Below, piece after piece: positions 1 to 50,555 of a stretch of 50,555 nucleotides of DNA. The position numbers and the translations under genes were made by a program. The DNA lies in NCBI GenBank assembly GCA_005778035.1, contig SXKT01000070.1, positions 1 to 50,555 on the forward strand, given 5' to 3'. Position 1 is the stretch's first letter; each line of letters opens with the position of its first letter. Source of the DNA: Chloroflexota bacterium. Its GTDB lineage: Bacteria; Chloroflexota; Anaerolineae; Anaerolineales; Villigracilaceae. The notes beneath the pieces are model-generated. The model saw only the letters and a program-made list of their open reading frames with translations, had not been told where the DNA came from and searched no databases.

Positions 1-1754
1 ACTTGTTCTTTTTCAGCCAAACCCGCAAATGGGTTAAGTTTGAGGAACTCGAACAAACGGTAGGTGATCTTGTAACTTTCCGGGTGGATCGCCGTCGCAT
101 CCAGTGCTTCAGCGCCATCCCGGATGCGCAAAAAGCCTGCGGATTGCTCAAATGCTTTTTTACCCAAACCACTGATCTCCATCAGGTCATCGCGCTTGGT
201 AAATTTGCCATTGGCGTCGCGGTGTTGCACAATGGCGCTGGCCAATTTGGGACCAATGCCAGATACATACTTTAGTAGCGAACTGGATGCGATGTTCACG
301 TCCACACCAACCGCGTTTACAACACTTTCCACTACGCTATCCAAGCTCGCGCTCAGCGCGGTTTGGTCCACATCGTGCTGGTACAAACCCACCCCGATCG
401 ATTTGGGGTCGATCTTTACCAATTCGGATAGTGGGTCTTGCGAGCGCCGGGCAATCGAAACAGCCCCGCGGATCGAAACATCCAGATCCGGAAACTCCGC
501 GCGCGCAAGCGGGCTGGCGGAATAAACCGAAGCCCCGGCTTCATTTACGATCAGATACTTGGTCCGCTCATACCCTTTTACCAGCTCTGCTGCCAGTTTC
601 TCTGTTTCACGGCTGGCAGTACCATTGCCGATGGCGATCAGGGTCACCTTGTGTTGTTCGATCAACGCCGCCAATTTCTTCTTGGATCCTTCCCAGTCAT
701 TCTGCGGCTGGTGCGGGTAGATGGTGCCAAAATCAATGAACTTGCCGGTAGGGTCTACAACAGCATATTTTGTACCAGTCCTAAAACCTGGGTCCAGCCC
801 CAGTACGGTTTGCTCTTTTAGCGGTGGCAAAGATAACAAAGAGCGTAAATTGGTCGCGAAAACATTGATGGCATGGTTGTCAGCCATCTCAGAAAGGTGC
901 CTGCGGATATCTCGCTCGATGGATGGCAGGATCAATCGGCTCAACGCGTCTTCTGCCGCCAACACCAATTCGTCTCCAAAAACTGAAAGGATGTTTACCG
1001 GGTAACTATTCTCCACCGCGTAGGCGCTGTCTCGTTCATCAAAAATCACCTTCGCCTTCAACACCTCTTCTTTTTCGCCACGGTTGATCGCCAAGATTTG
1101 GTGCGGTTGCAACCGGTCGATCCGCTGCTCAAATTCATAATAAGATTCATACACAGCCTTCTCATCCACAGCGTCTTTAATTCTGCGTACCGCAAGCTTG
1201 CCAAATTTCAGGCCTTTTTCGCGCAACGCCTGACGGATCTCGGCATTATCGGCGATGGATTCTGCGACAATGTCACGCGCGCCTGCCAATGCGTCTGCGA
1301 CGCTCTCAACCTGCTCATTCAAATATTGGGTAGCAACCGCATCCAAGTCTTTCTCCATTTGCGATTGCGACAAGATCAACGCCGCCAGTGGTTCAAGCCC
1401 TTTTTCGCGAGCGATCATCGCGCGGGTTCGCTTTTTTGGTTTATAGGGCAGGTACAAGTCCTCCAGGCGGGTCATACTGTCGGCGATCGTCAACTCATGA
1501 CGCAATTCATCGGTCATTTTCCCTTGAGACTCGATCGATTCGATGATGGTCGAACGCCGGTCATCCAACAATCGCAACCGTACGATCTCATCAGCCACAA
1601 TTCGTACCTGCTCGTCATCCAACGAACCAGTCATCTCTTTGCGGTAACGGGAAATGAATGGGACAGTATTGCCCTCATCCAATAACTTGACGGTCGCTTC
1701 GACCTGATGCACCTTGACGTTCAACAGCCTGGAAATGGTCTCTATGTTGTTCAT
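1..1754 (-). CDS. tex: Tex-family RNA-binding transcription accessory protein (3' end outside window)
   Basis: Reading the minus strand from ATG at 1754 gives 584 uninterrupted codons to the window edge. The product begins MNNIETISRLLNVKVHQVE and has the Tex N-terminal helical domain, with PFISRYRKE near residue 33 and DLYLPYKPKKRTRA near residue 108. A YqgF/RNase H-like domain follows with GLDPGFRTGTK near residue 325, then two helix-hairpin-helix signatures, SGIGPKLASAIVQHR and ISGLGKKAFEQSAG. Tex proteins are usually about 720-780 residues, so only the C-terminal S1 RNA-binding domain is missing, cut by the window edge. The family is a conserved nucleic-acid-binding factor linked to transcription and stress tolerance. 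A TAAAAT box lies 7 nt before the ATG and there is no Shine-Dalgarno, so the mRNA is probably leaderless. Divergent from the MFS gene. Confidence 0.95.
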   Translation of the reverse strand, partial: MNNIETISRLLNVKVHQVEATVKLLDEGNTVPFISRYRKEMTGSLDDEQVRIVADEIVRLRLLDDRRSTIIESIESQGKMTDELRHELTIADSMTRLEDLYLPYKPKKRTRAMIAREKGLEPLAALILSQSQMEKDLDAVATQYLNEQVESVADALAGARDIVAESIADNAEIRQALREKGLKFGKLAVRRIKDAVDEKAVYESYYEFEQRIDRLQPHQILAINRGEKEEVLKAKVIFDERDSAYAVENSYPVNILSVFGDELVLAAEDALSRLILPSIERDIRRHLSEMADNHAINVFATNLRSLLSLPPLKEQTVLGLDPGFRTGTKYAVVDPTGKFIDFGTIYPHQPQNDWEGSKKKLAALIEQHKVTLIAIGNGTASRETEKLAAELVKGYERTKYLIVNEAGASVYSASPLARAEFPDLDVSIRGAVSIARRSQDPLSELVKIDPKSIGVGLYQHDVDQTALSASLDSVVESVVNAVGVDVNIASSSLLKYVSGIGPKLASAIVQHRDANGKFTKRDDLMEISGLGKKAFEQSAGFLRIRDGAEALDATAIHPESYKITYRLFEFLKLNPFAGLAEKEQ

Positions 1755-1761
1755 GCGCGCG

Positions 1762-1769
1762 ATTTTACC
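1762..1769 (-). promoter_or_regulatory. -10 box of tex, leaderless arrangement
   Basis: On the minus strand the sequence reads TGGTAAAAT, an extended -10 (TG-N-TAAAAT). Seven bases separate it from the ATG at 1754, so the predicted +1 falls at or next to the start codon. No convincing -35 is visible. No ribosome-binding site fits in the gap. Confidence 0.5.
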
Positions 1770-1848
1770 ATACCAAAATTGTTTATAAACTTGCATATTC
1801 AGTTTAAAATATCATCATCCAACCCTACCCATCTAAAGGAGCGCCACA

Positions 1849-3135
1849 ATGAGCCATACCAAAGGGTCCCCCAGATTTTTAGTAGTCTTGATCTTTTTCT
1901 TGTTCATGTTTTTACACCAGGTCGATAAGCTGCTTGTCGGCCCGCTAACACCACAGATCATGGAAGATTTTCAGATCACAAAAACCCAAATGGGAGCGGT
2001 GCTGACCGGGGCGTTACTGGTTGGCACGGTCTTTTACCCGCTCTGGGGTTACCTTTACGACCGCTATTCGCGCAGCAAATTACTCTCTTTGGCTTCGCTC
2101 ATTTGGGGCTCAACCACCTGGCTCAGCGCTGTGGTCCGAAGTTATGTCCCTTTTATGCTAACCCGCGCCAGTACGGGCATCGATGACAGCGCCTATCCTG
2201 GCCTGTATAGCCTCATCGCCGATTACTTTAAACCCACCGACCGTGGACGCGTGTATGGTTTACTTCAGTTGGCCCAACCGTTAGGGTACCTTGGCGGCAT
2301 GGTATTGGCCCTTATGGTGGCCCCCATGCTTCAATGGGAGTGGCGTACGGTATTTTTGGCTACGGGCGCTTTGGGCGTTGCACTGGCCGGCTTTATTTTT
2401 GTTGGCGTAAAAGACCTGCCACGTGGTGAATCTGAACCAGAGTTGGAAGGTATTTCCGACAGCGGCAAATACAAATTCTCGAAAGAAGCCTTTGTAGACG
2501 TGATGAAAAAACCGACCATGTGGTTTGTCTTCCTGCAAGGCTTTGCCGGCGTTTTCCCTTGGAATGTGATCACGTATTGGTTCTTTACGTACCTGGCAAC
2601 CGAACGTGGCTACGATGAGAATGGCGTGCTGATGTTGATGGCGCCTGTCATCCTGATCCTTTCGGGTGGTTATTTCTTGGGCGGTTTCCTGGGAGACCTT
2701 GCTTTCAAGATCACCCACAAAGGGCGCATCCTTGTTTCCATTGCCGGAGTGTTATTTGGGGCAATTTTTCTCTTCCTGGCATTGGGTACCCCAATTGAAG
2801 ACAAAAACACCTTTTTCATGTATATGTGCCTCACCGCCATTTTTATGCCACTATCTTCACCCAATGTGGTATCAACGGTATTCGATATAACCCTGCCAGA
2901 GGTTCGCTCCACCGCGCAGTCGGTGGAATACTTTATCGAGAACATAGGCGCCGCGGCAGCCCCGCTCATCGCGGGCATTATTGCCGATGCCAGCAACCTG
3001 CATACCGCCATCCTTTGGATCTGCATCTCCGCATGGGCACTCTGTTTTGTCTTTTACTTATTTGTTTTGGCGGTCATCGACAAAGATATCCTTAGCCTGC
3101 GAAGCACCCTGGCAGCCCGCGCAAAGAGTTTATAA
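1849..3135 (+). CDS. MFS transporter
   Basis: A 428-residue polytopic protein with about 12 hydrophobic segments in two halves, separated by a charged central loop near residues 185-220. The loop after TM2 reads GYLYDRYSRSKLL, matching MFS motif A (G-x-L-x-D-R-x-x-R). The overall form fits the Spinster / organophosphate:anion-symporter-like branch of the major facilitator superfamily. Substrate cannot be told from sequence; these carriers move small organic anions or lipids across the inner membrane. The start ATG has a good Shine-Dalgarno, AAAGGAG, 7 nt upstream. It is a single gene between divergent tex and the yebC operon. Minus-strand ORFs over 2281-3026 are shadows of this gene. Confidence 0.88.
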   Translation: MSHTKGSPRFLVVLIFFLFMFLHQVDKLLVGPLTPQIMEDFQITKTQMGAVLTGALLVGTVFYPLWGYLYDRYSRSKLLSLASLIWGSTTWLSAVVRSYVPFMLTRASTGIDDSAYPGLYSLIADYFKPTDRGRVYGLLQLAQPLGYLGGMVLALMVAPMLQWEWRTVFLATGALGVALAGFIFVGVKDLPRGESEPELEGISDSGKYKFSKEAFVDVMKKPTMWFVFLQGFAGVFPWNVITYWFFTYLATERGYDENGVLMLMAPVILILSGGYFLGGFLGDLAFKITHKGRILVSIAGVLFGAIFLFLALGTPIEDKNTFFMYMCLTAIFMPLSSPNVVSTVFDITLPEVRSTAQSVEYFIENIGAAAAPLIAGIIADASNLHTAILWICISAWALCFVFYLFVLAVIDKDILSLRSTLAARAKSL

Positions 3136-3243
3136 CCAGCCAAGCCAGCGCCGATACATCCCATATCCGATGTCGCCTATGGTAAAATTGATTGGTTAAA
3201 TCACTCAAACTCTCAACTTCGGTTGGAATATCAAGGAGCAATT

Positions 3244-3999
3244 ATGTCTGGACATAGCCATTGGGCAACCATCAAAAGGAAAAAAGGCGCCGCAGACGCC
3301 AAGAAAGGGCAGGTCTTCACTCGCGTAGCGCGAGAGATCGTTATGGCTGCCCGAAGTGGTGGCGACCCCGGCACGAACTTCCGTCTCGCTTTGGCGGTTG
3401 AAAAAGCCCGTGCTGTAAATATGCCCAAGGACAGTATCGAGCGTGCCATCAAGCGCGGTTCGGGCGAAGACAAAGATGCTTCCGCCTTTGAGGAATTGAC
3501 CCTCGAAGGATATGGCCCTCATGGCTCCGCGATCATGGTCGAGTGCGTTACCGACAACCGCAACCGTACAGTTGCCGATATGCGGCACGCTTTTAGCAAG
3601 GGTAACGGTACCATGGCAGAACCTGGCGCCGTAGGTTGGCAGTTCGAGCGCAAATCTTATTTCACTATCCCCGCTTCCAAGATCTCCTTCGATGCGGCCT
3701 TCGAATTGGCCATTGAAGCAGGTGCCGATGATGTTCAGGAGGATGGCGAAAATATTGAGATCCTTGGACCTGTCGAATCATTCAAAACAATTGGCGACGC
3801 CCTGGCTTCCGCCAAGGTGACCCCAGAAGAAGGCGGCTTGCGCCTGATTGCAAAACAAGAACTGGAACTGGATGTTGACCAAACTTTGCAAGTTTTACGT
3901 GTGGTAGAGTCTATCGAGGACTTGGACGATGTTCAAAACGTCTATCACAACTTAAGAATGAGCGACGAAGTAATGGCAGCACTCGAAAGCGAAGAATAG
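3244..3999 (+). CDS. yebC: YebC/TACO1-family protein
   Basis: A 251-residue protein starting MSGHSHWATIKRKKGAADA, the invariant YebC N-terminus. An in-frame ATG at 3223 also exists, but AAGGAG at 3234-3239 sits correctly only for 3244. The family is highly conserved. Members act in translation, relieving ribosome stalling (TACO1/YebC2-like), or are annotated as DNA-binding transcriptional regulators. The sequence alone does not settle which applies here, although YebC next to ruvC-ruvA is the common bacterial order. Conserved blocks present include FTRVAREI, NFRLALAVEKARAVNMPKD and YEGYGP-like LEGYGPHG. A strong intrinsic terminator follows at once, separating it from ruvC. Confidence 0.96.
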   Translation: MSGHSHWATIKRKKGAADAKKGQVFTRVAREIVMAARSGGDPGTNFRLALAVEKARAVNMPKDSIERAIKRGSGEDKDASAFEELTLEGYGPHGSAIMVECVTDNRNRTVADMRHAFSKGNGTMAEPGAVGWQFERKSYFTIPASKISFDAAFELAIEAGADDVQEDGENIEILGPVESFKTIGDALASAKVTPEEGGLRLIAKQELELDVDQTLQVLRVVESIEDLDDVQNVYHNLRMSDEVMAALESEE

Positions 4000-4008
4000 G
4001 ACAAGATC

Positions 4009-4034
4009 GGGCAGGCTAAGCCTGCCCTTTTTTT
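4009..4034 (+). terminator. Intrinsic terminator between yebC and ruvC
   Basis: GGGCAGGC and GCCTGCCC form a perfect 8-bp GC-rich stem with a TAA loop, followed by seven T residues at 4028-4034. The ruvC ATG is at 4037, only 2 nt after the T-run. The hairpin therefore occupies the place where a ribosome-binding site for ruvC would be. Confidence 0.85.
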
Positions 4035-4036
4035 AT

Positions 4037-4522
4037 ATGGAAGTGATCTGCGGAATTGACCCCGGTACAGCGACGATTGGATATGGTTTTATCCAAGTCT
4101 TCCCCAATGGCGACATCAAAGCCGTCGAGTTTGGCGCCATAAAAACCAGCAAGAACGATTCACCCTCCCGTCGCTTGCAGGTCCTCTACCAAGAGCTCAA
4201 TGCCCTGTTGGATAAATTCAAACCTTCCTCCGCGGCGGTAGAAAAACTCTACTTCCAACAGAACACCACCACAGCTCTGGCCGTAGGCCAGGCACGTGGT
4301 GTCATCTTGCTGGCCTTCGAGCAAGCAGGAATCCCGATCGGCGAGTATTCGCCCAATGAGGTTAAACAGGCGATCACCGGCTACGGCTTCGCGGATAAAA
4401 ATCAAATGCAAGAAATGACGCGGATCCTGCTCAACCTCGAAAAAAAACCTTCACCGGATGACGCTGCGGATGCCTTGGCGATCGCGATCACCCACAACAA
4501 TTCAAGGATCAACCGCTTATGA
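4037..4522 (+). CDS. ruvC: Holliday junction endodeoxyribonuclease RuvC
   Basis: A 161-residue RNase H-fold resolvase. The acidic catalytic set is visible: Asp in CGIDPGTATIGYG at the N-terminus, Glu in AAVEKLYFQQN near residue 69, and the C-terminal pair in SPDDAADALAIA near residue 145. It cleaves Holliday junctions made by RuvAB during recombinational repair. The start is fixed by alignment of the N-terminal GIDPG motif. No Shine-Dalgarno is possible because the yebC terminator ends 2 nt upstream, so initiation must be unusual or the mRNA must be processed. It overlaps ruvA by 4 nt (ATGA). ruvB is not in the window. Confidence 0.95.
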   Translation: MEVICGIDPGTATIGYGFIQVFPNGDIKAVEFGAIKTSKNDSPSRRLQVLYQELNALLDKFKPSSAAVEKLYFQQNTTTALAVGQARGVILLAFEQAGIPIGEYSPNEVKQAITGYGFADKNQMQEMTRILLNLEKKPSPDDAADALAIAITHNNSRINRL

Positions 4523-5094
4523 TCGCTTCACTCACAGGGGATGTTCAATTTATTGAAGAGAACGCCATTGTAGTAAATGTTGGTGGTGTTGGGTTGCGGG
4601 TGTTTGTGCCAAAATATTTGGCTGCCTCAAAAAACATAGGCGATCCTGTATCAGTTTCTACTCATCTGGTAGTGCGAGAAAACGACCTTTCGTTATTTGG
4701 TTTTGAGAGCCCGGAAGAGAAACAACTTTTCGTGCAATTATTAGGTGTAGATGGTGTGGGGCCAAAAGTAGCAATGTCCATACTTTCAACCCTTTCCATT
4801 GATGCCATTTTCAATGCGATCACATCAGACCAGCCAGACTTGCTATCTAAAGTGCCGGGTGTTGGCAAACGTACGGCCCAAAAGATCCAAATATACCTGA
4901 AAGATAAAACCGGCCTCGGCAGCCCGCTTGCTCAAATTGGACGGATCGATGAGTCGGATGCTGACCTGTTGGCGGCGCTAACAAGCCTTGGCTACTCGGT
5001 GGTTGAATCCCAAAAGGCGATCCAAGGCTTACCCAAAGGCAACCAACTCTCACTGGAAGACAAGATCCGCTATTGCTTGTCCTCATTCCAATGA
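4519..5094 (+). CDS. ruvA: Holliday junction branch migration protein RuvA
   Basis: A 191-residue protein, the usual RuvA length. The N-terminal OB-fold begins MIASLTGDVQFIEENAIV with VGGVGLRVFVP. The tandem helix-hairpin-helix region includes QLLGVDGVGPKVAMSILS and KVPGVGKRTAQKIQIYLKD. The C-terminal domain III (DLLAALTSLGYSVVESQKA) would contact RuvB. RuvA tetramers bind the four-way junction and load the RuvB motor. Its ATG overlaps the ruvC stop codon (ATGA), so the two are likely translationally coupled. ruvB must lie elsewhere in the genome. Confidence 0.96.
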   Translation: MIASLTGDVQFIEENAIVVNVGGVGLRVFVPKYLAASKNIGDPVSVSTHLVVRENDLSLFGFESPEEKQLFVQLLGVDGVGPKVAMSILSTLSIDAIFNAITSDQPDLLSKVPGVGKRTAQKIQIYLKDKTGLGSPLAQIGRIDESDADLLAALTSLGYSVVESQKAIQGLPKGNQLSLEDKIRYCLSSFQ

Positions 5095-5116
5095 CCCCTA
5101 CCAACCGGAGTAAAAA

Positions 5117-5974
5117 ATGAAACAAAGCAAGATCACCTTTATTGGTCCAGGCGCCATGGCCGAAGCCATCTTTGGCGGGCTCATCAGAAACGCCATTGCT
5201 ACCCCATCCAATATCAACATATCCGGTCCTAATATCGATCGTACTCAATCATTGGCCTCCAAATACGGGGTTAACCCCTATACCAACAATAAAGAGGCAG
5301 TAAAGAATGCCGATATAGTGATCCTATCCATCAAGCCTCAACGGTTGAACAGTGTAATGGCCGAATTGCGCGGCAATTTGCCTGCCGATTGTTTGGTTAT
5401 TTCCATCATCGCAGGCGCTTCGCTCAAAAAACTAAGTCATGGTCTTGCACACTCATCGGTGGTCAGAACCATGCCTAACACCCCTTCCAAGATCGGAGAG
5501 GGCATCACAGTGTGGACAGACACGCACTCTGTGACAGCGTCCCAAAAAGATATGGCCCGCACCATCCTCACCGCCCTTGGGCAGGAAATATATGTGGAGG
5601 ACGAACATTACTTGGACATGGCTACCGCGCTCTCCGGTACTGGCCCTGCGTATATCTTCTTGTTCATGGAATCACTGATTGATGCCGGCGTACACATGGG
5701 GCTGCCTCGAAGGATCTCGGAGCAACTTGTGCTGCAAACCATAACCGGCTCGGTAGATTATTACAGGCAAAATGATGTGCATGTTTCAGCCCTGCGTAAC
5801 CAGGTCACATCGCCGGGTGGCACCACCTCAGAAGCCTTGTATTATTTGGAAAAAGCAGGTTTTCGTACCGCCATCTCACGTGCCGTATGGGCTGCTTACC
5901 AACGCTCGCTGGAATTGGGCAAAGACCAACCTGCCCACCTGCTCGACCCCAATTCGAGCAACGAAAATTTTTAA
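5117..5974 (+). CDS. proC: Pyrroline-5-carboxylate reductase
   Basis: A 285-residue protein with an N-terminal Rossmann fold (TFIGPGAMAEAIFGGL near residue 9). The C-terminal P5CR signature is clear: ALSGTGPAYIFLFMESLIDAG, then VTSPGGTTSEAL near residue 232. It reduces 1-pyrroline-5-carboxylate to proline with NAD(P)H, the last step of proline synthesis, in the cytosol. Length is slightly above the usual 265-280 because of a short polar C-terminal tail. GGAG lies 8-9 nt before the ATG. It sits 22 nt after ruvA and 21 nt before the ABC-F gene, in the same direction, and is probably co-transcribed. Confidence 0.95.
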   Translation: MKQSKITFIGPGAMAEAIFGGLIRNAIATPSNINISGPNIDRTQSLASKYGVNPYTNNKEAVKNADIVILSIKPQRLNSVMAELRGNLPADCLVISIIAGASLKKLSHGLAHSSVVRTMPNTPSKIGEGITVWTDTHSVTASQKDMARTILTALGQEIYVEDEHYLDMATALSGTGPAYIFLFMESLIDAGVHMGLPRRISEQLVLQTITGSVDYYRQNDVHVSALRNQVTSPGGTTSEALYYLEKAGFRTAISRAVWAAYQRSLELGKDQPAHLLDPNSSNENF

Positions 5975-5995
5975 GGAACAGCGTAAAAAGTTCAG

Positions 5996-8002
5996 ATGTC
6001 ACTCGTAACAGTAAAAAATCTTTCCAAATCATTCGGTGTGAATGACCTGTTTGCATTCCTGTCCTTCGGCATCGAAAAACGCGACCGCGTCGGGATCGTC
6101 GGTTCCAATGGCGTTGGCAAATCCACCTTGCTTAAGATCCTTGCCCGAATTGAAGACCCATCCAGCGGAGACGTTCATATTAGCCGAGGGCTTACCATAG
6201 GTTATCTACCGCAGGAATCCGATCTCACATTCGACCGCTCCCTCTACCTGTTTTGCGAGGAGGTTTTTTCCAGCCTCATTCAAAAAGGGCAAGAGTTGCA
6301 AACCTACCAGGAAAATCTGGGCAACAATCCAGACGAATCCAGCTTGCGTAAATTGGGCGAATTGCAACATGAGTATGAGACCAACGGCGGTTACAACTAT
6401 ACTAACAACATCCAACGAGTGCTTTTTGGGCTCGGCTTTTCAAATATTGACTTGCAAACTCCATTCAATCGCCTTTCCGGCGGGCAAAAAACGCGCGCAA
6501 CATTGGCACGTCTATTGTTGGCAGACCCCGCTCTGTTGTTACTGGATGAACCCACTAATCATCTGGATATGGAAGCGGTCAGTTGGCTGGAAGGTTACCT
6601 GGCCAATTGGGAAGGCGCAGCGGTGATCGTCTCGCATGACCGATATTTTTTGGATAAAACAGTCAACAACATTCTGGAAATGGCACCCATTGGCACAGAA
6701 ACCTATTCAGGCAACTATAGCCATTATTTGGTGCAGCGCCAACAAAGGTGGGAACGCCGAAAGGAAGTTTTTGAGCGCGAAAAAGAGAAACTCTACAAAG
6801 AGTTGGAATACATCAAAAAGAACATTTCTGGCCAAAATACCTTGCAGGCAAAAGGCAAGCTCAAGCGCCTTACTCGGTTGGTGCAGGCAGTAGAGCAAGT
6901 AGGTATGGAAGCGGTTATGAATAGCAGTTGGTCAGAATTGGATGTAGAAACCACCACCAGCCCCTTTAGCGTTGATGAAGCCGAACGCCGCATCAACAGC
7001 CTGCGCTTACCCAAAAGCCAACCACCGGTTATCCACCTCAACCTCAAGGCCGACCGGCGCTCCGGCGAGATCGTGTTGCGTGCCAAGGGTGCGGCCGTTG
7101 GGTGGGATGGCAAGCCGCTCTTTAGCGTACCTGAACTGGAATTGATGCGCAAGGAATGTGCCGCCCTGATCGGGCCAAATGGCGCAGGTAAATCCACCTT
7201 CTTAAAAACGTTGCTCGGCCAAATCCCTCCGATCAATGGATCTGTTCAATTTGGCGCCAGCCTGGATGTAGGCTACTTTGCCCAGGCGCACGAAGGCCTA
7301 AACCCGGCAAATACACTCATCAAAGAGATCCAAACCATTGCGATAGATATGAGTGATAACGAAGCGCGTCAATATCTGGGAAAATATCTTTTTAGCGGGG
7401 ATGACGCCTACAAATTGGTCGAGGTCCTTTCCGGCGGCGAACGTGGCCGCTTGGCACTGGCAAAACTGGCATTATTTCATACCAATTTACTGCTGCTGGA
7501 TGAACCCTCCAACCACCTCGATATCCCCGCCCAGGAAATGCTTGAGCAAGTACTCGAAGCCTACCCCGGCACGATCATTTTGGTCTCGCACGATAGATAC
7601 CTGATCGATGCATTGGCAACCCAAATTTGGGAGATCGACCCCGCGACAGGGTCGCTGGTGATCTTTAAGGGCGGTTATGCCGAGTATGCCCTTGCCAAAC
7701 AAACATCAGCAAATCTGAACAACTCCAATACCACCGCCACATCAAATATAAAACCAACCGAACCAAAACCCCCGGAAAAAAAAGCCTCCACCAATATGGA
7801 GCGCAAACGGCAGGCGGAGATCATCAAATTGGAAGCTGAAATACAATCCTTGGAGATACGGCATGCGGAGATTCAGAACTTGCTGAATGGCACCGGGATC
7901 TCTACCGATGAGGTGATCACCCTCGGATTGGAATTTGAAAAGATCACCCACCTGTTGGACCAAAAAATGGATGATTGGACCAACCTGCAACAACCATCCT
8001 AA
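5996..8002 (+). CDS. ABC-F family ATP-binding protein
   Basis: A 668-residue soluble protein with two ABC domains and no membrane segments. Domain 1 has Walker A GSNGVGKST near residue 36, signature LSGGQKTRATLA and Walker B LLLLDEPTNHLD. Domain 2 has GPNGAGKST, LSGGERGRLALA and LLLLDEPSNHLD. The arm-like linker between the domains is rich in charged residues, as expected for the P-site-tRNA-interacting motif. The C-terminus carries a coiled coil after a Pro/Thr-rich stretch (about residues 580-665), typical of Uup/EttA-like members. ABC-F proteins act on the ribosome as translation factors or resistance proteins; the exact subtype is not clear. There is no strong Shine-Dalgarno. A bidirectional terminator follows. 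Confidence 0.93.
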   Translation: MSLVTVKNLSKSFGVNDLFAFLSFGIEKRDRVGIVGSNGVGKSTLLKILARIEDPSSGDVHISRGLTIGYLPQESDLTFDRSLYLFCEEVFSSLIQKGQELQTYQENLGNNPDESSLRKLGELQHEYETNGGYNYTNNIQRVLFGLGFSNIDLQTPFNRLSGGQKTRATLARLLLADPALLLLDEPTNHLDMEAVSWLEGYLANWEGAAVIVSHDRYFLDKTVNNILEMAPIGTETYSGNYSHYLVQRQQRWERRKEVFEREKEKLYKELEYIKKNISGQNTLQAKGKLKRLTRLVQAVEQVGMEAVMNSSWSELDVETTTSPFSVDEAERRINSLRLPKSQPPVIHLNLKADRRSGEIVLRAKGAAVGWDGKPLFSVPELELMRKECAALIGPNGAGKSTFLKTLLGQIPPINGSVQFGASLDVGYFAQAHEGLNPANTLIKEIQTIAIDMSDNEARQYLGKYLFSGDDAYKLVEVLSGGERGRLALAKLALFHTNLLLLDEPSNHLDIPAQEMLEQVLEAYPGTIILVSHDRYLIDALATQIWEIDPATGSLVIFKGGYAEYALAKQTSANLNNSNTTATSNIKPTEPKPPEKKASTNMERKRQAEIIKLEAEIQSLEIRHAEIQNLLNGTGISTDEVITLGLEFEKITHLLDQKMDDWTNLQQPS

Positions 8003-8006
8003 AAAT

Positions 8007-8043
8007 AAAAAAGCCCTCTTGCCCATTCAAGCAAGAGGGCTTT
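8007..8043. terminator. Bidirectional intrinsic terminator
   Basis: GCCCTCTTGC and GCAAGAGGGC form a perfect 10-bp stem around an 8-nt loop. An A-run precedes it and TTT follows, so it can end both the ABC-F transcript (+) and the menA transcript (-). The two genes converge here, with stops at 8002 and 8063. Confidence 0.85.
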
Positions 8044-8062
8044 AAATTTACCTCAACGGTCC

Positions 8063-8932
8063 TTACGGTATGTTCAATCCTACTCCAAACAGCAAGCAGA
8101 ATACCAATGCCAAATTTGCGGTTTTTCCCAAAATGGGGTTTAGCGCTTTGCCATCGGCCTTTCGTACGTCTGAATAAATCGTCCTTGCCATTGGAAGCGC
8201 AAACAAGGGCAACAAGGTTGAAAAACCCGATTGGCCGCTAAGTACCAAAAGGATCGGCAAAGCAAAGGCGAGCAGCAAGTTCAATCCAAACTCCAAAAGC
8301 ATCGCATCACGTCCCAACATTACAGCCAATGTCCGTTTTCCGGTTTTTTCGTCAGTAAATCGGTCGCGAATGTTGTTGACCACCAAAATATTCGTGATCA
8401 GCAATCCTGGCGGAATGGCTACCAAATAACTGACCAGGGTGGTCTTGCCTGCCAATACGTAATAGGTTCCTGTCGTTGCCGCGATCCCAAAAAATAGGAA
8501 AACGAACACATCACCCAGCCCAATATAACCATACGCCAGCTTGCCGCCAGAGTAGAGCAACGCAGCCAGCACAATCACCCCTCCCATCAGGTAGATCACC
8601 GACCCTCGCTGCGAAGCGATATTAATAGCCAAACCAAGGCACATAATAACCAAAAACCCGATCGCAAACCACATCTGCTGTGGTTTTACCATTCCGCTTG
8701 CGGTTACCCTTACCGGGCCCAAACGTTCACTGGTATCAACCCCTTTTTGATGGTCAAACAGGTCATTGGCCAAATTGGCAACGATCTGCATCAGCAGCGC
8801 GATCAGTATGCAGCTTACAGCCAAGATCGGGCCAAATGATCCCTCGCGGTACGCCAGCGCGATGCCAACCAATACTGGCGAGATGGCTGCCGGCAATGTC
8901 TTGGGCCGGCTTGCCAGGATCCATTTTTGCAT
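8063..8932 (-). CDS. menA: 1,4-dihydroxy-2-naphthoate polyprenyltransferase (MenA, UbiA superfamily)
   Basis: A 289-residue integral membrane prenyltransferase with about eight hydrophobic segments. The two Asp-rich motifs are visible: NLANDLFDHQKGVD near residue 54 and NNIRDRFTDEKTGKRT near residue 185. The N-terminus WILASRPKTLPAAISPV is typical of MenA. It attaches the polyprenyl chain to 1,4-dihydroxy-2-naphthoate in menaquinone synthesis. The start lies 2 nt downstream of the acylase stop codon, so the two are co-transcribed, although no functional link is obvious. Other men genes are not in the window. Confidence 0.9.
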   Translation of the reverse strand: MQKWILASRPKTLPAAISPVLVGIALAYREGSFGPILAVSCILIALLMQIVANLANDLFDHQKGVDTSERLGPVRVTASGMVKPQQMWFAIGFLVIMCLGLAINIASQRGSVIYLMGGVIVLAALLYSGGKLAYGYIGLGDVFVFLFFGIAATTGTYYVLAGKTTLVSYLVAIPPGLLITNILVVNNIRDRFTDEKTGKRTLAVMLGRDAMLLEFGLNLLLAFALPILLVLSGQSGFSTLLPLFALPMARTIYSDVRKADGKALNPILGKTANLALVFCLLFGVGLNIP

Positions 8933-8934
8933 GG

Positions 8935-11508
8935 TTATTGAGCCCCCGCAGGTTGTAATATCAAAGTTCCCTCAGCGTTTTCAGCCACCTGAGTTTCTGT
9001 CCAATACATGGGGTAATAATCCAACCCAGCCCAGATCGGCGCCATATCAAAGTAATGTGGATGATATGCATGTCCCGATTGTCCGGTAGTATGCACGGTC
9101 TGCGAATTGGATAGATCAGACAGGTCCACGATCATGCGCATGGAAGGAAGCCAATTTACCTCAAAGGAATCATAAATATCCCAGCCGGTAGCGTTTACGA
9201 TCGATTCTCCACCTGTGGTTGGTACCGGACCTCGATTGAAAATATTTTCAATCAAACTGATACCAGATTTTCCGAGCGTGGCGTTTCGGAAGGTTGCGCT
9301 ATGCAGCACGCTCCAATCCCATTTGCTCACATCCTTGCCAAATTTCGCAAGGCACTCTTCACATTCCAAGGCTTTTCCAAACGCGCTGGCAAAGATCTCG
9401 TCTCGGGTCTCTACCTTATCAGTTGTCGTTTTATCATCCCACCACCAAGATTCTGGCTGCTGAATCAATCTGCGCATGATCTCGTAACTGCGCGATCCGC
9501 CAGCCGGTTGCTCATCTTCGGCAATGTTTTCATCACCAAATGTGCTTTCTACAAGGCTCCACCAAAACGCTTCGTACAATGCAGCACTGGGGCCAGCTGT
9601 TTCACGGTGATCCCAATTCGCAAGATACTCTTCCCGTAACTTGGCTTGCTCTTCCGGCAGTTCAACCTGATTCAAAATATCGATCATCGCCGCGGCATTC
9701 ATGTTTTTATCATCCGCTTGCATCAGCTTAAAATCATCGATACTGATCTTACCTTCAGACTGTTTGATCATGTCCTCAATCCTCTGGGCGCGATAACCAT
9801 AGTCATAATCAGTGGTCAACAAGTAGGGGTAGTTTTCAGGGGTTACCTTATTATTGGCGGTGATGATGTAACCTGACGGAGGATTATAGACCGAGGGCAG
9901 TTCCTCAAATGGAATATATCCGAGCCATTCATACTCATCCGTCCAGCCGGGAACAGGCAAAGTCCCATCACCATTTCGTCGCACAGGCACGTTGCCTGGC
10001 ATTTGGTACCCAATGTTTCCCTCTACATCAGCATATAACAGATTCTGTGAAGGCACCTCGAAATTCTTGGCTGCTTCGCGGAATTCTTCCCAATTTTGGG
10101 CCTCGTTAAAACCCCAAATCGCAGTAAACACAGATCCTGGTTCAAGCGCCGTCCAACGCAATGTGATGGCATAATGCTCAGGCAATTCTTGCCCACTCCT
10201 CACCGCAAATGGTGTTTCGGTTGGCTCTACACTGTCCATCAATGGCCCGTAGCTATCGGAGATCACCGGACCGTGTATTGAAGATCGAATGCGGACCACT
10301 TCAGTTTTGTCGCCTACCTGCAATATCTCGGTGATGATCTCAAAGTCCACCCATTCGCCATTGTACTCATATTGGTCAGGGTTTTCAGGGTTCAATTTTT
10401 CAATATAGAGGTCCATAACATCGGGACCGTTATTGGTAAATGCCCAGGCGATCCTGTTGTTGTGGCCGATCACTACGCCGGGTACACCTGCAAATGAGAA
10501 TCCGGCAACCTCGTAAGGGCAAGTGTTCGAGCGTGGCTTGCAATGGAGGTCGATCTGGTACCAGATCGAGGGCATTTGGATCCCCAAGTGCGGGTCATTC
10601 GCCAACAACGGCATACCCGTCTCAGAGATGTCACCTGAGATAACCCAATTATTTGACCCTACGGAAGGGGTATTTTTCCCAAGCATGGCGTCTAACAGGG
10701 CAATTTTTGCATCCACTTCGTTTGCCAAAACAGCCACAGCTTTGGTATTCATGGAGGTTTCTGTGCTGGTTTTTACCATCGATGGGTTGTCCAACGAAAA
10801 GTCACCGGCGATCAATGGATGATCTCCGGGATACTCGGGGTACAGGTCCGCCACCTGCTCTGGTGTAAGGGTTCTAAGCAAGATCGAACGTTCAATTTCC
10901 TGGCCTAAATTTCCCCTCAAATCCCAAGCCATTGCTTTGGCCCAAGTAAGAGAATTAACAGGAGTCCAAGGTCCTGGAGAATAATTTGGATTAAGTGCCT
11001 TCAACACAACATATTCCAGGCTGATATTTTGTGGCTTACGTATTGTTGCGCCATCGGTATAACCAAGGTATGCATTAACGCCGGCAGCATAGGCTTCCAG
11101 AATTTCCAAGGACTCCGCATCAAGGGTTTGCGCTTCTGTTTCAGCAATACGTTTCCATCCAAGTGTCTTTAAGAATCGGTCAGTTTCAAGTTGGCTCTCA
11201 CCAAACATTTCTGAGAGTTCACCTGCGCCGATATGCCTCCAAAAATCCATTTGCCAAAATCGATCTTGGGCATGCACGTATCCTTGCGCAAAAAACAGAT
11301 CTTGCAGGTTTTCAGCATAGATATGGGGAATCCCCATCGTATCACGTGTTACAGTTACAGGTTTTTGCAACCCGTCCACCAATAATTGGCCTTCAATCTG
11401 CGGGAACGACGCAACCTTGGCTTCGCTCCAATATTTGACGCCTGCCAAACCAGCCAACAATACAACAATAACAACGAAAATGATCACCACGCGAATCTTA
11501 GAGAACAT
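8935..11508 (-). CDS. Penicillin acylase (amidase)-family Ntn hydrolase
   Basis: An 857-residue protein with an N-terminal membrane anchor (about residues 5-24) followed by an exported domain. VTRDTMGIPHIYAEN and FAQGYVHAQDRFWQMDFWR are hallmarks of the family's alpha subunit. The self-cleavage site and nucleophile Ser are in VGSNNWVISGD, with Ser at about residue 285, so the mature beta chain would start SNNW. LANDPHLGIQMPSIWYQ and the C-terminal SGQSGHAYHPHY also fit. Members hydrolyse amide bonds of beta-lactams or, often, acyl-homoserine lactones; the substrate here is unknown. ATG at 11508 is preferred over GTG at 11514, because AGGAG overlaps the GTG and is well spaced for the ATG. Confidence 0.92.
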   Translation of the reverse strand: MFSKIRVVIIFVVIVVLLAGLAGVKYWSEAKVASFPQIEGQLLVDGLQKPVTVTRDTMGIPHIYAENLQDLFFAQGYVHAQDRFWQMDFWRHIGAGELSEMFGESQLETDRFLKTLGWKRIAETEAQTLDAESLEILEAYAAGVNAYLGYTDGATIRKPQNISLEYVVLKALNPNYSPGPWTPVNSLTWAKAMAWDLRGNLGQEIERSILLRTLTPEQVADLYPEYPGDHPLIAGDFSLDNPSMVKTSTETSMNTKAVAVLANEVDAKIALLDAMLGKNTPSVGSNNWVISGDISETGMPLLANDPHLGIQMPSIWYQIDLHCKPRSNTCPYEVAGFSFAGVPGVVIGHNNRIAWAFTNNGPDVMDLYIEKLNPENPDQYEYNGEWVDFEIITEILQVGDKTEVVRIRSSIHGPVISDSYGPLMDSVEPTETPFAVRSGQELPEHYAITLRWTALEPGSVFTAIWGFNEAQNWEEFREAAKNFEVPSQNLLYADVEGNIGYQMPGNVPVRRNGDGTLPVPGWTDEYEWLGYIPFEELPSVYNPPSGYIITANNKVTPENYPYLLTTDYDYGYRAQRIEDMIKQSEGKISIDDFKLMQADDKNMNAAAMIDILNQVELPEEQAKLREEYLANWDHRETAGPSAALYEAFWWSLVESTFGDENIAEDEQPAGGSRSYEIMRRLIQQPESWWWDDKTTTDKVETRDEIFASAFGKALECEECLAKFGKDVSKWDWSVLHSATFRNATLGKSGISLIENIFNRGPVPTTGGESIVNATGWDIYDSFEVNWLPSMRMIVDLSDLSNSQTVHTTGQSGHAYHPHYFDMAPIWAGLDYYPMYWTETQVAENAEGTLILQPAGAQ

Positions 11509-11577
11509 ACACACTCCTAAAAAAATATGTTTACAAAAACATTACATTCTGTTGTGTTCCACTTAACAATCAGGCTT

Positions 11578-11583
11578 TATAGT
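11578..11583 (+). promoter_or_regulatory. -10 box placing +1 on the ATG of the 93-aa gene
   Basis: TATAGT is followed by 6 nt and then ATG at 11590. No Shine-Dalgarno is present. The -35 region is weak. The spacing matches the leaderless pattern seen at several other genes in the window. Confidence 0.35.
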
Positions 11584-11589
11584 AATTGC

Positions 11590-11871
11590 ATGATCAATTA
11601 CACAAAACCACAAAATTTCAACCAAAGCCCAAGCTCAATCCTCATGTCTGCAAATTTCAATGTTCTTGCCCAATATCTGGACGAACAATGGATAGCCGTG
11701 GAAGGTACCAACATCCTTGCGAGCGGAGAAAACGATCGGGAACCCGCGATAATTTTGGAACTATTTCACCCCAAACAGCTTCTTTCGAAGCAGATCACCT
11801 TCCGCCGTACAAAAGACCTGGAAAGTTTCCTGGCGCCTCTGCGTGTTCCTGGATTAAGCCTGGCAGAATAA
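11590..11871 (+). CDS. Hypothetical small protein (93 aa)
   Basis: A 93-codon ORF fills the gap between the divergent acylase gene and the convergent acyl-CoA dehydrogenase gene. I do not recognise the family. The sequence is soluble, has no signal peptide and looks protein-like after residue 19 (QWIAVEGTNILASGEND, then TFRRTKDLESFLAPLRV). I chose ATG 11590 because TATAGT lies exactly 6 nt upstream. Other possible starts are 11527, which lies close to the acylase start, and 11644, which has no ribosome-binding site. Its stop lies 6 nt from the stop of the opposite gene, inside a shared inverted repeat. It could still be a chance ORF. Confidence 0.5.
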   Translation: MINYTKPQNFNQSPSSILMSANFNVLAQYLDEQWIAVEGTNILASGENDREPAIILELFHPKQLLSKQITFRRTKDLESFLAPLRVPGLSLAE

Positions 11872-11887
11872 CCTGGCTTATTCAGGC
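11858..11887. terminator. Inverted repeat between two convergent stop codons (possible weak bidirectional terminator)
   Basis: GAATAA and TTATTC pair around CCTGGC, with a further GCCT/AGGC pairing outside after a short bulge. The stop codons of the 93-aa gene and the acyl-CoA dehydrogenase lie within it. There is no clear T-run, so termination is uncertain. Confidence 0.3.
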
Positions 11888-13077
11888 TCGAAGGGGGGTA
11901 ATTCACAACGCAATGGCTTGTCCTTGCGATACCCCAATGCGTAACCAGCTTGCATCAATTGGTGAATTTCACTCGTACCTTCATAGATCACTGCCCCACG
12001 GGCATTTCTCATATATCGCTCAACATCATATTCATCAGAATATCCATTGGCACCGTGGATCTGGATCGCCTCATTGGCTGCCTCAAAGGACGCATCTGTC
12101 GCAAACCACTTAAGCAGGGAGACTTCGCGGGTATTACGCATTCCTTTGTTTTTCATCCAACCCACTTTTAGGGTCTGCAACCTGCCCAATTCATAATCAC
12201 GGGTCATTCGAGCGATCTTTTGCTGAACAAGTTGGTGCTTTGAGATCTCCTTGCCAAACGCTTTTCGCTCTGTAGCATAGCGGATGCTGGCTTCCAGCGA
12301 TGCGCGGATCAGGCCTACTGCGCCAGAACCAACCGTATACCTGCCATTGTCAAGGCAACTCATTGCGATCTCAAATCCTTCGCCTTCCTCACCCAAGCGG
12401 TTTTCAACAGGCACGATAACATCCTGGCAACTAACCCACCCCGTAGAACCAGCTCTTACACCCAATTTGTTGTGAATATCTCCCCTGGTTACACCTGGCC
12501 AACTTGCTTCAACAATGAAGGCGCTAATTTGTTTGTGAGGATCACTGACGTTATTTTCGGTTTTGGCGAAGAAAAGTATATGGTCTGCTTTGGTTGCCAG
12601 GGATATCCACATTTTTTCGCCATTCAGTATGTAACGGTCACCATCGCGCTTTGCGGTTGCTCGCATCGCCGCAACATCACTGCCAATGCCTGATTCAGTT
12701 AGCCCGAACATTCCGAGCTTCTTCCCTTGCGCCTGGGGCACAAGGTATTTTTGCTTTTGGTGCTCGGTTCCCCATTGATATATGCCCAAACTGTTCAGGC
12801 CAACATGAACCGACATCACCACCCTCAAGGAGGTGTCAAGCGCTTCCAATTCTTCGCACACCAACCCAAGAGTGATGTAATCCATCCCTGCGCCACCATA
12901 TCGCTCAGGGATGCAAATTCCCAATAACCCCAATGTTGCCATCTTGTTCAACAATGCAATCGGCATCTGTTGGTCACGGTCAGCTTGCTTGATCACCGGT
13001 GCTGCTTCTTTTTGGCAAAAAGCACGAACCAGCTCTACCGCTGAAATTTGATCTTGCGAAAGGGTAAGATCGAACAT
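11878..13077 (-). CDS. Acyl-CoA dehydrogenase
   Basis: A 399-residue flavoprotein with the complete acyl-CoA dehydrogenase fold. The FAD/substrate signature FGLTESGIGSDVAAMRATA is near residue 124, and NGEKMWISLATKAD follows. The second family signature lies at IHGANGYSDEYDVERYMRNA near residue 340. The catalytic base is Glu in YEGTSEIHQL, about residue 366. The enzyme introduces an alpha,beta double bond into acyl-CoA and passes electrons to ETF. The position of the Glu and the overall length fit the short/medium-chain or glutaryl-CoA branch; chain length cannot be assigned. AAGGAT is a suitable ribosome-binding site. The gene follows comM on the same strand by 27 nt. Confidence 0.93.
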   Translation of the reverse strand: MFDLTLSQDQISAVELVRAFCQKEAAPVIKQADRDQQMPIALLNKMATLGLLGICIPERYGGAGMDYITLGLVCEELEALDTSLRVVMSVHVGLNSLGIYQWGTEHQKQKYLVPQAQGKKLGMFGLTESGIGSDVAAMRATAKRDGDRYILNGEKMWISLATKADHILFFAKTENNVSDPHKQISAFIVEASWPGVTRGDIHNKLGVRAGSTGWVSCQDVIVPVENRLGEEGEGFEIAMSCLDNGRYTVGSGAVGLIRASLEASIRYATERKAFGKEISKHQLVQQKIARMTRDYELGRLQTLKVGWMKNKGMRNTREVSLLKWFATDASFEAANEAIQIHGANGYSDEYDVERYMRNARGAVIYEGTSEIHQLMQAGYALGYRKDKPLRCELPPFEPE

Positions 13078-13104
13078 AGGATCCTTGACGAAGAAGTTTT
13101 TTAG

Positions 13105-14625
13105 TTAAACACCAATGTGCTTCGGACGATACTGCAAAGCCTCGGCAATGTGGTTGGCCAGAATCTGTTCAGATGTAGCAAGATCAGCGATCGTGCGAGC
13201 TACCTTCAGTACACGATGATATCCCCTTGCGGAAAGATTCATTTGATCAATAGCATTCTTCATCAAAGCATCGGCATCTGTACTAATATGGCAAAATTTT
13301 CTGATCTCAGCCAGACGCATATCCGCGTTGGCAAGGACTTCTCCATTACCGAACCTGCTTCTTTGCAACATCCTGGCCTTTTCGACCCTGGCCTTGATAT
13401 CCGCAGAAGATTCTCCAACACGGTCGCTGGATAACTTACCATAATCTACACGTGGAACGGAAATATGGATGTCGATCCTATCCAGAATAGGACCGGAGAT
13501 TCGTTTTTGGTACTTTAGAATGTTGGTAGAACTGCACGTACAGGCTTTTTGCAAATCTCCATAATACCCACACGGGCAAGGATTCATGGCTGCAACCAAT
13601 TGAAAATTTGCCGAAAATGTAAGCGTGCCATTTGCTCGGCTAATGGTCACAACCTTGTCTTCCATAGGCTGGCGCATTACTTCCAATACCCGGGGGCCAA
13701 ATTCCGGGAACTCATCCAAAAAGAGTACACCGCGGTGCGCCAAAGAGATCTCGCCTGGATGTGGGATGTGCCCGCCGCCGACCAAACCCGCATGGCTAAT
13801 GGTGTGATGCGGCGAGCGGAATGGCCGGTTTTTTATCAGTGGTGACCCAGCAGGTAACAGATCGGCTACTGAATAGATGCGAGTAACATCCAACGATTCT
13901 TCCAATGACAGATCTGGCAAGATGGTTGGCAAAGCGCGCGCCAACAATGTTTTACCACTGCCCGGGCTTCCATACATCAGTATATTGTGCCCGCCGGCTG
14001 CAGTCACTTCCAATGCCCGCTTCACTTGTTCCTGGCCTTTTATCTCGCCAAAATCTGTCAGGTCTTCTTCCAGCCCATTTTCAATTGGATGTGGTATCGC
14101 CGGCTGGATCAACAAATCACCGTTGAGGTGATCAAAAAGTTGTTTCAAGGTACCTACCGCGATGATCTCGATATCGGGAACGAGGGCGGCTTCTGCTGCG
14201 TCAACCAACGGGCATATCAGCTTTTTGTATCCAAGGCTGCGCGCTGCAGCTGCCATGGGCAGCACACCCCTGGCATGGCGCACGCTGCCATCCAAGGACA
14301 ATTCGCCGATCACAAGTGTGGCTTCCAAGGTATCTGAACGAATAGCCCCAGCCAGGATCATTACTCCCAAAGCAATTGGGAGGTCAAAATATGACCCCTC
14401 CTTGCGGACCGACGCCGGCGCCAAATTCACCACAATGCGTTGCCGTGGAAAAACCAACCCAGCGTTCCGGATCGCCGTTGTAACCCTTTCTCGGCTTTCC
14501 TGTACGGCCATATCGGGCAAGCCAACAATGGTTATCCCTGGCAATCCATTGGTAAAATCTACTTCAACTTCAACAATGGCCGCATCTATGCCAACAACAG
14601 CGCAAGTATATATTCTGGAAAACAT
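13105..14625 (-). CDS. comM: YifB/ComM-family Mg-chelatase-like AAA+ ATPase
   Basis: A 506-residue protein with the usual three-part ComM layout. The N-terminal Lon-protease-like domain (about 1-170) includes GLPGITIVGLPDMAVQESRE and NLAPASVRKEGSYFDLPIA. The AAA+ core has Walker A YGSPGSGKTLLARALPTILP near residue 217, Walker B GVLFLDEFPEF and sensor RQPMEDKVVTISRA. The C-terminal Mg_chelatase_C domain includes LSARGYHRVLKVARTIADL. A Cys-rich insert, NPCPCGYYGD...CTCSS, is conserved in the family. ComM promotes branch migration during natural transformation in some Gram-negatives; a role in recombination is likely here. TACAAT lies 7 nt before the ATG with no Shine-Dalgarno. Confidence 0.95.
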   Translation of the reverse strand: MFSRIYTCAVVGIDAAIVEVEVDFTNGLPGITIVGLPDMAVQESRERVTTAIRNAGLVFPRQRIVVNLAPASVRKEGSYFDLPIALGVMILAGAIRSDTLEATLVIGELSLDGSVRHARGVLPMAAAARSLGYKKLICPLVDAAEAALVPDIEIIAVGTLKQLFDHLNGDLLIQPAIPHPIENGLEEDLTDFGEIKGQEQVKRALEVTAAGGHNILMYGSPGSGKTLLARALPTILPDLSLEESLDVTRIYSVADLLPAGSPLIKNRPFRSPHHTISHAGLVGGGHIPHPGEISLAHRGVLFLDEFPEFGPRVLEVMRQPMEDKVVTISRANGTLTFSANFQLVAAMNPCPCGYYGDLQKACTCSSTNILKYQKRISGPILDRIDIHISVPRVDYGKLSSDRVGESSADIKARVEKARMLQRSRFGNGEVLANADMRLAEIRKFCHISTDADALMKNAIDQMNLSARGYHRVLKVARTIADLATSEQILANHIAEALQYRPKHIGV

Positions 14626-14632
14626 GATACAT

Positions 14633-14638
14633 ATTGTA
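14633..14638 (-). promoter_or_regulatory. -10 box of comM, leaderless arrangement
   Basis: TACAAT on the minus strand is separated by 7 nt from the comM ATG at 14625. No ribosome-binding site fits in between. The opposite strand carries TATAAT at 14648-14653, a possible -10 for the divergent M17 aminopeptidase gene. Confidence 0.45.
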
Positions 14639-14692
14639 CAAGCAATTTATAATTAACCTGTACTCTTACCCCATACTACAAGGAAAAACAAC

Positions 14693-16099
14693 ATGCCGAT
14701 AACTGTTAAACTAACTGAAGCTGGCAAATTCGATGGCACAATTCTTTATCCTTCCATCGCAACCGGAGCAACCACACTCACTGGCACGCCCGAGGAAGCT
14801 GGCGAGATCGTCCAGATCAATGGTGTTTATGTGGTTTCCTTAGGCAAAAAAGAGAAACTCACCAACGAAACCCTTCGTCGTATCGGCGGTTCGATTGCCA
14901 AATGGATGGCTCGATTTCAAGTTAACGATTGTGCGGTTCAATTGGAACCGATCCTAAAGACAGGTATCTCCCCCTTGCCTGCTGTCCAGGCGCTTACTGA
15001 AGGTTTGGTGTTGGGAAATTTTAAATTTGATAAATACCTCGCCACGAAGAAATCCACCGTTCTAAGCGTTCAATTACTCGCCGCAGGTGTTGATGCCCAT
15101 TCCAGCCTGGAAGGCGCCGTGGCATCTGCCTCCATTACCGCTGAAGCTGTCAATCTTGCCCGGGAACTTTCTCACGAACCACCCAACGTGATCAATCCCC
15201 AAACCATCAGCGATCTTGCCATGCAATTGGCCACCCAGTATGGCCTTACTTACAGAGAAATTGACTCCAAGGAATTGGAAAAAATGGGAGCGGGAGCGAT
15301 CGTAGCAGTTGGCAAAGGCTCGCTCACTCCATCCCGTTTGATCATTCTGGAACACAATCTGAAGGATGGGCAAAAACCAGTGGTCTTGGTGGGTAAAACC
15401 CTTACAATGGATACAGGTGGTTATTCACTCAAGGGCACTGAAAACATCATCACCATGAAGTATGACAAGACCGGCGGCATGGTTGTATTGGCGGCGATGG
15501 TTGCAGTAGCCCGGTTGAAACTGGATACTCCGGTAGTAGGCATTTTGGCAGCCGCGGAGAATATGATCTCAAGCAAAGCATACCGGCCAGATGACATCCT
15601 CACTGCGATGAATGGTAAAACCATTGAGATCATCAGCACCGACGCAGAAGGACGTTTGGTTCTTGCTGATGCACTTACCTATGCAGAGCGAACCTACACT
15701 CCCCAAGCTCTGATCGATATTGCAACGCTGACAGGAGCGGTCTCTATCGCACTGGGCGACAATCGCGCCGGCTTGCTAAGCAACAACGATACACTTGCCC
15801 AAAAACTTTACGAAAGTGGCGAATTCACTTACGAGCGGGTTTGGCGATTGCCCTTGGATACCGAATACTTTGAACAGATCAAAGGCACCGATTCAGATAT
15901 TAAAAACTCCGGTGGCCGAAAGGCAGGCACCATCATTGGCGGCATGTTCTTGCAACAATTCATCTCCGAGGATGTGCCTTGGGCTCATCTGGATATCGCC
16001 GGCATGATGATGGCTGAAAAAGAAATGCCTTATTGCCCCAAAGGCGGTATGGGCTTTGGGGTTCGGTTATTCTTGGACTATTTGAAAAATATTTCCTAA
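14693..16099 (+). CDS. pepA: M17-family leucyl aminopeptidase-like protein
   Basis: A 468-residue protein with the two-domain M17 layout and the family signature STDAEGRLVLADALTYAE near residue 311 (usual N-T-D-A-E-G-R-L), including two metal ligands and the catalytic Arg. The first metal site reads VLVGKTLTMDTGGYSLKG, and the next block MKYDKTGG. The usual forms are GKG-(I/V)-TFDSGG-S-K and MK-D-M-GAA, so the metal-binding Lys and Asp residues are kept while flanking residues differ. The family removes N-terminal residues from peptides in the cytosol as hexamers. An AGGA site precedes the ATG. Divergent from comM. A strong bidirectional terminator follows. Confidence 0.9.
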   Translation: MPITVKLTEAGKFDGTILYPSIATGATTLTGTPEEAGEIVQINGVYVVSLGKKEKLTNETLRRIGGSIAKWMARFQVNDCAVQLEPILKTGISPLPAVQALTEGLVLGNFKFDKYLATKKSTVLSVQLLAAGVDAHSSLEGAVASASITAEAVNLARELSHEPPNVINPQTISDLAMQLATQYGLTYREIDSKELEKMGAGAIVAVGKGSLTPSRLIILEHNLKDGQKPVVLVGKTLTMDTGGYSLKGTENIITMKYDKTGGMVVLAAMVAVARLKLDTPVVGILAAAENMISSKAYRPDDILTAMNGKTIEIISTDAEGRLVLADALTYAERTYTPQALIDIATLTGAVSIALGDNRAGLLSNNDTLAQKLYESGEFTYERVWRLPLDTEYFEQIKGTDSDIKNSGGRKAGTIIGGMFLQQFISEDVPWAHLDIAGMMMAEKEMPYCPKGGMGFGVRLFLDYLKNIS

Positions 16100-16103
16100 C
16101 CGA

Positions 16104-16154
16104 TAAAAAAAGTAGACGGGCCGATATCACACTGGCCCGTCTACAATTTTTTTT
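16104..16154. terminator. Bidirectional intrinsic terminator
   Basis: GTAGACGGGCC and GGCCCGTCTAC (16112-16122 / 16134-16144) form a perfect 11-bp stem. T-runs flank it in both directions: eight T at 16147-16154 on +, and seven T on - from 16105-16111. It serves the M17 gene and the convergent lipoprotein gene, whose stop at 16153 overlaps the T-run. Confidence 0.88.
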
Positions 16155-18453
16155 ATTTTCTGGCCCAGCCTGTAAACCAAACCCACAGAAGGTCCTGCGC
16201 TGGCTTCCCATATACTGAAGCGCTCCCATCCTGCAGCGCGAGCGATGTGTCCAGTCCGTCTGATATCACCCCTTCGATATTGTCGGAATCATTCACGGCA
16301 GCCAATATTGTTGCATACATCGCGGTCTGGGCAGATACTCCATCATCATAACCGCTTGAAGCGGTTGCGGGCGTATTCATACCAATATAAATGTACTTGC
16401 CAGCCGGAATATTCGGCACAATTTCGTTCTGGATCAAGGAATATGCCCACGATATCAGTTCGCTGTCTTGGCCGGCAATTTCAGCCGGAAGATCGATCCG
16501 CCAGTCTACCCAGTATCCATCAATCATAGCATCAAAGGTAGGCACACCAACCAATCCATCTTCTCCCAGGGTGACTGCAAAAATCAGTTTGCCGCCATAA
16601 TTGCGGCGCAAATCACCAACCAGGGTGTCCCACCTCGCCAGCAAGGCATCTGATTTTTCTGAGTTGCTGCCAGCGATCGGGACGATATTGCGAAGAGCAT
16701 CCAAATCCAATACCAATGCTTCCATGTTATTTCGCTTAGCATATTGCGCCTCAGCCGAAAAAGATTGTGCCAATTGGTTAAATAACATGTCCAATTCGTC
16801 TTCGGTCAGTTCATCAAAATTTGGCGCATCCAACCCCTCGGGCGAGCGAATCGATACCCGCCACCATCCATACTCTACACCTGCAGCAAGTACGCTCTCA
16901 GCGGTGGAAATCCTTTCCTCGCTTGAATATGTCAACAAGGTGGGAGAATCCACGTCCAATTCGTAGGTATGGGTACCTACCAACAGGTTCGGATGCTGCC
17001 CATTCACCAGGGTCATCAAATTACTGGCCGCCAAACTGGATCGCGCCGGCTTTAATGCGTACCCAAACCGAAAAATTTCAGCTTTAGGATACGGGTACAC
17101 CTCTGGCATCGCCAAGGCGCCTTCAACTCCAACATTCTTCCATTCGTTCACAACCACTTCTCTGGCAATTTCAGGGTTGGTTCCCAGGTCCAAAATGTCG
17201 GTTAAGACTTCACTCAAACCTTCACCCTCACCTACCGAACAAACATCATTTCGGCAGACCTCGATCTTATATCGATCTTTTATTGGCAATGGCTTTGCCA
17301 AACGGAGCCGCCACTGGAGATCGCCACTTTTCTTTAGCTGAATTGGCCCGCCAAAAACGCCCTCATCTATAAGCACACTCACAGAATCTTCGGTTGGTGT
17401 GTTTGGTGGAACATTGACAACGATTTCGTATCCAATTTGATCAATGAAAGGTGAATCAGCTTTGTCCTCTACAACCATATCTTGTTGGCTAACCACTACA
17501 AGAAAAGTTTTTTCGGTACTGCCTCGATGACTGGCAACATTTACGTTTTCAGCGCCCAGTGAATAACGATACCGTAATGTTGACCCCATTGTTGTTGGCA
17601 CTGAAAAGCGAAAAAGTGCGCTATTCCCTCTCCATTCAACCTGCCCCAATGGCATATATGCAATTACGCCCCGGCCAGAAAATTCGTCATTTAGATAAAG
17701 CAATGGTGTTGGATCGTTTTCCAACATGCCGTTGATCTCAACATTAATTGAGACAGATGTCATGCGGCCTTCAGGCATACTAAAATTGGCTACTGTCCGT
17801 TGGCCAGCCGAAATAAGTGCTTGCTGCTGAAAAGGCGATGTCCCGGCGGGTCCAAACGCCCTTAGCCAGTGTGTTCCCGGGCGCATTCCGGTAATTTCAA
17901 ATCTGCCTGCAAAATCTGTCCGTACAAGGTCGCTTCCTGAAGCAACTTGCACCCCTTCCATCGGATTCCCAGCCGCATTGGTAACCACGCCTGAAAGAAT
18001 GCCAAAATCGCCTTTGCGTTGCTCGCCTTCCCACCGCCACAAATAGTCCTTTGTTGCTTCTCCAGGTTTGGCTACCCTCAAAGCCGAAGAAAACCGGCCA
18101 GATGCTTCTTCGAGGTTACGGAACTGGCCTTGACGAACGTAGCGATACCAGATCGTTTGATCCCCCAGGCCTTCCACATCCACTGCATATTCCACATCAG
18201 TAACAGCCGTCATCGGAACAAATCTGGACCAACTTCCATCGATGGAAAATGGGTCCAATAGCTCTACCACGATCGATTGGTCTGCAGTCAATGGTTCATG
18301 GAGGGTTAATTCGAACCCCGTTATCGGCTGATCCATTGGCAATCGAAATTTTTCCGCTGCCATCGAACAAGCCGCGAGGCTCGACGCCAACACCAATATG
18401 GCAAAGGTTAGAAATTTAATTCGTGGAGGTAAAAACAAGGCATGGTTTTGCAT
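16153..18453 (-). CDS. Large lipoprotein with carboxypeptidase-regulatory-like domain, otherwise unknown
   Basis: A 766-residue exported protein. The N-terminus has a hydrophobic signal and a lipobox, LAAC, with the Cys at about residue 29, so it should be lipid-anchored outside the membrane. A region near residues 150-225 (GVVTNAAGNPMEGVQV...GRFEITGMRPGTHWLRA) looks like a carboxypeptidase-D regulatory beta-sandwich. The last 220 residues have a possible (beta/alpha)8-barrel style (YGWWRVSIRSPEG, LVLDLDALRN, GKLIFAVTLGEDG, GYWVDWRIDLP), but I cannot assign a glycosidase family or catalytic residues. It follows tatC by 22 nt and has its own TATAAT box 6 nt before the ATG, with no Shine-Dalgarno. 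Confidence 0.8.
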   Translation of the reverse strand: MQNHALFLPPRIKFLTFAILVLASSLAACSMAAEKFRLPMDQPITGFELTLHEPLTADQSIVVELLDPFSIDGSWSRFVPMTAVTDVEYAVDVEGLGDQTIWYRYVRQGQFRNLEEASGRFSSALRVAKPGEATKDYLWRWEGEQRKGDFGILSGVVTNAAGNPMEGVQVASGSDLVRTDFAGRFEITGMRPGTHWLRAFGPAGTSPFQQQALISAGQRTVANFSMPEGRMTSVSINVEINGMLENDPTPLLYLNDEFSGRGVIAYMPLGQVEWRGNSALFRFSVPTTMGSTLRYRYSLGAENVNVASHRGSTEKTFLVVVSQQDMVVEDKADSPFIDQIGYEIVVNVPPNTPTEDSVSVLIDEGVFGGPIQLKKSGDLQWRLRLAKPLPIKDRYKIEVCRNDVCSVGEGEGLSEVLTDILDLGTNPEIAREVVVNEWKNVGVEGALAMPEVYPYPKAEIFRFGYALKPARSSLAASNLMTLVNGQHPNLLVGTHTYELDVDSPTLLTYSSEERISTAESVLAAGVEYGWWRVSIRSPEGLDAPNFDELTEDELDMLFNQLAQSFSAEAQYAKRNNMEALVLDLDALRNIVPIAGSNSEKSDALLARWDTLVGDLRRNYGGKLIFAVTLGEDGLVGVPTFDAMIDGYWVDWRIDLPAEIAGQDSELISWAYSLIQNEIVPNIPAGKYIYIGMNTPATASSGYDDGVSAQTAMYATILAAVNDSDNIEGVISDGLDTSLALQDGSASVYGKPAQDLLWVWFTGWARK

Positions 18454-18459
18454 ACCCTA

Positions 18460-18465
18460 ATTATA
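18460..18465 (-). promoter_or_regulatory. -10 box of the lipoprotein gene, leaderless arrangement
   Basis: A consensus TATAAT on the minus strand lies exactly 6 nt before the ATG at 18453, within the 22-nt gap after tatC. The +1 would be the A of the ATG. It suggests independent transcription inside a longer operon. Confidence 0.5.
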
Positions 18466-18475
18466 CAAACCTTGC

Positions 18476-19378
18476 TTAGGGTTGTGTTGGCCTAATGGCA
18501 AGGTTTGCCACCCAGCTAAAAAGGATGCTCACAAAGTACAAAACGATCAATGGCGCCATAACCAATCCCATATTCACCGGGTCGATGGTTGGGGTCACCA
18601 TGGCAGCAAGGATAGCAATGATCACGACAGCGAAACGCCAATAATTAAACAACATACCCGGTTTCAATATTCCTGTTGTCGATATTCCAAAAATTATCAA
18701 GGGAAATTCAAATGAAATACCGATCCAAAACAGTACACTGGTCAAAAAATCGAAATAAGATTGAGGCCGAAGCTTCGTAGAGACGCCCATAAAATCCAGC
18801 AGGTATTGCAATGCTCCTGGCAAAAAAACAAAATAAGCGAATCCGATTCCTGCCAAAAAAAACAAAAAAGCCAGCGGTATGGAGAGCAAGCTCAATTTAC
18901 GCGCCCGAGGCATGATGCCTGGCGCAAAGAAGAACCAGATCTCAAAAGTGATGTAAGGGGTAGCGATGCTAATTCCTGCCAGCAAAGCAACCTTCATAAA
19001 CACACCGATCGATTCAGTTACCTCGATCGCCTGTAGATTTTGGACCCCCCCGATGGGTTGTGCCAAAAAAGCAATGATCTGCTGAGTAAACGTAAGTGAA
19101 ACCAGTATGGACGCAACCAAAAATAACACGGATCGCAATAGATGTTTTCGAGCGGCTTCAAGTTCGTTGAGAAATAAGGTGGGGGCTTCAAATGCGGTCG
19201 CGATACTTTCACTCACCGGCCTGTCTTCAGGCACTTCATTAAGGAAACGGTAAATTGCCCCTTTTTTGATCCAGTTTGTAACAGGGCTGATGAGCCAGCC
19301 GAGGAATCGAAAAGGTGATCGCAGCAACCATAATGATGCTCGCCCAATAAATTGAAAAATTGCATTGATCCATTTCAT
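18476..19378 (-). CDS. tatC: Sec-independent protein translocase TatC
   Basis: A 300-residue protein with six predicted membrane helices in the C-terminal two thirds. The TatC landmark before TM1 is FLNELEAARKHLLRSV near residue 69 (usual H-L-x-E-L-R-x-R). APGIMPRARKLSLLSIPLAF and the Pro-rich TM5-6 region AAMVTPTIDPVNMGL also fit. TatC is the receptor for twin-arginine signal peptides. About 65 residues precede the canonical start, including an amphipathic/hydrophobic stretch (SLWLLRSPFRFLGWLI), an extension not found in E. coli TatC. The ATG overlaps the tatA/B stop (ATGA), so the subunits are coupled. Confidence 0.93.
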   Translation of the reverse strand: MKWINAIFQFIGRASLWLLRSPFRFLGWLISPVTNWIKKGAIYRFLNEVPEDRPVSESIATAFEAPTLFLNELEAARKHLLRSVLFLVASILVSLTFTQQIIAFLAQPIGGVQNLQAIEVTESIGVFMKVALLAGISIATPYITFEIWFFFAPGIMPRARKLSLLSIPLAFLFFLAGIGFAYFVFLPGALQYLLDFMGVSTKLRPQSYFDFLTSVLFWIGISFEFPLIIFGISTTGILKPGMLFNYWRFAVVIIAILAAMVTPTIDPVNMGLVMAPLIVLYFVSILFSWVANLAIRPTQP

Positions 19379-19689
19379 TCCGGATCTACACGCTTTGGTT
19401 CAGGAGGAGAAATGGTAGCGGTTTCAATTGACCGACTCACATCCCTGATCGGTTCTTCCAATTCCTTTTGCAAGTCTTCCAACATTGCCTCTCGCATAAG
19501 GCGATTGGGCAGCCGTGTCAATTCATCTCCGGTTTTTCGTACCGCTGCCCATTCAGGCGAAAGGATCACCTTCCGCAACATCCTGCCAATCGATTTTCCT
19601 GCAGAAACCATATCTTTTGGACCCAATATGATCAAAGCGATCAAAATAATAAAGGTAAGTTCGGGAATTCCGATACCAAGGATATCCAT
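19375..19689 (-). CDS. tatA: TatA/TatB-family twin-arginine translocase subunit
   Basis: A 104-residue protein with a single N-terminal membrane helix, GIGIPELTFIILIALIILGP, then an amphipathic helix (KDMVSAGKSIGRMLRKV) and a polar tail, the layout of TatA/TatB. The conserved Pro-Glu and the hinge Gly-Pro are present. It forms the pore or, with TatC, the substrate-recognition site for folded-protein export. The tail is longer than in most TatA, so a TatB role is possible. It is the only TatA/B gene in the window. It overlaps tatC by 4 nt and starts 6 nt after the nusB stop. Confidence 0.9.
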   Translation of the reverse strand: MDILGIGIPELTFIILIALIILGPKDMVSAGKSIGRMLRKVILSPEWAAVRKTGDELTRLPNRLMREAMLEDLQKELEEPIRDVSRSIETATISPPEPKRVDPE

Positions 19690-19695
19690 ATTCGT

Positions 19696-20145
19696 TTATA
19701 AGGCCACAAAGGCTGCGTGAATTTCGTCCTCGTGGTCTGCCAAGCTTCCCAAAACGCCATTTACGAACTTTGAGGCTGTATCGGAACCATATTCTTTTGC
19801 GAGCTCCACAGCCTCATTGATGGCGATCTCGGTCGGGGTGTGTTTGGTTACCGCGAATTCCCAGGTAGCGATGCGCAAAATGTTTCTGTCGATCGCCGGA
19901 ACCTGATCAAATGGCCATTCGGGTGCATATACTTCAATAACGTGATCTAACTGCGTAGCCAAATGTATGACACCGGTGACGATCTCATTGGCAAAAGCTA
20001 CCAATTCTTCCGTCAATTCCGCATTTCCCGATTCTGCCCGATCGGCCAACCTTTGCGAAAAAACCTGGCCAGGCAAATGGCCAGCCAAGTCTACTTCATA
20101 CAAAACTTCCAATGCCAAGGCGCGCGCCTTGGTTCTCTGTTTCAT
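19696..20145 (-). CDS. nusB: Transcription antitermination factor NusB
   Basis: A 149-residue all-helical protein of normal NusB length. Recognisable blocks are the N-terminal KQRTKARALALEVLYEVDL, the central PEWPFDQVPAIDRNILRIAT and TPTEIAINEAVELAKEYGSD, then FVNGVLGSLA. NusB binds boxA RNA with NusE (S10) to prevent premature termination of rRNA transcripts. It lies 2 nt after the Asp23-like gene, a pairing (asp23-nusB) common in Gram-positive genomes. Confidence 0.95.
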   Translation of the reverse strand: MKQRTKARALALEVLYEVDLAGHLPGQVFSQRLADRAESGNAELTEELVAFANEIVTGVIHLATQLDHVIEVYAPEWPFDQVPAIDRNILRIATWEFAVTKHTPTEIAINEAVELAKEYGSDTASKFVNGVLGSLADHEDEIHAAFVAL

Positions 20146-20147
20146 TA

Positions 20148-20498
20148 CTACAAACCGCCTTCATACACAATATTTTCAATGTGGATGTTAACCTGGCCTA
20201 CTTCCATGCCCGCCATTTCTGAAATAGCCCTGCTCACCGCCAATTGAATATTGCGGCTTACTTCCCTGACGTTCATATCCGCTCTCAGGTTTAAGTACAG
20301 ATCCAAGTACACCAGATCTTCTTCCAATTGCAGCCTTATCCCTTCGTAGCCAGCGGTTTTGAATAACGTGCCCAGGTTCGCAGGCGCCTTGGCAAAGCCC
20401 TGGACGCCTTCGGTAGCCAGTGTGGTCATTTTCGTAATTGTATAAACTACTTCAGGAGTAAGGGTCGTTTTTCCATTGGTGATCATTTTGTTTGTCAT
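20148..20498 (-). CDS. Asp23/Gls24-family protein
   Basis: A 116-residue protein with the family pattern GKTTLTPEVVYTITKMTTLA, then GVQGFA and the segment YLDLYLNLRADMNVREVSRN. The end reads QVNIHIENIVYE. Members are small cell-envelope-associated proteins; staphylococcal Asp23 attaches to the membrane via AmaP. Function in this lineage is unknown. It is placed directly before nusB, as in Firmicutes. An AAGGAGC site precedes the start. Confidence 0.88.
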   Translation of the reverse strand: MTNKMITNGKTTLTPEVVYTITKMTTLATEGVQGFAKAPANLGTLFKTAGYEGIRLQLEEDLVYLDLYLNLRADMNVREVSRNIQLAVSRAISEMAGMEVGQVNIHIENIVYEGGL

Positions 20499-20512
20499 AT
20501 TGTGCTCCTTTT

Positions 20513-21271
20513 TTACATCATTGCCATGCCGCCATCTACACCCAATACCTGGCCGGTTATGTAAGCGGCAGAATCAGAAACAAGAAAAGCAACCGCGGAA
20601 GCGATCTCGGTTGGATCACCGCGACGGCCGAGAGGGATCATTTTCATCGCTGCTTCCAAAGCCTCAGCGGGCATAGCCTCCAAAATCTCGGTATCGACAA
20701 AACCGGGAGCAACGGCATTCACAGTAATATTTCTGCTGGCAACTTCTCGGGCCAATGCTTTTGTAAAGCCGATCTGGCCGGCTTTTGATGCTGAGTAGTT
20801 GGTTTGTCCGGGGTTGCCGAGCTGCCCTGAAACAGAGGAAATATTCACCACGCGGCCGTATCGTTTCCGCATCATGTGACGGACAGCCGGCTTGGTGCAA
20901 TTGAAGGTAGATTTGAGGTTTGCATCCATCACCGCATCCCAATCCTCTTCTGAGATCATCATTAGTAAATTGTCTCGGGTGATGCCAGCATTATTGACCA
21001 GGATGTGAAGGTCGCCAAACGTATCGATCGCGAATTTAATCAGCGCGGCAGCTTGTGAATGATCAGAGACATCAGCCATCATCGCCGCTGCGTCACCTCC
21101 CACCTCCTTGATCAGCCTGACCACTTCATCCGCCTGAGCCGAAGATTGGTTGAAATTGACCACAACCTTCGCTCCAGCTGAACCTAAAGCCAGTGCAATT
21201 GCCTTGCCGATTCCACGTGAAGATCCAGTAACAACTGCTACTTTCCCTGCGATCGATTTAGTAAGGTCCAC
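20513..21271 (-). CDS. fabG: 3-oxoacyl-[ACP] reductase FabG (SDR family)
   Basis: A 252-residue classical short-chain dehydrogenase. The cofactor loop is [17 protein letters not shown] near residue 13, followed by [13 protein letters not shown]. The catalytic set is Ser in [10 protein letters not shown] and Tyr/Lys in [17 protein letters not shown] preference is suggested by the Arg after the second loop residue. FabG reduces 3-ketoacyl-ACP in fatty-acid elongation. The ending [15 protein letters not shown] is the standard FabG C-terminus. It sits 14 nt upstream of the Asp23-like gene. Other fab genes are absent nearby, so a role in another ketoacyl reduction cannot be excluded. Confidence 0.9.
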
Positions 21272-21298
21272 GGTAATTCTCCTGTTTTTGATTATACA

Positions 21299-21985
21299 TT
21301 AGACTGATGGAGTAACACCTTTGCCGTTTTTTGGTTTCCAAAAAAAGCCCAAATAGAGGGCTATCAACAAGGTCCCACCCACCAAAAGCACCACTGCATC
21401 TTGCCAAAATCTGATCGGAAACAATCGGATCAACGAATCATCAAGGCGGAATAACCAAGTATCGCCTGCAAAAAAGAGCGAGTGAAACCAGGCAAAAAAA
21501 TTCCAAAATGAGGCGGCCGCAAACAATCCCAGGCTAACCAACAAAACGGCCAACAATTGGCTCCCCTTTTTGATGGCTATGGAAAATTGTACGGGTTGCT
21601 TCATAGACCATAAAAGCAACCCACAAAACCCAAAAACGAAGAATGATCCCAACGCTACTCGATTTAATTTATCGACCACCAATTTTACATCAACCAGGTG
21701 GTCAATTTCCCGTTGGTTATAAAGTGGGTTGCCATCCACCAATGTCAATGATGCCAAGTCGTTCCCAACAGTACCTGACCGCAACGCGTCCACTGTTTTT
21801 TCGGCATAGAACAAACGGTCATTCTGACTAAAACCATATGAATCTGCCGGAAACCAGGGCATCCGGTACTCTAACCCAACAAATGCATGCGAGATAAGTA
21901 AATTTACCAACAACATCGGTAAAATAACCACAAATGCCAAAGAAGCGATCGATCGTGCCATAAATAATACGAATTGATTTTTCAT
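21299..21985 (-). CDS. DUF1461/TIGR01906-type integral membrane protein
   Basis: A 228-residue membrane protein with about four hydrophobic segments. The pattern [18 protein letters not shown] near the C-terminus and the extracytoplasmic [22 protein letters not shown] segment ([16 protein letters not shown]) match the TIGR01906 family of unknown function. I chose ATG 21985 because it overlaps the upstream stop codon (ATGA); a longer in-frame start at 22036 would run far into the previous gene. It is probably translated in coupling with the spermidine-synthase-like gene. Confidence 0.82.
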
Positions 21986-23529
21986 TGGTTCTGCTCCGAA
22001 AATAAAAAGTTCAAGACCAATCCATTGGTCGCCCATTCGATCTGAGATCGGTCATCCGTATAGATGTTGCCGTGTTCAAATTGGCTGCTTATTGAGTTGA
22101 CAGTATGGGTTGTGGTCTGAAGTAACAGATCCCCTTTTTTCGCCTGTGCGACGAGATGGGCGTAATTATTCGCATAATTATAAATGCTTGCTTCTGACGG
22201 GCCAGCAAAAATGATCGAATTCATGGTACCAGGAAGGTCCATTATAAATACACGCTCAAAAACTTGTGAAAGGGTGGTCGCCATATCATTGATCAATCTC
22301 CGATCAGTGTTCGTCCGGCCGACATTGATTGCCACCATTCCATTTTGTTTTAACCGCGCCTTGCAAATTTCAAAAAACTCGACGGTTGTGAGGTGTGGGG
22401 GTATGTACGGCGGTCGATACGCGTCCACAGCAATAATGTCGTAAATGGCAGAAGATTGCGCCAACAAAGAACGGCCATCACCAATGTGGATATTCACATC
22501 CGCAGGATCCAGCCCAAAATAAGCCTTTCCAACTTCAACGATCTTTCCATCTATCTCGAAGCCATCAATGTTGGTTTGGGGATACATGTTTCTCGCCTGC
22601 CGGGCAGATGTTCCCGCAGCCAGTCCAACGATCGCTATATCACTCACCATGGATGAATTAAAAGCAGGTAAAAATAATGGGGCAACCAAAAATTGCTCCC
22701 ATGGCCCACCGTAAAAAAGCGTGTCAGGATTATATTGGGAGTGAAACCCTTGCCCTTCATTCAACCGTAGAAATGTATCTCCGCCATACTGTAAGACTTC
22801 GATGTAGTTGTAGTCACTCTCGGTCTCGTATACCTGTCCAGGGGTTATTTTTAATGGACCGTTATACAAGATCAGCATCAATAACATGAACAATGGCAAT
22901 AAAAACACCAACCATCTTCGGGCGCCAAACGCTCTGTTTCCCATCAAAAACCAACCAAAAGCCACATAGGCACATTGCACCGTGGCAAACAAAATAATGG
23001 TTTTGGCGGTGCCGATCGTTCCAAACAAGAACAAAGTCGGTAAAAATGCGCCCAGTACAGACCCAAGCGTGGATATCGCACTGACCCTGCCCGCGAATCC
23101 GCCTAAATGTTCATTTCGGCTTCCCTCCAATCGAATCATGTATGGGGTTACGGTCGCCAACAGAGTGATAGGCAGGCTGAAAATAATGATCGTAGAAACA
23201 AAAGCACCCGCCAAGACAGGCAAATTTAGTGCGTCAAAAGCCAGTGCTGCATTCCTCAACAATGGGGCCGCCACCAATGGGGTCACCCCCAATGCCAAAG
23301 CTCCAATTGCCAACAAGCGGAACAATCCATCGTAAGTTGGATCTTGATCTGCCCGTCTTCCACCATACCAATAACCAACTGAAAAATAAACCAGGATCAG
23401 GCCGATCACGATCGACCAAACCAAATTGCTTGAGCCAAACACATTTTGCAACAACCGCGATGCGCCAAATTCAGCAGCCAATGCGGTCATCCCAGTAATG
23501 AATATCAATCCGTATTTGTATGCGCGCAT
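21982..23529 (-). CDS. Membrane protein with C-terminal spermidine-synthase-like domain
   Basis: A 515-residue fusion. The first 220 residues form about seven hydrophobic helices (starting YGLIFITGMTALAAEFGASR). The rest is an aminopropyltransferase-like Rossmann domain: SDYNYIEVLQYGGDTFLRL, IAIVGLAAGTSARQARNMYP, IDGFEIDGKIVEVGKAYF and IIAVDAYRPPYIPPHLTT. In true spermidine synthases the nucleotide loop is GGGDG and the catalytic Asp is in D-x-x-D/S-P. Here GLAAG and DAYRPP replace them, so polyamine synthesis is doubtful. It is the first gene of a long minus-strand run. TAGAAT lies 6 nt before the ATG and there is no Shine-Dalgarno. Confidence 0.85.
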   Translation of the reverse strand: MRAYKYGLIFITGMTALAAEFGASRLLQNVFGSSNLVWSIVIGLILVYFSVGYWYGGRRADQDPTYDGLFRLLAIGALALGVTPLVAAPLLRNAALAFDALNLPVLAGAFVSTIIIFSLPITLLATVTPYMIRLEGSRNEHLGGFAGRVSAISTLGSVLGAFLPTLFLFGTIGTAKTIILFATVQCAYVAFGWFLMGNRAFGARRWLVFLLPLFMLLMLILYNGPLKITPGQVYETESDYNYIEVLQYGGDTFLRLNEGQGFHSQYNPDTLFYGGPWEQFLVAPLFLPAFNSSMVSDIAIVGLAAGTSARQARNMYPQTNIDGFEIDGKIVEVGKAYFGLDPADVNIHIGDGRSLLAQSSAIYDIIAVDAYRPPYIPPHLTTVEFFEICKARLKQNGMVAINVGRTNTDRRLINDMATTLSQVFERVFIMDLPGTMNSIIFAGPSEASIYNYANNYAHLVAQAKKGDLLLQTTTHTVNSISSQFEHGNIYTDDRSQIEWATNGLVLNFLFSEQNQ

Positions 23530-23535
23530 TCGTTA

Positions 23536-23541
23536 ATTCTA
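23536..23541 (-). promoter_or_regulatory. -10 box of the eight-gene minus-strand run, leaderless arrangement
   Basis: TAGAAT on the minus strand is followed by 6 nt and the ATG at 23529. No ribosome-binding site is present. The -35 region is weak. It would drive the spermidine-synthase-like to tatC genes. Confidence 0.42.
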
Positions 23542-23591
23542 CCTGATGGACCAATAAACCTTTCTTAAATATTGCTACGCGCAACCAACAT

Positions 23592-23620
23592 TTGACGGAT
23601 TACAGGGCATCGGGTAAAAT
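23592..23620 (+). promoter_or_regulatory. Sigma-70-type promoter of rplY/ctc
   Basis: TTGACG and TAAAAT are separated by exactly 17 nt. The predicted +1 near 23627 gives a leader of about 84 nt before the L25 ATG at 23711. This is one of the two best matches to the consensus in the window. Confidence 0.72.
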
Positions 23621-23657
23621 TAATTTTCGCCAATCGTCTGGTTGGCTATCAAAATGA

Positions 23658-23703
23658 GGGCAAGGGTAACCGGGGTGTTCCCGGTGAGAGGTGCCCGAGG
23701 AGA
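23658..23703 (+). promoter_or_regulatory. Two-tier stem-loop in the L25 leader, abutting the Shine-Dalgarno
   Basis: An outer stem GGGCA/TGCCC (23658-23662 / 23692-23696) encloses an inner stem ACCGGG/CCCGGT (23669-23674 / 23680-23685) with loop GTGTT. The purine-rich internal loop has AGGGTA on one side and GAGAGG on the other. GAGGAGA, the ribosome-binding site, starts at 23697 directly after the outer stem. It is a candidate site for autogenous control by L25. Confidence 0.4.
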
Positions 23704-23710
23704 AACTGTT

Positions 23711-24340
23711 ATGGAAAAAGTAGTACTCAAAGCCACCAAACGTTCTGTCGTTGGCAAACAAGTCAAGCAACTTCGCCGCAAAGGTGAACTGCCTGCTGTC
23801 ATTTACGGCGCTCATGTTGAGCCCATCAACATCAGCCTCGAGGCTCATTCGACCGGCCTGATCCTGCCCAAACTCACCGCTTCAAGTGTTATCAATGTTG
23901 AGGTAGAAGGAAAAGTTTACCCGGTTTTGGTTCGCGAGACTCAAAAGAATTATGTGAAGGACCTCTATACACATGTAGACTTTTTAGCCGTTTCGCTCAG
24001 CGAGAAAATTACAGCCAATGTCCGCATCCACTTCCATGGTGTCGCTCCAGCCATCAAAGAATTCAGTGCTGCCATCGTGCACTCCCTCGAATCTATCGAA
24101 GTCGAAGCTCTCCCCAATGATCTCCCTGAAAAGATCGAGGTAGACCTTACCAAACTCGCCAAACTGGGTGATTCCTACCATGTTCGCGATTTGGCAATTG
24201 GCCCGAACGTAACTGTGCTCACCCCCAAGGACGAATTGGTTGTGGTTGCTTCCGCCACCCACGAGGAATCACTTGATTCTGGTATTGCCGCTGTTGAACC
24301 TGAAGTGATCGAAAAAGGCAAAAAAGAAGCTAACGCCTGA
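23711..24340 (+). CDS. rplY: 50S ribosomal protein L25/CTC family
   Basis: A 209-residue protein of the long (TL5/CTC) form. The N-terminal 5S-rRNA-binding domain has VVLKATKRSVVGKQVKQLRR, GELPAVIYGAHVEPINI and KDLYTHVDFLAV. The C-terminal beta domain ends in an acidic/Lys-rich tail. It binds loop E of 5S rRNA on the large subunit. The upstream in-frame ATG at 23642 is rejected, because GAGGAGA at 23697-23703 is spaced for 23711. A strong promoter and structured leader precede it; an intrinsic terminator follows. Confidence 0.94.
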   Translation: MEKVVLKATKRSVVGKQVKQLRRKGELPAVIYGAHVEPINISLEAHSTGLILPKLTASSVINVEVEGKVYPVLVRETQKNYVKDLYTHVDFLAVSLSEKITANVRIHFHGVAPAIKEFSAAIVHSLESIEVEALPNDLPEKIEVDLTKLAKLGDSYHVRDLAIGPNVTVLTPKDELVVVASATHEESLDSGIAAVEPEVIEKGKKEANA

Positions 24341-24372
24341 TATTGCGTTGGTATTTTTCAGACTGTAACACG

Positions 24373-24406
24373 ACAGGCACCCTTTCATTGGGTGCCTGTT
24401 TTTTTT
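24373..24406 (+). terminator. Intrinsic terminator of rplY
   Basis: ACAGGCACCC and GGGTGCCTGT form a perfect 10-bp stem around a 7-nt loop. A run of eight T ends the feature. The convergent moaE gene stops at 24430. Confidence 0.88.
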
Positions 24407-24429
24407 CTTGATCATCCCTGTTTACTGAC

Positions 24430-24918
24430 TTATGAAAAATTGTCTTTTTCAGTGGGCAGGTAGCTGCCTTCTACCCAAGTCTCGCCAGTTGGTGTTACCT
24501 CTTTTTTCCAAACCGGCACAATTTGTTTCAACCGGTCGATTCCATAACGCGCTGCCTCAAATACTCCCGTATCTCTATGTGCTGCCGAGCAGGCGATCAG
24601 CACAGTTGGCGTTCGTGGCTCCAATCTGCCGATCCGCTGTACGATGCTGATGCCAATCACACTTTCCCACTTATGCCGGATCTCATCGGCTACCTGTCGC
24701 ATTTTTTCTTCTGCCATTTCCTGATACGATTCGTATTCCAAATGGTCGGTTAAAGTATGGGTGCCTTTATTGGTAATGCCTCGTACCACCCCATAGAACA
24801 CCGCAACCGCCCCGGTTTCCACGGTAGTGATCTCATCCACCAGGGTATCCAGATCCAGTGGATCATATGTGATTGCGCATCGGGTTATCAGGTTTTTCTG
24901 TGCAAACTCATCTTTCAT
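24430..24918 (-). CDS. moaE: Molybdopterin synthase catalytic subunit MoaE
   Basis: A 162-residue protein with MoaE blocks: [15 protein letters not shown] near residue 34, [14 protein letters not shown] near residue 60, then [10 protein letters not shown] and [20 protein letters not shown]. The active-site Lys region is [18 protein letters not shown]. With MoaD thiocarboxylate it converts cyclic pyranopterin monophosphate into molybdopterin. It overlaps the end of moaC by 11 nt. moaD is not next to it. Confidence 0.94.
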
Positions 24919-25393
24919 TATAAAAATCCCCGCTTTTTCCGCCGTGTTTTTCTACCAGCCTAATATTTCCAATGACCATTTTTTTATCAATCGCCTTTGC
25001 CATATCATATAAGGTTAATGCGCAAACACTTACCGCCGTCAACGCTTCCATTTCCACACCTGTCTTTCCGTCAACCTTGGCCATGGCTTCAATACGAATC
25101 CCTGGCAAGTTTTCGTCTGGAGTTAATTCAACACTCACATTGGTAAGGTTGAGCGGGTGGCAGAGCGGAATAAGTTCGGAAGTTCTTTTTGCGGCCATGA
25201 TGCCAGCAATCTGCGAAACAGTGCGGTAATCACCTTTTTTGTTCACACCGGTTGTCAGTGTTTTGTAAGTATTCAAATCCATGCGGATTTCGCCGCGGGC
25301 TATTGCTGTTCGACTGGTCGGAAGTTTTTCACCAACATCCACCATTGTGGCATTGCCCTCATCATCGATATGGGTAAGTTTTTGTGAAATCAT
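24908..25393 (-). CDS. moaC: Cyclic pyranopterin monophosphate synthase MoaC
   Basis: A 161-residue protein with the MoaC core: [20 protein letters not shown] near residue 59 and [20 protein letters not shown] near residue 111, with the catalytic Lys-Asp region in [10 protein letters not shown]. The N-terminal [17 protein letters not shown] is also typical. It makes the precursor of molybdenum cofactor from the MoaA product. The start is set at 25393. A longer ORF to 25459 would run through the promoter and into scpA. TATAAT lies 6 nt before the ATG, suggesting a leaderless mRNA. Confidence 0.93.
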
Positions 25394-25399
25394 AGCGCA

Positions 25400-25405
25400 A
25401 TTATA
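25400..25405 (-). promoter_or_regulatory. -10 box of moaC, leaderless arrangement
   Basis: Consensus TATAAT on the minus strand with 6 nt to the ATG at 25393. No ribosome-binding site is present. It is divergent from a second TATAAT for scpA, 18 bp away. Confidence 0.5.
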
Positions 25406-25422
25406 ATATATGGGCATGGTGA

Positions 25423-25428
25423 TATAAT
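25423..25428 (+). promoter_or_regulatory. -10 box of scpA, leaderless or near-leaderless arrangement
   Basis: TATAAT on the plus strand, then 8 nt (CCCCGCCA) to the ATG at 25437. No Shine-Dalgarno is present. Only 43 bp separate the two divergent start codons (moaC and scpA), so their promoters share the same stretch. Confidence 0.48.
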
Positions 25429-25436
25429 CCCCGCCA

Positions 25437-26213
25437 ATGGAACTCAATATCGCAAGCACACAATCCAGTGGTTATAAGGTCATCATTCCGGTCTTTGAAG
25501 GGCCGTTGGACCTGCTGCTACGCTTGATTGAACACGCTGAATTGGAGATCACTTCGGTCTCCTTATCGCTGGTTACAGACCAATATTTGCAGCACATACG
25601 TAGTTTTGAGGATTCCAAACCCGAGCAGATCTCAGCATTTTTGGTGATTGCTGCAAAATTGATCCAGATCAAATCAGAAGCATTGCTCCCCCGACCCGTT
25701 GTCCGTGAAGCCAGCGAAGAGGACCCGGCGGAAACATTGGCTGAACAGTTGCGCCTGTATAAAAAATTTAAGCAACTCGCCAATACGCTCGAAAAAATGG
25801 ACATCGCCGGCAGGCACACTTTTGTTCGGGTGTCTGCACCTCCAAAATTGGAGGGCAAACTGGACTTGTCGGAGTTATCACTTTCTGATCTTGTGATGGC
25901 AGCCCAACAGGTGTTTATGTTGGAGAACGAAAAAAAGGCACTCGGAACAGTTATTACCGCCCCCAAGATCACAATTCGCCAAAAGATCCAGGCCATAAGC
26001 CAGTACATTCGCAACCATGAGCATTTCGTATTCAAAGATCTGCTCACCGGCTCCAGTTCCCGTCTTGAAGTAGTAGTAACTTTCCTCGCCTTGCTCGAAC
26101 TGGTCAAGCGTTATCGTGTAAACGCGACGCAGGATTTGGTTTTTGGTGAGATCCGGGTTGAAAAATCAGATTCATGGGTCAACGATGAAGAATTTGACCT
26201 TGAGTTTGAGTGA
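25437..26213 (+). CDS. scpA: Segregation and condensation protein ScpA (kleisin)
   Basis: A 258-residue protein. The N-terminal Smc-neck-binding region reads [20 protein letters not shown] near residue 19, the ScpA hallmark, followed by [16 protein letters not shown]. The centre is helical and acidic. The C-terminal winged-helix region ([22 protein letters not shown]) binds the Smc head. ScpA links Smc and ScpB in the bacterial condensin. scpB does not follow; its 3' end overlaps a convergent VanZ-like gene by 35 nt. The 211-codon ORF on the opposite strand is a shadow. Confidence 0.94.
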
Positions 26214-26595
26214 CAACCTTTTTCCACAAATACACACCTGTCCAAATACCGGCGTGGTCAAAAATCAAAACATCCACCCAGCTGGGGTACCTGCCTTCAG
26301 AAAAAATCTGATGTGCTTCATCGGTCACCGCATAAACCAAACAAACCAAAACCACCTGCCAAAAGGATCTCGAATTCGAATTTGCGAATTGGTATGCCAA
26401 AGCCAATAACATGTAACCCAAAAAGTGGCTTCCTTTTTTAACCAAGTGGTCCACCACGCCAAAAGAGGGCAGATCATCGGAAGACTGCGAGGAAGCAAAA
26501 AAAATGGTAGCCGCCACCGAAACAAAAGGTAGCCAACGCCACACGCCCATTTTTCGAGATAATTGTGTTAAACTTGGCAATAAGGAGCTAAACAT
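26179..26595 (-). CDS. VanZ-like family membrane protein
   Basis: A 138-residue protein with about three to four hydrophobic segments. FFASSQSSDDLP near residue 32, KKGSHFLGYMLLALAY and DEAHQIFSEGRYPSWVDVLI match the VanZ-like family (typical D-E-x-x-Q-x-F...R-x-x-s-x-x-D). VanZ gives low-level teicoplanin resistance in enterococci; the function of chromosomal homologues is unknown. It overlaps the scpA end by 35 nt, and its first ATG is 1 nt from the start of the next plus-strand gene. ATG 26550 (MGVWRW) is an alternative start; neither has a Shine-Dalgarno. Confidence 0.8.
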   Translation of the reverse strand: MFSSLLPSLTQLSRKMGVWRWLPFVSVAATIFFASSQSSDDLPSFGVVDHLVKKGSHFLGYMLLALAYQFANSNSRSFWQVVLVCLVYAVTDEAHQIFSEGRYPSWVDVLIFDHAGIWTGVYLWKKVVTQTQGQILHR

Positions 26596-26596
26596 T

Positions 26597-26941
26597 ATGA
26601 CTGAAAATTTGAATACCCAGATTGAATTAGAAGAGAACGACCCTATCTACTACAAACCCAAGACCTTGAATATTATAGCCACACTTTCCGGTATATTTTC
26701 GTGGATCGTTCTGGCCGGTTTCGTCGGTTTGGTTGTCGGACAATCAATCATCCTCTCCAACCTTACCCAGGGCGCTGCCATCACTGAGTTGGTCAACGAA
26801 CCCCAAGCCTTAAACTGGATCTATAGCAATATTGTAACCCCTGTATTTTTTGCCATCGTTTCCTTTTTCGCCCTTCAGGGTGTCTCCATCGGTCTCAATG
26901 TACTGTTAGAAATTGACTTTAACGTACGCGAAGGTAAATAA
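26597..26941 (+). CDS. Small two-helix membrane protein, unknown family
   Basis: A 114-residue protein with two hydrophobic helices, about residues 27-50 (IIATLSGIFSWIVLAGFVGL) and 78-98 (IVTPVFFAIVSFFALQGVSI). A short acidic N-terminus and extracytoplasmic loop complete it. I do not recognise the family. The start is chosen at 26597 because AAGGAGC lies 9 nt upstream; the in-frame ATG at 26504 would overlap VanZ for its whole first third. A terminator follows. Confidence 0.75.
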   Translation: MTENLNTQIELEENDPIYYKPKTLNIIATLSGIFSWIVLAGFVGLVVGQSIILSNLTQGAAITELVNEPQALNWIYSNIVTPVFFAIVSFFALQGVSIGLNVLLEIDFNVREGK

Positions 26942-26961
26942 GTATTCTGCGCACCAAAGCA

Positions 26962-26989
26962 AAGGGCGGCCAACTTGGCGCCCTTTTTT
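26962..26989 (+). terminator. Intrinsic terminator
   Basis: AAGGGC pairs with GCCCTT around an inner GCC/GGC pairing, with a run of T at 26983-26989. It ends the small membrane protein gene and isolates the next promoter. Confidence 0.75.
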
Positions 26990-27009
26990 ATTGTCATTGA
27001 TTTGATTTC

Positions 27010-27038
27010 TTGACGATTCTTCTAACCAGTGGTATTCT
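27010..27038 (+). promoter_or_regulatory. Promoter of the leader-aminotransferase-ligase/hydrolase operon
   Basis: TTGACG and TATTCT are separated by exactly 17 nt. The predicted +1 is about 27045, only about 3 nt before the leader ORF's ATG. Confidence 0.7.
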
Positions 27039-27047
27039 ACAACCCTA

Positions 27048-27119
27048 ATGGCTACTATCAATACCACTACCAATCGCACCGATAACCGTAAGCAACACAT
27101 TACGGGTCTTTGGTCGTAG
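27048..27119 (+). CDS. 23-residue Thr/Asn-rich leader peptide (attenuator)
   Basis: ATG at 27048 opens a 23-codon ORF ending at TAG 27117-27119. The product starts MATINTTTNRTDNRK and ends TGLWS. It has six Thr and four Asn codons, most in the first 13 positions, and no Shine-Dalgarno. The downstream half of the ORF is also the 5' half of the alternative RNA hairpins described in the next entry. Short, residue-biased leader ORFs of this kind sense aminoacyl-tRNA levels in attenuated biosynthetic operons such as thr and his. That role is inferred here from layout. Confidence 0.6.
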   Translation: MATINTTTNRTDNRKQHITGLWS

Positions 27120-27175
27120 GTACTTATAAGAGGTAAACAAAATAAACCAAAGCCCCGCTAAAAACGGGGCTTTTT
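27086..27175 (+). promoter_or_regulatory. Transcription attenuator with mutually exclusive hairpins
   Basis: Segment 1-2: CCGTAA (27086-27091) pairs with TTACGG (27100-27105). Segment 2-3: GGG-t-CTTTGG (27104-27113) can pair with CCAAAGCCC (27147-27155), an antiterminator with one bulged base. Segment 3-4: AAAGCCCCG (27149-27157) pairs with CGGGGCTTT (27165-27173), followed by five T, the terminator. The 2-3 pairing excludes both others. A ribosome held in the Thr/Asn/Arg codons near 27078-27090 would cover segment 1 and favour readthrough into the aminotransferase gene. Confidence 0.62.
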
Positions 27176-27200
27176 AATAACCAGTTTTAAGGAGATCATC

Positions 27201-28502
27201 ATGGAAGTCTCGAATACCACCCCTGTTTATGCGGTTCCAGAACAAAATCTGGTTCCGGTCAATCCTTATCTCAAGGATATGCAGGCAATCCCGCCATCCC
27301 GAATGTTCCTGATCAACAAATCTCTCAAAGTTTATCAGGAAAAAAATCCGGGAGCGACCGTTTTTGATGCCTCGCAAGGGGATGGAGGAGCCTCATTGCC
27401 AGGGGTTCCGCGGCAGATATTAGAGCGTGCCGCTGAAATGCAAATTGAGCATGGTACAAGTTACGATATGCCATTTGGAACCGAGGCTTACCGAAAGTCA
27501 GTCACCGAAAAGTACTGGAAATTGGAACCATCACTGGGTTACGGGCCACAAAACGTATTGGGTACTTGCGGTGGCCGCGATGGCTTGATCAAGGCTTACC
27601 AGACCATGTTACACATGGGCCATGGGCGCGAAGGCGATGTGATCGCAGTCTCTCGCGTGCCGTGGATCAGTTATAACTGGGGACCCTACGGGATAGGCGC
27701 AAATGTGGTTTGGTCACCGGGCGACCCTGCCAATGGCTGGGCATATACGGAAGAAGGTATCCAGGAAACTGTCAAGTTTACTGCCAAGAGTGGCCGCAAG
27801 GTGGCCGGTTTGGTGATCACCAATCCGGATAATCCGACCGGGCTTACGACCTCGGTTGAAAAACAAGTATCTTTGGCCAAGGCAGCCCTTGCTGCGGGTA
27901 TTCCGTTTGTGTTATTCGACTGGATGTACCATTACGTTACCGATGAATCACCGATGGATCTCAACAAATTCTTGGCAAATTTTGATCCCGCGGAACGCAA
28001 GAAATTGATCTTTTTGGATGGCATTACCAAATCTTTGGGCGGTTCCAATGTGCGCAATTGCCATCTCATCGCAGATGAAGAGGTGGTCAAATTTATTGTG
28101 GCACGTGCTTCCCACACTGTAATGCCCACTTTTTACTCCCTTGCGGTAGCAATGGCGGCTTACGAAATGGGTTATAGCGAAGCTGCCAAGTCCATCATTG
28201 AACCAACCAACCAGAGCCGTCGCGTGCTAAAACCATTGTTGGAAAAAGCAGGATTCACTCATATTATCGGTAAAGGTTACTATGCCTTCATTAATGTCGG
28301 CGAGTTCGTAAAAGCCAAAGGATGGGCGGATAGCGAACCGCTTGGACAATACCTCGCCGAAAATTTTGGTGTGGCCATCGTTCCTGGTGCGTTTTTCTCG
28401 CCATTCGGTAACGATTGGATCCGTTTTAGTTATGCCACCCCCCAAGACCGAACTGTCGGCGCTTTCGAGAGGTTGGTCGAAGGTCTCAATTCCCTCAGAT
28501 AA
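27201..28502 (+). CDS. Class I/II pyridoxal-phosphate aminotransferase
   Basis: A 433-residue fold-type I aminotransferase. The co-substrate-binding block is VITNPDNPTGLTTS near residue 204. The Schiff-base Lys is in FLDGITKSLGGSNVRN near residue 277. The C-terminal Arg region is NDWIRFSYATPQ. The substrate is not clear. The N-terminal DASQGDGGASLPGVP region differs from ordinary aspartate aminotransferases. AAGGAG is well placed before the ATG. It lies directly behind the leader/attenuator and 11 nt before the ligase-hydrolase fusion, so the two form one regulated operon. Confidence 0.9.
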   Translation: MEVSNTTPVYAVPEQNLVPVNPYLKDMQAIPPSRMFLINKSLKVYQEKNPGATVFDASQGDGGASLPGVPRQILERAAEMQIEHGTSYDMPFGTEAYRKSVTEKYWKLEPSLGYGPQNVLGTCGGRDGLIKAYQTMLHMGHGREGDVIAVSRVPWISYNWGPYGIGANVVWSPGDPANGWAYTEEGIQETVKFTAKSGRKVAGLVITNPDNPTGLTTSVEKQVSLAKAALAAGIPFVLFDWMYHYVTDESPMDLNKFLANFDPAERKKLIFLDGITKSLGGSNVRNCHLIADEEVVKFIVARASHTVMPTFYSLAVAMAAYEMGYSEAAKSIIEPTNQSRRVLKPLLEKAGFTHIIGKGYYAFINVGEFVKAKGWADSEPLGQYLAENFGVAIVPGAFFSPFGNDWIRFSYATPQDRTVGAFERLVEGLNSLR

Positions 28503-28513
28503 GGCGCTTTTTA

Positions 28514-31339
28514 ATGTCATTATTTAACCCAAAGCAGTTTGCTGAAAAATTTAACCTTGCGTTGGAATCTGTAAAAGCCGAAAAACCAAATGGTGGCCTA
28601 AGTGGTATCGAGCTGGAATGGAACTTGCTCGATGAACGATTATCACCTCTGCTGACCGTTGGTTCCGGCCCAGCAAAAATGTCTTTTGTTGATTACCTGC
28701 GAGCTGAATGCTTGCCAAAAGACTTGGTCCATTTTTCGCAGTTGGAAGTTTTTCATTGGATGGTAGAGTTCGCTTCCAAACCGTATTACTCTGCAAAAGG
28801 CGCGATCTACGAGACCCGCCTTTTGGAAGCGATCTTGATCAACTCGTTAAAAAAAGCTGGCAAACACTTCAATGAAAACCTGTTCTATTGGCATGGCAAT
28901 CTTTTGTTCCAAACCGATATTACCCACGATTCTATTCCGGGGAATTGGAGTATAGCCAAGCGGCGCTACCTTGAACGTTGCGTGGACTTATACGGCAATA
29001 CCCTTGCTACCGCCGGTATCCATATCAATCTATCGTTGCCAGACCCATTGTTCAGCTGGGATTTTATGCACTTGCCTCAGGCTGATCGCAACAGCAAACA
29101 TCTCGACCAATTCAAAAGCGAGTTTTACATCACAGCCACTCGCTGTTTGCGAGCTTTTGCTTCCTTATACATCGCTACCAGCGCATCTACTCCGTTGCAA
29201 GCACAAATGCGCAATGGTAAATCGGTGGTTGTGCTTACCGAGTTTGATTCTGTTCGTAATTTAACCTTCCCGAACCCCGCAGAGATCGACCAGGCAGACC
29301 TGTACCGTAGTTATAAGGACTATAAGGCAATTTCGTACGACCTCGTAAATCGCGGTGTCCGTTTTGGGAATAATAATTGGACCCCCGTCCGCGCTCGTTC
29401 TTTTGCGGAGCCAGTTGAACGCCTGATCTCCACCACTGGCGACCAACTTAATGACTTGTATACTCGCGGTTTGTATTCAATCGGTGATCTTACCCCCGCA
29501 GAGGAAATGGCGCGCCAGATCGAAAAACAAAACCTGCTCGCCCGCATCAACCTGCCCATGGGCCGCGTGGAGATCCGCACTGATGATGGAGGACACCCAG
29601 TCGCCACGGACTTGGCCAACCTGACGCTTAAAAACCTGCTGCTGATGCGGATCTATGCCGACCCCACATTTGCGCGTTCATTCAGGTACGACCGAGAAGA
29701 CATCACTCGCGCCCGGGCAAACGAAGTATTGGCCAGCCAAAAAGGCCTCAATGCTGAAATTGAAAATCCGCTGACAGCAAAACCTGTCAAAATGCGCGAT
29801 TTCCTTAAATGGACCTTGACCGAATTAACGCCTTTAGCCGAAGCACTTGGAGTAAACAAAGATCTGCAACCCTTGTGGGATATGGCTAATGGAGGCCCCA
29901 ATACCTCCAATATTCTCCGATCCCGCATTCGCGAGTTCATTGGCGACAAAGATGAGGTTCCGATGGACATCCTCCGCATGATCGCACAAGAACGACAGGA
30001 CCAGATAGCTGGCGAGGTTGAGCTCATCACCGCTAACTTGGGAGAGATTTCGGCTGAAGCCTTCAAGTTGACTACCATTATAGATTCCGCACGGGTAGAA
30101 GCCCTCACCGAAACCAGTCTGCCCATCCGATTCCGCCCTGCAGTTGATGCCAACCTGCCCAGCGAGTATGCCACCAAAACCGAAGAGATCGTGGACCTTT
30201 CTTCCACCCTAATCCGGATCCCTTCTGTCACCGCTTGCCCGGAAGAACGGCTACATGAGGTTCACAGGGCGGGGACGATCATTTACGATTACCTAAAAAA
30301 TGCCGGGTTGGCGGTACGTTATTTCGATGGCAAGTACCCTGCCATTCTCGCATCTTTTCAACCAAAAAATTCTGTACACAAAATTGGCTCATCCCTGCTA
30401 ACAGGCCACTTCGATGTGGTTGAACCAGAACCTGATGACAGCCAATTCCTCCCATCCGTAGAAGGCAATTATCTCACGGGGCGTGGTTCTGCCGACATGA
30501 AAACAGTTGTTGCTACATACCTGGTTTGGATGAAGGATGTACAGCAAGCTGGAGGGCCATTCCCTGATATTTCGATGTTGCTGGTTGGCAACGAAGAAAA
30601 TGGCGAAGCTGAAGCATGGGGTACACCTCAAGTACTTAATCTGCTTAAAACTGAGAGTGGTTATGAGCCTACCTTCTTTATCGCAGGGGAGAGAACAGGC
30701 GAAAAAGGGGATGAGCTCTACGGCGAGATCTGCGTTGAAAATCGTGGCGTTATGCGCTTTGATGTGATCGCTCGCGGATCCAAAGGGCATTCTGGTGTGG
30801 CAGGTACCGGCGATTTATCAGACAAACTGATCAATGCCCGAGAAGGATTGAATGAGATATTTGGCAAAAACCTCACACTGAAATCCGACGACGGCTGGCA
30901 ATCGCAAGCCAAATTTCCGTTTATTAAGGTAGGCACGCCCGGTGTTTACAATGTTACTGCCGCCGTAGGCATTTTGGGGGTAGAGATACGTCCGATACCG
31001 CAGGACAACATCAGCAACTTGCAGGTTGAGGTTGAGCGCTATTGTGCTGAAAATGGCCTTGAAGTGGAATTTTCGGTGAATGAAGCTGGCGTTGCCTGCT
31101 CTGCCGATAACCCGGCTTTGCGTGCCCTGATTGCCGCCGTACGGGCAGTTTCTGGCGCCGAGCCGCGCATTGGTCGAAAACTACCCGGCACAAGCGCTCG
31201 ATTCGCACCGGGTGGCCAGGCTGTAGTGTGGGGCCAAAGTGGAATTGGCCCGCACAGTAAAAACGAAAAACATTATATTCCCAGCATCGAACCGTTCTAC
31301 AACTGTCTTTGGGAATTTTCCCGCCAGCTTAAAGGGTAG
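28514..31339 (+). CDS. Fusion of a glutamate-cysteine-ligase-like domain and an M20 metallohydrolase
   Basis: A 941-residue protein. Residues about 1-550 resemble the glutamate-cysteine ligase (GCS2/YbdK-type carboxylate-amine ligase) superfamily: LSGIELEWNLLDERLSP near residue 26 and GRVEIRTDDGGHPVATDLAN near residue 350, with a conserved Arg/acidic pattern. Residues about 555-941 are an M20 (ArgE/DapE/CPG2) hydrolase. The metal ligands are visible: His/Asp in TGHFDVVEPE near 629, Asp in GRGSADMK near 659, Glu pair in GNEENGEAE near 693, and His in GPHSKNEKHYI near 910. One chain would thus form and break an amide bond. The ligase assignment is weaker than the M20 one. A strong terminator follows. 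Confidence 0.8.
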   Translation: MSLFNPKQFAEKFNLALESVKAEKPNGGLSGIELEWNLLDERLSPLLTVGSGPAKMSFVDYLRAECLPKDLVHFSQLEVFHWMVEFASKPYYSAKGAIYETRLLEAILINSLKKAGKHFNENLFYWHGNLLFQTDITHDSIPGNWSIAKRRYLERCVDLYGNTLATAGIHINLSLPDPLFSWDFMHLPQADRNSKHLDQFKSEFYITATRCLRAFASLYIATSASTPLQAQMRNGKSVVVLTEFDSVRNLTFPNPAEIDQADLYRSYKDYKAISYDLVNRGVRFGNNNWTPVRARSFAEPVERLISTTGDQLNDLYTRGLYSIGDLTPAEEMARQIEKQNLLARINLPMGRVEIRTDDGGHPVATDLANLTLKNLLLMRIYADPTFARSFRYDREDITRARANEVLASQKGLNAEIENPLTAKPVKMRDFLKWTLTELTPLAEALGVNKDLQPLWDMANGGPNTSNILRSRIREFIGDKDEVPMDILRMIAQERQDQIAGEVELITANLGEISAEAFKLTTIIDSARVEALTETSLPIRFRPAVDANLPSEYATKTEEIVDLSSTLIRIPSVTACPEERLHEVHRAGTIIYDYLKNAGLAVRYFDGKYPAILASFQPKNSVHKIGSSLLTGHFDVVEPEPDDSQFLPSVEGNYLTGRGSADMKTVVATYLVWMKDVQQAGGPFPDISMLLVGNEENGEAEAWGTPQVLNLLKTESGYEPTFFIAGERTGEKGDELYGEICVENRGVMRFDVIARGSKGHSGVAGTGDLSDKLINAREGLNEIFGKNLTLKSDDGWQSQAKFPFIKVGTPGVYNVTAAVGILGVEIRPIPQDNISNLQVEVERYCAENGLEVEFSVNEAGVACSADNPALRALIAAVRAVSGAEPRIGRKLPGTSARFAPGGQAVVWGQSGIGPHSKNEKHYIPSIEPFYNCLWEFSRQLKG

Positions 31340-31356
31340 TTCAGGCTGAAATCATC

Positions 31357-31389
31357 AAAAAAGGATCGGTGTTTACCCGATCCTTTTTT
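31357..31389. terminator. Bidirectional intrinsic terminator
   Basis: A perfect 13-bp stem (31357-31369 with 31377-31389) has an A-run on one side and a T-run on the other, so it works on both strands. It closes the attenuator operon (+) and the TPR operon (-, last stop 31411). Confidence 0.9.
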
Positions 31390-31410
31390 GATGGCATATG
31401 TCATCACGGA

Positions 31411-33102
31411 TTATGCGTATGCCGGTTCCAACGCATACTTGCGAACGAGTGCTTCAAATCTCGGATCTTGACGGATAAAATCCAGATCCATGTCAGCTTG
31501 CGCAAGCGCGATTGAAGTTTGTTTCTTTTGCAGGGCTGTCTCCAAAAACTGAAGAGCCAGGTTTGTTTCTCCTCGTACCGATTCAAAACATGCTCGGTCA
31601 TATTCTTTTTCGTTCTTCATAAATGGCATGGCGAAATCGATGTGGTACTTGGCTTTATCTGGGTAACCTAATCGTCGAAAGTAATTGGCCAGCGCGCAGT
31701 GGGCGTAAGTAGATGTGGGGTCCATTTCAAGCACTTTTTGCATTTCAGATATGGCGACATTGAAATTTCCATATGCCGCGTAGAGCGATCCCAGCTGGAA
31801 ATGGTAGATATGTTTGCGTGGTTGAATGGATACCGCATTCTCGTATGCGAAGATAGCCTTGTCGTACCAGCGTTTGATCTTATACAAGTTGCCCAGCGAA
31901 TCCCAAGCGCGGTCGTTGAAAGGGTTCTCCTTCACCGTTGTCTCAAACTTGCGGATCGAGACCAACAATTGGTCGTCATCCATGTCCATATCAACCGGTT
32001 TGTTTTGCTCAAGAACCATCGCTTCATCGCTCGCCAGTTGCTCGTGAGTACTTGTTGAACTTTGGTTGACCGCATCCATTTCGATCATTTCTGGTTCTGC
32101 CATATCTCCGCTGGAATTACTTGCAGTGACAATGTTCGGCATCGGTTTATCCAAACGCAATCCTTCCATCGTCCTTTGGTAATACTCCAACGCTTTCTGA
32201 TAAACCTTGATCCCGTCATTACCATAGGCATTGTGGTCAAACACATTTCCCAATTGATAACAAGCAACTGCCTCGTCCAATTTTCCGTGTTTGGTCATCA
32301 GGTCCCCCATACCATTCCAACTTTCAGGGTCTTCCGGGTTTTGTACCAGGGATTTATGATAGGCAGCCTGAGCTTCATCATTCATATCCAAGTTTTCATA
32401 AAGGGCGCCTACTTTGTTCCACGGAAAGATCTGGTTAGGGGCCAATTCAGCCGCCTTGAGGTACGCATCGATCGCGCCCTTTATGTCGCCAAAGGCTGTA
32501 CGCACCAATGCCAGTGAATGCCAGGCAAGCGCTTCGATCCATCGATTGTCGCTTTTTTGGGCGTCACCAATGGCCTTGGTCAAAACTTCCTCAGCATCTT
32601 CAAGCTGGCCATTGCGCCAATGCATAATGCCCATCGTCAACAACATTGTCAGGCGCAACCCTTCCTGGTTTTCCTCAATGCTCGCATCCGCATCGGTCAT
32701 TGGCTCCTTGCTTGTTTCAACGGATTCAACGTGCAACGGCTTTTGTTCTACCATGCCAACCGAAGGCAGCTGATTAGCCAGGCTTGGGTCCAACTCCAGA
32801 GAGCGGTTCAAATAACCCAAAGCCAACTGGCCATCGCCCAAACGAATGCACATCTTGCCCATTTCCATCAAGGCCAGCGCTTTGTCGCTGTTGGCTTGGC
32901 TGTTCTTCACAACTTCTTCAACCAAGCTTTGTGCCAATGCAACATCTTCACTTTTTGCCGCGGCCGAATAAAGCTTTTCCATCAACTGTGGGTTACGGTC
33001 ACCACAATCATACAGGCTCTGGTATATCTCAAAAGCTTTTTCCGAAAGATCCAATTTTTCATACATGCTTGCCAATTCCAACCAAGTTTGTGTGTTTTCC
33101 AT
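31411..33102 (-). CDS. TPR protein (563 aa), last gene of the MraZ-like/ATPase/TPR operon
   Basis: A protein made almost entirely of tetratricopeptide repeats, for example WLELASMYEKLDLSEKAFEIYQ at the N-terminus (WLELASMYEKLD), ALGYLNRSLELDPS, AWHSLALVRTAFGDIKGAID, WNGMGDLMTKHGKLDEAVAC, WDSLGNLYKIKRWYDKAI and HFQLGSLYAAYGNFNVAISE. An acidic linker lies between two TPR blocks near residues 330-385. No enzyme domain is seen. It is probably a scaffold for the upstream operon proteins. The start at 33102 is set by AGGAGAG; a longer ORF to 33204 would overlap the ParB-TPR gene. It follows that gene by 25 nt, the loosest junction in the operon. Confidence 0.85.
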   Translation of the reverse strand: MENTQTWLELASMYEKLDLSEKAFEIYQSLYDCGDRNPQLMEKLYSAAAKSEDVALAQSLVEEVVKNSQANSDKALALMEMGKMCIRLGDGQLALGYLNRSLELDPSLANQLPSVGMVEQKPLHVESVETSKEPMTDADASIEENQEGLRLTMLLTMGIMHWRNGQLEDAEEVLTKAIGDAQKSDNRWIEALAWHSLALVRTAFGDIKGAIDAYLKAAELAPNQIFPWNKVGALYENLDMNDEAQAAYHKSLVQNPEDPESWNGMGDLMTKHGKLDEAVACYQLGNVFDHNAYGNDGIKVYQKALEYYQRTMEGLRLDKPMPNIVTASNSSGDMAEPEMIEMDAVNQSSTSTHEQLASDEAMVLEQNKPVDMDMDDDQLLVSIRKFETTVKENPFNDRAWDSLGNLYKIKRWYDKAIFAYENAVSIQPRKHIYHFQLGSLYAAYGNFNVAISEMQKVLEMDPTSTYAHCALANYFRRLGYPDKAKYHIDFAMPFMKNEKEYDRACFESVRGETNLALQFLETALQKKQTSIALAQADMDLDFIRQDPRFEALVRKYALEPAYA

Positions 33103-33127
33103 GATTGCTCTCCTGATATTTTTATTC

Positions 33128-34537
33128 TTACAACCACAAGCGGGTTGGGTGTGGGTTTTGGCGCAGCATATTGGCAGCGCGGCTAAACAGGCTATTGTTT
33201 TCAATCTCGATTGGCTCTGCGATGGGTGCCACGTTGGCAGGTTGCATATACCATAACGTGTTTACTTCCGCACCAAAATCAGTATTGGATTCAATGTTAT
33301 TGGTTTCGTCGACCTCTTCGCTATCCAGGTCAACGCCCAGTTGGCCGATCATCTTGCGGATCATCTCTTTTTCCAAATCAGCAGCAGGGGTGCCGATCCG
33401 ATTTGCCGTTGGAGCCTTAAGACTATTCGCCACCGCGTAAGCACTCACACCGACCCGGTTAGCGATCTCATCGATCGAATAGTCGTGCTCGCTGGCAAGT
33501 TTTTGCAGATCAGACGCAATTTCTCCGCTGTCCTTTATGCCATTGTGCATATTTTCATGCAGCCTGATCTCAATCGATTCCGCGTCAGTTAGGTTGCGGA
33601 TGATCGCTGGAACCGAAACCTGGCCAGCCAGTTTGGCAGCCGCAAATCGGCGATTGCCGGCGACCACCGAGTACAGTTGGCTATCCCTGATCGGGGTAAC
33701 GATCAAGGGCTGCAATATTCCATGCAACTTGATCGAACGCACCAGATCATCCAGCATGTCATCATCAACTTCACGGGCCACCAAATCTGAGACCTGGATC
33801 GTCGCAAACCGCATTTCACTTTTTTTAGCGCTGCTATTAAGCTCTGCGATGATCTTTTCCACAATACCCGCCATTTCCATTTCGCCTTGCAGTCGATACA
33901 CACTTCGAATTCGGGTCCATGCTTCGGCAATTTCGGTGCCATCTTCAAGCAATTTTATTAGTTCTTCCAACTCCAACAGTGCTTCCTCAAGTTTCCCCTG
34001 GGTCAAGTATGCCTGAGAGAGGTTGCTATGTACGAACGGCAGCATTGGATCGATCCGAATGGCAGTCTGATAAGCATCCACCGCGTCATCGTAGGAACCC
34101 ACCTTGAACAATACCAAGCCAAGTTCATTCCAAACATGGGCATTGTCTTCGCCATTTGCTTCGGGAACCTCGGGCTTAGCCAGATAAGTTGTCACGTCAT
34201 CGGGTTGTGTTTCAACGAGAGCGCTAAGTTCATCCACAGCCTGGTAAACCCTGATAGCTTTAAAGTGCATATTGGCTGCCACATACAATGCCCCCAACTT
34301 ACGGTTTAATTCCAACATTTTCCCGGCATTGGTCGCGCAAGGTAAGGCGCGTTGCACCAACTCGGCCGCCGCCGAGAAATTGTTTAATTTTTCTTGCATG
34401 GCGGCAGCGAGGATCAACGCGTCGATGTTTCGGGGTGATTCTTGCAAAATGGAAGTGAAGGTATCCAGCGCTCGTTGGTGATGGCCGTTTTCATCCATTA
34501 TCTTGCCCAAGGTGATCATCAGGTTGTATCTGTTCAT
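33128..34537 (-). CDS. TPR-ParB fusion protein
   Basis: A 469-residue protein. Residues about 1-230 hold TPRs (HQRALDTFTSILQESPRN, VWNELGLVLFKVGSYDDAVD, VHSNLSQAYLTQGKLEEAL). Residues about 240-345 are a ParB/Srx-type N-terminal domain: IQVSDLVAREVDDDMLDDLV, SIKLHGILQPLIVTPI, the C-motif-like VVAGNRRFAAAKLAG and the E-N pair in RLHENMHNG. A helix-turn-helix follows (SIDEIANRVGVSAYAVANSL, near 365). The C-terminus is acidic and low in complexity. ParB domains bind CTP and DNA in plasmid and chromosome partition. A TPR front end is unusual, and no ParA is nearby. The start overlaps the previous stop (ATGA). Confidence 0.85.
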   Translation of the reverse strand: MNRYNLMITLGKIMDENGHHQRALDTFTSILQESPRNIDALILAAAMQEKLNNFSAAAELVQRALPCATNAGKMLELNRKLGALYVAANMHFKAIRVYQAVDELSALVETQPDDVTTYLAKPEVPEANGEDNAHVWNELGLVLFKVGSYDDAVDAYQTAIRIDPMLPFVHSNLSQAYLTQGKLEEALLELEELIKLLEDGTEIAEAWTRIRSVYRLQGEMEMAGIVEKIIAELNSSAKKSEMRFATIQVSDLVAREVDDDMLDDLVRSIKLHGILQPLIVTPIRDSQLYSVVAGNRRFAAAKLAGQVSVPAIIRNLTDAESIEIRLHENMHNGIKDSGEIASDLQKLASEHDYSIDEIANRVGVSAYAVANSLKAPTANRIGTPAADLEKEMIRKMIGQLGVDLDSEEVDETNNIESNTDFGAEVNTLWYMQPANVAPIAEPIEIENNSLFSRAANMLRQNPHPTRLWL

Positions 34538-36120
34538 TTGTTCCTCGATTCTTCAAAATTGGAGAAAAGGTTGTTGGTAAAGAGAGTATTCTTGCCTACA
34601 GCCAGCTTTTCAATCACAACATCATCGGCTGTTTGGTACGATTGGACAGCCTCGGTATAATTGCCGATCATTCGGTATTGGTCACCGATCAAATTCCAGG
34701 CTGTGCGTTTTTTGTGATCGTCGGTAAACAACGAAGCGCCTTTTTTCAAGTTTTCCAATGCGCTGGTGGGTAATCCCATCATGGAATAAAGAACTCCCAG
34801 GTTGGTAAAAGCGACCCCATTATTGCTGTCCAGGCGGATCGCTTGTTGGAAAGCAGCTTCGGCTTGTTTCATGTCTTTGCCGCGCAGAAGCACGTTACCA
34901 ATCTCGGTCCACATGTCCGCGTTCAGCTGGCTAACATCTACTTTCGCTTGGTTTGAATCTGTGTTGTTGAAGGATGATGAAATGGCGAATGCCGCAATGG
35001 CTTGGTCTACCCCATTTACTTGGGTGTAAAGCTTGCCGAGAATGCTCCAATATCGTTGTTCGTCTGATTCTGAAGTAGCCAATTTAACACACACCTTGTA
35101 TGCCGCAATGGCCTGATCGATCAAACCTTTCATTTCGTACCCTTTGGCCAGCTGCTCGGCAGCCTCAATGTTACCGGGGTTGGCCACCATCGCCGATTCC
35201 AGATCTGTAATGGGCGCATTGTTGTCAGTAGAAATAATGGTTTTGGAATAGAAAGCCCGGGGATCTGTTTTTTCGATCTCTGCCAGTTTCAGATCCAATT
35301 CCTGCTCTTCTGCAAATGCGCCGCGTTCGTGCGCAAAAAACTTTTTGGCCTTGATGCAAACGATTTTGGTGAACTTGCTTTGGGAAGCCTGTGAAGCTTT
35401 GCATGCGGTTGCCAGAGCGTTTTGGACAGCCTGTGAGTCTCCGTTTTGCCAGGCAACAACTGCCTGGGCAATCGCGTCCTGCACATCACCATCGATGTCA
35501 CTTGTGACATCTTGGAAGTTCAAATAGCCCTCTTGGCCAAGTCCCATTTCATCAATTTGCTTGGCAGGTGCAATACCAAACCTATCCACCACGGTGGAGA
35601 TCGCAGGTTGCGCGATGGTTGCGTCCAAACCGCTGGTAGAAGCCTCGTCTTCCAATTCGATCACTCGATGACGGGAAGCCCATAGGTCTGGCGCGCTGTG
35701 GGCAAATAACGCAGATTCTTCCTGTGTAAGCCAAACTACCATCCGAATGCCATTTTCGATGATCGAACGTTTGTTACTGTCCAAAATATCGATCAATTTA
35801 CTGATCTGGCTAACCGGAGTATTGCTGTTGATGGGATCAATTGAAATGACCGCGTTGCCATCCTTTACGCGAGACAGAAGGCTGACAAACTCGCCAGTGG
35901 CATCGTATTCCACCTGGTACATCACCTGGTCCATTTTGTTCCTGATAAGCTCTGAAGCCAACTGTTTTTGGGCGGTTTTACGGATGGCTGCGGAAGTATA
36001 GATGGCGAAGACAATCGAGGGGCGGCTCCAACGGTAAGCCATCGCAATTTCCTCGGCAATGGTGGTAACCTTGGTTTCGAGGGATTCAGGGTCAAAGCAA
36101 ATGCAGGCTGTTTTAGTCAT
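34534..36120 (-). CDS. TPR protein with an N-terminal domain shared with the divergent 209-aa protein
   Basis: A 528-residue protein. The N-terminal domain (about 1-160) includes EEIAMAYRWSRPSIVFAIYT near residue 23 and the closing block GIRMVVWLTQEESALFAHSA, then PDLWASRHRVIEL near residue 144. TPRs start near residue 300 (AAEQLAKGYEMKGLIDQAIA, WTEIGNVLLRGKDMKQAEAA, AFTNLGVLYSMMGLPTSALE, WNLIGDQYRMIGNYTEAVQS). The N-domain type is familiar from TPR/STAND-associated proteins of Chloroflexota and cyanobacteria, as I recall, but has no known function to me. It overlaps the ATPase stop by 8 nt (ATGACTAA) and the next gene by 4 nt. Confidence 0.82.
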   Translation of the reverse strand: MTKTACICFDPESLETKVTTIAEEIAMAYRWSRPSIVFAIYTSAAIRKTAQKQLASELIRNKMDQVMYQVEYDATGEFVSLLSRVKDGNAVISIDPINSNTPVSQISKLIDILDSNKRSIIENGIRMVVWLTQEESALFAHSAPDLWASRHRVIELEDEASTSGLDATIAQPAISTVVDRFGIAPAKQIDEMGLGQEGYLNFQDVTSDIDGDVQDAIAQAVVAWQNGDSQAVQNALATACKASQASQSKFTKIVCIKAKKFFAHERGAFAEEQELDLKLAEIEKTDPRAFYSKTIISTDNNAPITDLESAMVANPGNIEAAEQLAKGYEMKGLIDQAIAAYKVCVKLATSESDEQRYWSILGKLYTQVNGVDQAIAAFAISSSFNNTDSNQAKVDVSQLNADMWTEIGNVLLRGKDMKQAEAAFQQAIRLDSNNGVAFTNLGVLYSMMGLPTSALENLKKGASLFTDDHKKRTAWNLIGDQYRMIGNYTEAVQSYQTADDVVIEKLAVGKNTLFTNNLFSNFEESRNK

Positions 36121-37381
36121 TCAACACCGCCTTCAAAACGGGGTGAACATCAAACCAGTTCTCTCCGTTCTTATATTCCAATAAGGCAAGCAATTGCAGC
36201 AAAGGGCGAATACGCTCGCTGGATTGCATGTGATTATTTTTGAAGAAATTTCTCAATACCGCGATGTCTTCTTTTTCTAATATGCGGCGATATTCATTCC
36301 GAATCTCGGTAGCAGCCCATTCAACATCGGTTTTATCAACCTGATCGGCATTTCGTCTCCGTGCACGGCCAATGGCAGTGCGCATGATCCTCGCCATCTC
36401 CCGGAAAACACCACCGCTATAGGTAATGGCCAGCAACAAAGCTTGCGGTTCGATCAGGCGCGATTCCATCCGCTTGGATACAAAAAGTTTCATTGTCTCG
36501 TAGCCCTCTTTCACGTACTGTTCGGGCAAACGATGTGGGTGTAACATCACATTCGGTAAAAACATTGCCTGATCACGGATGGCATCAAATTCCTTGCTGT
36601 AAAACAACGCCGAGGAAACCGTATAGACGATAGCGCAATTGGGTTGCAGCATGATCTCACGTCGCTCCTGGAAGATAGATTTGGCTTCCTTCAAACCTGG
36701 CTTGTCCAAATCGTCGATCAAGATCAGTGGTATCCGGCCATCCCGAGCTTGCACCGCGCCTGCGATGCTGTTGATAACATCGATCAATCCGGTTACATTT
36801 TTATCGATCACCTGGCGGATCTGCCGGCGGGTCTTGGGCTCCATACGCATCTTTAAGCTGGCATTGGCAAAAAAGGCTTCAAGGCCCGCGCCAACTTCCA
36901 TGTTGGAATACTTGCCTTCTTTTACTGTTGTCACTTCTTCTTCAACCCGTCCGCGCCAACTTTCCAGGTCCTTCATCAACTTGGAAGGCAATACACCGCC
37001 CTGTTTTCGAAATTCCAAGAACATTCGGCCACCCATCGCCAACAACACATCTCGGAAGTCAAGATCAATGATGTCAGCTTCGTCGCGGATGCTAAAAACT
37101 ACCGGCCAAAATTTTTTCTGTATCTGAGGATTTGCCATCAAGTGCAGGAGTTCAGTAGACTTTCCACAACCGCGATGGCCGGAGAAAAAGAACTTGGGTG
37201 GCTTATAAAACGGGGAAAGCAAACCATCGATCAACTCCGCAATTGGATCTCCAGGCCTCGTGATGTAAAAGGGATTGGGTTTGCCGTTTGTGCCTGCTTC
37301 CAATGGCAGATCCAGCTCAAAATTAAGCCAGGCTCTGTCAAAATCCGTCGCGCGCAAGTAATTAAAGTGATTGGTCATCAT
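36113..37381 (-). CDS. STAND/AAA-type P-loop ATPase
   Basis: A 422-residue soluble ATPase. Walker A is FFFSGHRGCGKSTELLHL near residue 66, and Walker B is IPLILIDDLDKPGL near residue 218. The GHRGxGKSTEL form and the later segments (AIVYTVSSALFYSKEF, MLHPHR) resemble STAND/KAP-like signalling ATPases rather than ring-forming AAA+ enzymes. A C-terminal helical/winged-helix-like part (LLAITYSGGVFREMARIMRT, RIRPLLQLLALLEYKNGENW) follows. It probably acts as a nucleotide switch for the TPR partners. The stop of the MraZ-like gene overlaps its ATG by one base (TAATG). Confidence 0.85.
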   Translation of the reverse strand: MMTNHFNYLRATDFDRAWLNFELDLPLEAGTNGKPNPFYITRPGDPIAELIDGLLSPFYKPPKFFFSGHRGCGKSTELLHLMANPQIQKKFWPVVFSIRDEADIIDLDFRDVLLAMGGRMFLEFRKQGGVLPSKLMKDLESWRGRVEEEVTTVKEGKYSNMEVGAGLEAFFANASLKMRMEPKTRRQIRQVIDKNVTGLIDVINSIAGAVQARDGRIPLILIDDLDKPGLKEAKSIFQERREIMLQPNCAIVYTVSSALFYSKEFDAIRDQAMFLPNVMLHPHRLPEQYVKEGYETMKLFVSKRMESRLIEPQALLLAITYSGGVFREMARIMRTAIGRARRRNADQVDKTDVEWAATEIRNEYRRILEKEDIAVLRNFFKNNHMQSSERIRPLLQLLALLEYKNGENWFDVHPVLKAVLND

Positions 37382-37800
37382 TATTTCCCGAAGCAGATAG
37401 AGATCGAGGGGTCAAATTCCAGCGTGCCACTGGTGAGGGCGCTCATCTGTTCAGTCCAGCCAGAGCGGCTCCAAACTTCCAAATACATTCCCTGTCCAAC
37501 CAATACCACTTCGTCGCCCAGGTTTTCCGGCAACGGCAATTCAACCTCGCCCTCAGCGTTGGCCATTACCAGGTTGGCATTGCCAACCAAAAGGCGTTGC
37601 AACACACGGGCAGCCGGGTTGAGGATGTTCATTGCCCTTAAGCTGGATTCGATGGCAAAAAATGTCGCGCTAGGCACCAGTAATAAGTTATTTTCAAAAC
37701 CCAAAGTTAATACCCAACCTAACCCACCTTCCGCCTGGTAACGAGCGGGCAGGTGAAATTTCTTGTTGGTGGCTTTGGCAGTCTCTGTTCCAATGAACAA
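37381..37800 (-). CDS. MraZ-like double-AbrB-fold protein
   Basis: A 139-residue protein with the two-repeat MraZ layout: LPARYQAEGGLGWVLTLGF and NLLLVPSATFFAIESSLRAM in the first half, LQRLLVGNANLVMANAEGEV and VVLVGQGMYLEVWSRSGWTE in the second. In standard MraZ each repeat carries a DNA-contacting Gly-Arg (K-G-R-L and Q-G-R-I). Here the matching places read NKKFHLP and EGEVELP, so the key Arg residues are missing. It is not next to mraW/ftsL as true mraZ is. AGAAGGAGAAG precedes the ATG. It is the first gene of the five-gene operon and may be a structural or altered regulator. Confidence 0.8.
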   Translation of the reverse strand: MFIGTETAKATNKKFHLPARYQAEGGLGWVLTLGFENNLLLVPSATFFAIESSLRAMNILNPAARVLQRLLVGNANLVMANAEGEVELPLPENLGDEVVLVGQGMYLEVWSRSGWTEQMSALTSGTLEFDPSISICFGK

Positions 37801-37953
37801 TTTGTCTTCTCCTTCTGTCTAATTACAACCAAAGTTTACGTCCTGACCCTTTTTAGCCATATCCTACAAGTAGGGTTATTTGACGGATATTTAGGGCATC
37901 AAAATACCCAATTTTTTAAGGCAAATTTGGTCAAGATTGCCTGTCCTTGGTTG
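37801..37953. promoter_or_regulatory. Divergent intergenic region with GGG-type direct repeats
   Basis: Three related units, TAGGG (37871), GACGG (37882) and TAGGG (37892), recur at about 10-11 bp on the plus strand. Known MraZ boxes are TGGG direct repeats at about 10 bp, so these could be operator sites for an MraZ-type protein. The minus-strand gene has a possible TGTAAT -10 near 37820. Function is not proven. Confidence 0.3.
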
Positions 37954-37989
37954 TATAATTGACCATAAGAGTATGGTCATTAATGACCA
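37954..37989 (+). promoter_or_regulatory. TATAAT box followed by overlapping palindromic operators
   Basis: TATAAT (37954-37959) is followed at once by TGACCATA-AGAG-TATGGTCA (37960-37979) and, overlapping it, the perfect 16-bp palindrome TGGTCATTAATGACCA (37974-37989). The half-site TGACCA/TGGTCA thus occurs three times in alternating orientation between -10 and the ATG at 37999. This is the layout of a repressor operator on the start site. The -35 is weak, which fits activator or repressor control. Confidence 0.6.
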
Positions 37990-37998
37990 GAAACCGAT

Positions 37999-38628
37999 AT
38001 GTCAAGTAAAAAGTTGATCTTTTCAACCCTAACCGATGAGCTGGAGTTGGCGGTCAAATGGCGAAGGCCATCCATCAGCATCATCACTGCACGCGACCCA
38101 CTTCGCTTTTTGGATCTCGCGCTGAACTTGTCCCTCATGGCCACCGATCTGGGTTTGCGGGTTCAACACCTCCACGCCACACCGCGCCAATTCGACTTGC
38201 CCTTGCGAATGCGTGATGCCAGTTACCGAAATGGCACCCTTTTCATCTGTACCGGTTTTTCCAACGGGGGAGGAGAAGGCGATCGAAACGCCTATACAGC
38301 GCTAAACATCCGGCGCGAGTGGTTGGTAGATCTTGGGATCAAGGCTGTTTTTTGCCCCACCGCAGCCGAAGCTCGAATACTTCCACGAGTAGCACCCGAT
38401 TTCTGGGTATTTCGCCATCACGCTTATGAATATCCCGCAGTGAGCACCATCTCGCTCGAAAAGGTGCCAGCGAGCAACGCCATCGCACTTCGCGGCTGGC
38501 TGGATCCATCCTGGCTCAAAATGCCTGTTACCCGTTCCACCGATCATCAGGCAGCCTTTGCCCTAAAATGGCTGGATGGCCGATCAAACTCATTTTCAAA
38601 CAACTCTGGCCAGAAAGGGAATAAATGA
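37999..38628 (+). CDS. Stand-alone homologue of the TPR protein N-terminal domain (209 aa)
   Basis: A 209-residue soluble protein. DELELAVKWRRPSISIITAR near residue 13 and the block LVDLGIKAVFCPTAAEARIL, then APDFWVFRHHAYEY near residue 132, match the corresponding parts of the 528-aa TPR protein encoded divergently. In both, an R-x-x-P-S-I strand opens the domain and A-P-D-(F/L)-W...R-H-(R/H)-x-x-E closes it. It carries no TPR part of its own. I do not recognise a named family. ATGA overlap couples it to the response regulator. The operator-like palindromes lie just upstream. Confidence 0.78.
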   Translation: MSSKKLIFSTLTDELELAVKWRRPSISIITARDPLRFLDLALNLSLMATDLGLRVQHLHATPRQFDLPLRMRDASYRNGTLFICTGFSNGGGEGDRNAYTALNIRREWLVDLGIKAVFCPTAAEARILPRVAPDFWVFRHHAYEYPAVSTISLEKVPASNAIALRGWLDPSWLKMPVTRSTDHQAAFALKWLDGRSNSFSNNSGQKGNK

Positions 38629-39287
38629 AAATCCTGCGAATTGTCGTAGTCGATGAACAAACTGTGGTCCGCGAGGGTTTGGTATCGATCCTCTCCTACC
38701 TGTCCGATATCCGGATATCAGGAGTGGCAAAGGACGCCGCGGAAGCTGTGAATGTCTGCAGGCAGGACAAGCCTGATGTGGTCCTTCTTGATCCAATAAC
38801 CTCCGAAGGAGATGGATTTGAAATTATCCATAAGGTGCTTGAAGTATCTCCTTCTTCAAAAGTCCTGGTCCTTACCAGTGTTTCCGACGCAGAGAAGGTG
38901 ACCAAGGCCATCAAGGCTGGCGCAATTGGTTACCTTTTAAAAAACTCGGATTGGGATACACACCTGCTGGCAATTCGCACGGTTTCGACCGGCCAATCTT
39001 TTTTCGACCCATCCTTCACAAGCAGTGTCATTACACAACTTTCACAAGATAAAAAGCCTGCCGATTCTGAGATGCAAAGCGATACACTAACCGACCGCGA
39101 AAAGCAAACCTTGGCACTGATCGCCAAAGGATTAAAAAACGCCGAGATCGCTGAAAAAATGGTGGTTCACGAACGTACAATCGCCAAATACGTTGGCAGC
39201 ATCCTTGCCAAACTTCATATGGATAACCGCACTCAGGCAGCTTTGTATGCGATCAATAACGGGTTAGACAAATACGAGGAAGAATGA
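38625..39287 (+). CDS. NarL/FixJ-type response regulator
   Basis: A 220-residue protein with a receiver domain and a LuxR-type HTH. The receiver has the acidic pair in RIVVVDEQTVVREGL, the phospho-acceptor Asp in VVLLDPITSEGDGF near residue 56, the Thr in VLVLTSVSD and the Lys in YLLKNSDW, so it should be phosphorylatable. The C-terminal HTH reads LTDREKQTLALIAKGLKNAE with ERTIAKYVGSILAKL. No histidine kinase gene is adjacent. It is coupled by 4-nt overlaps to both neighbours. It is a candidate to bind the TGGTCA palindromes upstream of the operon. Confidence 0.92.
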   Translation: MKILRIVVVDEQTVVREGLVSILSYLSDIRISGVAKDAAEAVNVCRQDKPDVVLLDPITSEGDGFEIIHKVLEVSPSSKVLVLTSVSDAEKVTKAIKAGAIGYLLKNSDWDTHLLAIRTVSTGQSFFDPSFTSSVITQLSQDKKPADSEMQSDTLTDREKQTLALIAKGLKNAEIAEKMVVHERTIAKYVGSILAKLHMDNRTQAALYAINNGLDKYEEE

Positions 39288-40105
39288 ACGAGAATCAAAA
39301 AAATAAAATTATCATCGGTGGCATATACGGAATTACCGCCGCCATTGTTTTCAGCTTTGCCGCTGCTGGTTACAACGCCAGCCAATACGCCAAAGCCCAC
39401 ATCGTAAATGCCTGGTTGGCATACATGCTATTGGCCGCTGTCACAATCCCAATCGGTGTTATTGCCGGTACACTCAGCATTCGCTTTGGCAGCACAGCAA
39501 AAAGCGCGCTCATTTGGCTGCTTGCTGGCTTTCTCAGCTCTATTTCAGCAACCTTGTTACCTTTGTGGCTTGTGCCAACTATCGTGGCAAATACCAATCC
39601 CGCCCAAGCCCCATTCCTCCAATTTTCATGGGAAGAATCTTTTATTTTTTTATTGGGTTTTTCGACAGCCATCACTCTTGTCGCTTTCGTGATCTTGGGC
39701 ATGCTGGAAAATTCTTTGGTAGATAGCGCTTATTACGCAAATTCAGCCGGCGCAGTATTGCCTGCGCTTTTGGTTAGCGCATTGCTGGCAGGTATCATCG
39801 GAGGGGTCGCCGACGCACTCATCAATCGCCCCATCCGCCAATCGGTAATGGCACTGGAAAAAGTCATTAGTTTCCAGTTAGCCCACTTGGATGATGTGCT
39901 GCCGAAAGAAACATCCCGGGCAATGCGCCTCTCATCTCTTAGACAGGTCAAACCAATGCTGGACCAAAATTGGAAAATGTACCTTGCTTCGGTCGATTTG
40001 ACATATTCAGAGACCCACATCCTGCTGGAGACGAACGGGCAGTTATCACTCTGTTACATATTTACCGACCAGGTCTCCAATTGCATGCCACAAACCAACA
40101 AATGA
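39284..40105 (+). CDS. Polytopic membrane protein, unknown family
   Basis: A 273-residue protein with about five hydrophobic helices (residues about 8-28, 44-65, 73-97, 118-145 and 155-178), then a cytosolic C-terminal domain of about 90 residues (SVMALEKVISFQLAHLDDVL). I do not recognise it. No kinase motif is visible, so it is not the sensor for the response regulator by sequence, although it could relay a membrane signal. It starts in ATGA overlap with the response regulator gene, and the next gene follows by 16 nt. Confidence 0.75.
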   Translation: MNENQKNKIIIGGIYGITAAIVFSFAAAGYNASQYAKAHIVNAWLAYMLLAAVTIPIGVIAGTLSIRFGSTAKSALIWLLAGFLSSISATLLPLWLVPTIVANTNPAQAPFLQFSWEESFIFLLGFSTAITLVAFVILGMLENSLVDSAYYANSAGAVLPALLVSALLAGIIGGVADALINRPIRQSVMALEKVISFQLAHLDDVLPKETSRAMRLSSLRQVKPMLDQNWKMYLASVDLTYSETHILLETNGQLSLCYIFTDQVSNCMPQTNK

Positions 40106-40121
40106 TCAAGGAAGCCTATCC

Positions 40122-41237
40122 ATGACCATCGAACCATTCGCGATTGAACGCTATTTTGCCAAACATGAGTTTTCTGCCCGCTACCTGCTCAGCGCAAGTG
40201 ATTGCGAAGGCCTGCCCATGCGCGAGTTGATAGAAAAATCGCCTTCGCCGGCCCGCGATATGTGGAACCAACTTAAATTAAATTACACCGAATCGCAAGG
40301 TCACCCAATATTGCGTGGTCTGATCGCAGCCATGTATCCCGGACTTCAAGCAAGCAACATATTGGTTGGCGCACCAGAAGAGCTGATCTACATCACCATG
40401 CGAACCCTATTAAAACCCGGTGACCATGTTGTTGTGCTGGCGCCTTGTTACCAATCGCTTGCCAGTGTCGCAAAAGCAATCGGCTGCACAGTAGAACTTT
40501 GGTACCTGCATGAACAATTCGGCGCCTGGGAAATGGATCTGGAAGAACTCGCCAGAAAACTGAATAGCAAGACACGTTTGGTTGTCGTAAACTTCCCCAA
40601 TAACCCAACCGGTTTTTTGCCCAACAAAACCCAATTCCAACAACTGATCCAAATGGTCTCAACCAACGGGGCAACCTTATTTTGCGATGAGATGTACCGA
40701 TTTCTCGAACCCACGGACACTGAGAGGTTACCGAGTGCATCCACTGAGAGCAATAATGCCATATCCCTGTGCGGCATGTCCAAATCCTTTTCCCTGCCTG
40801 GCCTGCGGTTGGGTTGGTTGGCTTGCCAGGATGAAAGCCTGATCTCCCGATTGCTGGTTTATAAAGATTACACAACCATCTGTAATAGCGCTCCATCGGA
40901 GGTATTGGCGATCATGGCGCTTTATGCTAGCGAACGCATTCTTTCCAGAAATGTGAACATGATCCAGGTTAATACAGACCTGAGCCGGAAAACCTTCGAG
41001 AAATTTCCCAACTTGGTTCGTTGGATCACACCCTCGGCGGGTTCTGTTGCTTTCCCGGCATGGACTGGCAACCAAAACCTTGCGCTATTGGTGGAAAAAT
41101 GGGTTAACGAGCGAGGTTTGATGGTGGTCCCTGGGGAGTATTTTTTGGTTGCCAATGACCACTTTCGGGTCGGTTTGGGTAGAGAAAACTACCCCGAATC
41201 GCTGGGTGTACTTGCTGATATTTTGGGAAAAATGTAG
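40122..41237 (+). CDS. Class I/II PLP-dependent aminotransferase
   Basis: A 371-residue fold-type I enzyme. Motifs: VVVNFPNNPTGFLPNKTQF near residue 153, LFCDEMYRFLEP near residue 187 and the Schiff-base Lys in LCGMSKSFSLPGLRLGW near residue 221. The N-terminus (EPFAIERYFAKHEFSARYLL, then GLPMRELIEKSP) resembles the branch that includes capreomycidine-synthase-like aminotransferases, so the substrate may be unusual. It sits 16 nt behind the membrane protein gene, on the same strand, probably in the same transcript. Whether it belongs functionally with the signalling genes is uncertain. Confidence 0.88.
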   Translation: MTIEPFAIERYFAKHEFSARYLLSASDCEGLPMRELIEKSPSPARDMWNQLKLNYTESQGHPILRGLIAAMYPGLQASNILVGAPEELIYITMRTLLKPGDHVVVLAPCYQSLASVAKAIGCTVELWYLHEQFGAWEMDLEELARKLNSKTRLVVVNFPNNPTGFLPNKTQFQQLIQMVSTNGATLFCDEMYRFLEPTDTERLPSASTESNNAISLCGMSKSFSLPGLRLGWLACQDESLISRLLVYKDYTTICNSAPSEVLAIMALYASERILSRNVNMIQVNTDLSRKTFEKFPNLVRWITPSAGSVAFPAWTGNQNLALLVEKWVNERGLMVVPGEYFLVANDHFRVGLGRENYPESLGVLADILGKM

Positions 41238-41278
41238 CGTAAGGTAAATTATGGATCGGTTCAACTGCAAGTCAATGG

Positions 41279-41284
41279 TATAAT
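41279..41284 (+). promoter_or_regulatory. Extended -10 of tRNA-Arg
   Basis: TGG-TATAAT is an extended -10. It ends 8 nt before the first base of the tRNA, so the predicted transcript has a 5' leader of about 2 nt. The -35 is weak. Confidence 0.55.
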
Positions 41285-41292
41285 CTCGGCAC

Positions 41293-41365
41293 GCCTTCGT
41301 AGCTCAATGGATAGAGCGCCTGACTTCGGATCAGTAGGTTGGGGTTTCGAATACCTCCGAGGGCA
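41293..41365 (+). tRNA. tRNA-Arg (anticodon TCG)
   Basis: A full cloverleaf folds from 41293. Acceptor GCCTTCG/CGAGGGC has one G-T pair. The D-stem is GCTC/GAGC. The anticodon loop is CTTCGGA with TCG at 41326-41328, reading CGA and, by wobble, other CGN codons. The T-arm is GGGGT-TTCGAAT-ACCTC with one G-T pair. The anticodon stem CCTGA/TCAGT has a C-T mismatch at its outer pair. The discriminator is A41365; CCA is not encoded (CAA follows). Confidence 0.93.
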
Positions 41366-41366
41366 C

Positions 41367-41400
41367 AAAAAACGGGCAGCCTGCAGGCTGCCCGTTTTTT
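41367..41400 (+). terminator. Intrinsic terminator of tRNA-Arg
   Basis: A perfect 15-bp stem (41367-41381 with 41386-41400) with loop TGCA and a T-run inside the 3' arm. It begins 1 nt after the base following the discriminator, so the whole tRNA unit spans only about 120 bp. Confidence 0.88.
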
Positions 41401-41446
41401 CATCTGTGAGCCATCGTTGAAATTCATCACCCCCTGAAGGTCGTTG

Positions 41447-41680
41447 CTAAGAAGAATACAGCCCCAAATGTGAGAACCATAACACAATAGTAACCAGGCA
41501 AATCATAAATCCAGGCACAGGCAACCATTTTTTGGCAACTTTATAGTAAAGGCGCAAAAAGGCTTAATAACCACCCTGCAATCATTACCCACCCATTTGG
41601 CAAAACGACTCTCCATCAAAGCCAATGCCTGGTGAAAAATCGCATATAAAGCAATAGGTTTTTTAAAAGCTATTCCATCA
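41447..41680 (-). pseudogene. Possible decayed membrane-protein gene remnant in a 446-bp gap
   Basis: The region 41401-41846 has no intact gene. On the minus strand three successive frames give membrane-protein-like pieces: KPIALYAIFHQALALMESRF, then GWVMIAGWLLSLFAPLL, then RLYYKVAKKWLPVPGF and MICLVTIVLWFSHLGLY ending at a stop near 41447. The pieces would join if two frameshifts were corrected. Family not recognised. The reading is suggestive only; the rest of the gap shows nothing I can name. Confidence 0.25.
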
Positions 41681-41846
41681 AGTATTGGCTAAACCTATGC
41701 AAAAATCCCGGCCGCGGTTGTTACCAATGCAATTAAGTTGCCAAATTCTGAATGTTATTGGATAAACTGTCAAAAAATCCAGGCTTGAATCTATAGCCAA
41801 CCGGAAAAATATTGAGAGGGCAGCTCCCAAACGAATTCTTGACCCA

Positions 41847-43421
41847 TTATTTCCTTTTGTATGTGCCATTAATGATCGCACCGTCAACCCAAATACTGTC
41901 TACCAAAGTGAGACCTTCCACCTCGGTATTAAAGTGTGTGCGATAATGATCGATCAGGTAATCGAATGGTTCATCCTTGCCCACCACCAAGATACGTTTT
42001 CGGTCCGGCTTCGGCAAGATCTTCCAGTTTTCTTGTGCCAGGTATGGGTGAAAACCTGTCACTCGGATATCAGTTCGCGGATCAGATTCCGCAATTTTTT
42101 CCAACGCTGTACGGTAAGCCAATCCCCAATAATCCATCGCATATGCGGTCCTGGCGGCAGCCAAATCACTACCAGCAAGCTTGTTGTAATACACATGTTC
42201 ATATGGATGAGCAAAATAGAAAAATAGCCCTAATTTTGCAATAGCCAACAATACAAGCAACGATGTTGCCAAAATCACTGGCTTGCCCACTTTGGATTTC
42301 CACCATTTTATTGCCAGGTTTAATGCCAACTCAACCCCGATCGCTGCAACCCCCACAAAACCTGCGTAGATAAAAAAGGCATGCCGCCAACCATTGTAGA
42401 TGACTGGTTTAATGGCCATCAGAACCAACAAGGGCAACACAAATGCAGCCACCATGATCCATCTCACCAGGTTAGCTTCAAAAGGACGGTTTCGATTTTC
42501 ATTGCCGCCAGTGAAAACGGCAATTATTCCGACTCCAAAGAAAGCCAAAAATAAGATCGGGGTGGTCACCGCAAAATAAACTGGCAAGTAATACCATGGG
42601 TATTGTTCGGGGCTTAAAAAATTACCCATAAATAATTCTTTATGCGGCCATGTGAACAAATCCATGGATAAAAATAATCGCAATTCAAGGTATGGGTTGT
42701 GCCATAAGGCCGGCATGAATAATACCAATGCCCCCAAAGCCGCCACTCCATACACCAAAGCCAGTACAGAAAAAAGCTTCCACTTTCGGGGTTCCCGGGC
42801 CAATAACGCCAAGGCTGCCAAACCTGTAAGTCCCCACATCATCACACCGGGCAAGCGTAACACCACCAAATAACCGCTTAGGGTACCGTGCAAAAGCGCA
42901 AATTTCCAATCCCGTTTCTCGATCAACAAAGCCAGGCTATATAAAGACATCACAAAATACGATAAGAAGGGGATATCCTTGATGTTGTAAAAGCTATGCG
43001 AAAAGATGTGGGGGTGGAATACATACAACAAGACCCCTGCCAGCGCCACTCCAAATGCCATTTTCATTTTGCGCAGCAACGCAAATAAGTAGATCGACGA
43101 AAGGTAAAAAGTTAGATAGGTATATAGGTGACGTGCCAAGAAATTAACCCGGCTGTCTTTTATATTGCCCCCTATGGCTTCCAATTGCATCGCGATGATC
43201 GCTCCATAATGGCGGTCATCATAGCTTAGTAATTCATCACTTGTTCCAGCTATGTAATCCCAGTTTACACGGGCTTTCTTGATCTGAAAGGATTCATCCA
43301 CAGAAATCCCATAATCGTCATAGCTGATAACCCCAATCGCCAATATTGCCAAAAAGGTCAGTACGATGACCCATCTCATCCAGCGAACGTTATCTGCTTT
43401 GTTTTGGTTGGATTCGAGCAT
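41847..43421 (-). CDS. GT-C-type membrane glycosyltransferase (PMT/ArnT-like)
   Basis: A 524-residue protein with about 10-12 hydrophobic helices. The first outer loop contains SYDDYGISVDESFQIKKARV, with the Asp/Glu pair typical of GT-C (dolichyl-phosphate-mannose-type) transferases. YNIKDIPFLSYFVMSLYSLA and a second loop near residue 255 (DLFTWPHKELFMGNFLSPEQ) follow. The C-terminal 110 residues are soluble (DIRVTGFHPYLAQENW, KRILVVGKDEPFDYLIDHYR). Such enzymes use lipid-linked sugars outside the membrane. Acceptor unknown. TATAAT lies about 25 nt before the ATG on the minus strand. Confidence 0.85.
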   Translation of the reverse strand: MLESNQNKADNVRWMRWVIVLTFLAILAIGVISYDDYGISVDESFQIKKARVNWDYIAGTSDELLSYDDRHYGAIIAMQLEAIGGNIKDSRVNFLARHLYTYLTFYLSSIYLFALLRKMKMAFGVALAGVLLYVFHPHIFSHSFYNIKDIPFLSYFVMSLYSLALLIEKRDWKFALLHGTLSGYLVVLRLPGVMMWGLTGLAALALLAREPRKWKLFSVLALVYGVAALGALVLFMPALWHNPYLELRLFLSMDLFTWPHKELFMGNFLSPEQYPWYYLPVYFAVTTPILFLAFFGVGIIAVFTGGNENRNRPFEANLVRWIMVAAFVLPLLVLMAIKPVIYNGWRHAFFIYAGFVGVAAIGVELALNLAIKWWKSKVGKPVILATSLLVLLAIAKLGLFFYFAHPYEHVYYNKLAGSDLAAARTAYAMDYWGLAYRTALEKIAESDPRTDIRVTGFHPYLAQENWKILPKPDRKRILVVGKDEPFDYLIDHYRTHFNTEVEGLTLVDSIWVDGAIINGTYKRK

Positions 43422-43476
43422 TTTGTTGAACCTTTCAGTGCTTAATTATAATGGCTCAATTGGCCCATTAAATACA

Positions 43477-43498
43477 CAAGCCGCTTTTCAGCGGCTTG
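43477..43498 (-). terminator. Hairpin after the LysM gene
   Basis: CAAGCCGCT and AGCGGCTTG form a 9-bp perfect stem with a 4-nt loop, 20 nt past the LysM stop codon. The following T-run (TGTATTT) is poor, so termination may be partial. Confidence 0.5.
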
Positions 43499-43518
43499 CG
43501 AAAAAGAGGTTGATCAGG

Positions 43519-44292
43519 TTACTGAACCCGCAAAACAGTGCCAACATAAATGAGATTAGGATTCCAAATTGTTGGGTTCAATGACAACAGGTAGCTTAGG
43601 CTGATGCCATAATAACTTGCGATCTTCTTCATCGTATCGCCAGGTTTCACTGTGTAATACCCGCCTTCATCCCACCCAGCAAAAGGAGTATTGATGGATT
43701 GACCAACATAAATCAAGTTGGCATTGCCGATCTGTGGATTGAGTTTTAGCAGATCCCATAATGAGATCCCCCAACCACTTGCAAGGCTCTTGAGTGTATC
43801 TCCGCGTTGGATCTGATACGTTTGATAAACCATCGGTACGGGTTCAATGGGGGGTGTTGATGGTGTTTGGTCTGGCTGCCAACCATAGGATGGTATGTAC
43901 AAAGATTGTCCGGCATATATCCAGGACCAAGCCGAAATGTTATTGGCATTAGCAATGCTATCCATGCTAACCCCGAAACGATTGGCGATTTTAAATAATG
44001 TATCGCCATAGCGCACTGTGTAATAAGAGCCGTAACTTGGCCAATCCACTTGGCCTTGCTGTGAATATAAATAGATCACTTGCCCTGGGTAGATCCAGCT
44101 GGTTAGTCCGGGGTTATAGCCCAAAATTTGGTCGACAGTGTACCCGCATTGGCGGGCGATCGAGTACAACGTATCCCCTCGCTGCACAGTCACTTGGTTT
44201 CCGCAACCATCCCAAGCCTTTGCCGCTGATGGAAAAACCAACGCCAATGTCAATACCAAAACAAGGATCTGAACATGAAATTGATTTCTCAT
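43519..44292 (-). CDS. Secreted protein with four LysM domains
   Basis: A 257-residue protein with an N-terminal signal peptide (residues about 5-26, ending PSAAKA). Four LysM repeats follow: VQRGDTLYSIARQCGYTVDQ, VRYGDTLFKIANRFGVSMDS, IQRGDTLKSLASGWGISLWD and VKPGDTMKKIASYYGISLSY. LysM binds N-acetylglucosamine in peptidoglycan or related glycans. No catalytic domain is present, so it is probably a wall-binding or structural protein. The start at 44292 fits AGGAGG 6 nt upstream better than the in-frame ATG at 44310. It lies 50 nt after the M4 peptidase gene. Confidence 0.92.
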   Translation of the reverse strand: MRNQFHVQILVLVLTLALVFPSAAKAWDGCGNQVTVQRGDTLYSIARQCGYTVDQILGYNPGLTSWIYPGQVIYLYSQQGQVDWPSYGSYYTVRYGDTLFKIANRFGVSMDSIANANNISAWSWIYAGQSLYIPSYGWQPDQTPSTPPIEPVPMVYQTYQIQRGDTLKSLASGWGISLWDLLKLNPQIGNANLIYVGQSINTPFAGWDEGGYYTVKPGDTMKKIASYYGISLSYLLSLNPTIWNPNLIYVGTVLRVQ

Positions 44293-44342
44293 AGATACCT
44301 CCTTGTTCATTGTATAACAATCAAAGCTTGGTTTCTACCCAC

Positions 44343-45497
44343 CTACCTGTTGCCACGTACAATTGCAGCAAAGCTAAGGAATGTGCCCAGGCATCCGCCG
44401 CTTTTGGGTGCTGCAGGCTTAGGCGCCTTGCCGCTGTAGTAGATACCAACGGCTTTCCATCCATTTGTAATGGCTTGTTGCTCCAAACTTCCACTACCGA
44501 ACATCTCACCCGAGATCTTTATGGTCATATCGGCAGCTTCCTGAAAGGTGGCAACCTCAGCCAGCCTGCCATCCATAGCCTCGTACCAGACCCGTCCTGC
44601 CTTCTCCCAAGCATATCCACCTAATTCAAGTGCCGCCATGCAAAAGGCCCGGTTCGGAATCCCTGAGTTGATGTGTACACCTGCGTTATCGGTGGTGGTA
44701 TTAACAAAGGCGGACATATGGCCCGGTTGCGGATCGCGTCCCAGCATTGGGTCTTCATACGCGTTGCCCGGTTCGATCATCGACCTCAAACCCTTGGCTC
44801 GGATGTTGCCAGTGAATATTCCTGCACCTATCAACCAATCCGAAGTCCGCGCAGGTTGCCGGTCACGATATTGCCTTACCAGAATACCAAATACATCGGC
44901 AAAACTTTCGTTCAGCGCGCCACTTTGCCCCCAGTACATCAATCGAGAACCATTTTGGATCACGCCATGGGTCAATTCATGCCCAATCACATCCACAGAG
45001 GTGGTAAATCGGTTAAAAATGCGGTCCCCAACAGGCAGGTCTTCATCTCCATCGCCGTACACCATTTGTTGTCCATCCCAAAAAGCATTGTCGTAACTGT
45101 CTTGGTAATGAACTGTGGAATCGAGAATGCTGCCTTTGCCATCGATCGAATTACGGCCATATACCTGATGAAACAGATCATAGGTGTGGCCGCTACCTTC
45201 ATATGCTTCATTTGCAGCATGGTCGGCAACCGGGCTTTCACCTTCTTTACGAATGGGCATCCCCGGTAAAGACATTCCATTGTTGGCTGAATACACCACC
45301 CGATATTTTCCCCTGCCAGTTGCAGCTGCCGGAAACATCGCGGCAACATTCGTGAGGCCGGTTCGCCTCCCTCGCAATTGTTCCGTAGAAACCAAGGTCA
45401 TCAGGGCTTTGTCAGACTGTCCAGGTTTTCCTTTTTCCGCGATATTCTTCAACATGTGCGGCGGAATGATGCATTGCACTGGCTTGCGCAGGCACAT
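44343..45497 (-). CDS. Protealysin-like M4 metallopeptidase
   Basis: A 384-residue zinc peptidase. The short propeptide carries CIIPPHMLKNIAEKG near residue 9, the PPHxL motif of protealysin-type propeptides. The zinc site is VIGHELTHGVIQ near residue 171 (both His) and NESFADVFG near residue 195 (Glu); the active-site His is in VHINSGIPNRAF near residue 275. There is no signal peptide, as in protealysin, so it may act inside the cell or leave by another route. It follows three M42 peptidase genes by 11 nt, suggesting a shared transcript for peptide degradation. Confidence 0.93.
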   Translation of the reverse strand: MCLRKPVQCIIPPHMLKNIAEKGKPGQSDKALMTLVSTEQLRGRRTGLTNVAAMFPAAATGRGKYRVVYSANNGMSLPGMPIRKEGESPVADHAANEAYEGSGHTYDLFHQVYGRNSIDGKGSILDSTVHYQDSYDNAFWDGQQMVYGDGDEDLPVGDRIFNRFTTSVDVIGHELTHGVIQNGSRLMYWGQSGALNESFADVFGILVRQYRDRQPARTSDWLIGAGIFTGNIRAKGLRSMIEPGNAYEDPMLGRDPQPGHMSAFVNTTTDNAGVHINSGIPNRAFCMAALELGGYAWEKAGRVWYEAMDGRLAEVATFQEAADMTIKISGEMFGSGSLEQQAITNGWKAVGIYYSGKAPKPAAPKSGGCLGTFLSFAAIVRGNR

Positions 45498-45508
45498 ACC
45501 CTAAGCCT

Positions 45509-46507
45509 CTACAAATGTACCGGCAGGCTAACCAACCGGGTCACCAGTTTCACCGCATTTTCCACATCTATCGGGTCTATCATTTCAGATGCGGAATGCA
45601 CATATCGGCATGGGATACTAACAACCCCAACCGGAACACCAGAACGCGCCAATTGAATTGCACGCGCGTCGGTTGTTCCGCCCAATAACACTTCCCGTTG
45701 GTAAGGCATTTCCTCAGCCTCAGCTGCCGAAATCATCCATTTTACTACCCGCGGATCAGAGATCATTCCGGCGTCTTTGATTTTGATCGCCGGGCCAGCG
45801 CCGAGTTTGATAGACAATCCTTTTTGGTTGGGTGTATCGCCCCATCCGGTTACATCCAAAGCAATGCCAAGATCAGGGTCAACACTGTATGCCGATGTCT
45901 CCGCCCCCCGTGTTCCAACTTCTTCCTGGGTGGTAAACACAAAATATATATCATTGGCCGAGTCCTTTACTGCACGCATCACCTGTATGGCTATGGCAAC
46001 ACCAATTCGGTCATCCATAGCCTTGGCAACCCATTTTCCGCCAACCTCAGAAAATTCGCGGTCAAACCCGGCAACATCTCCAATGCAGACCGGATGCCCA
46101 GCATCACTCAAAACGCCCACATCGATATAACATTTTTCAATCGAGACAGCGTCGCCTGGTTTCATTTCTTCCACCCCAATCACCCCTCGAGTGCCATTTA
46201 CGAATCTAACCCTGCTGCCTGGCAAATTACGGGGGTAAACTCCACCGATCGGGGCAAAGCGGACAAACCCATCTTTTTCAATGTGGGTAGCGATCACACC
46301 GATCTCATCCATATGGGCAGCGACCATGATCTTCTTCGGTTGCCCAGCTCCTTTTGCCGCTTTCTTTAACAAGATCAGGTTGCCCAGCGCGTCCACACGC
46401 ATTTCATCGAACAAACCTTTAGTTTCAGCTTCAATAAACTCCCGAACGGGAGATTCAAACCCGGAAGGGGCAAATTTTTCAGTTAGCGATTTCACAAGTT
46501 GTTTCAT
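45509..46507 (-). CDS. M42-family aminopeptidase (copy 1)
   Basis: A 332-residue metal-dependent aminopeptidase of the TET/glutamyl-endoglucanase (M42) family. Two-metal motifs: VAAHMDEIGVIATHI near residue 62, KAMDDRIGVAI near residue 165, the catalytic Glu pair in TTQEEVGTRGAE near residue 196 and the His in PCRYVHSASEM near residue 305. Such enzymes form large tetrahedral shells that trim peptides. Start has GGAG at suitable distance. It lies 12 nt after copy 2. Confidence 0.92.
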   Translation of the reverse strand: MKQLVKSLTEKFAPSGFESPVREFIEAETKGLFDEMRVDALGNLILLKKAAKGAGQPKKIMVAAHMDEIGVIATHIEKDGFVRFAPIGGVYPRNLPGSRVRFVNGTRGVIGVEEMKPGDAVSIEKCYIDVGVLSDAGHPVCIGDVAGFDREFSEVGGKWVAKAMDDRIGVAIAIQVMRAVKDSANDIYFVFTTQEEVGTRGAETSAYSVDPDLGIALDVTGWGDTPNQKGLSIKLGAGPAIKIKDAGMISDPRVVKWMISAAEAEEMPYQREVLLGGTTDARAIQLARSGVPVGVVSIPCRYVHSASEMIDPIDVENAVKLVTRLVSLPVHL

Positions 46508-46519
46508 TTTTTATCTCCG

Positions 46520-47587
46520 TTATGGGCGGGGTTGTTTGGTCAATTCATAACTCATTTTGGATAATCCGGCAGCCAACAGCCTTACACTGGATTCCCAATC
46601 GGTCAGTTTGGAAAGCAAGATCGCGGTGTGGGTATAACGATGCGGCACAGATATGCTAATCGTAGGCACACCCCCATTGGCCCGGTGTATCGAACCACCA
46701 TTCGTGCCACCACCACCAGGTTGGCGCAATTGATAAGTGATTTTTTCCTCTTCCCCAACCCGCTTAAAGAGGGTTACCAACCGCGGGTCATTCAACGTTG
46801 AGCCATCATAAGTATAAATTGCGGGGCCAAGACCAATTTTGGTATTGTAGTAGCTGTTCTCAATACTGCCATCAGGGGATGGGTGGTCATACGCAGGGGT
46901 CGCGTCGATCGCAATGGCAAAGTCAGGGTCGATCGATTGTGCCGCGACCTTAGCGCCCCTCAAACCGATCTCTTCTTGCACACTGAATGAATAAGCGAGC
47001 TGAATATTGGGGAATTCCAGTTCCATCATTTGCAACAAAATTGCCACACCAATGCGATCATCAATTGCCTTGGCAAAAATGTTGTCTTCAACATACATAA
47101 GTTTTGTCGCAAAAACCGCCCGGTCTCCCGGTTGTATATTTTTGCCTTTGGTACCAACATCAATCTTCAGCGATTCAACAGATAATTTTCCGGCTCGTTC
47201 GTCTGCAGTGGTTAGGTGGATCGGTTTGGCGCCGATCACCCCGGGCACTTTGTCATTACCCACCAAAACCTGTTTGCCCGGTAATGAGCGCGGATCGATC
47301 CCGCCAACCAATTCAAACGAATACAATCCATCGCCATCGTCGCTAACCAACATAAAACCAACTTCATCCATATGCGCATCCAGCATCACCAACGGTTTAC
47401 TGGCATCTCGTTGTTTGGGAGTAGCGATCACGCTTCCAAGTGCGTCCGTTCGAACATTTAGGTGCTTGCCCTTCAGCTCAGCCAAAACGATCTTGCGAAC
47501 TTCGTCCTCGTGCCCCGAAACACCCGCAGCGTTGCACAATTTTTCTAACAGGTCTTTATGTCGTTGCTCAATCTTCGGCAGTTCCAT
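46520..47587 (-). CDS. M42-family aminopeptidase (copy 2)
   Basis: A 355-residue paralogue of copy 1. Motifs are intact: DAHMDEVGFMLVSD near residue 72, KAIDDRIGVAI, SVQEEIGLRGAK and PHRYTHTAI near the C-terminus. The start at 47587 is chosen because AGGAG immediately precedes it; ATG 47599 would overlap that site. It overlaps the 3' end of copy 3 by 20 nt, so translation is probably coupled. Confidence 0.92.
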   Translation of the reverse strand: MELPKIEQRHKDLLEKLCNAAGVSGHEDEVRKIVLAELKGKHLNVRTDALGSVIATPKQRDASKPLVMLDAHMDEVGFMLVSDDGDGLYSFELVGGIDPRSLPGKQVLVGNDKVPGVIGAKPIHLTTADERAGKLSVESLKIDVGTKGKNIQPGDRAVFATKLMYVEDNIFAKAIDDRIGVAILLQMMELEFPNIQLAYSFSVQEEIGLRGAKVAAQSIDPDFAIAIDATPAYDHPSPDGSIENSYYNTKIGLGPAIYTYDGSTLNDPRLVTLFKRVGEEEKITYQLRQPGGGGTNGGSIHRANGGVPTISISVPHRYTHTAILLSKLTDWESSVRLLAAGLSKMSYELTKQPRP

Positions 47588-48668
47588 CGTTCTCCTCATG
47601 GTCCCACGCTATCTTCTTCAAAAATTTGTCATCCAACTCGCTACAAATCCCTTCGAGTAGTTTGGCGGTGCGCTTAATATCAGTGATATTTACCATTTCT
47701 ACCGGTGTGTGCATATATTTAAGCGGAATGCCAATGACAATGGTCGGTATTCCGGCATTGGCTACCTGGACCGCATAAGCATCTGTACCGCTATGCTTGG
47801 GCATAGGCTCTACCGAAATCGGTATCTCAATCTCCTCGGCAATCGATTTCACCTTGCGCATAAATCCAGTATGGATATTGGGGCCCAATCCCAATGTTAT
47901 TCCCTTCCCAGATGCATATGTTTTCCAGTCGTTGGAACCTGGCCCCTTTGCAAATGTAACATCGATGACAATCGCCAAGTCTGGCGAAGCGGACCGGCTT
48001 GAAGTATATGCACCTGCGAAATTGGTCTCTTCCTGACTAGTGGCTACTGCCAAAACATCCCAACCGAATTGACGATTTTTGTTATTGCGCAGGAAGGTGC
48101 TTAGGGCGGTAACAGATGCTCTATTGTCTGCTGAGTGACCCGAGATAACATCTGATCCATGTTCCATGGGGTGAGTATTAAAGGAAATTAAATCACCGAT
48201 CTGAACCTGGCTTTTGAGCTCAGCTTCTACCATGCCAAGGTCAACCAGCAATTCATTCATCGGGATACTGCCATTGGTTGGCGCCATCGCACGCGGATGC
48301 GGTGAAGCGATCACACCAGGGCGTTGGATAACCTCCCCATGGCCGCTGCAATGCACAGTCACTGGTGTTCCAGGTAAGATACGCGGATCAATTCCACCAA
48401 CATCGGTAAACCTCAGAAAAGATCCGTGAAGCTCGGTTACCATCATCCCGATTGCATCCATGTGGGCGGCGATCAGTACTGATCTGGCCTTATGGCCAAC
48501 AGGCTGGGCTCCTTTTTTAAGGCCATGCAAGGATCCTACCTTGCTCACGGTCACCTCATCACAGGTATCCTCCCATTCATGCCTAATCAAATCGGCTACC
48601 GGTGTTTCAAAACCAGATAAACCTGGGGCGTCCATTAATTTTTTCAACAACGTTTTTATATACTGCAT
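47568..48668 (-). CDS. M42-family aminopeptidase (copy 3, diverged)
   Basis: A 366-residue paralogue with altered motifs: AAHMDAIGMMVTELH (Glu to Ala after the metal-binding Asp), GHSADNRASVTAL (DNR for DDR, no Gly), ATSQEETNFAGA (catalytic Glu pair kept) and PLKYMHTPVEM. Metal-binding His/Asp and the Glu pair remain, so activity is likely but specificity may differ. Start 48668 follows AGAGGA; the longer ORF to 48683 lacks a site. First of the three M42 genes in the run. Confidence 0.88.
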   Translation of the reverse strand: MQYIKTLLKKLMDAPGLSGFETPVADLIRHEWEDTCDEVTVSKVGSLHGLKKGAQPVGHKARSVLIAAHMDAIGMMVTELHGSFLRFTDVGGIDPRILPGTPVTVHCSGHGEVIQRPGVIASPHPRAMAPTNGSIPMNELLVDLGMVEAELKSQVQIGDLISFNTHPMEHGSDVISGHSADNRASVTALSTFLRNNKNRQFGWDVLAVATSQEETNFAGAYTSSRSASPDLAIVIDVTFAKGPGSNDWKTYASGKGITLGLGPNIHTGFMRKVKSIAEEIEIPISVEPMPKHSGTDAYAVQVANAGIPTIVIGIPLKYMHTPVEMVNITDIKRTAKLLEGICSELDDKFLKKIAWDHEENDGTAED

Positions 48669-48679
48669 TTTTCCTCTTC

Positions 48680-49069
48680 TCACGGAGATGGTAAAACGGT
48701 TTCGACCGGCGATGGAAGATTGGTCGGGGTATCAAAAATAAACTCTGTATTGGTAGGGCTTGGCTCCATTGTCCAGGTCGGCAATGGAGTAAAGGTCAAT
48801 GTAGGTGAAGCTGTTCCGGTCGGCACTGATGTAGGCGGAAAAGTATTGGTTGCTGCCGGGCCAACAGTCCTTGAAGGTTCACCAGGTGCAGGTGTTTCAG
48901 TTCGACGGAATGGTGGAATGGTCATCGTTGGCGTTGAGGTCATTTCTTTGGCTTGGTCCGGTGTAAATTGCCATGTAAATACGCCCAAACAATAGCATGG
49001 CAATGTAAAAAAAATCACCAGCAACATTGCTTTCCGTTTTTCGTTGGCTGACCTTTCCGCGTCTGGCAT
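48680..49069 (-). CDS. Membrane-anchored Thr/Pro-rich protein
   Basis: A 129-residue protein with one hydrophobic helix near residues 15-33 (MLLVIFFTLPCYCLGVF) and a C-terminal tail of Thr, Pro and Ser (for example TSTPTMTIPPFRRTETPAPG, PTGTASPTLTFTPLPT). Such tails are common on extracytoplasmic proteins of Anaerolineae, as I recall, and may be O-glycosylated. The start is ATG 49069; TTG 49072 is possible. TATCAT lies 6 nt before the ATG with no Shine-Dalgarno. First gene of the peptidase run. Confidence 0.65.
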   Translation of the reverse strand: MPDAERSANEKRKAMLLVIFFTLPCYCLGVFTWQFTPDQAKEMTSTPTMTIPPFRRTETPAPGEPSRTVGPAATNTFPPTSVPTGTASPTLTFTPLPTWTMEPSPTNTEFIFDTPTNLPSPVETVLPSP

Positions 49070-49075
49070 CAATTT

Positions 49076-49081
49076 ATGATA
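49076..49081 (-). promoter_or_regulatory. -10 box of the peptidase gene run, leaderless arrangement
   Basis: TATCAT on the minus strand with 6 nt to the ATG at 49069 and no ribosome-binding site. Divergent from sbcC. Confidence 0.4.
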
Positions 49082-49137
49082 ACATCAGTTAATTTTATGG
49101 GCAAGAAATTGTTACCACGCCATTTTGGAGGGAATCT

Positions 49138-50555
49138 ATGAAGCCAGTACATTTGACCATGCGTGGGTTTTTATCCTACAGGGATGAAACCAAATTGGAT
49201 TTTGACCTATTCGATTTGGCTTGCATCAGTGGCAACAACGGCGCGGGAAAATCCTCCATCCTCGATGCGATCACATTTTCATTATTCGGCAAAGCTCGCA
49301 AAAACGACGCCGCGCTTATCCATACGGCTTGCGACAAGGCAGAGCTTATTTTTGTATTCGATTACGAGTCTCAACGGTATCGCATTCACCGTGTATTGCA
49401 CCGTAACAAAAGTTTTGTACTGGAATTTCAACAATTCAACGGCACCGATTACACGACGATAACGGAATCCAATCGCACCCGCACCGAAACCCTGATCCAA
49501 CAAAAACTGGGTTTCGATTATGAAACCTTTACCAATGCGTCCTTCTTTCTCCAAGGAGATGCGGATTCCTTTACACAGAAGAAGCCCAATGAACGCAAGG
49601 AGATCCTGGGAAAGATCCTTGGCCTGGGTAGATGGGATGATTACAAACAAAGAACCGTTAAAGTTCGTCAGGTTGCCGAGAGTGAATTGAAGGTCATCGA
49701 ACAACAAATCCTGATTGACGAAAAAAAGATAGCGTCAGCGCCCCTAGTCGCCCAAAAATTGGATGAAGCTACTGCATTGGCCAATGAACTAACTCACAAT
49801 CTGGCATTGGCAACCGAACAATTGCAGATGGCAGCCCAAATAGTTCAACAACACCACCAAGACAAGTTAGCTCTTTCCCAATCCAACCAAAAATTTTCCA
49901 ATAGCATTCGGGACCATGAGGCGGCCAGAAGTGCAGCCGAACGAACAATAAAAGAAATTCTTTCATATGAAGGCATATTGGCTTCAGAGGAACAGTTGCA
50001 GTCAGAATACGATTCTTATCAACGCAACCAACAACAATTCGACACGCTAACTCCTTTTGCCGGCCAATTTCGAACCCTTTCCCAAAACATTCAAGAATTG
50101 GATGCGATCATTTCCCGCGAAAAAACCATCCTCGAGGCGCAAGTAGAGAATCTGCTCAACCGGCAAATTCAATTTGGGCAAGATCAATTGACCGTTGTTG
50201 AACTTAATCGGCAATGGGACCTTACTCAACAACAAGTAGCTGAGGTCGAAACACAAATTTCAGCACTTGGCCCCCTTGAAGAGACTGAAAACGCCTTGAG
50301 GACTCTCACTTCCCTTGCCCAGCAATATGCTGACCTAAACTCAGAACTAAAATTGGCAAAGAATGGGCTGACTGCTCAGATCGATTCGTTGCGTCAGGAA
50401 CAGGTTGGTATAGAACAAAAGAAACAATCGCTTCAGTCGTCAAATTCCCAATTCGCCCTTGCCGCAGCCGAGCAATCTGCCCTGCTGGCAGAAATTAATA
50501 CCGCGCGGCAATCTGCAATATTGGTCAACCAACTTACGATTCAGATAGCGACCAT
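49138..50555 (+). CDS. sbcC: SbcC/Rad50-type exonuclease subunit (3' end outside window)
   Basis: 472 codons are open to the window edge. The N-terminal ATPase half reads KPVHLTMRGFLSYRDETKLD, Walker A SGNNGAGKSSILDAITF near residue 33 and Q-loop SFFLQGDADSFTQKKPNERK near residue 136. A long coiled coil follows from about residue 170, rich in Gln/Glu/Leu heptads. The zinc hook, return coil and C-terminal ATPase half are cut off. SbcC with SbcD (Mre11) processes DNA hairpins and ends. GGAGG lies 5-6 nt before the ATG. sbcD is not upstream in the window. Confidence 0.93.
   Translation, partial: MKPVHLTMRGFLSYRDETKLDFDLFDLACISGNNGAGKSSILDAITFSLFGKARKNDAALIHTACDKAELIFVFDYESQRYRIHRVLHRNKSFVLEFQQFNGTDYTTITESNRTRTETLIQQKLGFDYETFTNASFFLQGDADSFTQKKPNERKEILGKILGLGRWDDYKQRTVKVRQVAESELKVIEQQILIDEKKIASAPLVAQKLDEATALANELTHNLALATEQLQMAAQIVQQHHQDKLALSQSNQKFSNSIRDHEAARSAAERTIKEILSYEGILASEEQLQSEYDSYQRNQQQFDTLTPFAGQFRTLSQNIQELDAIISREKTILEAQVENLLNRQIQFGQDQLTVVELNRQWDLTQQQVAEVETQISALGPLEETENALRTLTSLAQQYADLNSELKLAKNGLTAQIDSLRQEQVGIEQKKQSLQSSNSQFALAAAEQSALLAEINTARQSAILVNQLTIQIAT

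Follow-up and report, generated by a model that had tools for sequence, protein, structure and literature searches.

Gene content of the locus

The window, i.e. the whole 50,555-nucleotide stretch of Chloroflexota DNA analysed here, carries two divergent gene groups with a predicted operator between them (Table 1). Genes A to E are tightly packed on the minus strand, as the original prediction stated: A and B share 1 nt, B and C share 8 nt, C and D share 4 nt, and 25 nt separate D from E. The prediction was equally correct in placing on the opposite strand a free copy of one domain (hereafter DomX; F aligns with the N-terminus of C) together with a response regulator. The third gene of this transcription unit encodes a multi-pass membrane protein for which a Pfam search returned nothing at E<=1, and which is found in the same order at locus L057. 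As the gene order of the cluster repeats in dozens of genomes, the cluster is more than a chance assemblage, and our literature searches retrieved no paper on such a gene set, again in line with the prediction.

Table 1. Features of the cluster, with positions in the window
Feature	Coordinates	Strand	Remarks
E: TPR protein, TPR end-of-group domain at its end	31411..33102	-	ATG start, 563 aa; Pfam TPRs
D: TPR and ParB domain	33128..34537	-	ParB_N ~33545-33775, Pfam 8.1e-21
C: DomX-TPR protein	34534..36120	-	DomX ~35596-36120; Pfam TPRs; DomX aligned with F
B: AAA+ ATPase, STAND/Orc-Cdc6 type (motifs, predicted structure)	36113..37381	-	Walker A ~37157-37180, Walker B ~36701-36727
A: MraZ-like paralogue	37381..37800	-	TTG start; Pfam MraZ 5.1e-9, 36.4 bits (cut-off 23)
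Predicted operator TGGTCATTAATGACCA, 7-2-7 inverted repeat	37974..37989	n/a	Between A and F
F: free-standing DomX	37999..38628	+	Alignment with N-terminus of C
NarL-type response regulator, REC-GerE	38625..39287	+	Pfam Response_reg, GerE
Multi-pass membrane protein, family unassigned	39284..40105	+	Belongs to the F-regulator transcription unit

The MraZ-like and TPR assignments of the prediction are borne out by Pfam, and that of a STAND-like ATPase by motifs and predicted structure. Its expectation that all five genes co-occur did not hold: MraZ lies upstream of the core in 42 of 52 non-archaeal loci and TPR-ParB is present in 11 of 41 loci (13 before two separate 284-aa ParB genes, at L080 and L123, were removed), which rules out an obligate set of five genes and leaves the ATPase and the DomX-TPR protein as the obligate unit.

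Protein A scores 58.2 bits against the NCBIfam equivalog TIGR00242, under the cut-off of 98.35, and lacks DxxGR, the DNA-contact motif of MraZ. This motif is missing in 16 of 21 cluster MraZ copies, while at least one DxxGR occurs in all five separate MraZ copies read (eight were fetched). As 9 of the 10 relatives searched own such a separate copy, the cluster MraZ is not the housekeeping MraZ of the lineage; none was found elsewhere in the window's own genome, whose assembly is only 63.75% complete. Protein D carries a ParB_N domain according to both Pfam and NCBIfam (TIGR00180, 90.9 bits, cut-off 58.45). The suggestion that this domain binds CTP is weak here, because the GERR and ENxQR motifs associated with the CTP role of ParB are replaced by GNRR and ENMHN in the window, although some relatives' ParB domains keep GERR/ENVQR. 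A separate ParB, in a 301-aa frame, lies on C73. Protein E matches NCBIfam NF047558 (64.6 bits, cut-off 32), and its C-terminal part recurs in 36 of the 41 non-archaeal loci with more than 7 kb downstream.

The ATPase and its DomX partner

Walker A and the Walker B aspartates (D223/D224) are kept in all 59 aligned B proteins and R269 in 58 of them, the alignment comprising 59 of 67 available stretches, chosen for size. The AlphaFold2 model of B (pLDDT 87.1) exhibits an AAA+ core, a lid and a C-terminal winged helix, and the best VIA matches are Cdc6, TnsC and an NLR resistosome; identity to Orc1/Cdc6, TnsC and CED-4/NLR is only ~10-17%. Judged by its motifs and predicted fold, B is thus an AAA+ ATPase of STAND/Orc-Cdc6 type with intact ATP-binding motifs. 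The class assignment relies on these two lines because Pfam gives only a sub-threshold DAP3 match (14.9 bits, cut-off 23.1): no Pfam STAND, NACHT or NB-ARC model exceeds its cut-off, and DUF7774 is also sub-threshold. Likewise, searching PDB sequences with a profile of the ATPase gave no solved-structure relative at E<0.05 (best E 0.09).

The DomX of C lacks Walker A. The AlphaFold2 model of F (pLDDT 85.3) matches AAA+ structures, and the prediction for DomX is accordingly an AAA+ fold without ATP-binding motifs. By position in the predicted fold, the DomX of C retains an arginine (in a PDxWxxR motif) at the place of the AAA+ arginine finger, and we infer that this residue may act as one. F was assigned to none of the known Pfam or NCBIfam families. 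The DomX alignment comprises 89 of 103 available stretches, chosen for size.

DomX directly follows the ATPase at 59 of 61 non-archaeal loci (exceptions: L106 and L131) and at 10 of 10 archaeal loci. These counts come from one set of relatives' loci plus the window, an overlapping earlier locus set not being added, and they leave aside L102, L129 and L130, which have no ATPase ORF over threshold and are likewise outside the gene-content counts. In a further comparison set, no ATPase ORF was picked at L164, and where an ATPase ORF could be read at f23 Chloroflexota loci (two of them), no DomX stands beside it. The constant core of the cluster is therefore two genes, B overlapping C. In most of the pairs compared, the TPR parts of C, D and E have changed more quickly than B; the pair L122-L124 shows the opposite trend (ATPase 63% conserved, partner 81%).

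Regulation, distribution and associated genes

The phosphoacceptor D and the K are kept in 63/63 cluster regulators, whose helix-turn-helix is strongly conserved. In relatives, a 7TM-PAS-GAF histidine kinase of HisKA_3 type stands next to the regulator; it is present in 30 of 38 loci and missing from eight, the window among them. For a kinase elsewhere in genome G000, the best match to the full-length query reaches 25%, over the kinase half. The 16-bp operator palindrome recurs with <=3 mismatches upstream of MraZ in 29 of 49 cases and was not found at that stringency in the other 20. As the pattern was built from the window, L057, L059 and L074, the count without these four is 25/45; in one of the 25 (L094, 3 mismatches) the site precedes a second MraZ gene, adjacent to rsmH. 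Sites occur upstream of MraZ, the ATPase and F, and before none of the 66 regulator or 39 kinase genes; no site within 3 mismatches precedes any of the 10 archaeal ATPases. The 1.63 Mb genome holds one perfect copy, and in the four genomes searched the operator is found essentially only at the cluster. A second, imperfect palindrome (37960-37979) overlaps it. The 7-2-7 inverted repeat has NarL-like geometry, as such sites are described in the literature, which suggests that the cluster regulator may bind it. The cluster thus shares with NarL-type two-component systems a HisKA_3 kinase, a REC-GerE regulator and a 7-2-7 site, but departs from typical ones in its cluster-restricted operator and, in the window, in having no kinase.

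The cluster also reaches beyond Chloroflexota, a point that the prediction had proposed to check, as Methanosarcinales archaea carry the core pair. There it stands alone, with no MraZ, ParB or GH25 around it, whereas Anaerolineae clusters add an MraZ paralogue, further TPR proteins, the 7TM kinase, the NarL-type regulator and a second DomX. Of ten other genomes of the genus searched, five have close copies. An Mrr-type nuclease gene is found in 15 relatives' loci and a GH25 muramidase gene in eight; in six of the latter, a GH25-SH3 gene lies between MraZ and the ATPase, and in two contig-end loci it occupies the same spot before the ATPase. One group of loci has conserved flanks, as do Methanoperedens-type archaea. 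We scanned 139 of 203 flanking families, without a control set: among the 25 listed, PADLOC matched at most two members per family, flanking Pfam families were mainly housekeeping among those listed, and no recurrent defence family appeared among them.

A candidate mixed-ring switch and its alternatives

STAND ATPases with a TPR sensor are known in MalT-like sensors and Avs-type defence. Here, by comparison, switch and sensor are on separate proteins, and the sensor adds its own AAA+ domain predicted to have no ATP site. Another parallel is the nSTAND2 conflict operon, in which, according to PMC8195603, two adjacent genes encode an active and a nucleotide-site-eroded STAND module. Both modules probably have an arginine finger, and they are predicted to form a mixed ring. 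The cluster likewise sets a module with intact ATP-binding motifs next to an ATP-site-eroded one. By that description, however, GT4 or HEPN effectors are attached to the inactive module of nSTAND2, and the operon is described as mobile, whereas C of the cluster carries TPRs only, and the cluster, which has an MraZ paralogue and a two-component system, is found at fixed chromosomal sites across several lineages. The vWA-MoxR-iSTAND ternary systems (PMC7159879) also depend on NTPs, comprise several genes and include a STAND-type module that is inactive, and DomX may be an iSTAND module; among the Pfam matches listed for the window's cluster proteins, neither MoxR nor vWA is found at E<=1.

We give about even chances to a model in which B and C form a mixed ring, a sensor switch that is powered by ATP and controlled by a two-component system of its own. 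B would bind and hydrolyse ATP, as its motifs suggest, and the DomX of C, presumably unable to bind ATP in the usual way, would put its conserved arginine into the active site of B, in the manner of the arginine finger of an adjacent AAA+ subunit. The TPR arms of C, with D and E, would bind a signal or partner and thereby set the state of the ring, while A, devoid of DxxGR, would be a protein scaffold instead of a DNA reader. The NarL-type regulator, with input from the adjacent 7TM kinase in most relatives (the window has none), would act on the palindrome between A and F to control expression of both arms. The output may be a protective or growth-stopping response, the nuclease or muramidase gene in the operon being the likely effector in some relatives. 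Several observations weigh against the model: the trend in the pair L122-L124, the loci with no DomX after the ATPase (L106, L131 and the two f23 loci), the 20 of 49 MraZ upstreams in which the operator was not found, the eight loci missing the kinase, and the lack of a recognised effector in the window.

One alternative, in keeping with the resemblance to NTP-dependent conflict or signalling systems noted in the original prediction, is an anti-invader system. A phage or element product recognised by the TPR proteins would cause the ATPase ring to open, and the cell would then be killed or arrested by a nuclease or muramidase. The STAND-class ATPase with TPR arms, the fast-diverging TPR parts, the Mrr and GH25 genes, the patchy distribution and the active/inactive pair at the core of the nSTAND2 operon (PMC8195603) all point this way. 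Nevertheless, we regard it as rather unlikely, given the mainly housekeeping families among those listed in the flank scan, the conserved flanks and the lack of any recognised effector in the window. In addition, none of 343 pattern matches in the viral scan was confirmed as a copy of the cluster, and PADLOC matches to the cluster genes are weak, TPR- or ParB-driven or generic (best 1.1e-9, TPR-driven), none being specifically anti-phage. Thus the nuclease and muramidase genes of relatives speak for the conflict reading, and the flanks and viral scan against it. An envelope or division regulator, whose kinase senses envelope state and whose MraZ-like, ParB-like and muramidase partners act on wall or chromosome, would account for those partners, for the position of the GH25-SH3 gene, for the 7TM-PAS-GAF kinase and for L094, where the cluster adjoins a separate mraZ-rsmH pair. 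We nonetheless consider it unlikely, as none of MraZ, ParB and GH25 is obligatory and the archaeal pair has none of them nearby, the ParB motifs of the window are altered and the Mrr nuclease fits poorly.

The operator could also be read by the MraZ-like ring or by the winged helix of the ATPase, the response regulator working elsewhere. MraZ is a DNA-binding family, and the sites precede MraZ, the ATPase and F but never the regulator or kinase genes. The strongly conserved helix-turn-helix of the regulator, the loss of DxxGR from most cluster MraZ copies, the site-free archaeal ATPases and the NarL-like repeat geometry make this quite improbable. Finally, TPR proteins being common scaffolds, DomX-TPR might be a mere scaffold co-transcribed by happenstance with an ordinary housekeeping ATPase; the near-fixed adjacency and the overlap of the two genes in bacteria and archaea alike, and a presence too patchy for a housekeeping gene, render this very improbable.

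More tentatively than the mixed ring itself, we propose a class of cross-domain switch, undescribed in the papers found: an ATPase with an obligate partner, which combines TPR arms with an AAA+ domain devoid of an ATP site and would sense a signal and fire the ATPase in trans by an arginine finger. The two-gene form in Methanosarcinales would be ancient. In Anaerolineae the partner domain would have been duplicated, the switch would have come under its own NarL-type two-component system, whose 7-2-7 operator serves this one target, and an MraZ ring would have been recruited as scaffold together with interchangeable effectors (nuclease, muramidase, ParB-type DNA switch). If true, this would be a separable two-protein STAND switch, its motor and sensor being different proteins and the arginine finger belonging to the one that lacks an ATP site, so that the path from TPR sensing to the AAA+ ring could be tested by point mutation. 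The unique operator would give direct access to the timing of the system's expression, and uncultured Anaerolineae would be linked to cultured methanogens. The core pair is present in one of these, Methanococcoides alaskense DSM 17273, so that a function could be looked for in a species that can be grown.

A conserved two-gene core

The tight packing claimed for the five minus-strand genes of the window was borne out, with overlaps of 1, 8 and 4 nt and one gap of 25 nt. When compared with Pfam and NCBIfam, the ATPase B has no family match above cut-off, and F, the free-standing copy of DomX (the N-terminal domain of C), has none of any kind. The aminotransferase in line with F, the regulator and the membrane protein scores 231 bits with PRK07324 and 220 bits with GntC, each below cut-off. 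Elsewhere in the window (27201-31339), an aminotransferase gene adjoins a 941-aa protein combining a weak glutamate-cysteine-ligase-like part with an M20 peptidase, which looks like an amino-acid pathway fusion.

Genes of the cluster and its plus-strand neighbours in the window
Gene	Coordinates	Strand	Family matches and spacing
A (MraZ-like)	37381-37800	minus	MraZ by Pfam and NCBIfam
B (AAA+ ATPase)	36113-37381	minus	1 nt overlap with A
C (DomX-TPR)	34534-36120	minus	TPRs by Pfam/NCBIfam; 8 nt overlap with B
D (TPR-ParB)	33128-34537	minus	TPRs and ParB_N by Pfam/NCBIfam; 4 nt overlap with C
E (TPR, END)	31411-33102	minus	TPRs by Pfam/NCBIfam; 25 nt gap after D
F (free DomX)	37999-38628	plus	
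REC-GerE regulator	38625-39287	plus	4 nt overlap with F
Membrane protein	39284-40105	plus	4 nt overlap with regulator gene
Aminotransferase	40122-41237	plus	begins 16 nt past membrane protein gene

Profiles made from the loci and run against predicted ORFs show that the core of the cluster is a conserved gene pair. Of the non-archaeal loci that continue >300 nt past the ATPase, 59 of 61 have a DomX protein directly after it on the same strand (L106 and L131 do not), as do all 10 archaeal loci. The two genes overlap by 8 nt in 25 bacterial loci and by 4 nt in 8 archaeal ones. Around the archaeal pair, the MraZ profile is found in none of 10 loci, and the kinase and regulator profiles in none of the 8 loci with >6.5 kb upstream; the scanned neighbours with a family match are metabolic or ordinary (e.g. 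2-oxoacid oxidoreductase, aldehyde dehydrogenase, DCD-like). DomX also adjoins the ATPase in 11/11 loci read from a more distant archaeal subfamily, but in neither of the f23 Chloroflexota loci whose ATPase could be read. For Chloroflexota ATPase relatives of 22-29% identity, the next gene scores weakly with DomX (14-39 bits) at 7 of 9 loci. The partner of the ATPase has lost Walker A; the folds of the core proteins are model predictions.

The full Anaerolineae form and its distribution

In Anaerolineae, the typical layout is [Mrr nuclease]-DomX(F)-HK-RR and MraZ-[RR2 or GH25]-ATPase-DomX/TPR(C)-TPR-TPR-END, HK being a histidine kinase and RR a response regulator. Of the non-archaeal loci, 38 extend >6.5 kb upstream: the upstream DomX is found in 32 of them, the kinase in 30, a regulator in 31 (two regulators in 16) and MraZ in 30. 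TPR-ParB is present in 11 of the 41 loci with >7 kb downstream. The kinase reads 7TM-PAS-GAF-HisKA_3-HATPase; in 4 of 5 kinases scanned, every part is detected with E<=0.01. Some have no PAS match that exceeds the curated cut-off, and the PAS signal is weak in locus L047. LHD is kept in 39/40 kinases, and the phosphoacceptor and lysine in 63/63 regulators, whose HTH is conserved. The window itself lacks the kinase, and a full-length kinase search of its genome and of genome G005 returned partial matches only (23-34%).

In a DomX tree built from 89 sequences, every one of the 34 upstream copies falls within one clade of 39 (support 0.82), and F therefore probably goes back to a single duplication. 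The remaining five members are C copies of loci without a kinase; archaeal copies are not monophyletic. In one locus (L104:11241-15112), a short DomX gene is followed by a ParA-type ATPase gene and then a gene for an S41 peptidase.

The two-gene core is widely but patchily spread. In the genome of the window and 100 relatives (101 in total), B was matched at E<=0.001 in 35, of which 27 at >=52% identity and 8 at only 22-29%, over full or partial matches. A sample of 400 genomes from the phylum contains 11 with ATPase matches at E<=1e-70; nine of these belong to the same family as the window, the other two to a different one. Judging by title, most of the 75 loci from the named-genome scan belong to Anaerolineae or Chloroflexi; ten, at ~37-43% identity, come from entries named Methanosarcinales or 'uncultured archaeon', and a few bear the name of another phylum. 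As three of these few (L058, L064 and L084) group among Anaerolineae sequences in the tree, they are likely mis-binned; L077 and L130, also titled as other phyla, have Anaerolineae-type copies and are likely mis-binned too. Within the order that contains Methanococcoides, a match at E<=1e-60 is present in 42 of 185 genomes. The viral locus scan found no viral copies.

Candidate effectors, divergence and related systems

In 15 loci an Mrr_N-Mrr_cat protein is encoded before F, no more than 46 nt away in 14 of them (Pfam matches in 4/4 read), and a GH25-SH3 protein directly precedes the ATPase in 8 (Pfam matches in 4/4 read). Both genes speak for an effector output. A Y1 (IS200-like) transposase-type ORF immediately precedes the Mrr gene in 14 loci (e.g. 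L096:3584-5075; Pfam match in the one read) and may represent a domesticated element. A defence-island setting is disfavoured, since the flanking families sampled (139 of 203) gave housekeeping Pfams and no more than scattered PADLOC matches among the 25 families listed.

Between the window and L057, identity is 84% for the ATPase and 73% for the regulator, versus 43% for C, 44% for D, 40% for F, 39% for A, 43% for the membrane protein and 51% for the aminotransferase. L096 and L097 share 88% in the ATPase, 84-88% in the regulators and 83% in the kinase, versus 70% in MraZ, 59% in C, 55 and 51% in the TPR proteins and 60-81% in the outer genes. The trend is absent from L121-L122 (ATPase and partner both 70%) and reversed in the archaeal pair L122-L124 (ATPase 63%, partner 81%, flanks 87-96%), a possible case of ATPase gene replacement.

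Searches of open-licence literature found no paper with this gene set. The nSTAND2 operon (PMC8195603) and iSTAND ternary systems (PMC7159879) are the closest published systems found; PMC10907252 deals with DGR-diversified STAND proteins. The ATPase and its DomX partner would form a mixed ring, the partner would supply an arginine finger in trans, and the TPR parts would do the sensing; any biological purpose of the cluster is likewise inferred.

MraZ-like protein and predicted dedicated operator

A separate MraZ exists elsewhere in 9 of 10 relatives. DxxGR is absent from 16 of 21 cluster copies and one is kept in the other 5; other conserved stretches of the MraZ fold are retained. Such sequence features suggest that the cluster protein would have lost specific DNA binding and may act as a scaffold. 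In L094 (11971-13417), a separate MraZ gene followed by rsmH/MraW lies downstream of the cluster, past one opposite gene, and the cassette thus adjoins the start of a division and cell-wall gene group.

The cluster has a predicted dedicated operator, TGGTCATTAATGACCA, located at 37974-37989 between A and F; L057 and L059 carry exactly this sequence, and the L074 copy has a single mismatch at one end. In the four genomes searched, sites with 0-1 mismatch occur solely at the cluster, and two-mismatch sites number 1, 2, 1 and 4 versus 0, 1, 1 and 1 for the reversed pattern. Allowing <=3 mismatches within 350 bp upstream of a gene (shuffled-pattern counts in brackets), we found it before 29/49 MraZ (0.25), 12/61 ATPase (0.1) and 6/36 F-type DomX genes (0.1), but before 0/39 kinase (0.1), 0/66 regulator (0.55), 0/75 TPR (0.25) and 3/345 other genes (1.3). 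It shares the 7-2-7 layout of NarL sites (PMC7419079), and the cluster regulator would be the protein that binds it. Both the window and L057 also have a second, imperfect palindrome overlapping the operator (37960-37979 in the window).
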